Below are positions 1 to 64,000 of a stretch of DNA of 64,000 nucleotides, in pieces. Origin of the DNA: Mycobacterium barrassiae (lineage in GTDB: Bacteria; Actinomycetota; Actinomycetes; Mycobacteriales; Mycobacteriaceae). The notes under the pieces were generated by a model, which did no database searches, was not told the origin of the DNA, and saw nothing but the letters and a program-made list of their open reading frames with translations. The stretch lies in the NCBI RefSeq assembly GCF_025822765.1, contig NZ_JACKUK010000027.1:1626-65625 (forward strand), written 5' to 3'. How positions within the stretch are numbered: the first letter of the stretch is position 1; every line of letters starts with the position of its first letter. The translations under genes were made by a program, and so were the position numbers.

Positions 1-114
1 TACTCACCCGTTCGCCACTCGAGTACCCCCGAAAGGGCCTTTCCGTTCGACTTGCATGTGTTAAGCACGCCGCCAGCGTTCGTCCTGAGCCAGGATCAAA
101 CTCTCCAAACAAAA
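1..114 (-). rRNA. rrs: 16S rRNA, 5' end (partial)
   Basis: The reverse complement carries the universal bacterial 16S start (GAGAGTTTGATCCTGGCTCA) followed by the normal helix sequences up to the window edge. The mature 5' end is placed near 114 by analogy with mycobacterial rrs, which begins with a T-rich stretch before GGAGAG. Only about the first 110 nt are present; the rest of the rrn operon lies outside the window. It sits downstream of murA on the same strand, the conserved position of the mycobacterial rrnA operon. Confidence 0.97.
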
Positions 115-240
115 ACAACCCAACCACAGTCAGGTGAATTCACAATCAGAGAAAATCTGACCAAGCAAGACACCAAAAACTGGCATCACAAAAAATCCAC
201 CCCTAAACGGGAAAAAAGGGCGGACAAAAACAACAAACAA

Positions 241-279
241 AAACCACCAAACACACTATTGAGTTCTCAAACAACACAC
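241..279 (-). promoter_or_regulatory. rrn leader conserved element (antitermination/processing region)
   Basis: On the minus strand this segment reads TTGAGAACTCAATAGTGTG and then a GT-rich run. It matches the leader element conserved between rrn promoters and 16S in mycobacteria, thought to take part in antitermination and RNase III processing. The palindromic GAGAACTC is visible. The rest of 115-424 is leader sequence with no gene. Confidence 0.6.
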
Positions 280-301
280 CCGGTTTTCAGGCAACCCTGC
301 C

Positions 302-330
302 ACTGTACTCCACTGAGGCAGAGAGGTCAA
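302..330 (-). promoter_or_regulatory. rrn promoter, PCL1-like
   Basis: On the minus strand there is a -35 TTGACC (325-330), a 17-nt spacer and a -10 TACAGT (302-307), followed by the GGCAGGGTTGCC start region typical of the mycobacterial PCL1 promoter. It lies about 190 nt upstream of mature 16S. The hexamers and spacing are close to the housekeeping sigma consensus. Confidence 0.75.
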
Positions 331-379
331 ACCCGGTCCGCCAATCCATTTGGACTGGGGCCCTTGGCTTCTGGGCTAA

Positions 380-408
380 AGACTACGCCTCCGACGGCCC
401 AGTCCCAA
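380..408 (-). promoter_or_regulatory. possible second rrn promoter
   Basis: On the minus strand TTGGGA (403-408) and TAGTCT (380-385) are separated by 17 nt, just downstream of the murA stop. Mycobacterial rrnA operons usually carry several tandem promoters between murA and rrs. The -35 is weaker than in the 302-330 promoter. Confidence 0.35.
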
Positions 409-424
409 ATGGGATCCGCCCGGT

Positions 425-1678
425 TTAGGCGATCCGCTCGATCTCGGCGCCGAGGCTCACCAAATTCTCCACAAACAGCGGGTAACCGCGGTCGATGTGG
501 AAGACGTCGTGGACCTCTGTATCGCCGTCGGCGACCAGCCCGGCCAGGACCAATCCGGCGCCTGCCCGGATGTCCGACGACCACACCGGCGCGCTGGACA
601 GCTGAGGGATCCCCCGCACCACCGCGTGGTGGCCGTCCGTGCGGGCGTCGGCACCCAGCCGGATCATCTCCTCGACGAAGCGGAACCGCGCCTCGAAGAC
701 GTTCTCGGTGATCATCGACGTGCCGTCGGCGATCGAGGCCAGGCCGATGGCCATCGGTTGCAGATCCGTCGGGAAGCCCGGGAACGGCAGCGTCGCGACG
801 TTGACCGCCTTCGGCCGCTCGTACTGGACGACCCGGAAGCCGTTGTCGTGCTGCGTGACAGTCGCGCCGGCGTCATGGAGTTTGTGGAGCACCAACTGCA
901 GGTGCTGAGGGTCGACGCCCGTTACCGAGATGTCGCCGCGGGTCATCGCCGCCGCAATACCCCACGTCGCGGCGACGATGCGGTCGCCGATCACCCGGTG
1001 CTCGGTCGGATGCAGCCGGTCGACGCCAGTGATCGTCATCGTCGGCGTCCCGGCCCCCGAGATCTGGGCCCCCATCTGGTTCAGCATCGTGCAGAGGTCG
1101 ACGACGTCGGGTTCGCGCGCCGCATTGTGGATGGTCGTCACGCCCTCGGCGACGACGGCAGCCATCAGGATGTTCTCAGTGGCACCGACGGACGGGAACT
1201 CCAGCTGGATCTCGGCACCGCGCAGATGGTCCGCTTCGGCGACCACGCAGCCGTGTTCGATGTTGCACCGCGCGCCGAGCTGGCGCAGACCGGCCTGATG
1301 CATGTCGAGGGGACGGGACCCGATGGCGTCCCCACCCGGCAGCGCGACCTTGGCCCGCTTGCACCGACCGACCAGCGGCCCCAGGACACAGACCGACGCG
1401 CGGAACTGCCGGACCGCGGCAAAGTCGGCGTCGTATTTGGGTTCGTCGGGCGAGGTGATCCGGACGACGTCGCCGTCAAGTTCCACGGTCGCGCCCAGCC
1501 CCCGGAGGACCTCCGCCATCAGCGGCACGTCCAGAATGTCGGGGCAGTTGGTGATCGTGCTCGTGCCCTCAGCCAGCAGCGATGCCGCCATCAGCTTCAG
1601 GACACTGTTCTTGGCCCCCCCGACGGCAACTTCGCCCGATAACCGGTTTCCACCGGTTACCACGAATCGCTCGCTCAC
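425..1678 (-). CDS. murA: UDP-N-acetylglucosamine 1-carboxyvinyltransferase
   Basis: First committed step of peptidoglycan synthesis in the cytoplasm: transfers enolpyruvate from PEP to UDP-GlcNAc. The 417-aa product, with a GTG start at 1678 ([13 protein letters not shown]), has the normal family length and reads almost like M. tuberculosis MurA. A longer upstream reading lacks family similarity and overlaps the divergent gene. The active-site loop reads [11 protein letters not shown], with Asp at residue 117 in place of the usual Cys. That substitution is the known basis of intrinsic fosfomycin resistance in mycobacteria. The rrn operon follows immediately. Confidence 0.97.
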
Positions 1679-1747
1679 GCGGGTCAGTGTAAACAGCGCC
1701 GTCAGCCATGTCAGTTTCCTTGGCCACATCTCCGGTACCGTTTCACC

Positions 1748-2326
1748 ATGGCTGTTCATCTGACCCGGATCTACACGCGTACGGGCGATGACGGAACCAC
1801 CGGTCTGAGCGATTTCAGTAGGGTGTCGAAGAATGACGCGCGGCTGGCGGCGTACGCGGACTGTGACGAGACCAATGCGGCCATCGGCGTCGCGGTCGCC
1901 CTCGGCAACCCGCCTGAACAGATCCTCAAGGTGCTCAGGCAGATTCAGAATGACCTGTTCGACGCCGGTGCTGACCTGTCCACCCCGGTGGTCGAGGAGC
2001 CAGAGCACCCGCCGCTGCGCATCTCACAGAGCTACATTGACCGGCTCGAGTCCTGGTGCGACGAATTCAACGAGCCATTGCCGGCGCTGAATTCGTTTGT
2101 GTTGCCGGGCGGCTCGCCGCTGTCGGCACTGCTGCATGTGGCTCGCACGGTGGCCCGCCGAGCCGAACGGTCGGCGTGGGCGGCAGTCGAAATGCACGGA
2201 GAGTCGATCAGCGTGCTGCCGGCCAAGTATCTGAACCGACTGTCGGACCTGCTTTTCATTCTGTCCCGGGTGGCCAACCCGGACGGCGACGTGCTGTGGC
2301 AACCGGGCGGTTCCGCAACGGGTTAG
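1748..2326 (+). CDS. PduO-type ATP:cob(I)alamin adenosyltransferase
   Basis: Predicted to make adenosylcobalamin by transferring adenosyl from ATP to cob(I)alamin, supplying for example methylmalonyl-CoA mutase. The 192-aa product has the N-terminal nucleotide-binding signature [13 protein letters not shown] (residues 10-22) and a C-terminal helix with [12 protein letters not shown], both typical of PduO/MMAB proteins. It is transcribed away from murA, as Rv1314c is. Its stop overlaps by 4 bp the stop of the convergent DUF2550 gene. Confidence 0.9.
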
Positions 2327-2769
2327 GACGTACGCCGTCGCGCACGCGGAGACGGTCTCGACTCAACCCACGACAAGAAGGCTGTCAACGCCCCGCGGTC
2401 GAGTGCCACCTCGTAGCCCCTCCGGCGTTCGGGGCTGGTGTCCCGAAGCTCCAGGATGACGATTTCATCGGTCATGATGTCGAATTCGTCGCCGCGCGGC
2501 GCCCGTCGCGAAACGATCTCCAACCCCCGGCGGCTCAACGTGCGGTCTGGCCACCATCGAATGCTGGACAACCGGTAGAAGCCGGCTTCCCCACCGCGAT
2601 ACCGCATTACGCCGTGGCGCCACCCGTGCCCACCGACCGCGGGAACGTCGCGCAAGATCGCCGCGGTACCGCCGACCTGCCGAAGTTTCCACAGCCGGTA
2701 GCACATCATGACGACGACCACCAGCAACACACCAACGAGCGCGACCATGAGGAACATGGGCACGCTCAT
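2323..2769 (-). CDS. DUF2550 membrane-anchored protein
   Basis: A 148-aa protein with one N-terminal membrane helix (about residues 4-24, rich in Val/Leu) and a soluble domain of about 110 residues. It corresponds in position and sequence to Rv1312 (DUF2550), found next to atpC in mycobacteria. Function is unknown. It starts 7 bp after the atpC stop on the same strand, so it is probably the last gene of the ATP synthase operon. Confidence 0.8.
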   Translation of the reverse strand: MSVPMFLMVALVGVLLVVVVMMCYRLWKLRQVGGTAAILRDVPAVGGHGWRHGVMRYRGGEAGFYRLSSIRWWPDRTLSRRGLEIVSRRAPRGDEFDIMTDEIVILELRDTSPERRRGYEVALDRGALTAFLSWVESRPSPRARRRTS

Positions 2770-2776
2770 CGGCGGC

Positions 2777-3142
2777 CTAGTCGATCTGGCCTAGAGCGCG
2801 CAGACGCGCCCTGCCCCAAGCTGCGGTCCGCTCATCCTCGGACTCCGCGTCCTGCTTTGCGCTGTCGGCGTTGATCTCTGACTCGAACTCCGCGTTCTCA
2901 ACCAGGATCCGCACCGTCTGTTCGGTGACCGAGAGAAACCCGCCGTCGACGGCGATCCGCAGATCGTCCTCGCCCTCGCGTTCGACGCGCACCATCGCAT
3001 CGTCGACGAGCTGGGCCACCAGCGGGATGTGGTGCGGCAGGATGCCGATCTCACCGGCGGTGGTGCGGGTGAACACGAAAGTGGCGTCACCCGACCAGAG
3101 TTCGCGCTCGACGGCGACGATCTCGACCGTCATCTCGGCCAT
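2777..3142 (-). CDS. atpC: ATP synthase epsilon subunit
   Basis: Epsilon subunit of the F1 central stalk; couples gamma rotation to the c-ring and regulates ATP hydrolysis. The 121-aa length is normal for mycobacteria, which have a short C-terminal helical part. The N-terminal beta-sandwich signature ([16 protein letters not shown]) is clear. It starts 3 bp after the atpD stop, so translation is probably coupled. Confidence 0.96.
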
Positions 3143-3145
3143 GAG

Positions 3146-4663
<1,518 letters not shown>

Positions 4664-4672
4664 CTACGGGGT

Positions 4673-5602
4673 CTACTTCGCGTCGGCCAGCGCGTTGGCG
4701 CCGCCGACGATCTCGCTGATTTCCTGGGTGATCTGCGCCTGGCGTTCGCGGTTGGCCGCGAGCGTGAGTGCCTTGATCAGATCGTCGGCGTTGTCGGTGG
4801 CCGACTTCATCGCACGACGCCGCGACGCCGATTCCGAAGCTGCAGCCTCCAACAGAGCGGCGTACACGCGGGTCGCCACGTAGCGCGGCAACAGGTTGTC
4901 GAACAACGTCTCGGGGTCGGGTTCGAACGAGAACAGCGTGTGCGGGCCGTCTTCGGGCGTTTCGTCTTCGATGTATTCGACGACCATCGGGGCGATGCGC
5001 CGTGCGACCGCCGTCTGAGACAGCATCGACCTGAACTCGGTGAAGACGATGTGCAGTTCGTCCACCCCGAGGATGCCGTCCTCGCCGGGATCGTCACCTT
5101 CGTCGTCGGCGCCGGACATGAACGCGGTGACCAAGGTGTCGGCGATCTCGCGGGCGTTTTCGTACGTCGGCCGCTCCGAGAAGCCGGTCCACGAGTCGGT
5201 GACGGTGCGTTGACGGAAGCTGAAGTAGCCCAACGCCTTCCGGCCGACGGTGTAGAGCACCGGATTCTTGCCTTCTTCGCGCAACAGCGAGAAGAGCTCC
5301 TCGGACTGGCGCAGCACGTTGGCGTTGTAGGCGCCGCACAGACCGCGGTCCGAGGACACCACAAGCACGCCTGCCCGCTTCGGGTTCTCCCGCGAAACCA
5401 GCAGCGGATGGTCCAGGGCGCTGGCGCTGGCGAGCTCGGTCAGCATGTTCGTGATCTCGGTCGAGTAGGGCCGAGCGGCCTCAACTCGGGCCTGCGCCTT
5501 GGCGATCCGCGACGTGGCGATCAGTTCCTGGGCCTTGGTGATCTTCTTGATCGACCCGGCGGAACGGATGCGCCCGCGTAGCTCGCGCAGTGTTGCAGCC
5601 AT
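4673..5602 (-). CDS. atpG: ATP synthase gamma subunit
   Basis: Rotor shaft of F1. The 309-aa protein has the conserved N-terminal ([24 protein letters not shown]) and C-terminal helices. An acidic insertion at about residues 164-178 ([13 protein letters not shown]) is the mycobacteria-specific gamma loop, reported to help suppress ATP hydrolysis and studied as an inhibitor target. It lies 34 bp downstream of atpA. Confidence 0.97.
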
Positions 5603-5636
5603 CTAGCTTCTCCAGACCCCTTCTCGGCCTTCGTCT

Positions 5637-7283
5637 CTACTTCTTGCCTGCCGGCTTGCGGACCTTGACGGTTTCCTTCTCCACGTCCTCTTCGTCCATC
5701 GCCTCGGCCTCGGGGTCGTTCACCACGACCGAGCTGCCGTCGCTGGCCGAGAAGCCCTTCTTGAACTCGTTGATGACGTCGGAGAGCTTCGCTTCCGCCT
5801 CTTCGGAGAGCTTCTTGGTCTCGCGGATCCCCTTGAGGATGTCGTCATGCGAGGCCTTGACGTGCTCGAGCAGCTCAGCCTCGAAACGCGCGACGTCCTC
5901 GACAGGAACAGAATCCAGGTGACCGCCGGTGCCCAGGAAGATCGCGACGACCTGGTCCTCGACCGGATAAGGCGTGTACTGCGGCTGCTTGAGCAGCTCG
6001 ACCAGACGCGCACCGCGATCCAACTGCGCCTTGGAGGCCGCGTCGAGATCCGAGGCGAATGCCGCGAAGGCCTCGAGCTCGCGGTACTGCGAAAGCTCCA
6101 GACGCAGTGAACCGGCAACCTCTTTCATCGCCTTGATCTGCGCGGCGCCACCGACGCGGGACACCGACACGCCGACGTTGATGGCCGGTCGCACACCCTG
6201 GTTGAACAGGTCGGACTCCAGGAAGCACTGGCCGTCGGTGATCGAGATGACGTTCGTGGGGATGAACGCCGAGATGTCGTTGGCCTTGGTCTCGATGATC
6301 GGCAGGCCGGTCATCGAACCGCCGCCGAGCTCGTCGGACAGCTTCGCGCAGCGCTCGAGCAGCCGCGAGTGCAGATAGAACACGTCACCGGGGAACGCCT
6401 CGCGGCCCGGCGGACGACGCAGCAGCAGCGAGATCGCGCGGTAGGCGTCGGCCTGCTTGGAGAGGTCGTCGAAGACGATCAGCACGTGCTTGCCGTCGTA
6501 CATCCAGTGCTGGCCGATGGCCGAACCGGTATAGGGCGCAAGCCATTTGAAGCCGGCAGCGTCGGAAGCGGGTGCCGCGACGATGGTGGTGTACTCCATT
6601 GCACCACCCTCTTCGAGGGCGCGCTTCACACTGGCGATCGTGGTGCCCTTCTGGCCGATCGCGACGTACACGCAGCGCACCTGCTGCGTGGGATCGCCGG
6701 TCTCCCAGGCCTCACGCTGGTTGAGGATGGTGTCAACACAGACGGCGGTCTTACCGGTCTTGCGGTCCCCGATGATCAGCTGGCGCTGGCCGCGGCCGAT
6801 CGGCGTCATCGAGTCGATGGCCTTGATACCGGTCTGCAGCGGCTCGGACACGCCCTGGCGCTGAACCACCGACGGCGCCTGCAGTTCGAGTGCGCGACGG
6901 GTGTCGGACTCGATGTCGCCCTGACCATCGATCGGCTGGCCCAGCGGGTTGATCACGCGGCCGAGGAACGCATCACCGACCGGCACCGACAGCACCTGGC
7001 CGGTGCGCTTGACCTGCTGGCCCTCTTCGATCTTCTCGAACTCGCCCAGGATCACGGCGCCGACGCTGTGCTCGTCGAGGTTCAGCGCCACACCGAGCAC
7101 GCCGCCTTCGAACTCGAGCAGCTCCTGGGTCATGACCGAGGGCAGGCCCTCGACGTGGGCGATGCCGTCACCGGCATCGACGACGGTGCCGATCTCTTCC
7201 CGCTCGGTCTCGGCGGAAAACGAGGATACGTAATCCTCGATGGCACGTTCGATGTCAGCAGCGGAGATGGTCAACTCTGCCAT
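5637..7283 (-). CDS. atpA: ATP synthase alpha subunit
   Basis: Non-catalytic nucleotide-binding F1 subunit. The 548-aa product has the P-loop GDRKTGKT (172-179) and the full alpha fold. The C-terminal extension of about 35 residues, acidic then Lys-rich (ending VRKPAGKK), is typical of mycobacteria, where it is known to hinder ATP hydrolysis by binding gamma. It is flanked by atpH and atpG in operon order. Confidence 0.98.
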
Positions 7284-7370
7284 GGTTTTTCGTCTTCCTA
7301 CCTTGCGTTAACGGGTGGTCTTGGGGTTGTACTTCGGTCTTCGGTTGTCGCTTCCTCGCGCAAGCGCTCG

Positions 7371-8705
7371 TCAGTCCGGCAGCTGACTCTGGGCCGCCGC
7401 GAGCCGCGAGGCGATCGATCCGTCGATCACCTCGTCGCCGACGGTGACGGAGAGGCCCCCGAGCAGTTCGGGGTCAACGTAGAGCTGTACCGCGACAGGG
7501 TGCCCGTAAATCCGGGTGAGCACTTCGGTCAGCCGGGTGCGCTGCGCGTCGGACAGATCTGCCGCGGCGGTGACGTGGGCGACGATCTCGCCACGGCGTG
7601 CCACGGCCAGTTCGGCCAGATCCAGGACGGCCTCGTCGGCACGCTCGCCGCGCAGCAGGCGCACCGTCTGGGCGAGCAGCGCCTTCGCTGTCGGGTTGAC
7701 GCCTTCGTCTCCGAGCACCTTGTTCAGCAAGGCGACTCGGCCCTCTACGGGTGCGGTGTAGTCGCTCAGCAGCGTCGACAGCCGGGGCTCCGCATCGAGG
7801 ACGCGGCCGAACCGGAACAGCTGGTCCTCCACCTCGTCCACTTCGTCGTTGAGCTCGGCGAGCTTGAGGAGCGCCAGCCGTGCGATGTGTTCGATACCTC
7901 CGAGCAGGTCAGCGTCGGCCGACCAGCGCTGCGAAACCGCTGTCCGCAGAAGCTCGAGAGTGTGGCTATCCAGCTTGTCCGAGAGCAGCCGATCAACGAG
8001 AGCGATCTTGGCCTGCGGGTTATCGCTGGGCTCGGCCAGATGGCGCGCCAGGTTCGGCTCGTTCACAAGGAGCGTGACCACGGAGGCCAGTTCGTCGGCC
8101 AAGGTCGTCAGACCGGATTCGCGTAGCCGACCCGCGACGGAGTCGAACTCCTCCGACAACGTCGCCATCGCCTGCCTGCTGGCGGCACGCAGCCGCGCCG
8201 ACGCCCCGGTCTCGATCACCGCGGTCGAGGACGACATGCTGTCGAGCTCATCGAGGAAGCGGTCCACCGTTGCGGCCTGAGCGGCGGGATCGGCGACGTG
8301 CTGGCGCACGAGTTCAGCGGCTTTCTGTACCGATCCCTCACCGAGGCCGGTACGGAGCTGCCGGATGACCTGCTGACGAAGCAACTGGACCTGTTGTGCG
8401 CCTTGGGCTTTGATCCGTTCGGCGTCGAGACCCGCCTGCTCCTGCAGCTGCGCGGCGATGCGCTCGGAATCCTGCCGTGCCTCTTCGGTCACCCTGGCCG
8501 ATTCGGCTTTGGCGTCCTCGACCGCCCTGGCGTGCATCGCGTCGGCGTCTTCGAGCCTCTTCGCCGCCTCAGCGCTCTCGGCGAGAGCGGCGCGAATCGC
8601 GTCCTGCTGCTTGCGCATCATGTCGCGCACCAGCGGAACGACCCACTTCATGAGGATGAAGACGATGACCGCGAAGCCGATCAGCTGGCCGATGAAAGTC
8701 GACAT
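7371..8705 (-). CDS. atpH: ATP synthase fused b-delta subunit
   Basis: The 444-aa protein fuses a second b-type subunit to delta. An N-terminal membrane helix (about 5-25) and long Ala/Glu/Arg coiled coil (to about 165) precede the delta domain (about 175-444), with the end ([16 protein letters not shown]) typical of delta. This fusion is characteristic of mycobacteria and related actinobacteria and forms the peripheral stalk with AtpF. It begins directly after the atpF stop. Confidence 0.96.
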
Positions 8706-9206
8706 CTATTGCTTCCCACCTGGTTTCACGTCGACGCCGATGATCTTGCTCGCCAGCGTGGCGGCCAGGCCGTCGACCGACGAATACAGCTCTGTCTGAG
8801 TTGCCGCACCCTGCTCGGACAGTCGCTGTTCCGCTTCATGCAGGGTCTCGGCGACCTCACTACTGGCCGCTGCGCGCTTCTCGTCGATGACTTGCCGGCC
8901 TGCCGTTCGAGCCTCGTCGCGGATGGCCGACGCTTCGCTACGCGCGCCGGCCATCTTCGCTTCGTAGTCGGCCTGAGCGGCCGCGAGTTGCTCAGCCGAC
9001 TTGCGGTTGTCGGCCGCCGTCTTCGCCAGCATGGCTTCCCGTGCGGCGAGTACCTGGCCGACCGGAGGCACGACCCATTTCCAGATCACCGCGAGAGTGA
9101 TCAGGAAGATGAGCAGCACTGCGAAGAAGGTGCCGTTGGGGACCAGAAAGTTGCTCTGTCCCCCACCTTCCTCAGCAGCGAGGATCGTCGTGGTCAGTTC
9201 GGTCAT
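8706..9206 (-). CDS. atpF: ATP synthase b subunit
   Basis: Peripheral-stalk subunit of 166 aa. One N-terminal membrane helix (about 25-45, including [20 protein letters not shown]) is followed by a long charged helix. Mycobacteria pair this single b with the fused b-delta subunit encoded next. It starts 13 bp after the atpE stop. Confidence 0.96.
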
Positions 9207-9219
9207 GAGTGACGAATGA

Positions 9220-9573
<354 letters not shown>

Positions 9574-9576
9574 CTA

Positions 9577-10371
9577 TCAGTGATCGTCGTGCTCGAGCTC
9601 CATCGACTGGCTGAAGTACAGGATCGTCAGCAGCGAGAAGATGAACGCCTGGATGAGGCCGACGAAGAGGTCGAACGTCTTCCAGATGGCGTTGGGCGCC
9701 CACTGGATGTACCAGGGGAACATCGCGATCAGCGCCACCAGGATGCCGCCCGCGAAGATGTTGCCGAAAAGTCGGAGTGCCAACGAGATCGGCTTGGCCA
9801 GTTCCTCGACGATGTTGATCGGCGCCAGAATCGCGACATGGCCCTTCAGCAGCTTCACGGGGTGACCGATGATGCCGCGCCGCCAGAACCCTGCCGCGTG
9901 ATAACAGACGAATACGAACAGCGCGAGCGCGAGTACGAAGTTGATATCGGACGCCGGCGGCTTGTACAGCTCGGCCGCGGCGCCGTCGGCTCCGCCGTAT
10001 TGCAGCGGCAGCACCGCCAGCCAGTTGGAGATCAGGATGAAGACGAAGATCGCGATGGCCAGGGGCAGCACGAACGGGGCGACCTTCATGCCGATGGCGC
10101 TCTCGATCTGATTGCGCATCTGGATGGTCAGCGCTTCCCAGAACAGCTGCACCCCGCCGGGGACGCCGGTCGACGTGACCTTGGCCCGCAGCACGAACGC
10201 GAGGGCGATGACGATCAGCGCGGTGATGCCGGTGGCCATGATGGTGTCGCCGTTGAACGTCATGCCGAACAACTCGAACACCATCGTGTGATGGCCGACG
10301 TGGATGGTGGCGCCGCCTTCTTCCTCAGCAGCGAGAACGATCTCCGACGTCCCTGTCGTAGCCCAGTTCAT
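9577..10371 (-). CDS. atpB: ATP synthase a subunit
   Basis: Stator channel subunit of Fo, 264 aa, with five to six membrane helices. The essential Arg of the proton path is visible in [13 protein letters not shown]. It precedes atpE by 90 bp and follows atpI, the conserved order. Confidence 0.97.
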
Positions 10372-10381
10372 GAAAGCCTGC

Positions 10382-10828
10382 TCAACCCTTCGAATCCGTG
10401 TCCACGTAATCCAGACCGCCGGTTCGGATCTTCTTCAGCACCGGAAGGCTGGTGCTCATCACCAGCAGCGCCTGGAACACCGCGAGCCCGAACAACACTC
10501 CCAGTCCGCCGTTGTCCCTGAAGAAGAACGCGATCGCCAGCGCGACGACGGAGATCACCAGCAACCGGCTGGCGGAGTTCAGCGCCATCTTCTTTTTCAG
10601 CGGGTGCTCTTCGGCGGTGATCGCCTCGACGGCACGCTTGACCAGGATGGCGTTGACCAGGCCGAGCCCCAGTCCGACTCCGAAGAAAACGCCGAAGAGG
10701 GGGTGGCCGGTGAACCATGAGGCGCCGACCGCGACCGCGGTGAGCGCAATGCAGACAATGAGCAAACGCAACGGCCGGAAGGCTACGGACGGAAACACCA
10801 ACGGCGCGTCATGCGCTGGCGTCGTCAC
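10382..10828 (-). CDS. AtpI-like membrane protein
   Basis: A 148-aa protein with four predicted membrane helices, first gene of the ATP synthase operon, in the place of Rv1303. AtpI-family proteins are proposed to aid c-ring assembly or Mg2+ supply; for this mycobacterial version that is inference from position. The 244-bp gap to wecA upstream presumably holds the atp promoter, but no convincing -35/-10 pair was found there. Confidence 0.8.
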
Positions 10829-11072
10829 TGCTTCACCTCGATCCCGCGGTCAGAGGAAGTTTCCCGAATGATCCCAATGTTCCTGTGAGTGGCGCCACGA
10901 GCGTATCGGAGGGCATCAAGCTCACTGGAATCACCCTGGGGTCGCTCCCTATGTCGGTCGTTTTTCCGTGCCAAACGGTGGTTAGCCGATGGCCCGGAGG
11001 CCGGCAACCCGCGAGGTTTTTTCGGGTTCTAGCTGAACCCTAACACATGGTGAGAGCCATAAAACACGTCTA

Positions 11073-12275
11073 CTACTTTTTGTCGTACATTTCGTCCAGT
11101 TGGCCGTTCCGACGACGCAGCAGAGGGACGAGAGTGACCACGATGGCGACCAGAATCGCGGCCAGCATGACGGCACCGGAGTAGCGGGGATCGAAGAAGA
11201 TCGTGCTCGCCGCGCCCAGCGCGACGATGCCCACCCACAGGTAGATCACCAACACGACCCGTCGGTGCGAGTGGCCGATCTGCAGCAGCCGGTGGTGGAG
11301 GTGCATCTTGTCGGGACTGAACGGGCTGCGACCCGCACGCGTCCGCCGCACGATCGCCAACAACATGTCCAGCGCGGGCACGAACAACACGGCGATGACC
11401 AACAGGAACGGCGACAACAACGCGAACACGTCCCGGGCGCCGTATGCGGTCTGCGATATCGGGCCCGCCGCGGTCGTCGAGGCGGCGGCGAGCATCAACC
11501 CGATCAGCATCGAGCCGGAGTCGCCCATGAAGATCTTCGCGGGATGGAAGTTGTGCGGCAGGAAGCCCAGGCACGCGCCTGCGAGCACCACCGAGATGAC
11601 GGCGGGCGGGTAGAACAGGACATCGCCGCCGTGATCGCGCAGCAGTCCGATCGAGAAGATGCAGATCGCCGACGCCGTAATGAGACCGAGCCCGGCAGCG
11701 AGACCGTCGAGGCCGTCGACGAAGTTCATCGCGTTCACGATCGCGACGGTCAGCGCCAGCGTCAGCAGGATCGACGACACCTGGTCCAGCACGATGGTGC
11801 CGACGCCCGGGATGTACAGCACGCTCCAGGCGACGCCCATCGTGACGAGCACGCTGGCGGCGGTGATCTGGCCGGCGAATTTCGTCAGCGCATCCAGACC
11901 CCACCTGTCGTCGATCAGACCGATCGCCATGATGAGGCCGCCCGCCACGACCACCGCGGGCATGCCTGACGAATACACGAACCCCCGCGTCAGCGCCGGA
12001 AGTTGCGATGCGAGCAGAACCGCGGCCACCACGCCGATGTACATGGCCAGCCCGCCCATCCGCGGCGTCGGCTGCAGATGGACGTCGCGTTCGCGGGGGT
12101 AGGCGACGGCGCCAAGCCGGCGGGCCAGTACGCGCACCCATCCGGTGGCGAAGTACGTGATGATGGCCGCGGTCAGGCCGACGAGTGCGAGCTCGCGTAG
12201 CGGCACACCGGCGCCGCGATCGTTGAGCGCCAGCAGGGTGTCTGCCGCGTAGCCCACCGATGAACCGTACGTCAC
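11073..12275 (-). CDS. wecA: UDP-GlcNAc:decaprenyl-phosphate GlcNAc-1-phosphate transferase
   Basis: Initiates the arabinogalactan linkage unit by transferring GlcNAc-1-P to decaprenyl phosphate at the membrane. The 400-aa protein has about 11 membrane helices and the polyprenyl-phosphate transferase motifs LIDDRWG, NAMNFVDGLDGLA, FMGDSGS and the HLHHR loop. It corresponds to Rv1302 (rfe/wecA). tsaC lies 10 bp upstream. Confidence 0.95.
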   Translation of the reverse strand: MTYGSSVGYAADTLLALNDRGAGVPLRELALVGLTAAIITYFATGWVRVLARRLGAVAYPRERDVHLQPTPRMGGLAMYIGVVAAVLLASQLPALTRGFVYSSGMPAVVVAGGLIMAIGLIDDRWGLDALTKFAGQITAASVLVTMGVAWSVLYIPGVGTIVLDQVSSILLTLALTVAIVNAMNFVDGLDGLAAGLGLITASAICIFSIGLLRDHGGDVLFYPPAVISVVLAGACLGFLPHNFHPAKIFMGDSGSMLIGLMLAAASTTAAGPISQTAYGARDVFALLSPFLLVIAVLFVPALDMLLAIVRRTRAGRSPFSPDKMHLHHRLLQIGHSHRRVVLVIYLWVGIVALGAASTIFFDPRYSGAVMLAAILVAIVVTLVPLLRRRNGQLDEMYDKK

Positions 12276-12285
12276 GTCGCCCAGA

Positions 12286-12939
12286 TCAATCCGTCAGTGT
12301 CGAGGGGTCCACCCCGAGTACCTTCGCCACCGCGTCGACGGTCACCGGTCCCTGCCGCAGCACCCGCGGATGGGCGCCGGTGAGGTCGACGATCGTCGAC
12401 GCCGTCTGTTGTTGCGACGGGCCGGCATCGAGGTAGACCTCGACTTGGTCGCCGAGTTGGTCGCGCGCCTCCTGCGCGGTGACTGCGGCGGGCCTGCCCG
12501 AGATGTTCGCGCTCGACACCGCCATCGGCCCCACCTCACGCAGTAGTTCGATGGCCACGGGGTGCAGGGGCATACGCACCATGACGGTGCCCTGTGCGTC
12601 GCCGAGGTCCCATTGCAGCGACGGCGCCTGCCGCACCACCAGACTCAGCGCGCCCGGCCAGAATGCGCGGATGAGTTCGCGGGCGGTGTGCGGTACGGAG
12701 TACACCAGACCCTCGATCGTGTGCCAGGAACCGACGAGAACCGGCACGGGCATGTCACGACCGCGACCCTTGGCCGAAAGCAACGCCGAAACGGCCTCGC
12801 TGTCGAAGGCGTCGGCGCCGATGCCGTAGACCGTGTCCGTCGGCATCACCACCAGGCTGCCGCCCTTGATCGCACTGACGGCCGAGGCGATTCCGATCGC
12901 CCTCGTCTGCTCGTCGCGGCAGTCGAACAGTTCCGTCAT
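12286..12939 (-). CDS. tsaC: L-threonylcarbamoyladenylate synthase (Sua5/YrdC/TsaC)
   Basis: Makes threonylcarbamoyl-AMP for t6A modification of ANN-decoding tRNAs. The 217-aa protein is a YrdC domain, with the N-terminal KGGSLVVMPTDTVYGIGADA segment and the SSANISG loop. It corresponds to Rv1301. It lies in a minus-strand run prfA-prmC-tsaC-wecA with short gaps, so co-transcription is likely. Confidence 0.93.
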   Translation of the reverse strand: MTELFDCRDEQTRAIGIASAVSAIKGGSLVVMPTDTVYGIGADAFDSEAVSALLSAKGRGRDMPVPVLVGSWHTIEGLVYSVPHTARELIRAFWPGALSLVVRQAPSLQWDLGDAQGTVMVRMPLHPVAIELLREVGPMAVSSANISGRPAAVTAQEARDQLGDQVEVYLDAGPSQQQTASTIVDLTGAHPRVLRQGPVTVDAVAKVLGVDPSTLTD

Positions 12940-12951
12940 GAATCCAGCATC

Positions 12952-13815
12952 TCACCGGCACCGGACCGCGGTGACGAACCGGGGTCGTCCCGTCAGGTCG
13001 CGTCGTCCGATCACGTCGTCGAATCGCCCTGCCCGAGTGAAGGCTTCGACCGTCCGCTCCGAGGTGGTGTCATCATGCTCGACGGCGCAGCGCCCGCCGA
13101 TGCGTAGCCACCTGGCCGCCAGCTCCGCGATCGCGTCGATGACGGCCATGCCGTCCGGTCCGCCGAACAGTGCATGCGGCGGATCATGTTCGGCCACTTC
13201 GGGTTCCAATGCCGCACCGTCGGGAATGTACGGCGGGTTGGCCACAAGCAGATCCACCGAGCCGTCGAGTGTGGGCAGCTCGCCCGGTTCGGTGACGTCA
13301 GCCCGGATCAGCTCGACGCCGGTGCCGGCGAGGTTCCTCTCCGCATACTCGAGGGCGCACTCAGAATCGTCGACGGCGACAATGCGGGCGTCTGGCCAGT
13401 GCTTCGACAGCGCGAACGCCAACGCCCCGGTGCCGGTGCACAGATCAACGATCAACGGTTCCTGCGACAGGTGTTGCGCGACAGCCCATTCCAGCATCGC
13501 TTCGGTTTCGGGGCGCGGAATGAACACACCGGGGCCGACCTCCACGGTGACGGGACCGAAGGCGGCCGTTCCGACGATGTGTTGCAGCGGCGTTCGCTTG
13601 ACACGCTCGGCGACGAGTGCGTCGAAACGTTCGAAGAAATCAGGTGCGGGTTCGACGAACGGCAGCCGCCCGCGTTCGACACCTGCGACGTGCGCGGCGA
13701 GGAGTTCGGCGTCCGCTTTCGGGGAACTGATGCCCGCCTCGTCCAGCACCGCCGCGGCGGCGTCGATCGCCCGGCGGAGGTTCGTGCATGCCGGCCCCCG
13801 GCCGAGCCGGGTCAT
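12952..13815 (-). CDS. prmC: peptide chain release factor N5-glutamine methyltransferase
   Basis: Methylates the Gln of the GGQ motif in release factors. The 287-aa protein has an N-terminal helical domain, a SAM-binding fold ([14 protein letters not shown]) and the catalytic NPPY motif ([10 protein letters not shown]). Its start overlaps the prfA stop by 4 bp, so enzyme and substrate are translationally coupled. Confidence 0.95.
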
Positions 13816-14885
13816 GTGATCTGCAGCCGCGACTGCTTGTCGGCGGCGGCCAGCGCATCGAACAGCGCGTCGAGGTCACCGTCGAGAACCTGGTCGAGGT
13901 TGTGCGCCTTGAAGTTGATCCGGTGATCGGCGATCCGGTTCTCGGGGAAGTTGTACGTGCGGATCCGCTCGCTGCGGTCGACGGTGCGGATCTGGCTGGC
14001 TCGGTCCGCGGACGCGTCGGCCTGCGCTTGCTCCTCGGCGAGGGCCTGCAGCCGCGCGGCCAGCACCTGCAGGGCGCGCGCCTTGTTCTGCAGCTGCGAG
14101 CGCTCGTTCTGGCAGGTGACTACGATGCCGGTGGGTAGGTGCGTGATCCGCACGGCCGAGTCCGTGGTGTTGACGCCCTGACCGCCTTTGCCCGATGAGC
14201 GGTACACGTCGATGCGCAGATCGGACTCGTCGATCTGGACTTCCTCGATCTCTTCGGGCTCTGGGTAGACGAGCACGCCGGCCGCCGACGTGTGCACGCG
14301 GCCCTGCGACTCGGTCACCGGCACGCGCTGCACCCGGTGGACGCCGCCCTCGAACTTGAGCCGCGACCACACCCCGTCGGCCGAGTCGCCCTTGCTTCTG
14401 ATCGACAGCGTCGCGTCCTTGTAGCCGCCGAGGTCCGAGGTGGTCTCGTCGAGGATGGTGACCGTCCAGCCGTGCCGCTCGGCGTACCGGATGTACATCC
14501 TCGCCAGGTCAGCGGCGAACAATGCCGACTCCTCGCCACCCTCACCGGATTTGACCTCGAGGACGATGTCGTCGGGGTCGTGTGGATCCCGGGGTGCGAG
14601 CAGATCGGTCAGTTGGGTGTCGAGCTGTTCGACGGTCTTCTCCAGCTCTGGCACCTCAGCGGCGAAGGACTCGTCGTCAGCGGCCAGCTCGCGAGCAGCC
14701 TCGAGATCGCCGCGGGCGGCCTCGAGCTTGCGGTAGGTCGCAACGATCGGCGAAACCTGGGCGAACCGTCGGCCCACCTTGCGGGCGGCGGCTGCATCGG
14801 CGTGCAAGTTGGGGTCCGACAGTTGACGCTCGAGGTCGGCATGCTCGGCAAGCAACGCCTCGATCACAGGCGCCGTCTCGGCCAT
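13812..14885 (-). CDS. prfA: peptide chain release factor 1
   Basis: Recognises UAA/UAG stop codons and triggers peptide release. The 357-aa product from ATG at 14885 matches the family length. AAGGAGGA sits 4-11 nt upstream, which decides this start over a longer reading. The GGQ motif is in [16 protein letters not shown]. It overlaps prmC by 4 bp. Confidence 0.97.
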
Positions 14886-14978
14886 GCCGTCCTCCTTCCG
14901 TGAAGCGCGCTTCCTTCGCCAAACGCAAACCGACGCCCGGCCTGCGCTCGCGCGCAGCATCGGGCGTCGGAAAGTCAG

Positions 14979-15224
14979 CTAGTTGTCGGCAGCCTTGTCA
15001 GCGCCGTTGGCGCCAGCCTTGCGCTTGCCGTACCGCTTCTCGAAGCGGGCCACGCGGCCGCCGCTGTCGAGGATCTTCTGCTTGCCGGTATAGAACGGAT
15101 GGCACTGCGAGCAGACCTCGACGTGGATCTGTCCGCCGGCCTTGGTGCTGCGCGTGGTGAACGTGTTGCCACAACCGCAGTGCACCGTGGTCTCGACATA
15201 GTCAGGGTGAATACCTGATTTCAT
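14979..15224 (-). CDS. rpmE: 50S ribosomal protein L31 (zinc-binding form)
   Basis: An 81-aa L31 that keeps the four-cysteine zinc site (CGC near residue 16 and CSQC near residue 38), so it is the C+ form replaced by a C- paralogue under zinc starvation. It ends in a Lys/Ala-rich tail. A -10-like CATAAT (minus strand, 15311-15316) upstream may be its promoter. 15225-15449 holds no gene. Confidence 0.96.
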
Positions 15225-15449
15225 GGTTTCCTCTTCAATCGTGGGCCCCGGGTCGCCCCTCCGTTGACCAGGAGGTTTCGGCGTGAACCGGAACCGAGGG
15301 TGTCGGCGCCATTATGCCAGGTCAACCGCCAACGGCCTAAACGCGTGCGACGGGGCCACTATTCCTGCCGGGTTACCGACACTCTCCGGCGCCGTCAACC
15401 GCGCTGGTAACCCGCGTTCGGGGGCGGTCTACCGTGCCACAATGCCCGG

Positions 15450-16055
15450 GTGACGACCGGCACAGCCACCAGAACCGTCCGCGACCGGCTGATCGACGCG
15501 GCCGAGGTGTGTATGCGCGCGAAGGGCCTCCGCGCGACGACGGTGTCGGAGGTGGCCGAGGTCGCCGGGGTGTCGCGGGGGTGGCTGTACCGCCACTTCC
15601 CGGACAAGGTCACGCTGCTGGGCGCGGCGATCGTGCGGCTGAACGAGGCGTACTGGTCGGACGCACACGCCATGCTCGAACAAGTCGAGGGCCTGGACCG
15701 GCAGATGGCGTTGGGCATCCGTCACGCCCGCACCGCGTACGACGATCCAGGCGCGCTCCTGATGAAGCTCCGGATGGAGGAACCCGAGGAGTTCGCGGCG
15801 TGCGCGGGCGCCGGGGTCCAGGGACTGGTACCCGACCTGGCCGACTTCTGGTCCCGCTACCTCGTCGCGGCCCACGGTCGCGGCGAGATCCACCCGAACA
15901 CCGACATCGCTGAGGCGTCGGAATGGGTTGCGCGGGTGATCATTTCGCTTGCCACCGTGCCTGGCGACACTCTCGACCCGGAAGACGCCGACGCCGTGCT
16001 CAGGCATTTGCGGCGCTACGTGATGCCGGGCCTGCAGGCCGACCCGTCAGAGTGA
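15450..16055 (+). CDS. TetR family transcriptional regulator
   Basis: A 201-aa one-domain regulator with an N-terminal HTH (about residues 10-57: DRLIDAAEVCMRAKGLRATT, then SRGWLYRHFPDK) and a variable ligand-binding domain. It lies alone between rpmE and rho, pointing toward rho. No adjacent target gene is obvious. Its stop codon overlaps the palindrome at 16054-16104. Confidence 0.88.
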   Translation: MTTGTATRTVRDRLIDAAEVCMRAKGLRATTVSEVAEVAGVSRGWLYRHFPDKVTLLGAAIVRLNEAYWSDAHAMLEQVEGLDRQMALGIRHARTAYDDPGALLMKLRMEEPEEFAACAGAGVQGLVPDLADFWSRYLVAAHGRGEIHPNTDIAEASEWVARVIISLATVPGDTLDPEDADAVLRHLRRYVMPGLQADPSE

Positions 16056-16104
16056 TTTCGGCGTGCGGGGTCTCGCTGAGAGTGACCCAGCACGCCGAAA
16101 CCGC
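16054..16104. repeat. dispersed palindrome, copy 1 (bidirectional terminator candidate)
   Basis: An imperfect inverted repeat of about 22-bp arms, TTTCGGCGTGC...GCACGCCGAAA, around a short loop. It sits between the convergent tetR and rho genes, starting in the tetR stop codon and ending 4 nt from the rho stop. A nearly identical palindrome is at 51195-51247. Position at gene ends suggests transcription termination or mRNA 3'-end protection. Confidence 0.75.
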
Positions 16105-16107
16105 TAG

Positions 16108-18009
16108 TTAGTCGGCGTCCATGTTGCCCGGCGCGGTCTTGGAGACCTGTACCAGGAACTCGTAGTTGTTCTTGGTCTTCCGCAGCTGGCTCATCAGCAG
16201 GTCGATGGCCTGATGCGGATCCAGACCGCTCAACACGCGACGCAGCTTGTGCACGATCGCGAACTCGTCCGGTGAGAGCAGCAGCTCGTCCTTACGGGTA
16301 CCGGACGGGTTGACGTCGACGGCCGGGAAGACGCGGCGCTCGGCGATCTTGCGGTCGAGCTTGAGCTCGGCGTTGCCGGTGCCCTTGAACTCCTCGAAGA
16401 TCACCGTGTCACCGGTCGAGCCGGTCTCCACCATCGCGGTGGCGATGATCGTCAGCGAGCCGCCCTCTTCGATGTTGCGGGCCGCACCGAGGAACCGCTT
16501 CGGCGGATACAGCGCGGTCGAGTCGACACCACCGGACAGGATTCGGCCCGAGGCCGGGGACGCGTTGTTGTAGGCGCGGCCGAGGCGGGTGATCGAGTCG
16601 AGCAGCACGACGACGTCCTTGCCCTGCTCGACGAGCCGCTTGGCACGCTCGATCGCGAGCTCGGCAGCCTGGGTGTGGTCTGACGGCGGGCGGTCGAAGG
16701 TGGAGGCGATGACCTCACCCTTGACCGAGCGCTGCATGTCCGTCACCTCTTCCGGACGCTCGTCGACGAGCACGACCATCAGATGGCATTCCGGATTGTT
16801 CTTGGTGATCGCGTTGGCGATGTCCTGCATGATCGTCGTCTTGCCTGCCTTCGGCGGCGACACGATCAGGGCGCGCTGGCCCTTGCCGATCGGCATGATC
16901 AGGTCGATCACACGGGTCGTCAGCTTCTCCGGTGTCGTCTCCAGGCGCAGGCGCTGGTTCGGGTAGAGCGGAGTCAGCTTGGTGAACTCGGGGCGGTTCT
17001 TGGCGTCTTCGACGGGGCCACCGTTGACGGTGTCCAGTCGAACCAGCGGATTGAACTTCTGCCGCGGGTTCTGGCCGCCGCCTTCGCCGTCCTTCGGCAC
17101 GCGGACCGCACCGGTGACGGCGTCACCACGGCGCAGGCCGTTCTTGCGGACCATGTTCATGGACACGTAGACGTCGTTGGGGCCGGCCAGGTAACCCGAC
17201 GTGCGAACGAACGCGTAGTTGTCGAGCACGTCGAGGATGCCCGCGACGGGCTGGACGACGTCGTCCTCGCGCAGTTCGGTGTCGCGATCTCCGCCGCCCT
17301 CGCCGCCGCGCTCACGGCGCCTGCGATCTCGGAACCGGCGACCGCGACGACCCTGACGGCCCTCGCCGTCGTCGTCGTTGTTCTGGTTGTTGCGGTTCTG
17401 CTGACCACCGCCCAGCTGGTCGTCGCCGTCGGACTTCTCGCCCTCGCCCTTCGGGCGCTGCTTGGCGTTCTGATCGCTGCCAGCATCGGACTTGCTGTCC
17501 TGGCCGCCGCCCTGATCGGCGTTACCGGGGGCGCCGGACTCACGGGAGGCGCCGCGACGCTCGCGGCGGGGACGCTGCTGGCCGCCTTGTTCACCGGAGT
17601 TCCGGTCGTCGGTGCCGGTCTCGGCCGGTGCGCCGGAAGCAGGCTCGGCATCGGAAGCTTGCGTCGTATCGGCGGCAGGCGCACTTCCGGCCTGGCCGGT
17701 GTCCGCGGTGGCTTTCTTGGCCGCGCCGTTGGCCTCGCCGCGGTGCGCACGGATGGCGGCGACCAGTTCGCTCTTGCGCATTCCGGAGGCGCCCTCGACA
17801 CCGATCTGCTTGGCGAGTGCCCGCAGTTCGGGCAGCACCATGTTCGACAGGGAGGCCGCACGATCTCCGGACGCCGGGACGGTTTCCGCAGTAGGTGTGC
17901 TGTCGGACGGCGCTTGGGCCGCCGGAGTTGAGATGTCTGAATTCACGGGGCTCTGCAGCTGTTCGGATTCGCTGCTACCGCCAGCCGTGATCAGGTCCGT
18001 TTCGGTCAC
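16108..18009 (-). CDS. rho: transcription termination factor Rho
   Basis: RNA-dependent hexameric helicase that terminates transcription. The 633-aa protein has the N-terminal SAP-like segment, a long Gly/Asn/Arg/Asp-rich low-complexity insert (about 85-240) typical of actinobacterial Rho, the RNA-binding fold, and an ATPase domain with the P-loop PPKAGKTT (about 386). The insert accounts for the excess over the 419-aa E. coli protein. Expressed from a promoter at 18229-18257 with a long leader. Confidence 0.97.
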   Translation of the reverse strand: MTETDLITAGGSSESEQLQSPVNSDISTPAAQAPSDSTPTAETVPASGDRAASLSNMVLPELRALAKQIGVEGASGMRKSELVAAIRAHRGEANGAAKKATADTGQAGSAPAADTTQASDAEPASGAPAETGTDDRNSGEQGGQQRPRRERRGASRESGAPGNADQGGGQDSKSDAGSDQNAKQRPKGEGEKSDGDDQLGGGQQNRNNQNNDDDGEGRQGRRGRRFRDRRRRERGGEGGGDRDTELREDDVVQPVAGILDVLDNYAFVRTSGYLAGPNDVYVSMNMVRKNGLRRGDAVTGAVRVPKDGEGGGQNPRQKFNPLVRLDTVNGGPVEDAKNRPEFTKLTPLYPNQRLRLETTPEKLTTRVIDLIMPIGKGQRALIVSPPKAGKTTIMQDIANAITKNNPECHLMVVLVDERPEEVTDMQRSVKGEVIASTFDRPPSDHTQAAELAIERAKRLVEQGKDVVVLLDSITRLGRAYNNASPASGRILSGGVDSTALYPPKRFLGAARNIEEGGSLTIIATAMVETGSTGDTVIFEEFKGTGNAELKLDRKIAERRVFPAVDVNPSGTRKDELLLSPDEFAIVHKLRRVLSGLDPHQAIDLLMSQLRKTKNNYEFLVQVSKTAPGNMDAD

Positions 18010-18228
18010 GGATGTCCTTTCTTTCCCTCGCTGATCGAGTCATGCGGGGGTTCGGTGCGTTCAGCTGATCCGCTGAACGCGGTGGTCCCACCATTGCCTC
18101 TGCAACAGTGATCGCCAGGATTCGCCGGGATACGGCGAACCGTCAGTCCACGAGATGAGCACTTGAAAGAAGAGTGGTCGTCCTAGTGTCGGCGCAGGCA
18201 GAGACGCTGCAATTGCTGGACGAGAGCG

Positions 18229-18257
18229 AGAATAACTCGCTTCCGTGCTGGAAGCAA
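18229..18257 (-). promoter_or_regulatory. rho promoter with about 215-nt leader
   Basis: On the minus strand TTGCTT (18252-18257), a 17-nt spacer and TATTCT (18229-18234) form a good housekeeping-type promoter. The implied transcript start near 18222 leaves a leader of about 213 nt before the rho ATG at 18009. The spacer holds the hairpin GCTTCC-AGCAC-GGAAGC. Rho genes are commonly autoregulated through their leader. The 18010-18309 gap otherwise shows no gene. Confidence 0.6.
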
Positions 18258-18309
18258 GAATCCCGCTGGTTCGCATGTGACTCCTGTTGCTGATGCTTCC
18301 CAGCTCAGG

Positions 18310-20344
<2,035 letters not shown>

Positions 20345-20348
<4 letters not shown>

Positions 20349-21670
20349 TCGGTGGTTCCTTCCAGGCGGAGCACGCTGTTGATGCCTTCGACGACGTCGA
20401 GATCCGCCAGTGCCTCAACGGTCTCGGAGAGTGCGGCGTCGGTGGCCTGGTGGGTGACGACCACGATCCGTGCGCCGCACCGCTGACCGCCTTCGTCCAC
20501 CATGCCCTCCTGGCGCACCTCGGCGATGCTGACCTCGCGCTTGCCGAATTCGGCTGCTACAGAGGACAACACGCCCGGTCGGTCGGCGACGTTCATGCTC
20601 ACGTAGTACCGGGTCGGAATGAACCCGATGGGCGAGATCGGCAGCTTGGCGTACTTGGATTCGCGCGGGCCGCGTCCGCCCTGCACCCGGTTGCGCGCCG
20701 CCATGACCAGATCGCCCATCACCGCGGAGGCGGTCGGCGCGCCGCCTGCGCCCTGTCCGTAGAACATCAGCCGGCCCGCGGCCTCCGCTTCGACGACAAC
20801 GGCGTTGAACGCGCCGTTGACCGATGCGAGCGGATGTGTCAGAGGTACGAGCGCTGGATACACCCGCGCCGAAACCCGTTCCAGCCCTTCGTCGGTGGTG
20901 AGCCGTTCGCAGATCGCCAACAGCTTGATGGTGCAACCGAGTGCGCGCGCCGAAGCGAAGTCCGCCGAGGTGACCTTAGTGATGCCTTCGCGGTACACGT
21001 CGTCCGCGGTCACCCGGGTGTGGAAGGCGATCGAGGCAAGGATGGCGGCCTTGGCGGCCGCGTCGTAACCCTCGACGTCGGCGGTCGGGTCCGCTTCGGC
21101 GTAACCGAGCGCGCTCGCATCGGCCAGCGCCGAGGTGTAGTCCGCGCCCGTGCTGTCCATCTCGGAGAGGATGTAGTTCGTCGTGCCGTTGACGATGCCC
21201 GCGACCCTGATCACGGTGTCGCCGGCAAGCGACTGGGTCAGCGGGCGGATGACGGGGATCGCGCCGGCCACGGCCGCCTCGAAATACAGGTCGACGTGGG
21301 CATGCTCGGCGGCCTGCGCCAGTTCCCCTGTGGAGACGGCCATCAGCGCCTTGTTGGCGGTGACGACGGACTTGCCCTGTTCCAGCGCGGACAGAATCGC
21401 CTTGCGCGCGGGTTCGACCGGTCCCATCAGTTCGACGACGATGTCGACGTCGTCGCGCGAGACGAGCTCGTCGATGTTGTCGGTCAACATGTCGACGGGC
21501 ACACCACGGTCGTCGGCCACTCTGCGAACGCCGATGCCACGCAGCACCAGAGGTGCGCCGATCCGCGCGGCCAGGTCCTGCGCGCTCTCCTCGATGATGC
21601 GCACCACCTCGCTGCCTACGTTCCCAAAGCCCAGGACCGCTACGCCGATCGGCTTCTCGTCGGTGCTCAT
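20345..21670 (-). CDS. hom: homoserine dehydrogenase
   Basis: Reduces aspartate semialdehyde to homoserine, the branch point to Thr and Met. The 441-aa protein has an N-terminal NAD(P) fold (GFGNVGSEV), a catalytic domain and a C-terminal ACT domain (about 365-440) for feedback control by threonine. It lies 2 bp downstream of lysA and overlaps thrC. Confidence 0.97.
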
Positions 21671-21672
21671 GG

Positions 21673-23091
21673 CTACCTCACTTCCAGACTGAGTAGATCG
21701 TCGACCGTCTCCCGGCGCAGGATCAGGCGGGCCTGCCCATCGCGCACGGCCACCACGGCGGGACGGCCGATCAGGTTGTAACGGCTCGACATGGAATAGC
21801 AGTAGGCGCCCGTCGCTGCGACTCCCAGCAGATCGCCGGGCTTGATGTCGTCGGGCACCCAGGTGTCGCGCACCACGATATCGCCGCTTTCGCAGTGCTT
21901 TCCGACGATGCGGCCCAGCGTCGACGAGCCCTCGCTGGCTCGGGAGATGAGGCGAACGTCGTACTCCGCGCCGTACAGCGACGTGCGGATGTTGTCGCTC
22001 ATCCCGCCGTCGACGCTGACATAGCGGCGATGCGCGGTCGGGCTGACCGCGACGTCTTTGACGGTGCCGACTTCATACAGCGTGATGGTGCCGGGCCCGG
22101 CGATCGCACGGCCGGGCTCGACGACGAGCTTCGGTGCGGGCAGTCCGACCGCCGCCGACTCGTCGCGGACGATGGCGCTGAGCTTGGCGGCGAGATCCTG
22201 CACCGGCGGCGGATCATCTTGGGGCAGATAGGAGATGCCGAGCCCGCCGCCGAGGTCGACGATCGACATCTGCGAGGTCTTCTCCACACCGAATTCGGCG
22301 ACCACGTCGCGAAGCAGGCCGATCACACGGTGCGCGGCGATCTCGAAGCCGGCGACGTCGAAGATCTGCGACCCGATGTGGCTGTGCAGGCCGACCAAGC
22401 GCAGATGATCGGTGGCGAACACGCGGCGCACCGCCGCCATCGCGGCGCCGCTGGCGAGCGACAGCCCGAACTTCTGGTCTTCGTGCGCGGTCGAGATGAA
22501 CTCGTGAGTGTGGGCCTCGACGCCGACGGTCACGCGCACGAGGACGTCTTGGACGACACCAGCCGCGCCGGCGATCTCGTCGAGGCGCTCGATCTCGACC
22601 ATCGAGTCCAACACCACGTGCTCGATGCCGGCCTTCACGGCGGCGGTCAGCTCTTCGACGGATTTGTTGTTGCCGTGCAACGCGATCCGCTCGGCCGGAA
22701 ACCTCGCATGCAGCGCGACGGCCAGCTCGCCACCGGTCGCCACGTCGAGCGAGAGGCCCTCTTCGGCGACCCAGCGTGCGACCTCGGTGCACATGAACGC
22801 CTTCGCCGCGTACCGCACGTACTCACCGCCGCCGAATGCCGCCGCAATCTCGCGGCAGCGCGACCGGAAGTCGTCCTCGTCGATCACGAAGACCGGAGTG
22901 CCGAACTCGGCGGCGATATCGGCGACCGACACACCCGCGATCGACACCACACCGTCGTCGCCCCGAACAGTGTTGCGGGGCCACACATTTGGCGCAAGTC
23001 GCAACACCTCATCCGCGGAAAGCGGACGGGGCGGCGCACCACCGTGGTGGATCTCTTCGGCGTGCCGGGGACCGGCGGGGTGTGCGATCAC
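21673..23091 (-). CDS. lysA: diaminopimelate decarboxylase
   Basis: Last step of lysine synthesis: decarboxylates meso-DAP. The 472-aa fold-type III PLP enzyme has the PLP lysine in VRYAAKAFM, the glycine-rich phosphate loop [10 protein letters not shown] and the active-site KHCESGD. It overlaps the argS stop by 4 bp. It forms one minus-strand cluster with argS and the threonine genes. Confidence 0.97.
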
Positions 23092-24737
23092 ATCCGCTCC
23101 GGGGCGGTGACGCCGAGGATGCCGAGGCCGTTGGCGATCACCTGGCGCGTCGCGTCGCAGAGCGCCAGGCGTGCGGAGTGCAGATCGTTGGGCTCTTCGT
23201 CACCCTGCGGCAGCACGCGGCAGGAGTCGTAGAACCGGTGGTAGTCGCCTGCGAGATCCTCGAGGTACCGCGAGACACGATGTGGTTCACGAAGCGCCGC
23301 AGCGGTTTTCAGCACGCGGGGGAACTCACCGATGTTGCGGATCAGCACCCCCTCTTTCTCGTGCGTGAGCAGGTCGAGGTGCTCGGCGCTGGCCGTGATG
23401 CCCAACTCCGCAGCGTTGCGGGCGAGCGCCGACAGCCTTGCGTGCGCGTATTGCACGTAATAGACCGGGTTTTCGTTCGAGGCCGACGACCACAATGCCA
23501 GGTCGATGTCGATCGGAGTGTCCACCGAGGACCGGATCAGCGAGTACCGCGCGGCGTCGACACCGATGGCCTCGACGAGGTCGTCGAGCGTGATCACCGT
23601 GCCGGCACGCTTGCTCATCCGCACGGGCTGGCCGTCGCGGACCAGGTTGACCATCTGACCGATCAGCACCTCGACGGTGGCAGGGTCCTCACCGAGGGAC
23701 GAAGCGATCGCCTTGAGGCGGGCGATGTAGCCGTGGTGGTCGGCGCCGAGCATGTAGATACACAGGTCGAAACCACGCTCGCGCTTGTCGAGGTAGTAGG
23801 CGATGTCCGCGGCGACGTATGCGGGCGCACCGTCGCTCTTGATCACGACGCGGTCCTTGTCGTCGCCGAAGTCGGTGGTGCGCAACCAGACTGCGCCGTC
23901 CTTTTCGTACACCTTTCCCGCTTCGCGCAGCTTGGCGATCGCCTGCTCGACCCTGCCGGAGGTGTGCATCGAGTCTTCGTGGGTGTAGACGTCGAAGTCG
24001 GTACCGAACTCGTGCAGCGACGCCTTGATATGGGCGAACATCAGGTCGACGCCGATGGCGCGGAACGTCTCCCGCATCTCGTCGTCGGGCAGGGACAGCG
24101 CGTCGGGCTCTTTGGCGAGTACCTGGGCGGCAATGTCTTTGATGTAGTCCCCGGCATAGCCGTCGTCGGGCGTCGGCTCGCCCTTCGCGGCGGCGATCAG
24201 TGAATTGGCGAACCGATCGATCTGGGCGCCGTGGTCGTTGAAGTAGTACTCGCGGACCACCTTGGCGCCCTGCGTCGACAGCACACGACCCAGCGCGTCG
24301 CCGACGGCCGCCCATCGGGTACCGCCGATGTGGATGGGCCCGGTCGGGTTGGCGGAGACGAACTCGAGGTTGATGTTCTCGTCGAGCTCGTCTGAATGCC
24401 CGTAGTTCGCGCCGGCGTCGATCACGTTCGCGACGATCACGTTCTGGGCCGAGGCGTCCAGGCGCAGGTTGACGAAGCCAGGCCCCGCGACATCGGCGTC
24501 GGCGATGCCGTCGGCCTGGGCCAGCGCGGCGGCAAGCCAGCCGGCCAGCTCGCGGGGGTTCGCGCCGACCTTCTTGCCCAGCTGGAGGGCCAGGTTGGTG
24601 GCGTAATCGCCGTGGTCGGGGTTACGGGGACGCTCGACGGTGACCGTAGCGGGAAGGGCTGAGGTGTCGAGGCCGTGCTCGGAGAGCACCGCGGTCGCGG
24701 TGCTCTTGAGCAGCTCTGCCAGATCGGCGGGGGTCAC
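23088..24737 (-). CDS. argS: arginyl-tRNA synthetase
   Basis: Charges tRNA-Arg. The 549-aa class I synthetase has the HIGH-like motif PIHIGGTRW, a KMSKS-like MSKRAG and the C-terminal DALR anticodon-binding domain. It is the first gene of the argS-lysA-hom-thrC-thrB run and is divergent from a tRNA-Arg gene about 100 bp away. Confidence 0.97.
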
Positions 24738-24841
24738 GAGGGTCCATCCTATGGTCTGACATGGTCAGGCCCCGAATCCGTTTCCACTCACGTCGATGCG
24801 TTAGGCTGTCCACGCCCATCGGCGCAGCGTCATCCGTGTGC

Positions 24842-24914
24842 GCCCCCGTAGCTCAGGGGATAGAGCGTCTGCCTCCGGAGCAGAAGGCCGCAGGTTCGAA
24901 TCCTGCCGGGGGCA
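24842..24914 (+). tRNA. tRNA-Arg (CCG)
   Basis: A full cloverleaf: acceptor GCCCCCG/CGGGGGC, D arm GCTC...GAGC, anticodon stem TCTGC/GCAGA with loop CTCCGGA giving anticodon CCG, and T arm GCAGG-TTCGAAT-CCTGC. The discriminator is A24914, and CCA follows at 24915-24917, supplied by the integrated element. The 3' half is the target site of the element to its right. A TAGGCT -10 candidate lies at 24802-24807. Confidence 0.96.
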
Positions 24915-24915
24915 C
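24888..24915 (+). repeat. attL of the integrated element
   Basis: A 28-bp sequence covering the T arm and 3' acceptor strand of tRNA-Arg, identical to 37331-37358. The bases on either side of the match differ between the two copies. This defines the ends of a 12.4-kb integrated element whose tyrosine integrase is encoded next to the far copy. Confidence 0.93.
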
Positions 24916-24953
24916 CACGTCTGACCTGGTAAAACAGGGTTTCACAGGGTGAC

Positions 24954-24975
24954 CTACCTATCCGTTACCCATGCC
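24954..24975 (+). promoter_or_regulatory. integrase arm-type site pair, copy 1
   Basis: Two tandem 11-bp units, CTACCTATCCG then TTACCCATGCC, 38 bp inside attL. The same tandem motif is found at 34804 and 37198 in the same orientation. In the excised circle copies 1 and 3 would flank the core, as arm sites do. Confidence 0.65.
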
Positions 24976-25342
24976 TCACCCGTTTGCGGTGCCCGATTCT
25001 GTTTGCTGGCGCTGCGCTGCCGGTCGCGCGCCAGCCGCCCCGCTGCCCTGCTGCCCTGCTGACTGCCCGCCGATCTTGCGGCCAGCATCGGCCCCAATCC
25101 GCGCCAGCGAGCGGCCCCCGAGCCCGCCGACCGGCGACACACCACCGCGCACCCTCCGCCTTGGCGTGGTGGGCAACAATGGCGCATTTCGTGCTGTCTC
25201 GCATTATCTCGCGCATATCGCGAATCATGCTAATGTCGTATTCATAGAGGGCTTCTGCCGCTCGGCCCACCAAGCGAGCGCGCCATTGCCGTTCTGTTCG
25301 GCCACACCACCGAAAAGCTTGGGCCGATGAAAGGCGCTCATT
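24976..25342. other. non-coding left end of element
   Basis: No gene is convincing here. Overlapping Gly/Ala/Gln-rich readings exist on the minus strand but lack ATG/GTG starts with ribosome sites. An inverted repeat TCGCG-CATAT-CGCGA lies at 25209-25223, about 120 bp before the HTH gene, and could be an operator. Confidence 0.4.
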
Positions 25343-25555
25343 GTGGCAATGGCAAAAATGCAGACAAAACCCAAAACCGCCGATTTGATCTCGACCACTG
25401 AAACCGCTAAGCGGCTCGGCGTCACTTCGAACATGGTTCGCACCCTGGTAGCCGATGGCCATCTGATCGGTTACAGGATCGGCAGAGTTGTTCGAATCGA
25501 CGGCGATTCGATCGAATCGTTTCTTGCGAAAAACCGGATGGGCGGACATCAATGA
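25343..25555 (+). CDS. AlpA/excisionase-like HTH protein
   Basis: A 70-aa protein with a winged-helix/MerR-like HTH (about 18-64): TTETAKRLGVTSNMVRTLV, then DGHLIGYRIGRVVRIDGDSI. This HTH_17 type is shared by excisionases (recombination directionality factors) and AlpA-type regulators of integrated elements. Being the first gene after attL favours an excisionase role, but a second such protein is encoded at 28768, so which one acts in excision is undecided. Confidence 0.7.
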   Translation: MAMAKMQTKPKTADLISTTETAKRLGVTSNMVRTLVADGHLIGYRIGRVVRIDGDSIESFLAKNRMGGHQ

Positions 25556-25612
25556 GGGACCGCCGACATCGGTTCACGCTCGCTGGATGCGCGGGAGAAT
25601 AGACTGGCAGAT

Positions 25613-26503
25613 GTGCCAGGAACCGACGCCAACACGGCGAACGACGATCCGAACTACCGAAACCCGAAGTGCTACGTAAACACCTATGGCGGATGCTCGC
25701 GCAAGATCTCTGGTGAGCACTTCATCACCCATAGCATCATCAAGCTGTACAGCTTCGGCGACGACGATGTGACGGTCAAGCACGACAACGGGCGCGGAAT
25801 CCGCGAGTTCGTATCTCCGAAGAAGTTCGTAACCAACATCCTGTGCACAAATCACAACACCGCCCTTCACAACGCCGACGATGCCGCTCTAGAGGTTGCG
25901 AAGTTCCTTTTCAATATCTCCACTACCTACAAGTGCGGAACCGGGCAATGGGGCGATCCCGCCGAAATCACTGTTTCCGGCGACGACTTCCAAGTGTGGG
26001 TGCTGAAACTGCTTCTCAACCACGTGATGGGCAAGGCGTTCCCCCATCAACGAGACGAATCGGTGAATCCGTTCCCGCCGGAATGCGTCGATCTTCTGCT
26101 TGGTCGCGTTATGTGGCCGAACGACCAAGGGCTTTGCGTCGCGGGTGATCCATCCAACAAAGATCTTATGCTGAACGACTTCGGCAGCTTCGAAGACATC
26201 ATTTCGCACCACGTTTCGTTTCAGCCGTTTATCTTCGGCGACCACATCGTGGGTCGCGGCGGCGAGGTCGCAGGCGGAATCGTCAACCTGAATGGCGTGG
26301 GCTTCGGCATGACCGTCGTCAACACCGGGCGAAGCGATGCGGCCACGTTCAACGCACAACCCGGCAACCCGTTGCGGGGTTCTGTTCTACGTCCGAGGTC
26401 GATTGCCTGGAAGCTCGGTGGAGTCGAAAAGCGGATCAACTTCACTTGGTCGGACATCTGGAACCACGAACCGGTGACGTACACGATCAACGTTCGCGGC
26501 TAG
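25613..26503 (+). CDS. uncharacterised protein with Cys/His metal-site motif
   Basis: A 296-aa protein (GTG start) of unknown function. Its N-terminal part has C20, C28, the segment KISGEHFITHSI (E35, H36) and then ILCTNHNTAL (C78, H81, N82). This pattern resembles uncharacterised bacterial proteins with an HNH-like zinc arrangement, so a nuclease-like fold is possible but not shown. No membrane segment. It lies just inside attL after the HTH gene, a usual place for satellite cargo such as anti-phage genes. Confidence 0.65.
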   Translation: MPGTDANTANDDPNYRNPKCYVNTYGGCSRKISGEHFITHSIIKLYSFGDDDVTVKHDNGRGIREFVSPKKFVTNILCTNHNTALHNADDAALEVAKFLFNISTTYKCGTGQWGDPAEITVSGDDFQVWVLKLLLNHVMGKAFPHQRDESVNPFPPECVDLLLGRVMWPNDQGLCVAGDPSNKDLMLNDFGSFEDIISHHVSFQPFIFGDHIVGRGGEVAGGIVNLNGVGFGMTVVNTGRSDAATFNAQPGNPLRGSVLRPRSIAWKLGGVEKRINFTWSDIWNHEPVTYTINVRG

Positions 26504-26633
26504 CCGGGGCGAGTCGGCGTGACGGGGCGATTTTGGCCGTTTCGGGGATTGCGCCACGGGCGCACGGTCTGCCCGTAACGCATCGGGCCGGGTTGCAGCG
26601 GATACGGCGGTTCGGCGGGCCGGTAGGTGTCGC

Positions 26634-26885
26634 TCAATGTGCGATCTTCCGGCCCGCTGTGACACCGACGTAGTACCGACCCTTGCCCCTGCGGGGTTTG
26701 AGTTCCACACCGGCGCGAAAACCGGCGTACTGACCGCCAGGACCAACGCGACCAACGCGCACGTTCTGACGAACCGACCCGCGAACGACGCGCGTCGGCA
26801 GCGACCGTTTGACCCGCGTTGACCGGCTCGCCGTAGAGGCAAACTGACCCTTGCGGTTGCGCTTGTAGGTACGACGTTTCGCCAT
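26634..26885 (-). CDS. small very basic protein (83 aa)
   Basis: An 83-aa protein with about 25 Arg/Lys, starting MAKRRTYKRNRKGQFAS. The R-x-K-G-x-F motif near the N terminus is repeated in the 22-aa peptide encoded immediately upstream. It starts 2 bp after that stop, so translation is probably coupled. Last gene of the leftward capsid block. It might bind nucleic acid or the capsid interior; no homologue is recognised. Confidence 0.6.
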   Translation of the reverse strand: MAKRRTYKRNRKGQFASTASRSTRVKRSLPTRVVRGSVRQNVRVGRVGPGGQYAGFRAGVELKPRRGKGRYYVGVTAGRKIAH

Positions 26886-26887
26886 CG

Positions 26888-26956
26888 TCAGCGCTTCTTG
26901 GTGAATCGGCCAGACTTGCCGCGCGGTCGGCGCTTGCCTTTGCCCTTTTTCGCCAT
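26888..26956 (-). CDS. 22-aa basic miniprotein
   Basis: A short reading frame giving MAKKGKGKRRPRGKSGRFTK plus KR, preceded by GGGAGGAACAACGAC, a strong ribosome-binding site 8 nt from ATG. Over half its residues are Lys/Arg. It shares the KSGRF/RKGQF-type motif with the next gene and lies between two small genes of the capsid block with 2-bp spacing to the 83-aa gene. The ribosome site and context support real translation. Confidence 0.55.
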   Translation of the reverse strand: MAKKGKGKRRPRGKSGRFTKKR

Positions 26957-26996
26957 GTCGTTGTTCCTCCCAGATCGTCAGTTCGCGGTGCCGATG

Positions 26997-27236
26997 TCAG
27001 TCGGCCAGGCGGGGCCGAGGTCGGCCAGCGTGCGGACGCGCTGACGTGACTTCGACCGGTGGCGGGGCCGAGTTGCGCCGATGGTCGCGATTGACCAACG
27101 GCGCAACGTCGTCCCGATTGCGCGCCGGTCCCGGTCCGTACTCCGAAGCGCCGAAACGGTCACCGCGCGATTTCGCGTCGTGCATCGCGTCGATGAGTTC
27201 TTGCGTTGCATTGGCGCGCGCGTTGTCGAAAACCAT
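26997..27236 (-). CDS. small protein downstream of capsid gene (79 aa)
   Basis: A 79-aa hydrophilic protein, N terminus helical and acidic (MVFDNARANATQELIDAMHD), C terminus Pro/Arg-rich and probably disordered. It follows the capsid candidate and its hairpin on the minus strand. Possible roles are a scaffold, a cement or a packaging accessory; none is supported by a recognised motif. Confidence 0.5.
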   Translation of the reverse strand: MVFDNARANATQELIDAMHDAKSRGDRFGASEYGPGPARNRDDVAPLVNRDHRRNSAPPPVEVTSARPHAGRPRPRLAD

Positions 27237-27298
27237 TGCAGTTACCTACTTTCAGCGATTCGCAGGCCGCGTCCGTTGCGCCGGATCGTCCGTTAAGC

Positions 27299-27339
27299 CG
27301 TGGCGGGCCGTACGTCGTCGTCACAGACGGCCCGCCACG
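27299..27339 (-). terminator. hairpin after capsid gene
   Basis: A perfect 13-bp stem (27299-27311 with 27327-27339) around a 15-nt loop, 4 bp past the capsid stop codon. There is no U tract on the minus strand, so it is more likely an attenuator or 3' mRNA stabiliser that sets capsid expression above that of the small genes downstream. Confidence 0.6.
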
Positions 27340-27343
27340 GGGG

Positions 27344-28531
27344 TTACAGGGCGATGGTCGGCGCGGTGTAATCGGTGCCGCTGCCGATCTGGATCGCCAC
27401 GGCTGCGCCGCGCTGGCGCACGCCGACGCCGAACGACCGAATGTATTGGCTGTCCTGAATCGGGTAACCGGTGTTGCCGGGAGCGGCCAGCAAGCCGCGA
27501 TAGCTTTCGACCGGGTGCTCACGAACGCCAATCACGTTGTTCTGACTGTTCGGCCCGCCAGTCGCCACTACGGCGATGTAGCCAGCGGGGATGAACTCGG
27601 TTTCGACCAGCCACGCGGGGCCGTAGGAACCAAGGCATTCGATTTCGTGGAACTCACCCGAAATCGCTTCACCGACGATGTTGTCGGGAGTGAGGTACGC
27701 CGGAGCTTTCTTCGACGGGATGTACGAGTGTTTCGCAATCGGCCCGCCACTGCGCGATTCTTCACCTTGGCGGAACGTCTGGATATTCTCGCTTTCGAGC
27801 TGCGACGCCAGAATGAGAATCTGCGAACCCGCTTCCCGACCGTAGCCCTTGGCGCGGATCGTTCGCACGGCGTCTTCGATATCGCCGGAATCGACCTGTG
27901 TTGCACCGGACTTCCAGTAGTGCGTGGTGGTCGCCGGGTCGAACTCGTGACCGAGGTAGCTGGGGACGTATTGACCATCGGCGTTCCACAGACCACGGCA
28001 CGTATAGCCCTCGTTGTTCGTCTTGGGCGACGGGTCAAACAGCCGTTTCAGGATCGTGCCTGTGACCAGACGATTGTCCGAATGCATGATGCCGTTGATG
28101 GACGCGTACACCTGTTCGGCGGTCATGGCCCGAAGTGCGCGCCACGTGAACGACGACCGCAAGCCGAAATCGCCGAAGTCGTAGCCGAGGATCAACGCGT
28201 CTGCGGGCAAACCGGCAGCGTTGGTTACGCCGTATTCGGTGAGTTGCTCGAAGCTCGGAGACGAAATGTTCTGTGGCACAGCCTCACCGGGCAGCACGGT
28301 TCGGAACGACAACAGGTCAGAAATGCCAGTGCGGTGCTTATTCCACGTGTCGAACGCTCCGACCAGATCGGCCCAAATCTCGTTTAGGTCAACGCCGTCT
28401 GCGGTGTGCGTCGCGAGCGCGTCGCCAGCGGCGATGATGCCCATCTGGCCGGATTGCTCACCGCCGAAGATCGGCAGAACCGGCACGCCGTCAATCATTG
28501 GGAAATCGGCGAAATCGAGAATCGCGGTCAT
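27344..28531 (-). CDS. putative HK97-like major capsid protein
   Basis: A 395-aa soluble protein, start preceded by GAGGT. No membrane segments or enzyme motifs. Its size, Gly/Ala-rich mixed composition and C-terminal part with DSQYIRSFGVGVRQRGAAV are like major capsid proteins of siphophages and of phiRv-type elements. There is no adjacent prohead protease or portal gene, and no obvious scaffold-like N-terminal helix, so a self-assembling shell without protease maturation would be expected. An encapsulin-like compartment is the main alternative. Confidence 0.5.
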   Translation of the reverse strand: MTAILDFADFPMIDGVPVLPIFGGEQSGQMGIIAAGDALATHTADGVDLNEIWADLVGAFDTWNKHRTGISDLLSFRTVLPGEAVPQNISSPSFEQLTEYGVTNAAGLPADALILGYDFGDFGLRSSFTWRALRAMTAEQVYASINGIMHSDNRLVTGTILKRLFDPSPKTNNEGYTCRGLWNADGQYVPSYLGHEFDPATTTHYWKSGATQVDSGDIEDAVRTIRAKGYGREAGSQILILASQLESENIQTFRQGEESRSGGPIAKHSYIPSKKAPAYLTPDNIVGEAISGEFHEIECLGSYGPAWLVETEFIPAGYIAVVATGGPNSQNNVIGVREHPVESYRGLLAAPGNTGYPIQDSQYIRSFGVGVRQRGAAVAIQIGSGTDYTAPTIAL

Positions 28532-28657
28532 TATCAGAACCTCACATTTTCAGGCGCGTTTATCGCGCGTGGTGGCTCGATTTTACTCGGCGGAATGGCG
28601 CGAGCGGGGCCGCGTATAGACGCCACGCCGACAATTCACGCGCCACGCGCGCCATTC

Positions 28658-28686
28658 GTGACATAGCGTCCACAATGCACTATTCT
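28658..28686 (+). promoter_or_regulatory. promoter of the rightward early block
   Basis: GTGACA (28658-28663), 17-nt spacer and TATTCT (28681-28686), 81 bp before the HTH gene at 28768. It lies in the divergent gap between the capsid block and the replication block, the natural control switch of the element. Confidence 0.5.
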
Positions 28687-28767
28687 GGACCCTGAAACGG
28701 ACACCTGAGCGCGCCAGGCTAGCGCGCGGGCCGCGAGGCCATCGGTAATGAAAGGTGCCCGTTTCTC

Positions 28768-28974
28768 ATGTCTCAGGATCGCGTGCGGCTCGATGCAGTG
28801 GGCGACATGCTCACCACAGCGCAGGCCGCGAAACTCCTTGGTGTAAGCCAGAATTCGATACGACGGTACGCCCGTGACGGGTTGATCCCGGCTCACAAAG
28901 TCGGCAAGCGGCTGCTTCGATTCCGTCGCGACGACTTGATTCGTCTCATTTCAAAATCGGACAAAAGCGCGTGA
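28768..28974 (+). CDS. AlpA-like HTH regulator
   Basis: A 68-aa protein with an HTH_17 domain (about 16-62): LTTAQAAKLLGVSQNSIRRY, then ARDGLIPAHKVGKRLLRFRR. It is the first gene of the rightward replication block and is divergent from the capsid gene, so it is a good candidate for the element's activator. It is a paralogue-type relative of the 25343 protein. Its stop overlaps the next start (GTGA). Confidence 0.7.
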   Translation: MSQDRVRLDAVGDMLTTAQAAKLLGVSQNSIRRYARDGLIPAHKVGKRLLRFRRDDLIRLISKSDKSA

Positions 28975-29126
28975 GCCGCGGAATCGAAAAGCGCCGAAAT
29001 TCAGTGACCGTCGATCCGGTCAAACTCTCCGTTTATGACCTGTTGTTTTCGTTGGTCACACGGTCTGGCGTGGAAATCGCGCTAAGTGTCGGTGAAGTGA
29101 AAATAGGTGGAAAGGGTAAATCATGA
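28971..29126 (+). CDS. 51-aa protein in coupled operon
   Basis: A 51-aa frame from GTG (MSRGIEKRRNSVTVDP...GGKGKS). It overlaps the previous stop by 4 bp (GTGA) and the next start by 4 bp (ATGA). A continuous chain of such overlaps on both sides strongly suggests a real gene. No motif is recognised. Confidence 0.6.
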   Translation: MSRGIEKRRNSVTVDPVKLSVYDLLFSLVTRSGVEIALSVGEVKIGGKGKS

Positions 29127-29365
29127 CAATTGACTTTGGCAGACGAATCATAGGTCCGCGCGTCGCAGCGTTCCGCAACGACCGATCCCGCTGGAACTTG
29201 GCGAACCTTTTCGCCGGTGAACGTCGCCGTTTGGTCGAACTCGATGCCGAGATCGACCGGCGCGCTTACGCATTCGCGCCCGCCGACCGCAACCTACAGG
29301 AACGCGCACGGCGCGCGATGACACAAGCCGCAGAAATCGCACTCACGGGAAGCTACGCGAAATGA
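29123..29365 (+). CDS. 80-aa helical protein of unknown function
   Basis: An 80-aa, Arg/Ala-rich, probably all-helical protein (RRRLVELDAEIDRRAYAFAP). It overlaps its neighbours by 4 bp on each side, so it belongs to the operon 28768-30188. No family recognised. Confidence 0.6.
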   Translation: MTIDFGRRIIGPRVAAFRNDRSRWNLANLFAGERRRLVELDAEIDRRAYAFAPADRNLQERARRAMTQAAEIALTGSYAK

Positions 29366-30009
29366 ACCACGACAACAGACGACCGATCAGCGCAGCGACG
29401 CGCGCAGACATCACCGGTCGATTTTCGACACTGACTGACTCAAGCCTGAGCGGCGAAACCGATGATCCCGCGCTGGCTGCTATGGCCGAACAGATCCTGT
29501 CTGGCCTGTTGCACGCCGATGGTTTGGCCGCACAGCACTACGAACGGAAAGCGCCGGGCTTCCTAGCCGCGCATCAGTCGGTTTCGTTCCTGCCCGAGCT
29601 GGCGCGGATCGCCGCAAACGCCGTCGCAGCGGATCGCCAGATGATCGACGGCGACGACGGCGGGCCGTGGGTGATCTTCACGACGCGACCGGGCGAACGC
29701 TACGCCCTGGCGACTCCCGGCATTCTCGACGCGGCGCTGGACACGGTTGCCGGTGACATCGCGTGCGATCTTCGCCGCAGTTGGGGCGGAAACGGTTACT
29801 GCGTGTCCGACATGAATATGTCGAAACGGCACAAACTGCCACCCACCGATAAAAGCGGAAAGATGCTGAATCGTCCGTTTACGTTTCTGTTCGCACATGG
29901 CGAATATCTCGTTTTGTCGAGAATCTGCATCGACTGCTGGATCGATTTCGTCAAACACTACGAAATCAAAGATGTACGAATTCAGAATCCTTGGGAAACG
30001 CTCGGATGA
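29362..30009 (+). CDS. 215-aa protein of unknown function
   Basis: A soluble 215-aa protein overlapping its upstream and downstream neighbours by 4 bp. N-terminal half helical, C-terminal part with aromatic-rich segments (PFTFLFAHGEYLVLSRICID). No motif was recognised. Its place just before the primase suggests an early function such as replication or helper-phage interference, which is only positional inference. Confidence 0.55.
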   Translation: MNHDNRRPISAATRADITGRFSTLTDSSLSGETDDPALAAMAEQILSGLLHADGLAAQHYERKAPGFLAAHQSVSFLPELARIAANAVAADRQMIDGDDGGPWVIFTTRPGERYALATPGILDAALDTVAGDIACDLRRSWGGNGYCVSDMNMSKRHKLPPTDKSGKMLNRPFTFLFAHGEYLVLSRICIDCWIDFVKHYEIKDVRIQNPWETLG

Positions 30010-30188
30010 CCGAAGCGCAACACCCTTCACGGGTCGGTGACCGTGTTCTAAATACGCTCTACCACAGTGTATTTCAGCCAGAACTGACGAACCCCGACCG
30101 GGGAAACGAGGAAAGCCGGTCGGGGTTCGATCACGGTGTTCGGTCACCGCAGAACAAGCACTTTCGAGAATACCGCGTCGGTCCCTGA
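30006..30188 (+). CDS. possible 60-aa protein overlapping a hairpin
   Basis: A 60-aa frame (MTEAQHPSRVGDRVLNTLYH...) starting with an ATGA overlap with the previous gene. It runs straight through a 13-bp stem structure and nested inverted repeats, so the region may instead be non-coding. Kept at low confidence because of the overlap. Confidence 0.3.
   Translation: MTEAQHPSRVGDRVLNTLYHSVFQPELTNPDRGNEESRSGFDHGVRSPQNKHFREYRVGP
30035..30149. repeat. nested inverted repeats upstream of primase gene
   Basis: Outer arms CGGTGACCG (30035-30043) and CGGTCACCG (30141-30149) enclose an inner perfect 13-bp stem (30089-30101 with 30116-30128, GAACCCCGACCGG) and a 14-nt purine-rich loop. Candidate replication origin, structured RNA or terminator. 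Confidence 0.6.
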
Positions 30189-30225
30189 ATTTCACAGCCC
30201 CGTAGGTAAATTGAGCAAAGAATTA

Positions 30226-30257
30226 GCGGGCCGATCATTCCCACAAGATCGGCCCGC
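30226..30257 (+). terminator. hairpin just before primase gene
   Basis: Perfect 11-bp stem GCGGGCCGATC / GATCGGCCCGC (30226-30236, 30247-30257) with a 10-nt loop, 28 bp before the primase start. No U tract follows, so an attenuator or Rho-independent-like pause is possible, as is an origin element. Confidence 0.5.
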
Positions 30258-30285
30258 CGCAGCCACCCCGCAACAAAGGTAACTG

Positions 30286-32823
30286 ATGACCATTACACCA
30301 CAGGTCAATGACAAACTCGACAGACCTGCGCGCGTTTTGCAATTTCCGCCCATTGGTCGAATCGATCCGCGCGACATCATCGCGACCGGTCCGATTCCGC
30401 TCAGCGCCGACGATCTCGCGTTCGACTGCGAGACGGCGCAACGCTGGGCGACGCGTCGCGCGGACCTGGCGGCAACGCTGGCCGCGCTGCCGATCTTCGG
30501 CGGCAGCATGCCCGCCGACCGCGAGCACCAGGGCGACGCGGTGACCGCGATCCCCGACGTGGCCGGACAGGACACGCCAACCGCAGCGCTGGCGTATGCG
30601 AACGCGGGTATGTACCTGATACCGACCAGCGCCGATAACATCAAGAACCCCGGTTCGATTCTCGGCAAAGGCTGGCAGGACAAGACAAGTCGAAACCGGG
30701 CGCAGATCCGAAAGTGGTTCTCCGACCATCCCGGCGCGGGCATCGCGTGGGACGTTGGCCGGTCCGGCGCAATCGCCTTCGATCTCGATTGTGACGACAA
30801 GCCCGCCGACATGAGCGACGCCGTTTGGACGGCGCTGCAAACCGGCGCGATACACACAACCCGCCAAGGCGGATCGGCGCGGGCACACTACGTTTTCGCG
30901 TGCAAGCCAGACGAGTTCGGCAACGGCGCGGGCGCATTCGGGCGATGGGGCGAAGTCCGATGCAGCAACGGCGTGATCGTTCTCGCGCCGACACCGCACC
31001 CCGACGCCGACACGAAAGGCGGTTCCTACCGCTGGCGCAAGTCCGGCGAGTTGCCGCCGTTGCCCGATGTACTGCGCGGTCTGCTGTCCAGTGCTGCGCA
31101 AAACGACGATCCCAAAACGCCGGCCGAACTGACCAAGTTTCTCGGCGCGCACGTCCGCGACGATCAACCGCGCGGATTGCAAGGCCATCTCACAAGCTTC
31201 GCCGCAGCGGTCGAACGCGGAGAGTCTCGCCACGACTCGATGACCAAAATCATGGCGTGGGCTTTCCGCGAATCGCTCATCGGGCGATTCGGTGCCCAAA
31301 CCGCCTATGACGCTCTCAAACTCGCGTTCTACCGCGCCAAACCGGAGACCAGAGGAACCGGAGAGTTCGACCGGATCGCTCGGTGGGCGGCAGCGCAAGC
31401 CGAAATCGCCGATCCCAACGAAACCCGGCAGCGCGTCAGTCGCGACACCTACGCCGATCCGTTCGAACCGATTCGATCGGATCTGGCCGATTTCTGGTCG
31501 TCGTCCCCGCAACTGTCGGACTTGCGCCAGTTCGCGCAAGCGCGGCTGGTCGGCCCGATGTCCATGTTGGGTAACTCGCTGGCGCGCGTCGTTGCGTCGA
31601 TCCCGCCGAACGTCGTCTTGCCGCCCATCGTCGGTGGCGTCGCCAGCCTGAATCTGTTCGTCGCGCTGGTCGGCAAAAGCGGTGAAAGCAAGTCGGCGTC
31701 AATGCGCGCCAGCGCCGATTGGTTGCGGATCGAACCGAACTACCAACCGTCCAAACCCGGCAGCGGCGAAGGGTTGGCGAAATGCTTCGCCTACAAGTCG
31801 AAACTTGCGGGTGGTAGCGGATGGGTACAAGTCGGCAAGCAATGGTCAGTGCTGGCGCAGATCCCCGAAGTGGACACTTTGGCCGCGACCGGCAACCGTA
31901 GCGGTTCGACCATCATGAGCACCCTTCGCGAAGGCTGGTCGGGCGAACGTCTCGGCCAGGACTACGCGGGCGATGACAAGCGGATCATTCTGCAAGACAA
32001 CCGATACCGGCTGTGTTTGAGTCTCGGTGTTCAGCCGTTGCGGGCCGCGCCGATCTTCGATGATGCGGACGGCGGCACGCCGCAGCGGTTCGTGTGGTTT
32101 TCGGCGGTCGATCACGACTTGCCCGATGTCGAACCCGACCCGCCGCCAATGCTCGATTTGGGCCGTTGGGAAGACGGCACTTCGAGCGCTTCCGGCACCA
32201 ACTCGGCGGCGCTGGTCGATCCGGATATCGACCGTAACGCCAATCTTGCGGTTCCCGCCGACCCGGCAGAGTTCGACATTCTGACGGTTCCCACCATTGC
32301 CGAGCGCGAGATCAGAGACGTTCAGCGCGCGATCCGGCGCGGTCTCGGCGGCGTCGATCCGCTCGACGGGCATCGCTTGCTTGTTCAGTTGAAAGTGGCT
32401 GCCGCGCTCATGGCGCTGGAAGGCCGACGCCACGAGATCACCGAATCGGATTGGCAGCGCGCCGCCGTCGTGATGGCAATGTCAAACATCACGCGCAAGG
32501 CGGTGCGCGATGAACTGGCGTCGAAGTCCCGAGAGCTGAACCTCGCGCGTGGTCGCGCCGAAGGCGAACGCGAGATCATCAAGTCCGACGTGATCGCCGA
32601 AGACCGGCAACGGGTGTTCCGCATGTCCGAACGGATTCGGGAAGCGCTCAAGACCGACGACGGCCAAACGTTGTCGAAGTTGCGCAAGGCTCTTGCCGGT
32701 GGAAATCGCAACCGCGATGTTTTCGACAAAGCCGTTGTGTTCGCTGCCGACAACGGGATGGTTCGACGCGAAGACTTCACGGCGCGCAACGGCCAAGAGA
32801 GCGCGCGGCTATGGCAGATCTGA
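30286..32823 (+). CDS. primase-polymerase / SF3-like helicase replication protein
   Basis: An 845-aa replication protein. Residues about 98-260 are a bifunctional primase-polymerase domain: LAYANAGMYLIPTS, the metal-binding DLDCD (166-170) and the RAHYVFA histidine (H201). Residues about 425-760 are a DUF3987-type/SF3-like ATPase with Walker A GKSGESKS (463-470). Such fusions replicate phages, plasmids and satellites. It is the largest gene of the element and follows large inverted repeats that could be its origin. AAAGG lies 7-11 nt before the ATG. Confidence 0.8.
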   Translation: MTITPQVNDKLDRPARVLQFPPIGRIDPRDIIATGPIPLSADDLAFDCETAQRWATRRADLAATLAALPIFGGSMPADREHQGDAVTAIPDVAGQDTPTAALAYANAGMYLIPTSADNIKNPGSILGKGWQDKTSRNRAQIRKWFSDHPGAGIAWDVGRSGAIAFDLDCDDKPADMSDAVWTALQTGAIHTTRQGGSARAHYVFACKPDEFGNGAGAFGRWGEVRCSNGVIVLAPTPHPDADTKGGSYRWRKSGELPPLPDVLRGLLSSAAQNDDPKTPAELTKFLGAHVRDDQPRGLQGHLTSFAAAVERGESRHDSMTKIMAWAFRESLIGRFGAQTAYDALKLAFYRAKPETRGTGEFDRIARWAAAQAEIADPNETRQRVSRDTYADPFEPIRSDLADFWSSSPQLSDLRQFAQARLVGPMSMLGNSLARVVASIPPNVVLPPIVGGVASLNLFVALVGKSGESKSASMRASADWLRIEPNYQPSKPGSGEGLAKCFAYKSKLAGGSGWVQVGKQWSVLAQIPEVDTLAATGNRSGSTIMSTLREGWSGERLGQDYAGDDKRIILQDNRYRLCLSLGVQPLRAAPIFDDADGGTPQRFVWFSAVDHDLPDVEPDPPPMLDLGRWEDGTSSASGTNSAALVDPDIDRNANLAVPADPAEFDILTVPTIAEREIRDVQRAIRRGLGGVDPLDGHRLLVQLKVAAALMALEGRRHEITESDWQRAAVVMAMSNITRKAVRDELASKSRELNLARGRAEGEREIIKSDVIAEDRQRVFRMSERIREALKTDDGQTLSKLRKALAGGNRNRDVFDKAVVFAADNGMVRREDFTARNGQESARLWQI

Positions 32824-32864
32824 GCGCATCTAGCAAACATATTATGCGTCCAGCAGCGGTGAGG

Positions 32865-33030
32865 GTCCGAAGGGGGGAACAGGGGAACAGTTCCACCCTT
32901 CGCGCGAAAAACTGTCGCCGACCGATTTCCAAAACCCCAGGTCAGACAGATTCATTCATCGCCTATATGGAGCATTGGCACGGGGTTTCACAGTCGAAGG
33001 GGGGAACGTTCCCCCGTTCCACGCTTCGCG
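32865..33030. repeat. two GAAGGGGGGAAC repeats with palindromic arms
   Basis: Copy 1 (32865-32903) and copy 2 (32993-33030) both begin with GAAGGGGGGAAC and continue to GTTCC and a CTTCGCG end, so each can fold on itself. Copy 2 contains the palindrome GGGGAACGTTCCCC. They lie between the replication gene and the terminase-like gene, where a packaging or origin site would fit. 32824-33094 has no convincing gene. Confidence 0.6.
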
Positions 33031-33094
33031 GCCAGACCGGCGCAGATGTGGCGCGGAGCAAGCAAACAATGACGGGCACGGAAAGGGCCAGGCA

Positions 33095-33589
33095 ATGGAG
33101 CTGATCACGACGGAAATCGAACCAATGGACGAAACCGGACCGGCACGATTTCGGAGATCGCCAAGCACGCTGAATGCTCCAAAGGCGCCGAAAGGGATGG
33201 AACCGTGCACAGCCGAACTGTGCACGAATCTGCCTGCGACGCAAGGTGGTCTGTGTCCTGGGCATCGGCGAACGCTGATGCTGACGGCCAAGATCTCTGA
33301 CGCGGTTCGGGAGTTCCTGAACTCGGCGAACATTCCCCCGAACACTGAAATCGGATTGATCGAAAATCAGGTGATGGAAGCGGGCGAATATCTGGCGCAA
33401 GGCTTGGGGTTACTCGCAACCACACAGTTTGACGAACAACTGATTTGGGATTCTTTGCCGATTCACATCGAACCCGAAAAGTGGCAAGGGCGATGGCGCG
33501 TTGAGTTCGTATGGAAGATCGCCGATAGCGGCGAAACCGAAGACATCGGAGAAATCAAAAATGATGAGATCGGAGTGAAAGCGGGATGA
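33095..33589 (+). CDS. 164-aa zinc-knuckle protein of unknown function
   Basis: Start chosen at ATG 33095, with GAAAGGG upstream; a longer frame would read through the repeat region. The 164-aa protein has a C-x4-C-x10-C-x2-H zinc-knuckle pattern (C38, C43, C54, H57; GGLCPGHRR) similar to that of the terminase candidate two genes on. The C-terminal part is acidic. The stop overlaps the next start by 4 bp. DNA or protein contact in packaging is plausible but unproven. Confidence 0.6.
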   Translation: MELITTEIEPMDETGPARFRRSPSTLNAPKAPKGMEPCTAELCTNLPATQGGLCPGHRRTLMLTAKISDAVREFLNSANIPPNTEIGLIENQVMEAGEYLAQGLGLLATTQFDEQLIWDSLPIHIEPEKWQGRWRVEFVWKIADSGETEDIGEIKNDEIGVKAG

Positions 33590-33720
33590 GTAAGAAAGCG
33601 TTCAAGTCGAATCCGACGAATCCCAAGGTTCGGGCAAGTTCGAACATGATTCGTAAGGGAAAAATGCAGATCGGTAAACCACAGGGCGGCAAACCACAAA
33701 TCGGCAAACCGACCAAATAG
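33586..33720 (+). CDS. 44-aa basic peptide with IGKP repeats
   Basis: A 44-aa frame (MSKKAFKSNPTNPKV...) overlapping the previous stop by 4 bp. The C terminus carries three QIGKP/QGGKP/QIGKP repeats and the peptide is rich in Lys. Overlap and repeat pattern support translation; function unknown. Confidence 0.55.
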   Translation: MSKKAFKSNPTNPKVRASSNMIRKGKMQIGKPQGGKPQIGKPTK

Positions 33721-33761
33721 AAAAATCGACGAAACTACCGGAAACGCTGAAAGGCAAGCAC

Positions 33762-34640
33762 ATGACTGACTACGACGACGGCCAGCCCAACGGCCAGGAC
33801 GACAACGACAACGCCGAGCACCCTTCGAACTCTGCACCCATCGAACCCGTCCAGCGGCACCAACGGAAATGCACCGCGCACAAGACAAACGGGCAGCCCT
33901 GCGAACGCTGGGCCATCGCTGGTGGGCGAGTGTGCCCATCGCACGGTGGACGCGCGGCGCAGGTTCGGCGCAAAGCGCGGCAACGGCTCGAAGAAGCAAC
34001 CGACCGAATGGCGAAAGAACTACTCCGGATGGCCGTCGATCCCGGCGTTTCCGACGCCGTGAAACTGCGCGCGATCACGGAAGCGCTCGACCGTGGAAAT
34101 CTGTCGGCAAAGACTGAAATCGAAGTCAGCGCAAAACCTTTCGAGCAGATCGCAGAATCGGCGGCAATGACGCTCGAAATCACGTCGCGCGCTGAGTTCC
34201 GCCGAGCGCAGGGAACCGAAGACGACGACACCGACGCCGACGATCCGCTGGCGGGTTTGCACGCGGCAGACGTTGCGAAAGTGACCGCTGACGAATCCCG
34301 GCGACGTGATGCGATCCGCTATGACGCAAGTGATTCCAACGTGATCGATGCTGAAACGGTCGAAATCGACGGCGATGTCATCGATTACGGCAATACGATC
34401 ACACCAGGCGACTACGAACGCGAACCCACCCGCCCTGGCGGGTTGGCGATTGACCCGCTGACGGGACGGCCACACTTCGATCCGGCAGACTTCGACGGCC
34501 CGATGACGATGGAACAGGCGAACGACGTGGTTGCCGAGATGAACCGGCGCAACGCCGAGCGCATGCACCGTGAGCGGGCCGACGCGGGCCGCGCCGTCGT
34601 TCACCCGGTACGCCGAGCGCTGCCACGCGGCAGGTCGTGA
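33762..34640 (+). CDS. putative small terminase / zinc-knuckle HGG protein
   Basis: A 292-aa protein. Residues 37-63 are a zinc knuckle (C37, C47, C58, H61) ending in CPSHGGRAAQVRRKA, a pattern common in actinophage proteins annotated as small terminase or terminase-associated. It is followed by a helical segment (KLRAITEALDRGNLSAKTEI) typical of the same family and a long acidic C-terminal tail. A small terminase would direct packaging by a helper's large terminase. No large terminase gene follows. Confidence 0.5.
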   Translation: MTDYDDGQPNGQDDNDNAEHPSNSAPIEPVQRHQRKCTAHKTNGQPCERWAIAGGRVCPSHGGRAAQVRRKARQRLEEATDRMAKELLRMAVDPGVSDAVKLRAITEALDRGNLSAKTEIEVSAKPFEQIAESAAMTLEITSRAEFRRAQGTEDDDTDADDPLAGLHAADVAKVTADESRRRDAIRYDASDSNVIDAETVEIDGDVIDYGNTITPGDYEREPTRPGGLAIDPLTGRPHFDPADFDGPMTMEQANDVVAEMNRRNAERMHRERADAGRAVVHPVRRALPRGRS

Positions 34641-34803
34641 CGGCAGCACGACGGCAGACTGTCACAGTATGCGGATTGACCGGAATACGTTGCAGCACAG
34701 TGCAATTCGGTCCTTTTGTGGCCAGGTCAACCGACAACCGCAGGTAAGCAACCTGCCGGGGTTAACGCGCTGACCAGCGAAAACAACCGAATCGACGGGT
34801 CAT
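34641..34803. other. short gap with small hairpin
   Basis: Between the terminase candidate and the 327-aa gene, which converge. Contains a 6-bp hairpin GCAGGT-AAGCA-ACCTGC (34740-34756), a weak terminator candidate. No gene seen. Confidence 0.4.
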
Positions 34804-34825
34804 CTACCTATCCGCTACCCATGCC
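34804..34825 (+). promoter_or_regulatory. integrase arm-type site pair, internal copy 2
   Basis: CTACCTATCCG then CTACCCATGCC in tandem, differing from copy 1 at one base; the match to copy 1 extends to 32 bp with three mismatches. It ends exactly at the stop codon of the 327-aa gene. It is about 2.5 kb from attR, an unusual place for an arm site. Confidence 0.6.
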
Positions 34826-35809
34826 TCAATCCGGCGGATACAGCGCGGCCCACGTTTCGACGGATGGTTGCAAGCGGTCGGGATACAGGATCGGTCGATC
34901 TGTGTTCGTCGCGTGGTTCTGGGCTTGCGCTTCGAACAGGGCTACCGCGCATTCAGCCATCGTCACAGCGATGTTGACGGACTCAACGATCATTCGGGCC
35001 ATTTGAATCTCGCCGTTCGGCATGTAGTCGAGCGGCCATTTCAGACCATGCACAATCGCCGAATTGAGGTTGTAGAACCGCGCGGCAACATCTTCGAATC
35101 CGTAAGCGTTGCCGTACAGGTCGGATGGATCATGTTGCGGCGGATGCTGATCAAGCCACTTCGCCGCAGCGGCAACGACAAAGCCGCCGTCAGACACGTT
35201 GGCTTTCGGGGTTTGTTGCATACCCTGTTTCAGCATCTCCACGCGCTCATCGAACAGCCGAACATGTTCGAGGAACTCTCGATACGCGACTGACTGTTTT
35301 GTGTCGGGGTATTGATCGAACCGCTTACGCGTCGATCTGTGAAACGCACGTTGCGCGTTCAGCTCGGACGCGGTGAAACGCACACTGAGACTTCGCCTCA
35401 TAGCTCGGTCGGGATTCGATAACAGCCAGATCGTCGTTGCCGCCGATTCGGCTGCCATGCGGGTCAGCGTGAGGTTTGACGACGTGTGGTGATCGCCAGA
35501 ACCTTTGCGGTCGCCGGAGTCGTCTCTACCGTCGATCAGCTCGGACACTGCGGTGAGGGAATCGATGGCGTTGATAATCGGGAACAGTGCGGTTCCGCTC
35601 ACCATGTCGCCCGCGTAGTCGGTCATGAAACCGTCGTCATCGTTGGCAAGGCTGCTGCCGGGATCGACCAGTTGGCGCTTTACCTGCATCGCCCAAGGTT
35701 TCAGTTCCGCGCCGCGCTTCGCCTTCGCGTTTGTGCGTTGCAGTATCTCGACTCTCTGTGCTCGGTTCGCCACTGCCGCGAACAAGTCCGCCAGTGTCGG
35801 TTGGTTCAC
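34826..35809 (-). CDS. 327-aa protein coupled to integrase, cargo candidate
   Basis: A soluble, mostly helical 327-aa protein of unknown function. The segment NLNSAIVHGLKWPLDYM resembles the S-x2-H motif of HEPN/DUF5677-like helical proteins, though this is weak. Its start overlaps the integrase stop by 4 bp (ATGA), so it is expressed with the integrase from the lysogenic state. Genes in this position in satellites and prophages are often anti-phage or immunity genes. It ends at an internal arm-site copy. Confidence 0.6.
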   Translation of the reverse strand: MNQPTLADLFAAVANRAQRVEILQRTNAKAKRGAELKPWAMQVKRQLVDPGSSLANDDDGFMTDYAGDMVSGTALFPIINAIDSLTAVSELIDGRDDSGDRKGSGDHHTSSNLTLTRMAAESAATTIWLLSNPDRAMRRSLSVRFTASELNAQRAFHRSTRKRFDQYPDTKQSVAYREFLEHVRLFDERVEMLKQGMQQTPKANVSDGGFVVAAAAKWLDQHPPQHDPSDLYGNAYGFEDVAARFYNLNSAIVHGLKWPLDYMPNGEIQMARMIVESVNIAVTMAECAVALFEAQAQNHATNTDRPILYPDRLQPSVETWAALYPPD

Positions 35810-37053
35810 AGTGCGTCGGCCAGGGCGGGTGGGTCGGTGTGCTCGGACGCTGCGGCCAGTTCGGCAAGTGCGTTGGCCGACAGGTTCGCCGCCACGATGG
35901 CATCGCGCCCGTCTTGGGAATGCTGGTAACGCAACGCGGCGTCAACCGTCTTGTGCCCGAGTCGCGCCATGTTTTCGGTCAACGTCGCAACCTGTGCGTT
36001 CTTCGAACCGGCGAACCGGCGCAAATCGTGGGCCGACAGATCTTCGCGTCCGACCGATGCGGCAGCTTTCTTGAACACGTCCTTATTAAACACACGGTCG
36101 TTCAGATGGCACCCGCCACGCGCCGGTTTGAACAACAGCGCTTCGGGGTCAGAACCGACGAACCGCGCAAGGTGGTCTTTCACGTCGTCGCGAATGTGGG
36201 GCGGAATCGTCACGGCGCGCTCATCTTCATTGCCCTTGGTGCTGTCGATCCGGCAACGGCCCGCTTTCGCCGCACTATCGGTTTCGTCGGCGTTGGGGTC
36301 CGCGCGATGTGTGACCGCGCGGGTAACCGTCAGCACTTCGCACTTACGGTCAAAGTCCTTACGGCGCAGCTCGGACACTTCGCCGAAGCGCAGACCGCAC
36401 CAGCCGGCCAGCAACACAAGCGCTTTGAATCGTGCGTTGTTTTCGTCGGCACCGAGCTTGTCAGCGATGGCATGCAGTTCGACGGTCATCGCGATCTTGA
36501 CGCGCTTTTTCGTCTTCGGATTCATCGCGCCGCGCACATCGCAGGGATTGCGGTCTAACAGACCGTCGCTGACGGCGGTATTGCAGATCATGTTGAGGAT
36601 CGAATACGCGTGACCGTTGCGCGTCGCTTTGGTCTTGTCCAAACCGGCGAACCACGCGCGCACGGCGGTCGTGGTCAGATCTCGCACGGGCAGATATCCC
36701 AAACCAGGTTCGATCAGCTGCGACCACTTCGCTTCATATTCGATGCGCGTGCGCGGTTTGAGGATGCGCGCGTCGATCACCTTTTTGCCGTACTCGGACA
36801 GTCTGACCGTTTCGGCTTTCTGTTCCTGCGCGCGCTGTGACGGCGGTTTCCACGGTTCGTCAGTTCCGGCGCGCCGTTCGATGTTGTCCTTTTCGCGTGC
36901 AAGCCAGCGTTCGGCGTTCATCTTGGTTGTGAAGATTTCCGGCGCGTAGTGCCGTCGCCCATCTGGGCCGACGAACGACGCTTGGAAACTTGGCCGCTTG
37001 GTCCGTTGTTTCTTGATGCTCCCCCATGCGCGGTGTCCCACTTTCGCGGCCAT
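35806..37053 (-). CDS. int: tyrosine recombinase/integrase
   Basis: Site-specific recombinase that inserts the element at tRNA-Arg. The 415-aa product from ATG 37053 (GGGAGA upstream) has an N-terminal arm-binding domain (about 20-80), a SAM-like core-binding domain (about 85-175) and the catalytic domain with R222 (CGLRFGEVSELR), H342-x2-R345 (AHDLRRF), H367 (LGHKTV) and nucleophile Y376 (ALRYQH). It lies next to attR, facing inward. Confidence 0.93.
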   Translation of the reverse strand: MAAKVGHRAWGSIKKQRTKRPSFQASFVGPDGRRHYAPEIFTTKMNAERWLAREKDNIERRAGTDEPWKPPSQRAQEQKAETVRLSEYGKKVIDARILKPRTRIEYEAKWSQLIEPGLGYLPVRDLTTTAVRAWFAGLDKTKATRNGHAYSILNMICNTAVSDGLLDRNPCDVRGAMNPKTKKRVKIAMTVELHAIADKLGADENNARFKALVLLAGWCGLRFGEVSELRRKDFDRKCEVLTVTRAVTHRADPNADETDSAAKAGRCRIDSTKGNEDERAVTIPPHIRDDVKDHLARFVGSDPEALLFKPARGGCHLNDRVFNKDVFKKAAASVGREDLSAHDLRRFAGSKNAQVATLTENMARLGHKTVDAALRYQHSQDGRDAIVAANLSANALAELAAASEHTDPPALADAL

Positions 37054-37197
37054 TTCAGATTCTCCCGATCTCGTGTTGGTGCGCCCGTCGCGAAATCGTC
37101 GGAACCGATTTCTGAGTGAGAGCAAACCAGATTTTCCCTGTGGTTTCCGCTAGGAATCCTGCGGCCCTTGGGCGCTGACCTGCTGCGTTGCTGCCAT

Positions 37198-37219
37198 CTA
37201 CCCACCAGCTACCCATGCA
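37198..37219 (+). promoter_or_regulatory. integrase arm-type site pair, copy 3
   Basis: CTACCCACCAG then CTACCCATGCA in tandem, 112 bp inside attR and upstream of the integrase start. Same orientation and 11-bp period as copies 1 and 2. 37054-37375 contains no gene; it holds this site, the integrase upstream region and attR. Confidence 0.65.
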
Positions 37220-37330
37220 CAACAGCATAACGGTTGCGAAGTGCGCGAAATGCGCGAACCACCGAACGGGTCAAACCTGTTGCAGGACAAGGAAAGTGCT
37301 GGTCAGACTAGATGTTTGCTGGAAATGCGT

Positions 37331-37358
37331 CCGCAGGTTCGAATCCTGCCGGGGGCAC
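37331..37358 (+). repeat. attR of the integrated element
   Basis: A 28-bp copy of the tRNA-Arg 3' end (T arm and acceptor strand) identical to 24888-24915. To its right is the original chromosomal flank, reading TCTTTCC, without a CCA triplet in frame with the tRNA end. It is a displaced tRNA 3' fragment, not a functional tRNA. Confidence 0.93.
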
Positions 37359-37375
37359 TCTTTCCATCAGGCGAT

Positions 37376-39331
37376 TCAGCCCAGCAATGCAGGCAGTGGA
37401 ACGTGCATCAATCCACAAGCTGCGCGTAGCAGTTCGGCCTCCGCTGCTGTCACAGTGCCGTCGTCGAGGACTGAGATCACCATCGCCTCCACGAGTGCCT
37501 CTTTGGCCTTCGGTTCCAATGCGTCGATGGCGGCCCAGCCGTCGTCAAGCGTCTTTTGCCAGCTGAAGCGACGCGGATTGTCAGGCGTCGCCGCATCGCC
37601 GTACAGGTGTCGCAGCGCACCATGAAGTGCTCGCGTTGCCGTGCCTTGGTCGCCGCCGCTCGCCGCCGCGAGCGTCGCCAACAGGGTTGTCACCACCGGG
37701 CGCACGTCGTTCAGCGAGCCGTTGCCGACCTTGCTGCGACGCGAGGGGTCGGCCGCGTCCTGCAGGTAGTTCCACACCAGGCGGGTGACGCAGTACTCGA
37801 AAATGGTCACCGAGCCGTCGGCGACGGCGAGATCGTTCAGCGCCGCGACCAGCCGGTCGTGATAGTCGCGCGGATGCGCGGCCAATTGCGGGAGGGCGAG
37901 GCCGACGAAGGGCAATCGAAGCTCGCGAGGCAGCTTCGCCATCCGGTCGGCGAGTGCGGCCGCCTCTTGTGACGCTGCCGGCCAGAGGCGCTGAGCCAAC
38001 GACGCGAGCTGCTGCACCCGGAGCGGCTCAGTGGCAGGCGCGAGAAGCAACGCAATCACGGCAACCGGGGCGGTGGTCGGCTGGGTTGCCAGTAGTCGCA
38101 CGTCGTCAGGCAATCGCGCGTGCAGCGCGGCGCCGTATTTGAGGTCAGCCGGGGTGAATGTCCCCGCGCGGGCGACCACCTGTTCGGGACTGATGACCTG
38201 CCTGCCGGGCGCCGCAACCGACTCCTCCCGAGTGGGGAGCGAACGGCCGGCCGCCGTTCCGGCGGGCGCGAATCCGGCGGCGAAGTCCTCGGCCAGCCCG
38301 TCGGGCGGCTGCTGCGCATACCGTTGCTGCAATTCCGCGATCTCACGTGGGTCGAAGCTCGGATTGAGCGCCTTCACACGGTCCACCAACGGCGGGTGCG
38401 TCGCGAACAGTGAGGCGAACGACCGCCGTGCTCCCTCTCCGAACAGCATGTGACTGACCTCAGCCGCACTGCGGGAGTCGCTGAGCCGGGAGCCGGTCGG
38501 AATGCCCCCGATCTTTTTCAGCGCGCCCTCGAGCCCGTCGGTCTGCCGGGTGAACTGCACCGCAGACGCATCGGCCAGCCACTCGCGCTGGCGCGACACC
38601 GCCGCCTTGATCACGTTCGCGAAGAACACACCGATGAACCCGAGGACCATCAGCGCGAACGCAAACGCCAAAACGGGGAGCGCTCCCTTGCTGTCGCTGC
38701 CACGACCGCCGAACTGCAGCGCCCGCAGTCCGATCATGCCGATCAACAGAATTCCGGCGAGCAGCCCGATGAGTCGGATGTTCAGCCGCATGTCGCCATT
38801 GAGGATGTGGCTGAACTCGTGCCCGATCACCCCCTGCAACTCGTCGCGGTTGAGCTGGGCGAGCGCTCCTGCGGTCACCGCGATCGCCGCGTCAGCAGGA
38901 GTGAATCCGGCGGCGAACGCGTTGATCCCCTGCTCACGCGGCATGACGAACAATCGCGGTACCGGCACGCCTGAGGCCAGCGCCATCTCCTCGACGATGT
39001 TGACGAGCCTGCGGAGCTGCGGATCGGACGTGGTCGGGTCGACGGGTACGGCACCAACCGCGGCGGCGACCGCCGCTCCTCCCTGCCGCAGGGACAGCGT
39101 CTTGAAGAGCATGCCGCCGGCGATGACCAACAGCGTGACCGCGGTGACCACGATTACGACGGCGACAATGGCTGACGTGTCGACCTCTTTGTGATCCGAA
39201 CCGAGGTAGAGCATCGCGACCACAGCGGCACCGTCGATGGCCGCGACCAACGCCACCACGGCAGCGGCGAAGAGGAACACCAATTTCAGCGTGGTGCCCC
39301 TGGCCGCCCGCTGGTGGTCGAAGAAGTTCAT
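37376..39331 (-). CDS. M48 family membrane metalloprotease with long C-terminal domain
   Basis: A zinc protease of the HtpX/Ste24 type, 651 aa from ATG 39331 (MNFFDHQRAA). Two membrane helices (about 15-40 and 52-75) precede the catalytic HEFSH (H171, E172, H175), two more follow, and the third ligand lies in REWLADASAVQF. Beyond about residue 330 there is an extra helical domain of about 320 residues not present in the 290-aa HtpX; its role is unknown. It lies 13 bp downstream of lemA, a frequent pairing. Confidence 0.88.
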   Translation of the reverse strand: MNFFDHQRAARGTTLKLVFLFAAAVVALVAAIDGAAVVAMLYLGSDHKEVDTSAIVAVVIVVTAVTLLVIAGGMLFKTLSLRQGGAAVAAAVGAVPVDPTTSDPQLRRLVNIVEEMALASGVPVPRLFVMPREQGINAFAAGFTPADAAIAVTAGALAQLNRDELQGVIGHEFSHILNGDMRLNIRLIGLLAGILLIGMIGLRALQFGGRGSDSKGALPVLAFAFALMVLGFIGVFFANVIKAAVSRQREWLADASAVQFTRQTDGLEGALKKIGGIPTGSRLSDSRSAAEVSHMLFGEGARRSFASLFATHPPLVDRVKALNPSFDPREIAELQQRYAQQPPDGLAEDFAAGFAPAGTAAGRSLPTREESVAAPGRQVISPEQVVARAGTFTPADLKYGAALHARLPDDVRLLATQPTTAPVAVIALLLAPATEPLRVQQLASLAQRLWPAASQEAAALADRMAKLPRELRLPFVGLALPQLAAHPRDYHDRLVAALNDLAVADGSVTIFEYCVTRLVWNYLQDAADPSRRSKVGNGSLNDVRPVVTTLLATLAAASGGDQGTATRALHGALRHLYGDAATPDNPRRFSWQKTLDDGWAAIDALEPKAKEALVEAMVISVLDDGTVTAAEAELLRAACGLMHVPLPALLG

Positions 39332-39344
39332 GACCGTAGGTCGG

Positions 39345-39968
39345 TCAGAACTGAACCTTCGGGGCGTCGCGCATCTCCGGGCGCTCCGGTGGGATCTCCA
39401 AAAGCGCTGCGGGAGCGAAGTTGAAGATCCCCGCATACAACGTGCCCGGGAAGGTCTCCCGCTTGTTGTTGTAGTTCATCACCGAGTCGTTGTACGCCTG
39501 CCGGGCGAACGCGACCCTGTTCTCCGTGGAGGTCAGCTCTTCGGAGAGCTGCATCATGGTCTGGCTCGCCTTCAAGTCGGGATACTGCTCGACGACCACA
39601 TTGAGCCTGCTCAGTGCGCCATCCAACGCCTGCTGCCCAGCCGCCAGCTGCTGCATCGCGGCCGGGTCGCCCGGATTGGCTTGCGCAGCCGCGAGGCCGT
39701 TCATTGCGGCCCCGCGTGCCGCCACGACGGCCTCGAGAGTCTGGCGTTCGTGCGCCATATACGTCTTGGCGGTCTCGACCAGGTTGGGGATCAGCTCGAA
39801 ACGGCGCCGCAACTGGACGTCGATCTGCGCGAAAGCGTTCTTGTACGCGTTGCGCGCGCGGACCAGACCGTTGTAACCAACGATCACGAAAACCACGAGC
39901 AGCACGACTATTACGACGACGACAATGATGCCGATGGTGAGCCCCACGACGTTATACCTCCAGGTCAT
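39345..39968 (-). CDS. LemA family protein
   Basis: A 207-aa protein with one N-terminal membrane helix (about 8-32) and a four-helix LemA domain (YNGLVRARNAYKNAFAQIDV, then RRFELIPNLVETAK). Function is unsettled; it often pairs with M48 proteases, as here. Promoter presumably in the 268-bp gap 39969-40236, where no clear pair of hexamers was found. Confidence 0.9.
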   Translation of the reverse strand: MTWRYNVVGLTIGIIVVVVIVVLLVVFVIVGYNGLVRARNAYKNAFAQIDVQLRRRFELIPNLVETAKTYMAHERQTLEAVVAARGAAMNGLAAAQANPGDPAAMQQLAAGQQALDGALSRLNVVVEQYPDLKASQTMMQLSEELTSTENRVAFARQAYNDSVMNYNNKRETFPGTLYAGIFNFAPAALLEIPPERPEMRDAPKVQF

Positions 39969-40236
39969 GCCTGCAAAGTGTTCGCCGAATCCTAGCTGCT
40001 GGCCGAGCCTGTCGCGGGGATTCTCGTTGGCGCAGAATATTGAGCGACGGGTTGTTCATGGCGATTGAGCCGGGCGCAATGCTTCTTTCGGCCCCGCAAT
40101 CCCATCCCGGCTATCGGAGAAATCGCTGAATTCGCCCTTCGACAACGGTGATTCGGCGATGCGACCACCCTGTACCACTTGCGAGCAACGCAAGCGCTTT
40201 GAACCGAACCCGACTGTCTGACAGTAGGCTGCAAAC

Positions 40237-40836
40237 GTGACCGCTCCCCAAACTCTGCGCGCGATGTCGGGCCTTCCGCTGGCCCCGGTCAGCCTGGCTG
40301 ATTCGACGCTTGTCCTGATCGACTGTCAAAACACCTACACGCAGGGTGTCATGGAACTCGAGGGGGTCCAGGCAGCACTCGACGAAGCTGCGGCGCTGCT
40401 GGATCGTGCCCGCAGGGCGGGAACGCCCGTCATTCACATCCAGCACGACGATGGCCCTGGCTCGCTCTATGACGTGGAAGGCGAGAGCGGTGCGATCGTG
40501 GCGCAAGTGGCCCCACGCGACGGCGAGCGGGTGGTCATCAAGAACTATCCGAACTCGTTCGTGCAGACCGACCTCGACGAAATCCTCAAGTCCGCGAACG
40601 CGTCCAGCCTCGTGCTCGCCGGATTCATGACGCACATGTGCGTAAATTCCACGGCGCGTGGGGCTTTCAACCTCGGCTACTCGCCTACAGTTGTCGCCAG
40701 CGCCACCGCGACGCGGGCATTGCCGGGTGTCGGAGGTCAGACGGTGCCTGCGAAAGTCTTGCAGTCAGCAAGCCTGGCCGCGCTGTCGGATCTGTTCGCG
40801 GTGGTCGTGGCGGACAGCGCGGCGATACCCGACTGA
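40237..40836 (+). CDS. isochorismatase-family cysteine hydrolase
   Basis: A 199-aa cysteine hydrolase with the triad D29 (VLIDCQNTY), K102 (VIKNYPNSF) and C135 (THMCVNSTARGA). The conserved non-proline cis-peptide region precedes the Cys. The family includes nicotinamidases, ureidoacrylate hydrolases and isochorismatases; the substrate cannot be told from sequence. GTG start. A single-gene unit, transcribed divergently from lemA. Confidence 0.88.
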   Translation: MTAPQTLRAMSGLPLAPVSLADSTLVLIDCQNTYTQGVMELEGVQAALDEAAALLDRARRAGTPVIHIQHDDGPGSLYDVEGESGAIVAQVAPRDGERVVIKNYPNSFVQTDLDEILKSANASSLVLAGFMTHMCVNSTARGAFNLGYSPTVVASATATRALPGVGGQTVPAKVLQSASLAALSDLFAVVVADSAAIPD

Positions 40837-40989
40837 AATCGATCGCAAGACCCTGGACTTACGCGTGCCCATCCCGAGCGGGAAATCGTCGGCATCCGGC
40901 GGACACCGGTCCGCATGACGTCCGACGGCAACTTTTTGAATTTACAAAAACCTTCAGCAGCGTTAATAACCGAGCTTTACGATTTACCC

Positions 40990-41103
40990 ATGCTGACCTC
41001 GATAAAGTTGGTGGTTGCCATAGTCCTATCCGCACTCACGCTGGCGCTGACAGGGTGCTACTACACAGCTCTTCCGGCCGACCCGGTCACCCCCGTCGGT
41101 TGA
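40990..41103 (+). CDS. 37-aa mini-lipoprotein
   Basis: A tiny frame, MLTSIKLVVAIVLSALTLAL then TGCYYTALPADPVTPVG, with a signal peptide and lipobox LALTGC. After lipidation the mature peptide would be only 15 residues starting CYYTALP. Upstream sequence is A/T-rich. Small lipoproteins of this kind occur in mycobacteria but have no known role. Confidence 0.5.
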   Translation: MLTSIKLVVAIVLSALTLALTGCYYTALPADPVTPVG

Positions 41104-41265
41104 CGGCCGGAGGCTGAGGCCACGTCCTCAGCCGGTTGTCATCACCAGCGGACAAACGACGCCGCCTGAGTCTGCACGCTGCGATCCGCAGTCGCCGGAC
41201 GGCGCCGCAGGGGAGTTTGTGCTCAAGCACCACGTGCCAGTCCGCCAGCGTCCGATAATGATCTT

Positions 41266-41637
41266 GTGCGGTCGAATGACGCAGGCGAGGGCGCGGGCAA
41301 AGCCTTCGTTCAGGCGGCCTGCGTCATCTGCGCGATCGCGGCATTCGCGCTGGCTCTCTGGACGTATACGGACGTATCCATGTTCGGGTTCCCCGACGGG
41401 TATGTCACCGACTATCAGGAGGCGGCAGGCAGACCTCTGACGATCGTTGCGTGGGTGTCGGCAGGTTTAGGGCTGGTCTTCTTGGCGCTCGCGGGCTCGC
41501 CCATCCGGCCTCGTGTGCGCACAGTCGCCTGGCTGGCCGCGCTGATTGCGCTCGCCCTTCTCGCCACAACCGCACGCCTCGGCGTCCCTTGGTATTTCGG
41601 AACCCACCTCGGACTGGACAACGGAATCGGCGGGTGA
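41266..41637 (+). CDS. small membrane protein
   Basis: A 123-aa protein (GTG start) with three predicted membrane helices (about 13-33, 58-78, 85-105). No family recognised. It converges on the pseudogene at 41649. Confidence 0.6.
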   Translation: MRSNDAGEGAGKAFVQAACVICAIAAFALALWTYTDVSMFGFPDGYVTDYQEAAGRPLTIVAWVSAGLGLVFLALAGSPIRPRVRTVAWLAALIALALLATTARLGVPWYFGTHLGLDNGIGG

Positions 41638-41648
41638 GCAGTTCGCCG

Positions 41649-42576
41649 CTAGTAGGCCAACCCGGACACCATCACACCTTGTGGGTCGTAGTCGGCCCGG
41701 ACGGATACCAGGCGATTGAGATTGTCACCGAAGTACTTTTCGGCGGCGGTATCCGGCTCGAGGTAGTTGACATATCCGCCGACTGAGTGCGCCTTCACCT
41801 TCTGGTGCGCACTCGCCAGCCAGGCGTTAGCGGCCTTGGTGGTCTCCGGTGTCGACGGCTCCGAGTACCACTGGATGCAGGCAGCATCGCGCCGCCACGG
41901 GAATGCGGTCGCATCGGGCGCGAGGTCGCGGATCGCCCCGGTAAGGGATTCGATGACAGCGGTGGCCCCGCCCACCTTTGCCGGCCATGACTTCGTGGCA
42001 GCGACGATCGCTTGCGCCGCAACGGGAGTCAGCTCCCCGATGATGTCGGAGCCCGCCACGAAGGGACGCGGCCTGCTCGCGCCGGCGCCACCCTCGAAGT
42101 AGCGGAGGAAGTCCAGCCGGCCGCGTGTGCGGATATCGGTTGTCATCGGCGACTTCCCTACGGCCGCAACGAGTTTAGCGGCGCGCGATGCACCCGCTCC
42201 CGCAGGAGTGGCCAACACGACGGTGCATCCAGCGGCGGTGGGTCCGACGGGTATGTTGATCAGGCCCCACGTCGCGCGGTCCGATGCCGCGAGCCACTCC
42301 CCCCAGCCCGCGATCACGTCAGCGACGGCGGGATCTGCGTACCTCATGGTGACGACGTCACGGTCTACCGCGGGATACGTGCGGAATGAAAACGACGTCG
42401 TGACACCGAAATTGCCGCCACCGCCGCCGCCAATCCGTTGGGTCGGGCTTCGGGGTCACCGGCGAGGAGGGTGCCGGGGTCTCCGGAGACGGCGTGTGAC
42501 AGCCGCTCAGCAGTGCGCCTGCTGCCGCGCCGACGGCACCGCTCAGGAACGTTCGCCTCGGTAGCCCGCCCTGCAT
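41649..42576 (-). pseudogene. FAD-linked oxidoreductase (BBE type), internally deleted
   Basis: The N-terminal part has a Tat motif and lipobox (RRTFLSGAVGAAAGALLSGC) and then, at TDW, jumps directly into the Gly-rich GGGGGNFGVTTSFSF segment that lies far downstream in intact FAD-binding oxidoreductases, in a shifted frame. The remaining C-terminal frame ends in the berberine-bridge-like NYLEPDTAAEKYFGDNLNRL. Most of the FAD-binding domain is missing, and the junction lies in a GGC repeat near 42425. The gene is therefore broken by a deletion plus frameshift. Confidence 0.8.
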
Positions 42577-42626
42577 TGCAGCAGCGTAGAGCGCGGAGGC
42601 CTAGTCGAAGGTGCTGACCGGACTCG

Positions 42627-44807
42627 TCAGCCCCCGAGACCGCCCTTGCCGATCTTGCCGAGGCTGCCAACCGCACCGCTGACGGCGCCGCTGACCTTGT
42701 CAGTGACCGACTTGACCGTGCCGCTCACCGCGTCTGTCACCTTCTCCGGAGCGTTCTGCACCGTCGAGCGGAGCCCGCCCGGTGCGGTCAGATCTGATCC
42801 GCCGGTCGCGGTGCGCGCGCTACCGACCGCGGACTCGACCGGATTGCCCGTCCCGGTAATGACATTCAGCCGTGGCCGGTTCCGTGGTTGCGAGGTCTTC
42901 GGCACGTCGAGGTTTTCGACGAGACCCGTCACTGCGGGGAGCGGCTGATTCGTCGCGGCCGGCGCCGAAACTGGCAGCACATTGTCGACGACGGACGAAA
43001 CCGACGGCGTCGGGAGAGGTAGGTCGGACCCGTTCGGTATGGCTGGCGGCGGAACCGTCTTGGCCACTTTCAGCAGCTCCGCGTTCAGCGCGACGACATT
43101 GCGAGCGATCTCGGCGGCAGCTGGGCCGAACGCGCCGTCAAGGGCTTTGGTGATTTGAGGCAGATTCGCCGTCGCGGTGGCGAGCACCGGGTTCACAGTG
43201 GACGTGACGGCGCCGGTGTCGACGACGGAGGTGACTGCCGAGGTGTCGACGGCCGGCAACGCCACGGGCGGCAGTCCGAGTGACGGCAGCGGCAGTCCCA
43301 GGGACGCAAGGACACTCGTCACCTGCGCGGGAGACACTGGCACAGGAACCGCCACTCGCGGAACGGCCAATCGCGTAGGAACAACGCGTCCCACGGATTG
43401 GAACGGCTGTGCGGTGCGGAACTGCACGGGCGGCACGGCGCTGAGGCCGAACACCGACGGTCCGACGTATCCCACTCCGTTGGGACCGGCGTTGACCGCG
43501 CCGAGCGAGTACAACACCGGAATGACGCCGACCGACGTGAGGAAGAGTCCGAGCGTGGTCCCGCTGTTGTAGTAGACGCCGTTGGGTCCGACCGAGAACG
43601 CCGCACCGGAATTGATGCGCGAATAGGTGACGAGGAGCGGTGGACTCACGAGCGCAGCGGCAGGGCTGACCACGATGGGCATCGCGAGCGCACCGAACGA
43701 CGCGATGCCGAACGGCAGGTTAGTGCCGTACGCGGCGAGAGGAACCGCGACCATCGTCTCGGATGCGCGGTTGATCGGAACGGGCGGAGTGGCGCGGAGC
43801 GGGACGCCCGGGAGAGCAGGGAGCGGAACGCTGGGGACCCCCGCGACGGGAAGCAGAGCCAGCGCGCCGACGGGTCCGATCACGACGATCGGCGCGGCGG
43901 CCAGGAAGCCGAGCGAATAGCCCAGCGCATGGTAGGAACCCGAACCGGCCGGTATCCAGGCGGTCACCGAGGGGGTGTTCACGACCTTGTCGAGTGGAGT
44001 CAAGGCGTCCTTGACGAGTTTCTGGACTTCGGGCGGTGTGTCCGGAAGGGACACGCCGCCGACCGTGAGCCGATCCAGGAGTCGGGGAACCAGCACGGAC
44101 GCGGTCTGGGCAGGCAACTGGATGAACGTGTTGCCGATCGCCGTCTTTCCGTCGGCCCGGAAGAGCGGCCAGTTGAAGGTCGTCTCGAAGGTCGTCTGAG
44201 TCGCGGTCAGGCCGAGAGCGTCAAGTACGCCCTCGACCGTCGGGATTCCGACGAGGGGGCCGCCTAACACTGGGGTCGAGTTCAGGGCGTGGAGTTTCTC
44301 GATCGCATCAGAGACGGTCGAGAGCGGTACCAGGACCGTCTCGGCGGTCGTTTCCAGCTGGTCGGTGACGCCGGGAACGGGAAGCAGCGTGTGAGCGGTT
44401 GTCGCAGCGACGGTGACGACCGCTTCCCTGGTGATACCGGGGACGACATTCCCTTCGGCCGCGGCGGCCGATGCATTGACAAGGCCTTTGTAGGTGGTCA
44501 GGTCGTTGCGGGTGGTGTGGGCGGTGAACGTCGGAAGCCAACCGCCTGACATACCCGCGATGGGGTTCCAGAAGGCCGCGGCCATACCTCCGTAAGTGCC
44601 CGCCATCACCAGGCCGCTGTCCATGGCCCGCGACGAGCCGGTGACGAACTGCGTATAGGGGCCGGTGGCCGCCGTGAGCGCCACATCCCTGGTGACCGGG
44701 GGCGTAGGGGCCGCCATCGCGACTGTCAGGGCCGACGCCGTTACAGCGGCGGCACCCACAATCGTGATCTTTGAAGAACGTCCTACGGTCCGGCGCCTAC
44801 CAGTCAT
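42627..44807 (-). CDS. large secreted protein of unknown function
   Basis: A 726-aa exported protein. An Arg-rich N terminus and signal sequence (about 13-33) lead to a mature region starting near TPPVTRDVALTAA, a form common in mycobacterial secreted proteins. The middle is Pro/Val/Leu/Gly-rich with little charge; the end has Ser/Val repeats (VTDAVSGTVKSVTDKVSGAV). No domain recognised. Envelope location is inferred. Confidence 0.75.
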   Translation of the reverse strand: MTGRRRTVGRSSKITIVGAAAVTASALTVAMAAPTPPVTRDVALTAATGPYTQFVTGSSRAMDSGLVMAGTYGGMAAAFWNPIAGMSGGWLPTFTAHTTRNDLTTYKGLVNASAAAAEGNVVPGITREAVVTVAATTAHTLLPVPGVTDQLETTAETVLVPLSTVSDAIEKLHALNSTPVLGGPLVGIPTVEGVLDALGLTATQTTFETTFNWPLFRADGKTAIGNTFIQLPAQTASVLVPRLLDRLTVGGVSLPDTPPEVQKLVKDALTPLDKVVNTPSVTAWIPAGSGSYHALGYSLGFLAAAPIVVIGPVGALALLPVAGVPSVPLPALPGVPLRATPPVPINRASETMVAVPLAAYGTNLPFGIASFGALAMPIVVSPAAALVSPPLLVTYSRINSGAAFSVGPNGVYYNSGTTLGLFLTSVGVIPVLYSLGAVNAGPNGVGYVGPSVFGLSAVPPVQFRTAQPFQSVGRVVPTRLAVPRVAVPVPVSPAQVTSVLASLGLPLPSLGLPPVALPAVDTSAVTSVVDTGAVTSTVNPVLATATANLPQITKALDGAFGPAAAEIARNVVALNAELLKVAKTVPPPAIPNGSDLPLPTPSVSSVVDNVLPVSAPAATNQPLPAVTGLVENLDVPKTSQPRNRPRLNVITGTGNPVESAVGSARTATGGSDLTAPGGLRSTVQNAPEKVTDAVSGTVKSVTDKVSGAVSGAVGSLGKIGKGGLGG

Positions 44808-44919
44808 CTTTGACCAGTCCCTTCAGGCCCCCGACTCAACCTACTACTACGGGCGGCACAATTACCAAGATCGTTAATTAGGCGGCGCCTACCCGATGCT
44901 GCGGGTTCCTAAACACGTC

Positions 44920-45549
44920 CTACATAAAAAAGTTCTTGAGGCCGCCGAGGAACATCTGAAACCCCAGCGTGGCCAGGAGTAGGCCGCCAATGCGAGCCAT
45001 GATTGCGACGGCGCCCGGCTTGAGACGGGCCAGCAGTCCGCCCATGTAGCAGTAGAAGAGGAACGTCACCAGCGCCACGGACGCGATGGCGATGGCCATC
45101 GCGACGAGTCCGGATGTGGACGTGTTCTGCGAGCCGAAAGCGATCGTCGTCGCGATGGCGCCGGGACCGGCGATGAGCGGGATCGACAACGGCATCAGCA
45201 GGCCGTCGCCCTCCTCGGGGCCTTCCTTTCGCTCATCCTCGCCCTGGGCCTTCGACGCGCCGCCGCCGTACAGCATCTCGAAACCCATCGCGGCGATGAC
45301 CAGGCCTCCGACCGCGCCGAACACGTGAAGGTTGATGCCCATCGCCTCGAGCAGTTCCTTGCCGGCCAATGCGGCCACGGCCAGGATGACCGAAACGTAC
45401 AGCGTCACCTTGAGGGCTGCGCCCGCGCGACTCTGAGGCCGCTCGGTCAGGACCTGGTTGAAGAACAACAGTTTGACCGGATCGAATGGCGCGGTGATGA
45501 CGAGCAGACCGATCGTCACCCGCAGGACGAAGTCGACGTCGATCTGCAT
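44920..45549 (-). CDS. MarC family integral membrane protein
   Basis: A 209-aa protein with six membrane helices and the UPF0056 signatures NQVLTERPQSR and PLSIPLIAGPGAIAT. An inserted acidic loop (about 98-113, EDERKEGPEEGDG) separates helices 3 and 4. The family's function is unknown. A single-gene unit. Confidence 0.9.
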   Translation of the reverse strand: MQIDVDFVLRVTIGLLVITAPFDPVKLLFFNQVLTERPQSRAGAALKVTLYVSVILAVAALAGKELLEAMGINLHVFGAVGGLVIAAMGFEMLYGGGASKAQGEDERKEGPEEGDGLLMPLSIPLIAGPGAIATTIAFGSQNTSTSGLVAMAIAIASVALVTFLFYCYMGGLLARLKPGAVAIMARIGGLLLATLGFQMFLGGLKNFFM

Positions 45550-45634
45550 GAGGGGATAGTAGGTGGTACGACCTCAAACCGACGGCCAAACTGATCTTGT
45601 TCCGGAACGCTGTTTCACCTGATTGGCGCTGGAT

Positions 45635-46159
45635 TTAATCCGTTGGCTCCAGCGGCCCGATATAGGTACCCGGGCGTGTCGCACCATCTTGCCTCAGCAC
45701 GGCGACACCACCGGGAATCCACGGAACCTCCAGCTGAGTGGTGGCATCCGGCGGGGTCACCACGATGGAAGTGGGGACCCAGCCGTCGGGCGCCGGCAGG
45801 AACGTCAGGCGACTACTGGCCGATGCTCCCGGTTCGAGCGTGAAGGGCTGCGGATCGCCGCTCTCTCTCGGCAGGCTGTAGACCGGCCCCCACATCGGGT
45901 CGTCCGGGCCGACCAGATCGACACCGGGATAACCCTGCAGAACGCACGCCTGTTCGGCGATGTTCGTAAATACGACGTCGAAATGAATCTGCGACGAGTC
46001 CCCCGGCCCTGCATACGGGCCGGTGCTCAGGCTCAACGAATCGGGTGTGCACCACGGCGTCGCCGATGCAGTCGAAATCGTAACTGCCGCAACGGCTAAC
46101 GCGCACGCGCCGGCAACGGCGACACCCGTGGACCACCCCGGCATTTTCGGGGCCATCAA
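45635..46159 (-). CDS. secreted DUF4232 protein
   Basis: A 174-aa exported protein: signal peptide (about 10-33), then a DUF4232 beta-sandwich starting TPWCTPDSLSLSTGPYAGPG and a paired Cys in EQACVLQGYPGVDL. Common as mycobacterial secreted proteins or lipoproteins of unknown function. No lipobox here. Confidence 0.82.
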   Translation of the reverse strand: MMAPKMPGWSTGVAVAGACALAVAAVTISTASATPWCTPDSLSLSTGPYAGPGDSSQIHFDVVFTNIAEQACVLQGYPGVDLVGPDDPMWGPVYSLPRESGDPQPFTLEPGASASSRLTFLPAPDGWVPTSIVVTPPDATTQLEVPWIPGGVAVLRQDGATRPGTYIGPLEPTD

Positions 46160-46362
46160 TCGCCACTCCCTCGATGCTGATTGGAGGACTCCAGGCCCAG
46201 AGATCGTTAGCCAACGGGCTGGAGTTCCATTTCATTACCACGACGCTTCGGCGGCCGCACCTTATAAGATAAATCCAAAAGTGGGTTCCTTAGCGGGCAA
46301 TTCATTACCCATGCGAGCCCGGACACAATTTGTCGAATTTCGACCCGGCAGTTCTGTGCGTC

Positions 46363-46386
46363 ATGTAACGATTCGTTATGTAACGA
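46363..46386 (+). promoter_or_regulatory. direct repeat ATGTAACGA upstream of DUF732 gene
   Basis: ATGTAACGA occurs at 46363-46371 and 46378-46386, 15 bp apart, with AACGATTCGTT as an overlapping palindrome. It lies 38-60 bp before the 46424 gene. A response-regulator binding site is a reasonable guess. Confidence 0.4.
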
Positions 46387-46423
46387 GTCGCGTTGCCTAC
46401 GAACCCTTACAGAAAGTACGACC

Positions 46424-46747
46424 ATGAAGCATCCCTTGAAACTGGCCGGGTCGGTCGCGGTGGGTTTATCTGCGGCCGCCTTGATTTGGGCGCCGCTGGC
46501 GTCCGCCGATGCCACCGATGACGCCTTCCTCGGCGCGCTCGAAGAACAGGGCGTCACGTGGCCCGGCGCCACCCCCGACAACCAGATCGCCGCGGGCAAG
46601 GGCGTCTGCCAGGACTGGGCGGCCGGCGCGACCTTCGAGCAGGAAGTCACCTCGCTGACTCCCCACCTGAGTGCCGAAAACGCGGCGTTCCTTATCGGTG
46701 CGGCGACGGCTGCATATTGCCCGGAGTACGAGTCGAAGGTGAGCTGA
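46424..46747 (+). CDS. secreted DUF732 protein
   Basis: A 107-aa exported protein with signal peptide cleaved after SADA (about residue 29), then a DUF732 helical domain with two conserved Cys (GVCQDWAAG and AYCPEYESK). This family is largely restricted to mycobacteria. Function unknown. Followed by an intrinsic terminator. Confidence 0.9.
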   Translation: MKHPLKLAGSVAVGLSAAALIWAPLASADATDDAFLGALEEQGVTWPGATPDNQIAAGKGVCQDWAAGATFEQEVTSLTPHLSAENAAFLIGAATAAYCPEYESKVS

Positions 46748-46767
46748 CCCGTAGAAGCTTCACGATT

Positions 46768-46797
46768 AACGCCCCGCGAATTCGGCGGGGCGTTTTT
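46768..46797 (+). terminator. intrinsic terminator after DUF732 gene
   Basis: Perfect 10-bp stem AACGCCCCGC / GCGGGGCGTT around a 7-nt loop, running into TTTTT (46793-46797). Located 21 bp after the stop. One of few classical U-tract terminators in this window. Confidence 0.85.
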
Positions 46798-47002
46798 CGT
46801 TGCGTCCGCCGTTGTTCATTTCTGATTACCGGCTTAGTAGGGCGGTAGTTGGTATTCGCTCTGCCGCCGACTATGCACCGGTTTCGTTGGTCCGAACCCG
46901 CGAATCGAACAGCCCTCGGGTTCGAGTCGTCGAGCTCCAAGGAATCGCCAAGTCCCCCCTTTCAAGCTCCGTCGCGTAGGAACGCTCAACGAAAGGGAGA
47001 CA

Positions 47003-47983
47003 ATGCCCGCTTCACGCGCCAACTTGCGGCCAGTGCGCAATGCCGCTCTCCCGTCGCTGCGGTTTCGCACCATTCACGGCTATCGCCGTGCCTTCCGCAT
47101 TGCCGGGACGGGGCCCGCGCTTCTGTTGATCCACGGTGTCGGCGACACCTCAGCGACCTGGAGTTCCGTACACGCCAAACTGGCGCAACGGTTTACCGTC
47201 ATCGCACCGGACCTCCTCGGGCATGGCGAGTCCGACAAACCGCGCGCGGATTACTCGCTGGCGGCCTTCGCGAACGGCATGCGGGATCTACTCGCCACAT
47301 TGGGAATCGACCGTGTCACCCTGGTCGGTCATTCACTCGGGGGCGGTATCGCCGCGCAGTTCGCCTACCAGTACCCGCATATGGTCGAACGCGTGGTGCT
47401 GGTCAGCAGTGGGGGCATTACGAAGGACGTGAGTATCGCGCTGCGGATGGCGGCCCTGCCGATGGGTAGCGAGGCGTTGGCCGCACTGCGACTTCCGGGT
47501 GCCGCACCTGCTCTGCGATTCGTCGGTCGCACCGCCGAGACGCTGTTGGGTTCGACGAAGTACGGGCGCGATCTCCCGGACGGTCTTCGACTGCTCGCGA
47601 GACTGCAGGACCCTGCAGCATTGTCGGCGTTCTCGCGCACCCTGCGGGCGGTGGTCGACAGCCAGGGGCAGCTTGTCACCATGCTCGATCGCAGCTACCT
47701 GATGACATCCGTTCCCAAGCAAATCATATGGGGCGAGGACGATTTGGTGATTCCAGTGAGTCATGCCCGAATTGCGCACGCGGCGATGCCGGAATCACGA
47801 CTGGCCATCTTCGAAGGCTCCGGACACCTGCCATTCCGCGACCATCCTGACCGCTTCGTCGAGGTCGTCGAGAAGTTCATCGACTCGACCGCGCCGGCCG
47901 ACCACGACCAGGACCGCCTTGGATCGCTGATACGGAGCGACGGCGAACAGGAAACCGAGTCACTCGACGCTTGGGTCGGCTAG
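47003..47983 (+). CDS. alpha/beta hydrolase
   Basis: A 326-aa alpha/beta hydrolase with oxyanion HGVGDTSATW, nucleophile S111 (GHSLGG), acid D246 (GEDD) and H275 (GSGHLPF). No signal peptide. The substrate is unknown; the family includes lipases and epoxide hydrolase-like enzymes. GAAAGGGAG precedes the start. Its stop overlaps the convergent SDR gene by 4 bp. Confidence 0.9.
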   Translation: MPASRANLRPVRNAALPSLRFRTIHGYRRAFRIAGTGPALLLIHGVGDTSATWSSVHAKLAQRFTVIAPDLLGHGESDKPRADYSLAAFANGMRDLLATLGIDRVTLVGHSLGGGIAAQFAYQYPHMVERVVLVSSGGITKDVSIALRMAALPMGSEALAALRLPGAAPALRFVGRTAETLLGSTKYGRDLPDGLRLLARLQDPAALSAFSRTLRAVVDSQGQLVTMLDRSYLMTSVPKQIIWGEDDLVIPVSHARIAHAAMPESRLAIFEGSGHLPFRDHPDRFVEVVEKFIDSTAPADHDQDRLGSLIRSDGEQETESLDAWVG

Positions 47984-48870
47984 AGGGGCAACGAGGTGCC
48001 GGTCTCGCTTTCGGCGAATTCCCAGAGCTTTTGGGCGTCGTCGTAGTCACACGCGTTCGCGGACCGGCCGCTCAGCGTCGGTCCGCCCTTGAGCCCGAGC
48101 CTTCCATCGCAACCTACATAGCTTCCGGGCGGAATCGGCTCGCTGATGCAGTACAGCGTCGGTGCGGCTCCCGCATCGATGTCGTTACCAACCACATTCG
48201 CGATCCGGGTCACCACAGAATGAAATGTCGACATGACACGGGTGTCGGAAACGTTCGACAGATTGGACGCCACGAAACCCGGCTCCGTCAGGAACGCTGC
48301 GACGGGCGAACCGGCCTCACGTAACCGGCGGTCCAATTCCAGACCCCACAACATCACGGCGAGCTTCGAGCGGCCGTATGCGGGGAACGCCGACCACTTC
48401 CGCGATCTCAGGTGTGGATCGTCGAACGCGATCGACGACGCCTTGTGAGCGTTGGAGCCGACGTTGATGATCTTCGACCGCACCCGCTCGAAGAGCAGGT
48501 TGGTCAACGCGAACGGACCCAGGAAGTTCGTGCCAAGGGTGATCTCGAAGCCGTCGACGGTGTCACTTCGCGTCTGTGCGACCACGCCCGCGTTGTTGAT
48601 GAGAATGTCCACGTCACCGGTCAACAGGTTCGGAAATGCCCGCACCGACGACAGATCGGCGAGGTCCAGTTTGACGACCTCGGTGTCACCACCGATTTCT
48701 GCCGCACGTTGCGCGCCCAGGTCTAGGTTGCGCGCAGCGAGGATCACGTGCGCACCCGCACGAGCCAGCGCCCGCGCCGTACCCAGACCCACCCCGTTCG
48801 TCGACCCCGTGACGATGATGCGCTTGCCACTCAAATCGCCAAGCCTGCTCGGTGTCCACTGTGTCGTCAC
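47980..48870 (-). CDS. short-chain dehydrogenase/reductase
   Basis: A 296-aa classical SDR, close to the WW-oxidoreductase/retinol-dehydrogenase-like group. Cofactor motif TGSTNGVG (21-28), NNAG (92-95) and catalytic S139, Y165, K169 (YGRSK). Substrate unknown. Confidence 0.92.
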   Translation of the reverse strand: MTTQWTPSRLGDLSGKRIIVTGSTNGVGLGTARALARAGAHVILAARNLDLGAQRAAEIGGDTEVVKLDLADLSSVRAFPNLLTGDVDILINNAGVVAQTRSDTVDGFEITLGTNFLGPFALTNLLFERVRSKIINVGSNAHKASSIAFDDPHLRSRKWSAFPAYGRSKLAVMLWGLELDRRLREAGSPVAAFLTEPGFVASNLSNVSDTRVMSTFHSVVTRIANVVGNDIDAGAAPTLYCISEPIPPGSYVGCDGRLGLKGGPTLSGRSANACDYDDAQKLWEFAESETGTSLPL

Positions 48871-48920
48871 GGTTCGAGATTAGCGAGCGCCGCGTCGATA
48901 CGCCCTGATACGTTCGCCGC

Positions 48921-49355
48921 GTGCGCACCACGTTCGAGTTCGATTTCGTGACAACAGCGTCGCCGCACCAAGTCGTCGAACTGATGACGGATTTCTCGCC
49001 GAACCGTCCACACCGTTGGCCTGCATCCTCGGCGGAAGCGTTCGAGGTGTACCGGGTCGGAGACACCGACGCCGACATCCGCGAGGGGCAGAATTTTCCC
49101 AAACTGTGGGCCAAGTGGCACTACGACTGGTCGGAGCCGAACTCGGTGACGTTGACGATCGCCGAGAGCGACCATTTGGAGGTCGGCGGAGTCATGTCAC
49201 TCACGGCGGCGCCCCGCGACGGTGGCAGTGCGGTACACGTGGTGTGGCAGCAGACTTCGAAGAGCGCAAGGGGTCTGGCGGCCGTCGTCCTGATGCGATT
49301 CATCGGGCCAAGGTCCCTGGCTGCGTACTACAAGAAGGTCTACGACCGCCTCTGA
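48921..49355 (+). CDS. SRPBCC/START-like protein
   Basis: A 144-aa protein with the beta-rich pattern of SRPBCC polyketide cyclase/lipid-binding proteins (TTASPHQVVELMTDFSP at the start, VHVVWQQTSKS in the core, a C-terminal helix). Ligand unknown. GTG start. It converges on the LLM gene 3 bp away. Confidence 0.7.
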   Translation: MRTTFEFDFVTTASPHQVVELMTDFSPNRPHRWPASSAEAFEVYRVGDTDADIREGQNFPKLWAKWHYDWSEPNSVTLTIAESDHLEVGGVMSLTAAPRDGGSAVHVVWQQTSKSARGLAAVVLMRFIGPRSLAAYYKKVYDRL

Positions 49356-49358
49356 TAT

Positions 49359-50264
49359 TCACTCCGACACCGGATAGACATCCGCTATCGCGTCAGCGAC
49401 CCGCCGAACTTGGTTGATGTCCGAACTCGTTGGGATCAAATGGATCTCATCGGTGCCGATCGCCTCGAAGCGGCGCAACACCTCTAGCAACTCATCTTCG
49501 CTTCCGGCCCAGCCGGTCGTGGGCGCCATCGCGTCGACGAATTCGGTTGGAATCCAGTTCATGTAGCGAAGCAGGTGCGCGCGGACCTGTGCGCGTGCCT
49601 CATCTGCGTCTCCGATGGCGAACCAGAAGGACGTCGCAAGGTGTGGGCTCGGCTTGCCTTGGTTGGCCCACGCCGTTCGTGCAACATCGAACAGCTCGTT
49701 CTGCTTGTCGACGTCGAGGTCCAATGTCGTGCCTGCCAGGCCTTCGGCCCATGAAGCCGCGCTGCGGACGGTCTTGGGGCCGATGGTGCCGACCAGCAGT
49801 TGCGGCCCTCCGGTCTGGTGCGGCGGCGGCCCGACCGGAAGGGTGGAGTCGGTGACCTTCTCCCCCGCCCAGATGCGTTTCATCACTGCGACGCTGTCGG
49901 CCATACCGCGCATCGTCTGCGTCGCGATGTCCGCACCGACGGCGTTGTAGTCCTCGTGCCTGCCGCCGACCCCGAGACCGACGGTCAGTCGGCCGCCGCT
50001 GAGCATGTCGCCCGTCGCCAGCGCCTTGGCGAGCATGACCGGATCGTGCAGCTGAGGTACCACCACGGTCGTCACCAGCCGAACGCGATCCGTCCATGCC
50101 GCCAGCGCACCCAGCATGGTCAGGGAATCGGGGTTGTCGAACGCGATGCGCTCGCCCCAGCACAGTGACGAGAACGGTCCGGTGTCTATGGCCTGCGCCC
50201 AAGCCGCCAGTGTCGCGGCGTCCAGGTTCGGCTCCATCACCGGCATCGTCATCCCGATCTGCAC
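49359..50264 (-). CDS. LLM-class F420-dependent oxidoreductase
   Basis: A 301-aa luciferase-like monooxygenase-fold protein (IGMTMPVMEPN, LTVGLGVGGRHEDYNAVG), of the F420-dependent type abundant in mycobacteria. Substrate unknown. It lies 52 bp upstream of the methyltransferase stop; operon membership is unclear. Confidence 0.88.
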   Translation of the reverse strand: MQIGMTMPVMEPNLDAATLAAWAQAIDTGPFSSLCWGERIAFDNPDSLTMLGALAAWTDRVRLVTTVVVPQLHDPVMLAKALATGDMLSGGRLTVGLGVGGRHEDYNAVGADIATQTMRGMADSVAVMKRIWAGEKVTDSTLPVGPPPHQTGGPQLLVGTIGPKTVRSAASWAEGLAGTTLDLDVDKQNELFDVARTAWANQGKPSPHLATSFWFAIGDADEARAQVRAHLLRYMNWIPTEFVDAMAPTTGWAGSEDELLEVLRRFEAIGTDEIHLIPTSSDINQVRRVADAIADVYPVSE

Positions 50265-50315
50265 GAGGGCGATTGTGGCACGGACGTCGGCGCCGATTTC
50301 AGGATCTCGAGAGAG

Positions 50316-51167
50316 TCACGTCCTCCGTGTGAGCCTGACGATGCCGCTGTAGGCCTGATTGCCCGGCTTGCGTGGATCGGGCTGAGGCAGCAGTGCCAAA
50401 TACCGCATCCATCGCGGCAGCCTGTTGAAGCGATGCGCCGCGGAGAACACCGAGTCGATCTCGATTGGACGCCAACCCAGATCCTCGTAGAAGGCCAAGC
50501 CGTTGGCGGGCGCGAATTTGAAGGGTGCGCTGTCCAGCAGACCGCCGGTTCCTTTGTTCAGCCGCCTTTGCAATCCCGGACCGGCGAAGTCGAGCATCCA
50601 CCAAGCGATCTCGGGTCGGGTGAACGCGTTGGACAGCGCCACCACGTCGCTCTCCTCGAGATACATCAGCAGGCCCTCGGTCAGCACGAGGGATTTCGAC
50701 GCACCGCGCAGCGCCTCGTCGAGGAATGCGTCGCGGGCCTGGGCGTCGGCGAGGTCGACTGCATAGGTCGTCAACTGGCACCGCGGTGTCTCGCCGGCGA
50801 GCAACTGTTGTTTCTCGGTGAGCAGGCCCGGCAGATCCGCCTCGACCCACTGGAGTTCCGGCGGCAGCGCCAACCGGTACGGCCGGGTGTCCAGTCCCGC
50901 GGCCAGATTCAGGACGCGGTCGCAACCCTCGCCGATTGCGGCCATGACAATGTCGTCGATGACCTTCGTTCGTGCCACCAGCCACCAACCGTTGCGGATC
51001 GACCGTGGCGCGGCTGCGACGATCGCGCGGCCCCGATCACCGGCCAGCTTGTCGGCAAGCGGGTCGTGGAACAAGGCATCGCGGCGTTCGGTCTCTATTG
51101 CCCGATAGGTGGCGACCCACCGTGCGGTGTCTGAGACGTTGGTGATCAGGGAGTCTGGGGCAGGCAC
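50316..51167 (-). CDS. SAM-dependent methyltransferase (LCMT/Ppm family)
   Basis: A 283-aa class I methyltransferase of the leucine carboxyl methyltransferase-like family, expanded in mycobacteria. Signatures: ARTKVIDDIV, LNLAAGLDTRPYRL (SAM site), TEGLLMYL. Substrate unknown. Confidence 0.9.
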   Translation of the reverse strand: MPAPDSLITNVSDTARWVATYRAIETERRDALFHDPLADKLAGDRGRAIVAAAPRSIRNGWWLVARTKVIDDIVMAAIGEGCDRVLNLAAGLDTRPYRLALPPELQWVEADLPGLLTEKQQLLAGETPRCQLTTYAVDLADAQARDAFLDEALRGASKSLVLTEGLLMYLEESDVVALSNAFTRPEIAWWMLDFAGPGLQRRLNKGTGGLLDSAPFKFAPANGLAFYEDLGWRPIEIDSVFSAAHRFNRLPRWMRYLALLPQPDPRKPGNQAYSGIVRLTRRT

Positions 51168-51194
51168 TCAGCGAGTCTCGCATGCCCACCCTTG

Positions 51195-51247
51195 GCGATT
51201 TCGGCGTGCTGGGTCACGCTCAGCGTGACCAGCCACGCCGAAATCGC
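51195..51247. repeat. dispersed palindrome, copy 2
   Basis: Near-perfect inverted repeat of about 26-bp arms, GCGATTTCGGCGTG...CACGCCGAAATCGC, with CTGGGTCACGCT-like inner arms. Closely related to 16054-16104. It ends 1 nt from the stop of the minus-strand amine oxidase, so it would form in that mRNA's 3' end. Confidence 0.8.
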
Positions 51248-51248
51248 A

Positions 51249-52586
51249 TCAACCGAGGATTCGTTCGGCTTCGCGGATGCCGCTCTGATACGCCCCGTGG
51301 ACCGTCGCGAAGAATTCCGGATTGGTCGCCTCTCCTGCGAACGCCAGCCTGTCGTTGACCGGCTCGGCGAGGGCCTCCATGTCGTCGGGGCTCGAACCGA
51401 CGGCGAGAAAGCTGTATGAACCGCGCGCGTACGGGTCCTCGGCCCAGCGGGTGACGAGTGATCCGGTCGGGTTGGGGGCCTTGAGCGCCGCCACCACCTG
51501 GGCGACCGCGTCCTCATCGGAAAGCGCCTCACGCGCACGCGCTTCGCGGCCGCCGCGCAAGGCGACCAGCAGCGGCGCGTCGGCGAACGCCTCACCGTTG
51601 ATCAGGAACGGCACCGGCTGGTCGGCACCGACGAGGCCCAAAACATCGGCATCAGGCCAGAAGGGTCGGTCGAATTTCAGCACCACCTTGTCGAGCAAAC
51701 CGAAGCCGAGTCGCTCGATCGCGGACTGCTTCTCGTCGGGTAGCGGCGGGTCGAAGGTGATGGTGCCCGCCTTGAGCACACCCAACGGGATCGTGAGGAT
51801 GACCCGGTCGGCGTCTACCGCACCCTGTGACGTCTCGAGCCGCACCCTTTTGTCGTCGTAGGTGACGCGAGTGATCTCCGTACCCAGCTGTATGTCCAGT
51901 CCGCGCGCCAGATGCTGTGCCAACTCTTGGTATCCGCCGGGCAGGAGGACGTCGGGTCCGTCGAACTCGCCCTCACTGCCCAACCACTTGAGCGAGAGCT
52001 CTTCGGGGTCGGCCGCGTACTCGCCGACGATTTCGCTGGCCACCGCCCACTGGATGAGCGGGTCGTTCATATCGGCGACCTCAGCCAGACCGTTGGCGAC
52101 CGATTCGTCATCGCCTGCGTTCTCACTAAGGGCGCCAAGGTCTTTGGTGATCTGCTGCCAGCGTTGAATGGTGTTCTGCACAACCTCGGAGCTGAGTTCC
52201 TCACCGTCCTGATAGAGCACGGGGTTGTCGAAATCCGTCTCGACACGTCGTGCGCCCACCTGGTCGGCGAGTTCGGTGATCGGATTGTTCTCGGTGCCGT
52301 GAATCCACGCCGCGCCCAGGTCGATCGGAACACCCAGCGACGTATTGGTCCACATGCGGCCGCCTATCCGGTCGCGGGCCTCCAGCACGGTGACGTCCAT
52401 TCCCGCATCGGCGAGGCGCCGCGCGGCAGCCAGACCCGCCATGCCGGCACCCACCACCACAATGCGTTCCTTGGGTGCGTCGCCGCGCTGATCGCTCTCG
52501 CTGCTTTCGCTGCAGCCGGCCAGCATGGTCGCCACCGCGAGCACGCCTGCGCTTGCGGTGAACTGACGCCGTGTCATCTGCGACAT
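51249..52586 (-). CDS. flavin amine oxidase, Tat-exported lipoprotein
   Basis: A 445-aa FAD monoamine/polyamine oxidase. The N terminus has a Tat motif (TRRQF) and lipobox (MLAGC, C25), so it is probably attached outside the membrane. FAD-binding VVVGAGMAGLAAARRL, GGRMWTN and the C-terminal FAGEATNPEFFATVHGAY are clear. Substrate unknown. The dispersed palindrome follows the stop. Confidence 0.9.
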   Translation of the reverse strand: MSQMTRRQFTASAGVLAVATMLAGCSESSESDQRGDAPKERIVVVGAGMAGLAAARRLADAGMDVTVLEARDRIGGRMWTNTSLGVPIDLGAAWIHGTENNPITELADQVGARRVETDFDNPVLYQDGEELSSEVVQNTIQRWQQITKDLGALSENAGDDESVANGLAEVADMNDPLIQWAVASEIVGEYAADPEELSLKWLGSEGEFDGPDVLLPGGYQELAQHLARGLDIQLGTEITRVTYDDKRVRLETSQGAVDADRVILTIPLGVLKAGTITFDPPLPDEKQSAIERLGFGLLDKVVLKFDRPFWPDADVLGLVGADQPVPFLINGEAFADAPLLVALRGGREARAREALSDEDAVAQVVAALKAPNPTGSLVTRWAEDPYARGSYSFLAVGSSPDDMEALAEPVNDRLAFAGEATNPEFFATVHGAYQSGIREAERILG

Positions 52587-52615
52587 GGCGAGGACGCTAT
52601 CGGTTGATGCCCGAG

Positions 52616-53626
52616 TTAGGTGAGGTTCTCGACGATTTCGGCCACCGAACCCGCCTTGGCGTGCCGGAAACCCGTGCCTGCCCAGACGTTGACGGCGTGT
52701 GGATCACCCGCACGCACCGACGCCGCGCGCACCGGGCTCGTCAGGTAGTGGACCTCCGGATAGCCGAACGGGGCCTGCGTTTCGTGCTCGTCGACGAACC
52801 GGTTCCGCAGCCCACGGGCATACCGACCCGAGAATGCCCGAGTGACAACGGTTTCGGTGAACTGCGGGTCTATGAGCGCGGCTCGATGGACAGGGCTGCT
52901 GCCTGCCTCATCGGCAAGCAGGAAGGCCGTCCCGAGTTGCGCTGCGACCGCGCCTGATTGCAGCACACGGCCGACGTCTTCCGCGGTCGACAATCCGCCC
53001 GCCGCAATCACCGGAACGTCGAAAGTCGCCGTCAGCGCGGCGAGTAGTTGCTCCAGCGGTTCGGTGGCGGGCTGCGCCGAAGGGTCGAATGTCCCCCGGT
53101 GCCCGCCGGCGGACGGGCCTTGAGCCGCAAGCACGTCCACACCCGCCGCTACCGCAGTCCGCGCTTCCGACAGCGTCGTCACCGTGCCGACGGTCATGAT
53201 GCCCGCATCACGCAGCCGCTTACATTCGTCGGCGCTCGGCATGCCGAAGGTGAATGACGCCACCGCAGGCCGCAGATCGAGCAACACGTCGAGCTTCGCC
53301 GCCCATGCATCGTCGTCAAACCGAGGATCGCCGAGTGCGACGCCGTATCGTTCCGCTTCGGGGGCAAGCGCCGCGGCGTACGCTGCGATCTCGGTCGGGG
53401 TGCCCGCACTCGGTTGCGGTACAAATAGATTGGCGCCGACGGGTCCGGTCGTGAGCTGGCGCGCCTTCGTGACGCGTTCGGCGAACGCGTCGGCGGTGAG
53501 GTAACCCGCGGGGACGAATCCGAGACCGCCGGCGTCGGTCCCGGCCGCGGCCAGCTCCGGCGTCGACGGCCCACCGGCCATGGGCGCGACGATGATCGGC
53601 ACGGTGAGTTCGCGCAGGTCCAGCAT
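52616..53626 (-). CDS. nitronate monooxygenase family protein
   Basis: A 336-aa FMN TIM-barrel protein of the NMO/2-nitropropane dioxygenase family: IIVAPMAGGPSTPELA at the start, AQGPSAGGHRGTF with the catalytic His, and GAVAAQLGTAFLL. Oxidises propionate-3-nitronate-like substrates or acts as a related reductase. It starts right at the GNAT gene stop. Confidence 0.9.
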   Translation of the reverse strand: MLDLRELTVPIIVAPMAGGPSTPELAAAGTDAGGLGFVPAGYLTADAFAERVTKARQLTTGPVGANLFVPQPSAGTPTEIAAYAAALAPEAERYGVALGDPRFDDDAWAAKLDVLLDLRPAVASFTFGMPSADECKRLRDAGIMTVGTVTTLSEARTAVAAGVDVLAAQGPSAGGHRGTFDPSAQPATEPLEQLLAALTATFDVPVIAAGGLSTAEDVGRVLQSGAVAAQLGTAFLLADEAGSSPVHRAALIDPQFTETVVTRAFSGRYARGLRNRFVDEHETQAPFGYPEVHYLTSPVRAASVRAGDPHAVNVWAGTGFRHAKAGSVAEIVENLT

Positions 53627-54172
53627 CTACCGCACCCCTTTCGCGAACAGCAGACAATCCTGCGGTTCGGAGCTGATATTCGGCAGTAGTGCATAACGCA
53701 CCAGCCGGCCTTCGAATTTCAGGCCGTTGCGCTCCAACACCCGTGCCGATGCGGTGTTGTCGACGTAGCAGTGCGCCGACACGCGATAGACACTCGGGTC
53801 GCTCTCGACATGGCCGAGAACCAGCTGCACCGCCTCCGACATGAAACCCCTCCCCCACCATGGCCGACCCAGGTAGTAGCCGAAGTCGACGATGTGCGGT
53901 TGCGGACGCCGCCAGCCGATGGCGCCGATGACGCCGCCACCGTCGTTCAGAGCGATCAGCCGGACTGTCTCCCCGGACGCGCCGAACACCTCGGTGATGA
54001 CGCGCCGGGTCTCGTTGACATCACGATGCGTCCGCCACGACATATACCTCGACACTTCCGGGTCGGAGGCGATGCGTTCGAACAGCGGTTCTGCGTCGTC
54101 GAGGGTGGCGGGCCGCAGCGTGATCCGCGGACCCTCGAGGAGATCGACTCGCGTCACCCCTCCATCGTGCAT
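53627..54172 (-). CDS. GNAT family N-acetyltransferase (RimJ/RimL type)
   Basis: A 181-aa acetyltransferase (ITLRPATLDDAEPLFERI, then YYLGRPWWGRGFMSEAV for acetyl-CoA and NTASARVLERNGLKFEGRL). Start uncertain: ATG 54172 is used; GTG 54157 is five codons later but its GGAGGG is directly adjacent. Adjacent to the NMO gene with no gap, so probably co-transcribed. Confidence 0.85.
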   Translation of the reverse strand: MHDGGVTRVDLLEGPRITLRPATLDDAEPLFERIASDPEVSRYMSWRTHRDVNETRRVITEVFGASGETVRLIALNDGGGVIGAIGWRRPQPHIVDFGYYLGRPWWGRGFMSEAVQLVLGHVESDPSVYRVSAHCYVDNTASARVLERNGLKFEGRLVRYALLPNISSEPQDCLLFAKGVR

Positions 54173-54212
54173 CGTTGCCGTCACACCGCAGACGGTGGTT
54201 GACTGAATTGGC

Positions 54213-54605
54213 ATGGCGATCACGTTCAACCACACCATCGTCGCCTCGCGCGACCGGGAAGAATCGGCACGGTTCTTCACCGAGCTCTTCGGCCTGCCTC
54301 CGGCGAAGGAGTTCGGACATTTCCTTGCGGTCGGACTCAGCCACGACGCGAGCCTCGACTACGCCCAGGTCGGAGCGGACGAGGACATCCGCCCGCAGCA
54401 CTACGCGTTCCTCGTGTCCGAGGACGAGTTCGACGCCATCTATGGACGTATCCGCGAGCGCGGCCTGCAGCACTGGGCGGACCCCAGAGGCAGTCGTCCT
54501 GGCGAGATCAACCACAACGACGGCGGCCGCGGGGTGTACTTCCAGGATCCCGCTGGGCATTACCTCGAGATCATCACCCGGCCGTATGGCTCGGGCGCGG
54601 GCTGA
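54213..54605 (+). CDS. VOC/glyoxalase-fold protein
   Basis: A 130-aa protein with two beta-alpha-beta-beta-beta modules of the vicinal oxygen chelate superfamily (FNHTIVASRDREESARFF, then GVYFQDPAGHYLEIITRPY). Metal ligands H and E are in place. Glyoxalase, dioxygenase or resistance role not determinable. Confidence 0.85.
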   Translation: MAITFNHTIVASRDREESARFFTELFGLPPAKEFGHFLAVGLSHDASLDYAQVGADEDIRPQHYAFLVSEDEFDAIYGRIRERGLQHWADPRGSRPGEINHNDGGRGVYFQDPAGHYLEIITRPYGSGAG

Positions 54606-54748
54606 TCCGCGAGGGGCGCACTTCGACACCGTTACCGCGTAGAGCCGACGGGCTGTCCGCCTTCCATGCAGTCCTTCGCGCTGGTCGTCGGAGCCGCCTA
54701 GGCCGAACTCGCAGGGCCGTTGACGCGCGGCAGAAAAAGACGCTGGCG

Positions 54749-55225
54749 CTAGCGGACCGAGTGGCCGCGCGTCTCTTCCTGCGCGCGGTAGTCGTCGGCC
54801 AGCTTGCCGACGTGCTCCGGCAGGGTGCCTGCGGCCACTTCGGCGAGGCTGGTCTCTTCGAGTACCGATCGCATGCTGGCCCGCAGCGCCCGCCACACGT
54901 CGGTCAGCGCCGCCGTCGGACCGGAGTACGGCAGATCGCCGAGTCCGATGTCGCGCACGCTGGCCAGCGGACCGTCGATGCATCGCAGCACGTCGGCGAT
55001 GCTGATGTCAGCCGCGGGCCGCGCTAGTTCGTAACCGCCTTCGCGGCCGCGATGACTGCGGACCAAACGGTCGGTGCGCAGGTCGGAGAGGATGTCGACG
55101 AGGAACTGCGGCGGGATGCCCTGCGCCTTGGCGAGGTCGTCGGTCTTCACCACTACCCCGTCCTCGGCGGTGGCCAACTGAACCATCGCGCGGACGGCAT
55201 ACTCAGCTTTGGCCGACATCCGCAT
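54749..55225 (-). CDS. Rrf2-family regulator of the cys operon (CymR-like)
   Basis: A 158-aa Rrf2 repressor with an N-terminal winged helix ([16 protein letters not shown], then [13 protein letters not shown]). It has a single Cys (VLRCIDGP), so it lacks the three-Cys Fe-S site of IscR/NsrR/RsrR types and resembles CymR, which senses cysteine status with CysK. It is the last gene of the cysD-cysNC-cysQ run, as Rv1287 is in M. tuberculosis. ATG 55225 used; 55219 is possible. Confidence 0.85.
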
Positions 55226-55233
55226 GAGGCCAG

Positions 55234-55965
55234 TCAATCACGTGTCACTTCGAGAACGGCCTCGGCGAGTTCGGGCCGACACACCACCAGATCCGGCAGT
55301 CGGGGGTCCTGCCTGTTGTAGAGCAGCGGCGATCCGTCGATGCGCGACGTGTGCAATCCCGCTGCCCTGGCCACCGCAACCGGCGCCGCCGAATCCCATT
55401 CGTACTGACCACCCGCGTGGACGTAGACATCCGAGAGCCCCTGAACCACAGAGGCGACCTTCGCGCCTGCCGATCCCATTTCGACCAGTACGCCGTCCAA
55501 CGCGTCACGCACGTCCAGCGCCACCGCGGGCGGCCGGGTGCGCGAAACCACCACGCGCGGCTTAGCGGGGGCGGGCGGCGGGGCGTCGACGGCAGGCGTT
55601 GCGAGCGTGATGCCCTGCGCCGGAAGGGCAACCGCGCCTGCCACCAACTCACCCGACTGCCACAGGGCGACGTGGACGGCCCAGTCGTCGCGACCCAGCT
55701 CGGAGAACTCGCGGGTGCCGTCCAGCGGGTCGACAATCCATACCCGGTCGGCGGACAACCTGATGGGATCGTCCGCGCCCTCCTCGGACAACACCGCGTC
55801 GTTCGGTCGCTCGGCGGCGAGCGCTGCCATCAGGAAGTCGTGAGACCGCTTGTCCCCCGCCGCTTTCCGCTCGGCCTGATCGGCATCGGCGAACTCAACG
55901 CGGACGTCGAGCAGCAGCTTGCCCGCCTCTGTCGCCAGCCGAGCGGCGACGTCATGGTCGTTCAC
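55234..55965 (-). CDS. cysQ: 3'(2'),5'-bisphosphate nucleotidase CysQ
   Basis: Removes the 3' phosphate of PAP/PAPS in sulfate assimilation. The 243-aa product from GTG 55965 ([20 protein letters not shown]) has the metal motif SEEGADD and [12 protein letters not shown] of the inositol-monophosphatase superfamily. Start and cysNC stop overlap by 4 bp, showing operon coupling. Confidence 0.9.
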
Positions 55966-57806
55966 TCCCTGCTTTCCAGCAGTTCGACCACCCGGTCGGC
56001 GAGCTCCTCGGGCGAGTGGTCGGGAGTGAGCCGCAGATCGGGGTTCTTGGGTCGCTGATACGGACTGTCGATTCCGGTGAAGTGGGTGATCTCGCCGGCA
56101 CGTGCCTTGGCGTACAGGCCCTTCGGATCGCGCCGTTCGCAATCCTGAAGCGGGGTATCGCAAAACACCTCGAAGAAGTCGAGCCCGGCATCGGTCGTGA
56201 CCTTGCGCGCCAACGCACGGTGCTCTTCGAGAGGGCTGATCGCGGGAACCAACACCACCTGGCCGGAATCGGCGAGGATGGCTGCGACGTGCGCGAGCCT
56301 TCGCTGATTCTCGGCGCGGTCGGCCATCGAGAAGCCGAGGTCGGCGTTCAGGCCATGACGCAGATTGTCACCGTCGAGAACATATGCGGGAACACCCTTT
56401 TCGAGCAACTTCTGCTCGACGAGCATCGCCACCGACGACTTCCCCGAGCCGGACAGGCCCGTGAACCACACCGTCCTGCCCTTGGACAACCGGTCCTCGG
56501 CCTTGCACAACGATTCGTGGCGCACCGTGTTCGGGCTCGATGTGCGGGCCGTGACCTGAGGCAGGATCATGCCAGCGGCGACGGTTCCGTTGGTGTTCGG
56601 ATCGATCAGGATGAACGAGCCGGTAGCGGCGTTGCGGCTGTACTCGTCGAGCAGCAACGGCGTATGTGTCCGCAGTGAGATCCGGCCCAGCTCATTGAGT
56701 TTCAGAGCCGTCGCGGTCTTGTCGCGGTGCAGCGTGTTGACATCGAGGCGGTAATCTAGCGCCGCCACCTTGGCCCGCGTGGTGCGGGTGGTGTGCTTGA
56801 TGAGGTAGTCACGGCCAGGCTCGAGCGACGACTCGTCGGCCATCCAGCACACGGTGGCGTCGAATTCCTGGGCGACCCTTGGCTGATTGTTCGGCCGGGC
56901 GATCATGTCACCGCGCGAGATGTCGATATCGTCGGCCAGGCTGACCGATACCGCCATGGGTGGAAAGGCTTCCTGGACAGGGCCGCTGGGGCCCTCGATG
57001 GCGGTGATGCGACTGGACTTGCCGGTTGGAAGTACGACGATCTCGTCACCGGGGCGCATCACGCCGCTGGCGACGGTGCCGGCATAGCTGCGGTGATCGT
57101 GATGCTCGAGGCTCTGCGGCCGGATCACGTACTGCACCGGGAAACGCACGTCGACGAGGTTCCGGTCACCTGCGATGTAGACGTCCTCGAGGTGCGACAG
57201 CAGCGCAGGACCGTCGTACCAGGGCGTGACATTCGACTTGGTGACCACGTTGTCGCCGTTGAGCGCTGACAACGGGATGGTCGTCACGTCGTGGATGTCA
57301 AGGCGCGCCGCGAACTCGTGGAAGTCGTCGCGGATCTTCTCGAATTGCTCACGGTCCCAGTCGATGAGGTCCATCTTGTTGACCGCGAGGACGATGTGCC
57401 TGATCCCGAGCAACGAGGCCAGGAAGGCGTGCCGTCGTGACTGCTCGAGGAGTCCGTGCCGGGCGTCGACCAGAACGATCGCCAGCTGGGCGGTCGACGT
57501 GCCGGTCACCATGTTGCGGGTGTACTGGATGTGGCCGGGGGTGTCGGCGATGATGAATTTGCGTTTGGCCGTGGCGAAGTAGCGATACGCGACGTCGATG
57601 GTGATGCCCTGCTCACGCTCGGCGCGCAGACCGTCGGTCACCAAAGCCAGGTCGGTGTAGTCGTGTCCGCGTTCCTTGGAGGTGCGCTCGACAGCGGCGA
57701 GCTGATCCTCCATGACGGCCTTCGAGTCGAAGAGCAACCGGCCGATGAGGGTCGACTTGCCGTCGTCGACCGAGCCGGCGGTCGCGATGCGAAGAAGTGT
57801 GGTCAT
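55962..57806 (-). CDS. cysNC: sulfate adenylyltransferase subunit 1 / APS kinase fusion
   Basis: Bifunctional: the N-terminal GTPase of ATP sulfurylase (P-loop GSVDDGKS, 11-18; DTPGH) with CysD forms APS, and the C-terminal APS kinase (from about 440; GLSGSGKS) makes PAPS. 614 aa from ATG 57806, which shares one base with the cysD stop (TGATG). A longer upstream frame is antisense-free but has no similarity. Confidence 0.96.
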   Translation of the reverse strand: MTTLLRIATAGSVDDGKSTLIGRLLFDSKAVMEDQLAAVERTSKERGHDYTDLALVTDGLRAEREQGITIDVAYRYFATAKRKFIIADTPGHIQYTRNMVTGTSTAQLAIVLVDARHGLLEQSRRHAFLASLLGIRHIVLAVNKMDLIDWDREQFEKIRDDFHEFAARLDIHDVTTIPLSALNGDNVVTKSNVTPWYDGPALLSHLEDVYIAGDRNLVDVRFPVQYVIRPQSLEHHDHRSYAGTVASGVMRPGDEIVVLPTGKSSRITAIEGPSGPVQEAFPPMAVSVSLADDIDISRGDMIARPNNQPRVAQEFDATVCWMADESSLEPGRDYLIKHTTRTTRAKVAALDYRLDVNTLHRDKTATALKLNELGRISLRTHTPLLLDEYSRNAATGSFILIDPNTNGTVAAGMILPQVTARTSSPNTVRHESLCKAEDRLSKGRTVWFTGLSGSGKSSVAMLVEQKLLEKGVPAYVLDGDNLRHGLNADLGFSMADRAENQRRLAHVAAILADSGQVVLVPAISPLEEHRALARKVTTDAGLDFFEVFCDTPLQDCERRDPKGLYAKARAGEITHFTGIDSPYQRPKNPDLRLTPDHSPEELADRVVELLESRE

Positions 57807-58732
57807 CAGAAGTACCCCTCCCGCTTGCGGTCTTCCATGCCCGCTTCGGAGATGCGATCGTCGGCGCGGGTGGCGCCGCGTTCGGTGAGGCGCGAAACCG
57901 CGGTTTCGGCGATCACCTCGGACACCGTTCCCGCAAGGGATTCCACGCAGCCGGTGCAGGTGACGTCGCCGACGGTGCGGAACCGCACGGTCTTCTCCAC
58001 GACCTTCTCGTCCTTGCGCGGCTGCATGTACTTGTGCACGGCCAGCAGCATGCCGTCGCGTTCGAAGACCTGGCGCTTGTGTGCGTAGTAGATCGACGGC
58101 AGCTTGATCTTCTCGGCGCCGATGTAGGACCAGATGTCGAATTCGGTCCAGTTCGACAGCGGGAACACCCGGATGTGCTCGCCCTTGTGGTGACGGCCGT
58201 TGTACAGGTTCCACAACTCGGGCCGCTGGGCCTTGGGGTCCCACTGGCCGAACTCGTCGCGGAACGAGAACACCCGCTCCTTGGCGCGCGCCTTCTCCTC
58301 GTCGCGACGCGCACCGCCGAACGCGGCGTCGAACTTGTTCTCGCGAATGGCGCGCAGCAGGGTGAACGTCTGCATGGGGTTACGCGACGGGATGGTCTCC
58401 ACGACGCGGCCCGCATCGATGTCGTCCTGCACCTTGGCGACCACCAGACGCACGCCCGACTCGGCGACGAGCTCGTCGCGGGCCTGAAGGACCTCTTCGA
58501 AGTTGTGCCCGGTGTCGACATGCATCACCGGGAACGGCAGCCGGCCTGGCCGGAAGGCCTTCAGCGCGAGGTGCAGCATGACGATCGAGTCCTTACCGCC
58601 GGAGAACAGCAGGACTGGCTTCTCGAACTCGGCGGCCACCTCGCGAATGATGTGGATGGCTTCGGCTTCCAGCGAGCGCAGATGGCTCAGCTCGTAGCGG
58701 CCGGCATTGAGTTGCTCTGTCGTGGCAGTCAT
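57806..58732 (-). CDS. cysD: sulfate adenylyltransferase subunit 2
   Basis: ATP sulfurylase catalytic subunit, 308 aa from ATG 58732 (GAGGAA 4-9 nt upstream). PP-loop motif LLFSGGKDSIVML and the family signatures NWTEFDIWSYI and RKREGYF at the C terminus. An in-frame extension to 58786 (MSGYADKSGHFYQL) is possible. First gene of the operon. Confidence 0.96.
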   Translation of the reverse strand: MTATTEQLNAGRYELSHLRSLEAEAIHIIREVAAEFEKPVLLFSGGKDSIVMLHLALKAFRPGRLPFPVMHVDTGHNFEEVLQARDELVAESGVRLVVAKVQDDIDAGRVVETIPSRNPMQTFTLLRAIRENKFDAAFGGARRDEEKARAKERVFSFRDEFGQWDPKAQRPELWNLYNGRHHKGEHIRVFPLSNWTEFDIWSYIGAEKIKLPSIYYAHKRQVFERDGMLLAVHKYMQPRKDEKVVEKTVRFRTVGDVTCTGCVESLAGTVSEVIAETAVSRLTERGATRADDRISEAGMEDRKREGYF

Positions 58733-58761
58733 CATTTCCTCGTAAAGCTGGTAGAAATGAC

Positions 58762-58773
58762 CAGATTTATCTG
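58762..58773. promoter_or_regulatory. palindrome upstream of cysD, operator candidate
   Basis: CAGATTTATCTG, with 5-bp arms CAGAT/ATCTG and a 2-bp centre, 30-41 bp before the cysD start. Suitable size for an Rrf2-dimer half of an operator. It overlaps a possible longer cysD start, so it would lie in or next to the promoter. Confidence 0.35.
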
Positions 58774-58928
58774 CATAACCTGACATGCAACCAGGATTGA
58801 CCTGCGATGTCAACGCCCGGTGTGTGCCGAGCAGACGCAAAAGTGCGTGTCGCCGCGGCGTGTCGGGGAAGTTACTGTCTGCTCGCGCTTACTCGGGAGG
58901 TAATTGATCCGGTGCAGATACTGGAACC

Positions 58929-59351
58929 ATGTCAACCGCTACCCCACTGACCGGCGCCGACGTGATGGCGCAGTTCATCCCGGCTTCGCCGTTTGTCGCC
59001 AAGCTCGGCATCGTCGCCGAGGTCCTCGACGGCGACGAGGTGCGCCTACGCCTGCCGTGGGACCCGTCCAACGTCACCGTCGGCGACATGGTCCACGGCG
59101 GCGCCGTCGCCGCGCTCGCCGATGTCGCGGTGATGGCCGCCGCCTGGGTGGACGCCGAGGTGCCCGACTCGCTGCGCGGCGTGACCACGTCGATGTCGAT
59201 GCAGTTCATGGCGCCGGCCCGTGCGACGGACCTCATCGCGATCGGCCGGGTGTTACGGCGCGGCAAGACGTTGGTGAATTGCGACGTCGACGTCGTCACC
59301 CCGGACGGCGAGGCCGTCGCGAAGGCGATAGCGACCTACAAGATGGGCTGA
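58929..59351 (+). CDS. PaaI/YbgC-like acyl-CoA thioesterase
   Basis: A 140-aa hotdog-fold thioesterase: VGDMVHGGAVAALADVAVMA is the catalytic helix region with the HGG motif. Probably hydrolyses phenylacetyl- or other acyl-CoA. Divergent from cysD. Confidence 0.88.
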   Translation: MSTATPLTGADVMAQFIPASPFVAKLGIVAEVLDGDEVRLRLPWDPSNVTVGDMVHGGAVAALADVAVMAAAWVDAEVPDSLRGVTTSMSMQFMAPARATDLIAIGRVLRRGKTLVNCDVDVVTPDGEAVAKAIATYKMG

Positions 59352-59369
59352 GTGGGCTACCCATTCCCT

Positions 59370-59427
59370 CGAGTGCACGCTTGTTGTACGTAAAACGCGA
59401 GTAGCGCCGAGAACAAGCGCGCACTCG
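59370..59427. repeat. palindrome between convergent genes (second family)
   Basis: Arms CGAGTGCACGCTTGTT and AACAAGCGCGCACTCG pair with one mismatch around a 25-nt centre. Located between convergent thioesterase and carbonic anhydrase genes, so a bidirectional terminator is likely. Different in sequence from the 16054/51195 family. Confidence 0.7.
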
Positions 59428-59436
59428 GCGGGGAAC

Positions 59437-59928
59437 CTAGAGCGTCACCTCGTTGAGCTTGCCGGTGGCCACGTCGAAGACGAAGCCGCGCAACGACTCA
59501 TGCTTGGTGACGAACGGGCTGGCCTCGATGCGGCGCAACGACTGACGCACGTCCTGCTCCACATCGGGAAACGACTCCGCCGCCCACTCGGGCTTCAGAC
59601 CCGTCTCATCCTGAATCGCCTTCTTGAAGTCGTCATCGGTGAACGTCAGCATCCCGCAGTCGGTGTGGTGGATCAGGATGATCTCTTTCGTGCCGAGCAG
59701 CCGCTGACTGATGGCCAACGAACGGATCTCGTCATCGGTCACCACACCACCGGCATTGCGAATCACGTGGGCTTCCCCGTCCTTCAGGCCCAGGATCCGA
59801 TACACATCAAGCCGAGCATCCATGCACGCCACCACCGCGACATGCTTGCTCGGCGGCAACGGCAGCGGACCCTTGAACGTGCTCGCATAGGCCTCGTTGT
59901 TCTTCAGGTACTCCTCGGTGACAGACAT
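59437..59928 (-). CDS. canA: beta-carbonic anhydrase
   Basis: Interconverts CO2 and bicarbonate. The 163-aa protein has zinc ligands C35, H88, C91 and the D37/R39 dyad (ACMDARLD, HHTDCGM), the same numbering as Rv1284 of M. tuberculosis, which is also next to cysDN. Confidence 0.95.
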   Translation of the reverse strand: MSVTEEYLKNNEAYASTFKGPLPLPPSKHVAVVACMDARLDVYRILGLKDGEAHVIRNAGGVVTDDEIRSLAISQRLLGTKEIILIHHTDCGMLTFTDDDFKKAIQDETGLKPEWAAESFPDVEQDVRQSLRRIEASPFVTKHESLRGFVFDVATGKLNEVTL

Positions 59929-59948
59929 GCCCCGACCTTATCGCCCGA

Positions 59949-61844
59949 TCAGCTGCTTATTGGAGCGTCGAGGTCGTACACCGTCGTGCCCGCCACGTCG
60001 ATGGGTCTGAAGTTGTCTTTCACCCAGGTCGCGATGTCGTTGGCGGCACCCGACTCCCGCCAGGGGGGACCGCCGTGGCCGCCGGAGATGAAGTACCGCA
60101 CCTCGTGGTTGGCGACGTAGGACTGGAATTGCTCGAGCGTCGGCGAGTTGTCGACACCGGTGAACCCGCCGATCGCCATGATCGACGCGCCGGTTTTCAG
60201 TTCCAGACTGCTCGCGCCCATCGAGCCGATTGTGGCCGCGGCCCAACGGTTGTCCGCCCCTTCGACAAGATGCTGCAAGGTCGCGTTATCGGCGAGCCCA
60301 CCCGGACCGTCGCCACGCGGGGGAACCATCGGGGCGACGCGGCTCGGGCCTGCCATCGCCATCGGCCCAGCGCTGTGCGAGCTGGTCACCGTCGCGATGG
60401 AGTATCCGGTGGGTCCTAGCAGTCCGAAAAGCATTGCGGCCGCAATCAACACCGGCGTGTAACGGCCCACCCGGTGGGCCCCGACGGCGAGGATCGCCGC
60501 CACGAGGATCGATCCGATCAGCGCCACCCAGCGCAGCGCCGGCCACCAGTCCGGCGTTCGGTCGAGCAGGATGAACGTCCACACGCCGGTGCCCGCGGAC
60601 ATCGCCGCCAGCAGTACGCGTGGCACCAGGAACTCCCTGCCGCGCCACAGTTCTCGCGCCGAGATGCCGACCAGTGCGGTGATCGCCGGCGCCAGCGCGA
60701 CGGTGTAATAGGGGTGAATGATGCCGTCCATGAAGCTGAACACCGCGCCGCTGACCACCAGCCAGCCGCCCCACAGCAGGAGTGACGCGCGCAATCCCGC
60801 GGTGCGGACGGTGCCACGCGTGAACCAGAGTCCGGCCAGCAGGCCGATCAGTGCCGCGGGCAGCAGCCATGAGGCCTGGGCGCCCATCGACTCGCCGAAC
60901 AACCGGCTGATGCCCGGATCCCCTCCGAAGAAGTGGTGCGCTCCGTTCGGAACGCCGGATCCCCCTCCCGGCGGCGGCCCACCGGGCGGACGGCCTTCGC
61001 CACCGCTGCCGATGACACGTTCGATTCCGTTGTAGCCCAACGTCAATTGCAGCAGGCTGTTGTCTGATGACCCGCCGATATAGGGCCGTGAGTCAGCAGG
61101 CCACAGATCGACCAGAACGAGATACCAGCCGGCGGAGACGACCATGGCCAGACCGCCGATCGCCAGCTTGCCGATGCGCTTCCAGATCCCCACCGGCGCT
61201 GCGACGAGGAACGCCAGTGCGAGGCCGGGAACCACCAGGAAGGCCTGCAACAACTTGGTGAGGAACGCGAAGCCGATGAGGCAGCCGGTCAGCACCATCC
61301 AGCGGGTACCGGCCGTCTCGATGGCCCGCACCATGCAGTAGGCCGCCACGACTAGCAGCAGCACCAGCAGGGCATCGGGGTTGTTGAACCGGAACATCAA
61401 CGCGGAAACGGGAGTCAGCGCCAGTGCCGCGCCCGCGATCAGTCCCGCCGCAGGTCCGCTGCTGCGGCGGACGGTCGCATACAGCACCCCGACCGCGCCC
61501 ACACCCATCAACGCCTGCGGCAGCAGCATCGAGAACGCGCTGAACCCGAAGATCCGCCCCGACAACGCCATCAACCACAGGGATGCGGGCGGCTTGTCGA
61601 CGGTGATCGCGTTGCCGGCGTCCAGCGACCCGAAGAGCCACGCCTTCCAGTCCTGGGTGCCTGCCTGCGCGGCGGCGGCGTAGTAGTCGTTGGCCCAGCC
61701 GGAGGAGCCGAGCCCCCACAGGTAGAGCACCGCGGTTGCCGCCAGCAGAGCGAACAGCGCGGGACGCACCCAACGTGGTTGAACATCCCCGAGGTCGTTC
61801 GATGCGGGCGCGGTGTGCTGATGCACGTCGGCGGCGATGGTCAT
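59949..61844 (-). CDS. GT39/ArnT-like membrane glycosyltransferase
   Basis: A 631-aa polytopic membrane protein (about 11 helices) from ATG 61844. The first loop has GWANDYYAAAAQAGTQDWKA with the expected Asp, and ITVDKPPASLW. A Gly/Pro-rich loop (about 300-320) precedes a second set of helices and a C-terminal soluble domain (about 500-631). Predicted to transfer sugar from a polyprenyl-phosphate donor outside the membrane. Neighbour of a GT2-GtrA gene that could make that donor. Confidence 0.85.
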   Translation of the reverse strand: MTIAADVHQHTAPASNDLGDVQPRWVRPALFALLAATAVLYLWGLGSSGWANDYYAAAAQAGTQDWKAWLFGSLDAGNAITVDKPPASLWLMALSGRIFGFSAFSMLLPQALMGVGAVGVLYATVRRSSGPAAGLIAGAALALTPVSALMFRFNNPDALLVLLLVVAAYCMVRAIETAGTRWMVLTGCLIGFAFLTKLLQAFLVVPGLALAFLVAAPVGIWKRIGKLAIGGLAMVVSAGWYLVLVDLWPADSRPYIGGSSDNSLLQLTLGYNGIERVIGSGGEGRPPGGPPPGGGSGVPNGAHHFFGGDPGISRLFGESMGAQASWLLPAALIGLLAGLWFTRGTVRTAGLRASLLLWGGWLVVSGAVFSFMDGIIHPYYTVALAPAITALVGISARELWRGREFLVPRVLLAAMSAGTGVWTFILLDRTPDWWPALRWVALIGSILVAAILAVGAHRVGRYTPVLIAAAMLFGLLGPTGYSIATVTSSHSAGPMAMAGPSRVAPMVPPRGDGPGGLADNATLQHLVEGADNRWAAATIGSMGASSLELKTGASIMAIGGFTGVDNSPTLEQFQSYVANHEVRYFISGGHGGPPWRESGAANDIATWVKDNFRPIDVAGTTVYDLDAPISS

Positions 61845-61872
61845 CAATGGATTCCTTTGCGTTTCAGGAGAA

Positions 61873-63168
61873 TCAGCGAGTCCGGCGGGGATGGAAGACC
61901 CAGCCACGCAGGAGGACGAACCGCGCTGCCGTGGCCACGAGGTTCGCCGCCACCAGCACAGCGAGCTCGACCAGGTGATGCGGGTCGGTGACGAAAATGT
62001 GCAGGACGGCCAAGGATCCGCTGGTGATCGCCAGTGCGATCGCGAACACGATGAGACCCTCGACGTGGTGCCTGGTCACGTTGGCGGTGCCGCCGATTCC
62101 GAAGGTGAATCGTCGGTTGGCCGCGGTGTTGCCGATCGCGGTCAGCAGCAGTGCGATCAGGTTCGCCGCCTGCGCGCCGAGCGAGCCCTGCAGCAGCACG
62201 AAGAGCACGGCGTAGGCCGCCGACGACACCACGCCGATCGTGCCGAATCGCACCACCTGACGGAACAGCGATCCCGGGGCGGCCGACCGCTGTGATGAAC
62301 CCAGCTGTGCGGCAATGGTGTTCACCGGAATCGAGCCGTTGGCGAAGCTGCGCAGCAGCCGGCCGATACCCCTGAGATCAGCCGCCGCGGTCGCGACGAT
62401 GTCCACCCGGCTGTCCGGATCGTCCACCCAGTCCACCGGGATCTCGTGGATGCGCAGACCGCTGCGTTCCGCGAGCACCAGCAGTTCGGTGTCGAAGAAC
62501 CATCCGGTGTCGGCGACATGGGGCAGCAGGCGCTGGGCGACGTCGGCCCGAATCGCCTTGAACCCACACTGCGCATCCGAAAACCTCGCCGCGAGGGTGG
62601 ATTTGAGGATCAGGTTGTAGCAGCGGGAGATGACCTCGCGTTTGGCGCCTCGCACCACCCGTGAGCCCCGTCCCAGCCGGGTACCGATCGCGAGGTCGGA
62701 GTGTCCCGACACCAGCGGGGCCACCAACGGCGCGAGTGCGGCCAGATCGGTGGACAGATCGACGTCCATGTAGACCAGCACGGGCGCGTCGGACGTCGAC
62801 CACGCGGCGTGCAGGGCCCGACCGCGTCCCTTTTCGGGCAGTCGCAGTACGCGGATACCGCTCAGCTCGGCGGCCAGTTCAGTGGCGATCTGTGTCGTGT
62901 CGTCGGTGCTGGCGTTGTCGGCGATGGTGATGCGCGCTGAGAACGGAAAGTGCTCCCGCAGATGGCGGTGCAGGCGGTGCACCGAATCGGCGAGGGCGGC
63001 TTGCTCGTTGTATACCGGCACCACGACGTCGAGTACCGGAACGCCGGCCTCGCGCGCTATCTCGGTGGCATTGGGTCGGGATTCGAAACGGGTCCGAGCA
63101 GACATGCCACGTTCGAGGGCGAGATCGGTCATGGAACCCATCGTCGATCGGCCGGTTGTGTTGGCCAT
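61873..63168 (-). CDS. GT2 (polyprenyl-phosphate sugar synthase-like) fused to GtrA
   Basis: A 431-aa fusion. Residues about 40-270 are a family-2 glycosyltransferase (VLDVVVPVYNEQAALADSVH, DxD in YMDVDLSTD) similar to dolichyl/decaprenyl-phosphate mannose synthases. Residues about 300-425 are a four-helix GtrA domain, thought to flip the lipid-linked sugar. The start is uncertain (63168, 63141 or 63132). It lies between two GT39-like genes, which may use its product. Confidence 0.85.
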   Translation of the reverse strand: MANTTGRSTMGSMTDLALERGMSARTRFESRPNATEIAREAGVPVLDVVVPVYNEQAALADSVHRLHRHLREHFPFSARITIADNASTDDTTQIATELAAELSGIRVLRLPEKGRGRALHAAWSTSDAPVLVYMDVDLSTDLAALAPLVAPLVSGHSDLAIGTRLGRGSRVVRGAKREVISRCYNLILKSTLAARFSDAQCGFKAIRADVAQRLLPHVADTGWFFDTELLVLAERSGLRIHEIPVDWVDDPDSRVDIVATAAADLRGIGRLLRSFANGSIPVNTIAAQLGSSQRSAAPGSLFRQVVRFGTIGVVSSAAYAVLFVLLQGSLGAQAANLIALLLTAIGNTAANRRFTFGIGGTANVTRHHVEGLIVFAIALAITSGSLAVLHIFVTDPHHLVELAVLVAANLVATAARFVLLRGWVFHPRRTR

Positions 63169-63188
63169 TGGGCCAAGCTGTGTGCCAG

Positions 63189-64000
63189 CTATGAGTTCAT
63201 CGGCGGCCGGCTGAGGTCGTAGATGACCGTGCGCTCGACGTCGAGCGGCGTGAAGTGCGTCTCGACCCACTCCGCGATGTCGACCGCCGCCCGGCTTCCG
63301 CCGTGCGGCGATCCCCACGACATCATCCGACCGCCGATGAAGTAGTGGATCTGCCGCGTCGCGACGAGGTGTTGAAACTCCTCGAGCGACGGTGCGGGAT
63401 CGGTGCCGTTGAAACCTCCGACCGCCATCACCGGCGCACCGCTGGCCAGCTGATAGCCCGCGGCGTTGTTGGAACCGACGACCGCCGCGGCCCAGGTGTA
63501 GTCGTCGGCGTCGCGGACCAGTGTCGCCGTCAGCGCTACCCCGGGTTTCGGTGCATCCAGCAGACCGACGGGCCCGCCGCCGAACCCGTGGCGCGATGGG
63601 CCGACGTTCGGTATCGCGCCGCCGTGCGGCGTCGCCGCCGTCACGATCGAGTATGCCGCAGGCGCAGCCAAGCACGACACGATCGCAAGTCCGGCAACAG
63701 CCCGCGCCACCGTCGGCGTCAACCGGCCGGCGACCAGCAACAGTGCCGCCGCTGCCACTCCCCCGACCGCGACCACCGCCCGCAGCCACGGCATCCACTC
63801 CGCGTGACGGGACAGCAACACCGCCGCGAGGACAGCTGTCACCAGCACTGTGCCGGACAGCGCGGTCGCAGCACGGATGTCAGATCTGTTCCGCCACAAC
63901 AGTGTTGCGCCGATGCCGACACACGCGCCGGCGGCGGGCGCCAGCGCGACCGTGTAGTACGAATGCACGATGCCGTTGGCGAAGCTGAACACCATCGCGG
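63189..64000 (-). CDS. GT39/ArnT-like glycosyltransferase, C-terminal part (cut by window end)
   Basis: The C-terminal 270 residues of a second membrane glycosyltransferase like the 59949 protein: FSFANGIVHSYYTVALAP, membrane helices, then the soluble domain ending TVIYDLSRPPMNS. The start lies beyond 64000. The two paralogues share the final domain pattern (VMAVGGFNGTD versus IMAIGGFTGVD). Confidence 0.85.
   Translation of the reverse strand, partial: AMVFSFANGIVHSYYTVALAPAAGACVGIGATLLWRNRSDIRAATALSGTVLVTAVLAAVLLSRHAEWMPWLRAVVAVGGVAAAALLLVAGRLTPTVARAVAGLAIVSCLAAPAAYSIVTAATPHGGAIPNVGPSRHGFGGGPVGLLDAPKPGVALTATLVRDADDYTWAAAVVGSNNAAGYQLASGAPVMAVGGFNGTDPAPSLEEFQHLVATRQIHYFIGGRMMSWGSPHGGSRAAVDIAEWVETHFTPLDVERTVIYDLSRPPMNS

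What the first reader, a model, noticed from the sequence alone, without database searches (positions are those of the whole stretch)
24888..37358. A 12.4-kb element in tRNA-Arg that looks like a capsid-making phage satellite
The element has an integrase, two excisionase/AlpA-like HTH proteins, a primase-helicase, a capsid-protein candidate and a small-terminase candidate, but no recognisable portal, large terminase, protease, tail or lysis gene. That set is too complete in early functions for a decayed prophage and too poor in structural genes for a phage. It matches the logic of capsid-forming satellites (cf-PICIs) and phiRv1/phiRv2: make own shell, package with own small terminase, borrow portal, large terminase and tail. 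Intact overlapping operons and perfect att repeats suggest it is functional.
Basis: partly seen in the sequence, partly recalled or inferred. Interest (0 to 1): 0.85.

Follow-up and report, generated by a model that had tools for sequence, protein, structure and literature searches.

The report
Phage satellite with its own shell
A small DNA parasite in a mycobacterial chromosome carries its own virus-shell gene and a gene that picks which DNA is packed, but no other virus-building part that could be found, so it probably borrows those from an infecting phage; many relatives of similar build exist in actinobacteria.

Summary
The element is real: perfect 28-bp repeats at 24888-24915 (3' end of tRNA-Arg) and 37331-37358; in one relative the two flanks lie only ~0.4 kb apart. 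The 395-aa protein is a Patience-like HK97-fold major capsid protein (PDB 8giu, 6e-69; model pLDDT 89). The 292-aa protein belongs to a small-terminase family (24 of 37 members match a TerS PHROG). No portal, large terminase, protease, scaffold, minor capsid or tail gene was found. Prophage decay is unlikely: 0 of 121 genomic capsid loci (overlapping collections; 96 distinct capsids) show a Patience-type partner gene, against up to 78 of 82 viral loci (on which the HMMs were grown). Satellite capsids lie on one side of a fully supported branch, after relabelling two contigs. Of 27 tRNA-bounded members 25 span 12.0-14.1 kb. So it is a satellite of a widespread actinobacterial lineage, but not a cf-PICI as described: those bring portal, protease, connectors and both terminases and borrow only tails. 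Integrase-plus-capsid 'candidate PICIs' are already reported in Mycobacterium, so the kind is known; the MCP+TerS-only layout and single lineage look new. Particles, helper and capsid size are inferred.

The parts
24842..24917 (+). tRNA-Arg (CCG), integration site
   Evidence: ARAGORN
24888..24915 (+). attL, 28-bp core
   Evidence: perfect direct repeat
37331..37358 (+). attR, 28-bp core
   Evidence: perfect direct repeat; flanks 398 bp apart in G022
25349..25555 (+). HTH_17 / excisionase-type protein 1 (68 aa from ATG)
   Evidence: PF12728 7.6e-10; TIGR01764 excise 1.5e-9
25613..26503 (+). 296-aa cargo protein of unknown function
   Evidence: no Pfam/PHROG/NCBIfam/PADLOC hit; homologues in 2 other of 121 loci, L048 and L093, which look like the same contig
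26634..26885 (-). 83-aa basic protein, capsid-gene partner
   Evidence: 20 of 121 loci (window included) have a homologue; in all 20 it lies on the capsid strand within 0.5 kb downstream
27344..28531 (-). major capsid protein, Patience-like HK97 fold (395 aa)
   Evidence: phrog_3990 1.1e-87; PDB 8giu 6.2e-69; model pLDDT 89.4; Foldseek 8saj 9e-32, 8giu 1.4e-31
28768..28974 (+). HTH_17 / excisionase-type protein 2, divergent from the capsid gene
   Evidence: PF12728 2.1e-16; best PHROG excisionase/regulator 1.2e-9, one of 35 HTH-type hits that include a TerS family at 1.8e-5
28971..29126 (+). 51-aa ORF, overlapping its neighbours by 4 bp
   Evidence: not scanned against families
29123..29365 (+). 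80-aa ORF, overlapping its neighbours by 4 bp
   Evidence: not scanned against families
29362..30009 (+). 215-aa protein with four conserved Cys, recurring in the family
   Evidence: iterated HMM, not converged, reaches 56 of 121 loci; C189 and C192 invariant, C135 and C147 at least 90% in 24 sequences; model pLDDT 75, no PDB match at E <= 0.001
30286..32823 (+). primase-polymerase / helicase-like protein (845 aa)
   Evidence: PF09250 1.3e-19, PF13148 2.1e-7
33095..33589 (+). small protein, unknown (164 aa from ATG; 103 aa from the caller's start 33278)
   Evidence: homologues in 4 other of 121 loci
33762..34640 (+). small terminase (TerS) family protein, 292 aa
   Evidence: family A2: 24/37 phrog_10899, 16/37 phrog_2538; PDB TerS 6w7t 1.5e-5, 7joq 7.8e-5; family HMM hits the TerS gene upstream of TerL in 12 viral loci
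34826..35809 (-). 327-aa cargo protein of unknown function, overlapping the integrase gene by 4 bp
   Evidence: no PHROG/NCBIfam/PADLOC hit; 1 other of 121 loci
35806..37053 (-). tyrosine integrase (415 aa from ATG; 439 aa from TTG 37125)
   Evidence: PF00589 8.7e-10, phrog_1 7.9e-46

Best explanation
A tRNA-Arg-integrated phage satellite of an old actinobacterial lineage that brings two virion-level genes: its own major capsid protein and its own small terminase. Shown: integration at a tRNA; intact integrase, excisionase-like, primase, MCP and TerS genes; absence of every other head, packaging and tail gene that was searched for; recurrence of this layout across many species. Inferred steps: (1) a helper phage with a Patience-like head infects or is induced; (2) the excisionase-like proteins and integrase excise the element and the Prim-Pol protein replicates it; (3) the element's MCP assembles with the helper's portal, scaffold and protease, making shells sized for about 13 kb; (4) its TerS steers the helper's large terminase to satellite DNA; (5) helper connectors, tails and lysis finish and release the particle.
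For: MCP identity. TerS identity. No partner genes: 0 of 121 genomic loci hit phage TerL, portal, protease, MuF, scaffold, minor-capsid or major-tail HMMs; the same HMMs hit 37, 45, 9, 61, 74, 78 and 62 of 82 viral loci. PHROG scan of 10 window proteins: MCP, weak TerS, primase, integrase, HTH only, plus unknown-function families. The same library finds TerL, portal, protease, scaffold and MCP in another element of this genome. One lineage: satellite versus phage MCPs need 1 change on the tree, SH-aLRT 100 (3 changes before two contigs were relabelled). Size: 25 tRNA-bounded members of 11,999-14,081 bp, median 12,962. Layout -MCP | HTH, ~200-aa protein, primase, TerS, (serine recombinase), integrase recurs; tblastn finds TerS in all 25 of these. 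Near-full-length MCP copies in the genus: 59 of 64 places have no internal stop (counted).
Against: No excision, induction, particle or helper was observed. The element has no megablast match in 50,697 phage records. The window's TerS alone matches a TerS PHROG only weakly (0.0067) and an unknown-function family better (5.2e-10); the call rests on the family. MCP shows no large satellite-specific change that would explain a smaller shell (only 1-3-residue indels). In this subclade the putative His metal site of Patience is lost. TerS was not detected in 19 of 121 loci, some cut by contig ends. The partner-gene HMMs were grown on the viral loci they are compared with and come from one phage type; my protease HMM is poor (9 of 82).
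Confidence: 0.75

Rival explanations
1. Decayed prophage of a Patience-like phage that has lost most late genes.
For: MCP is homologous to those of such phages at 36-39% identity, and TerS remotely so. Some copies in the genus are broken or short: 5 of 64 near-full-length places have stops and many further matches are fragments; two of 27 bounded elements are only 8.9 and 5.4 kb.
Against: 0 of 121 loci keep a Patience-type partner gene. The MCPs group apart from the phages. Size and gene order recur at many tRNA sites.
Confidence: 0.05
2. A true capsid-forming PICI (cf-PICI) that makes a complete head and borrows only a tail.
For: Own MCP and TerS, integrase, primase, size of about 12 kb.
Against: No portal, TerL, protease or connector found. 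Apart from MCP, primase and integrase the largest genes called are 327, 296 and 292 (TerS) aa; the first two are small for TerL or portal and rare in the family. Another element of the same genome does carry TerL, portal, protease, scaffold and MCP.
Confidence: 0.04
3. The capsid protein is a weapon, not a shell: it co-assembles with helper MCP and spoils helper heads (interference or defence), while the element travels in helper or mixed heads through its TerS.
For: Only the MCP is kept, without minor capsid or a detectable gp4-type accessory protein; a small basic partner lies downstream in 20 loci; the MCP gene is divergent from the replication-packaging run.
Against: A full-length, well conserved MCP (mean column identity 56% in 21 satellites) and a narrow size band argue for packaging in a shell; 36-39% identity makes co-assembly with known phage MCPs uncertain.
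Confidence: 0.12

Closest known systems
Candidate PICIs of Mycobacterium (PMC10654092; passages, section 9; figure not visible)
   Same: Region with integrase and phage MCP, some at tRNA genes with a tyrosine integrase; this element would meet that paper's working definition.
   Different: That class was defined simply as integrase + MCP and pools many capsid types, phiRv1/phiRv2 included; no sub-class with only MCP and TerS is named in the text I read.
cf-PICIs (as summarised in PMC10690885, passages; EcCI2 capsid 9gyi appears)
   Same: Satellite-encoded MCP and TerS; integrase and primase here.
   Different: cf-PICIs also carry portal, protease, connectors, TerL and HNH; none was found here. 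The shells are distant (Foldseek about 5e-7, 10-11% identity).
Compact Mycobacterium prophage-like elements such as phiBN44_1 and phiMCAN_1 (PMC3986857, passages)
   Same: About 11 kb, integrase, primase, MCP. Another, phiBN42_1 (8.4 kb), sits in a tRNA-Arg with a repeat that is the reverse complement of 19 nt of this att core.
   Different: phiBN44_1 and phiMCAN_1 are listed with portal and terminase (phiBN44_1 also scaffold), like element L248 of this genome.
Patience-like phages (Patience, Adjutor: PMC10635136, passages; Predator, Oaker)
   Same: Same MCP family and fold; Predator/Oaker TerS share the zinc-finger region.
   Different: 64-71-kb phages with T=7 heads, minor capsid protein, accessory gp4, portal, TerL, protease, scaffold and tail; none of these found in the satellite.
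P4 and SaPIs (PMC10690885, passages); PLE (abstract of PMC10945586 in the listing)
   Same: Some SaPIs carry their own TerS to redirect packaging.
   Different: They remodel the helper's capsid with scaffold-type proteins; this element supplies the MCP itself.

Membership tests
Phage satellite (general) | Integrative element with integrase and replication genes but without a full virion gene set | tested here: met
Phage satellite (general) | Mobilised by a helper phage | not testable with these tools
   needs induction or infection
Mycobacterium candidate PICI (PMC10654092) | Integrase and major capsid protein in one region, not a prophage | tested here: met
cf-PICI | Own major capsid protein | tested here: met
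cf-PICI | Own portal protein | tested here: not met
   no PHROG/Pfam hit in the proteins scanned and no large called gene left unassigned; 0 of 121 relatives with a Predator-type portal HMM
cf-PICI | Own large terminase | tested here: not met
cf-PICI | Own head maturation protease and connectors | tested here: not met
   no hit in 10 window proteins; small ORFs of 51-80 aa were not scanned and my protease HMM is weak (9 of 82 viral loci)
cf-PICI | Own small terminase | tested here: met
   family evidence
Patience-like MCP family | Sequence and fold of the 8giu/8saj capsid | tested here: met
Patience-like MCP family | Putative metal site (His198, His200, Glu223, His224 of Patience) | tested here: not met
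   window has T202, H204, A227, K228; 46 of 78 satellites keep all three His
Tailed-phage prophage | Portal, TerL, scaffold, tail genes | tested here: not met

The most novel reading that the evidence does not exclude
A single-lineage, widespread actinobacterial group of satellites that hijacks phage heads by swapping the shell protein itself: it supplies MCP and TerS, and the helper supplies portal, scaffold, protease, motor and tail. Volume scaling from the 63-nm T=7 Patience/Adjutor heads suggests a T=3-size shell for 12-14 kb (13.6 kb at the density of a 48.5-kb T=7 phage, a size that I recall for lambda; 18-20 kb at Patience/Adjutor density). This would be a third packaging strategy, between capsid remodelling (P4, SaPI, PLE) and complete-head making (cf-PICI).
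Probability: 0.45. Interest if true: 0.8.

Novelty: new variant of a known kind. Interest (0 to 1): 0.63.

Why it matters
Satellites are usually sorted into those that steal and reshape the helper's capsid and those that make their whole head. A large lineage that keeps only the shell protein and the packaging selector would show that heads can be hijacked by replacing one part, and would make testable what sets capsid size: MCP, scaffold or portal. The shell has a cryo-EM template (Patience), family members lie in environmental genera such as Gordonia and Williamsia, and candidate helpers (Patience-like phages of M. smegmatis) are in collections.

Tried and rejected
Tried without result. Megablast of the element against phage records: none. 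MCP in plasmids: none. Homology of the 83-aa partner to Predator gp13/Oaker gp9: rejected (hhalign probability 0.1%). Predator gp4/Oaker gp3 accessory protein: no tblastn hit in 41 loci (a short query, so weak evidence). Fold of the 215-aa protein: no PDB match. Defence families in four window proteins: none. A link between loss of the MCP metal site and presence of the 83-aa gene: raw counts look linked (14 of 15 tree rows with it have Lys; 31 of 71 overall), but the tree-aware sign test gives p = 1. Satellite-specific domain change in MCP: only 1-3-residue indels. Five relatives first used for the empty site gave no right-flank match (one of them, L251, is itself occupied by a family member); only G022 was informative.

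Rows dropped and limits of counts. Two bounded elements, L039 (repeats 8.8 kb apart) and L065 (5.3 kb apart), were left out of the size statistics and gene clustering (25 of 27 used). In the tree, MCPs under 300 aa and exact duplicates were removed (158 left of 203 loci), then copies at least 80% identical (104 left). Viral loci L153 and L154 were relabelled as satellites because they lack scaffold and minor capsid and carry satellite TerS; the tree needed 3 changes before and 1 after. L155 lacks scaffold, minor capsid and TerS hits and was not a separate tree row. The 121 genomic loci are 40 genus loci, 80 genome-contig loci and the window; the collections overlap and several loci are cut by contig ends. 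Only the best 80 of 115 genome-contig hits and 80 of 215 viral hits were returned, so prophages with related MCPs could lie among those not seen. The phage-partner HMMs were grown on the same viral loci that serve as their positive set. PHROG, Pfam and PADLOC scans of 149 non-core proteins list only 25 of 120, 55 and 152 families. I then scanned 20 large proteins singly: none matched TerL or portal; one (L042, 495 aa) had weak lipase, head-decoration and tail hits.
Full report
Observation. The element is present at the stated coordinates. A tRNA-Arg(CCG) is at 24842-24917, and its 3' end is repeated perfectly over 28 bp at 24888-24915 and 37331-37358. GC is lower inside than to the left. In one genus relative (G022) the tRNA-side flank (82% identical) and the right flank (73% identical) are 398 bp apart, so the 12.4 kb is most likely an insertion; five other relatives gave no right-flank match. 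The two cargo-like proteins (296 and 327 aa) have no PHROG, NCBIfam or PADLOC match.

Capsid. The 395-aa protein has no Pfam match but is PHROG 3990 'major head protein' at 1.1e-87 over 13-392. tblastn finds it in 153 actinophage records, 152 over at least 80% of its length; the 40 listed cover 94-99% at 35.6-39.3% identity, most annotated as major head or capsid protein and some as hypothetical. phmmer against the PDB finds Patience 8giu (6.2e-69) and Adjutor 8saj (1.7e-63) and nothing else at E <= 0.001. An AlphaFold2 model from 102 sequences has pLDDT 89.4. Foldseek ranks 8saj and 8giu first (9e-32, 1.4e-31; TM about 0.66-0.74), with HK97 and the cf-PICI EcCI2 shell further down.

Small terminase. 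The window protein alone is weak (phrog_3678, unknown function, 5.2e-10; TerS phrog_10899 0.0067). Its family of 37 is clearer: all 37 match phrog_3678, 24 match phrog_10899 (best 6.6e-11) and 16 phrog_2538, the last two both TerS. The family profile hits solved TerS chains 6w7t (1.5e-5) and 7joq (7.8e-5). In 12 viral loci it hits the same ORF as the Predator-type TerS HMM, with TerL downstream (best 5.8e-13 over profile positions 79-241 of 252). The invariant residues C37, C47, C58 and H61 lie in the region that aligns with Predator/Oaker TerS (hhalign probability 96%, E 1e-9, 44 columns).

What is missing. A PHROG scan of 10 window proteins shows no portal, TerL, protease, scaffold or tail protein; ORFs of 51-80 aa were not scanned. 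The largest called genes besides MCP, primase and integrase are 327, 296 and 292 aa. HMMs grown from Predator genes hit 0 of 121 genomic capsid loci. The same HMMs hit, of 82 viral loci, TerL 37, portal 45, MuF 61, scaffold 74, minor capsid 78 and major tail 62; they were grown on those loci, so these numbers are generous. The protease HMM hit only 9 of 82 and says little. The PHROG library does see such genes in this genome: element L248 gives TerL 1.4e-85, portal 3.3e-107, protease 1.9e-11, scaffold 9e-6 and MCP 6e-40.

A lineage, not a remnant. In the genus, 74 of 297 genomes (own included, a sample of the genus) have a related capsid gene, and 59 of 64 places that cover at least 320 residues have no internal stop, while further matches are fragments (counted). 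Of 41 loci examined, 27 have tRNA-anchored repeats; 25 span 11,999-14,081 bp (median 12,962) and two are 8.9 and 5.4 kb. The tRNAs are Arg, Met, Val, Leu, Lys and Gly. L055 sits in a tRNA-Arg(CCG) too, and L251 in G007 in a tRNA that matches the window's tRNA flank. Gene clusters in the 25 bounded members: MCP 25, integrase 24, TerS 20 (25 of 25 by tblastn), a serine-recombinase-like protein 20 (absent from the window; named by eye, not by HMM), one primase cluster 18, and variable cargo. Named hosts include Mycobacterium, Gordonia, Williamsia, Nocardia, Rhodococcus, Tsukamurella, Dietzia, Hoyosella, Nocardioides and Micromonospora. On a 104-sequence ML tree the satellite capsids lie on one side of a branch with SH-aLRT 100 once two IMG/VR contigs (L153, L154), which lack scaffold and minor capsid and carry satellite TerS, are counted as satellites; before that, three changes were needed. 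One side of a branch is a clade only if the root lies on the other side.

Partner genes. A homologue of the 83-aa basic protein is found in 20 of 121 loci, always on the capsid strand and within 0.5 kb downstream. It is not Predator gp13. A 215-aa protein with four conserved cysteines reaches 56 of 121 loci in an iterated search that had not converged; in 45 of the 56 it is divergent from the capsid gene. Its model (pLDDT 75) has no PDB match. A role as a zinc-binding activator is a guess.

Mechanism. Best fit: a helper with a Patience-like head provides portal, scaffold, protease, TerL, connectors and tail, and the satellite provides shell protein and packaging selector. Patience and Adjutor are T=7, 63 nm inside, with 70.5 and 64.5 kb (PMC10635136, passages). 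Scaling volume, a T=3 shell would hold 13.6 kb at the density of a 48.5-kb T=7 phage (lambda's size, recalled) and 18-20 kb at Patience/Adjutor density; T=4 would hold 21 or 28-30 kb. The 12-14-kb band therefore suggests T=3 or a loosely filled T=4. This is inference, and MCP itself shows no obvious size-switching change.

Compared with the known. PMC10654092 (section 9) already reports Mycobacterium regions with integrase and MCP as candidate PICIs, so the kind is known. cf-PICIs are described as bringing the whole head and packaging set and depending on the helper only for tails (PMC10690885, passages); this element fails that test. PMC3986857 (passages) lists elements of 8-13 kb, two of them given with portal and terminase at about 11 kb, and one (phiBN42_1) in a tRNA-Arg with the same core. 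Literature searches listed no title or abstract describing a satellite with only MCP and TerS. The library is partial, I read passages only apart from that section 9, and its figure could not be seen, so this layout may have been drawn there.

Verdict. Observation confirmed; interpretation partly right. It is a new variant of capsid-encoding satellite, with strong sequence evidence for what it carries and good evidence for what it lacks, and no direct evidence yet for particles or helper.

Noticed in passing
L248 (G000:C35:94500-114400) and L249 (G000:C23:656000-675900): Two further elements of the same genome, with 27-bp and 48-bp repeats about 10.5 kb apart at tRNA-Asn and tRNA-Ala. L248 carries TerL, portal, protease, scaffold, PF05065 capsid and primase (no TerS or HNH identified) and looks cf-PICI-like; L249 has a similar gene order by ORF calling but was not scanned.
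   Followed up: partly
L250 (G000:C41:64000-78682): Third PF05065 capsid locus of the genome, with a portal protein (phrog_104 1.9e-91), running towards the contig end; not classified.
   Followed up: no
window MCP residues 202, 204, 228: The putative metal site of Patience capsids is switched in a coordinated way: 46 of 78 satellites have His-His-His, 30 of 78 have x-His-Lys (window T-H-K), 2 have other sets; at least 8 changes on the tree.
   Followed up: partly
C-terminus of TerS, window 33762-34640: Satellite TerS proteins end in recurring tails, '..LPPGRS'-like in 22 and '..SPHKRYxRP'-like in 18 of 102, unlike the seven phage TerS ends printed; possibly TerL- or procapsid-binding.
   Followed up: partly
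window 29362-30009: Recurring 215-aa protein with a C..C....CxxC pattern and no known relative; candidate regulator.
   Followed up: partly
window 32993-33022: Near-perfect palindrome (21-nt arms, 90% complementary) between the primase gene and the next gene; possible operator or origin.
   Followed up: no
20 of 25 bounded relatives, e.g. L049:13088-13744: A serine-recombinase-like gene between TerS and the tyrosine integrase, absent from the window element; a second recombinase in a satellite is unexplained.
   Followed up: no
L153, L154, L155 (IMG/VR contigs): Contigs in a virus collection whose capsid gene belongs to this satellite lineage and which lack scaffold and minor capsid in the stretch seen; public virus sets include satellites.
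   Followed up: partly
L042:13550-15034: A 495-aa protein after the capsid and 83-aa partner with weak lipase, head-decoration and tail hits.
   Followed up: no
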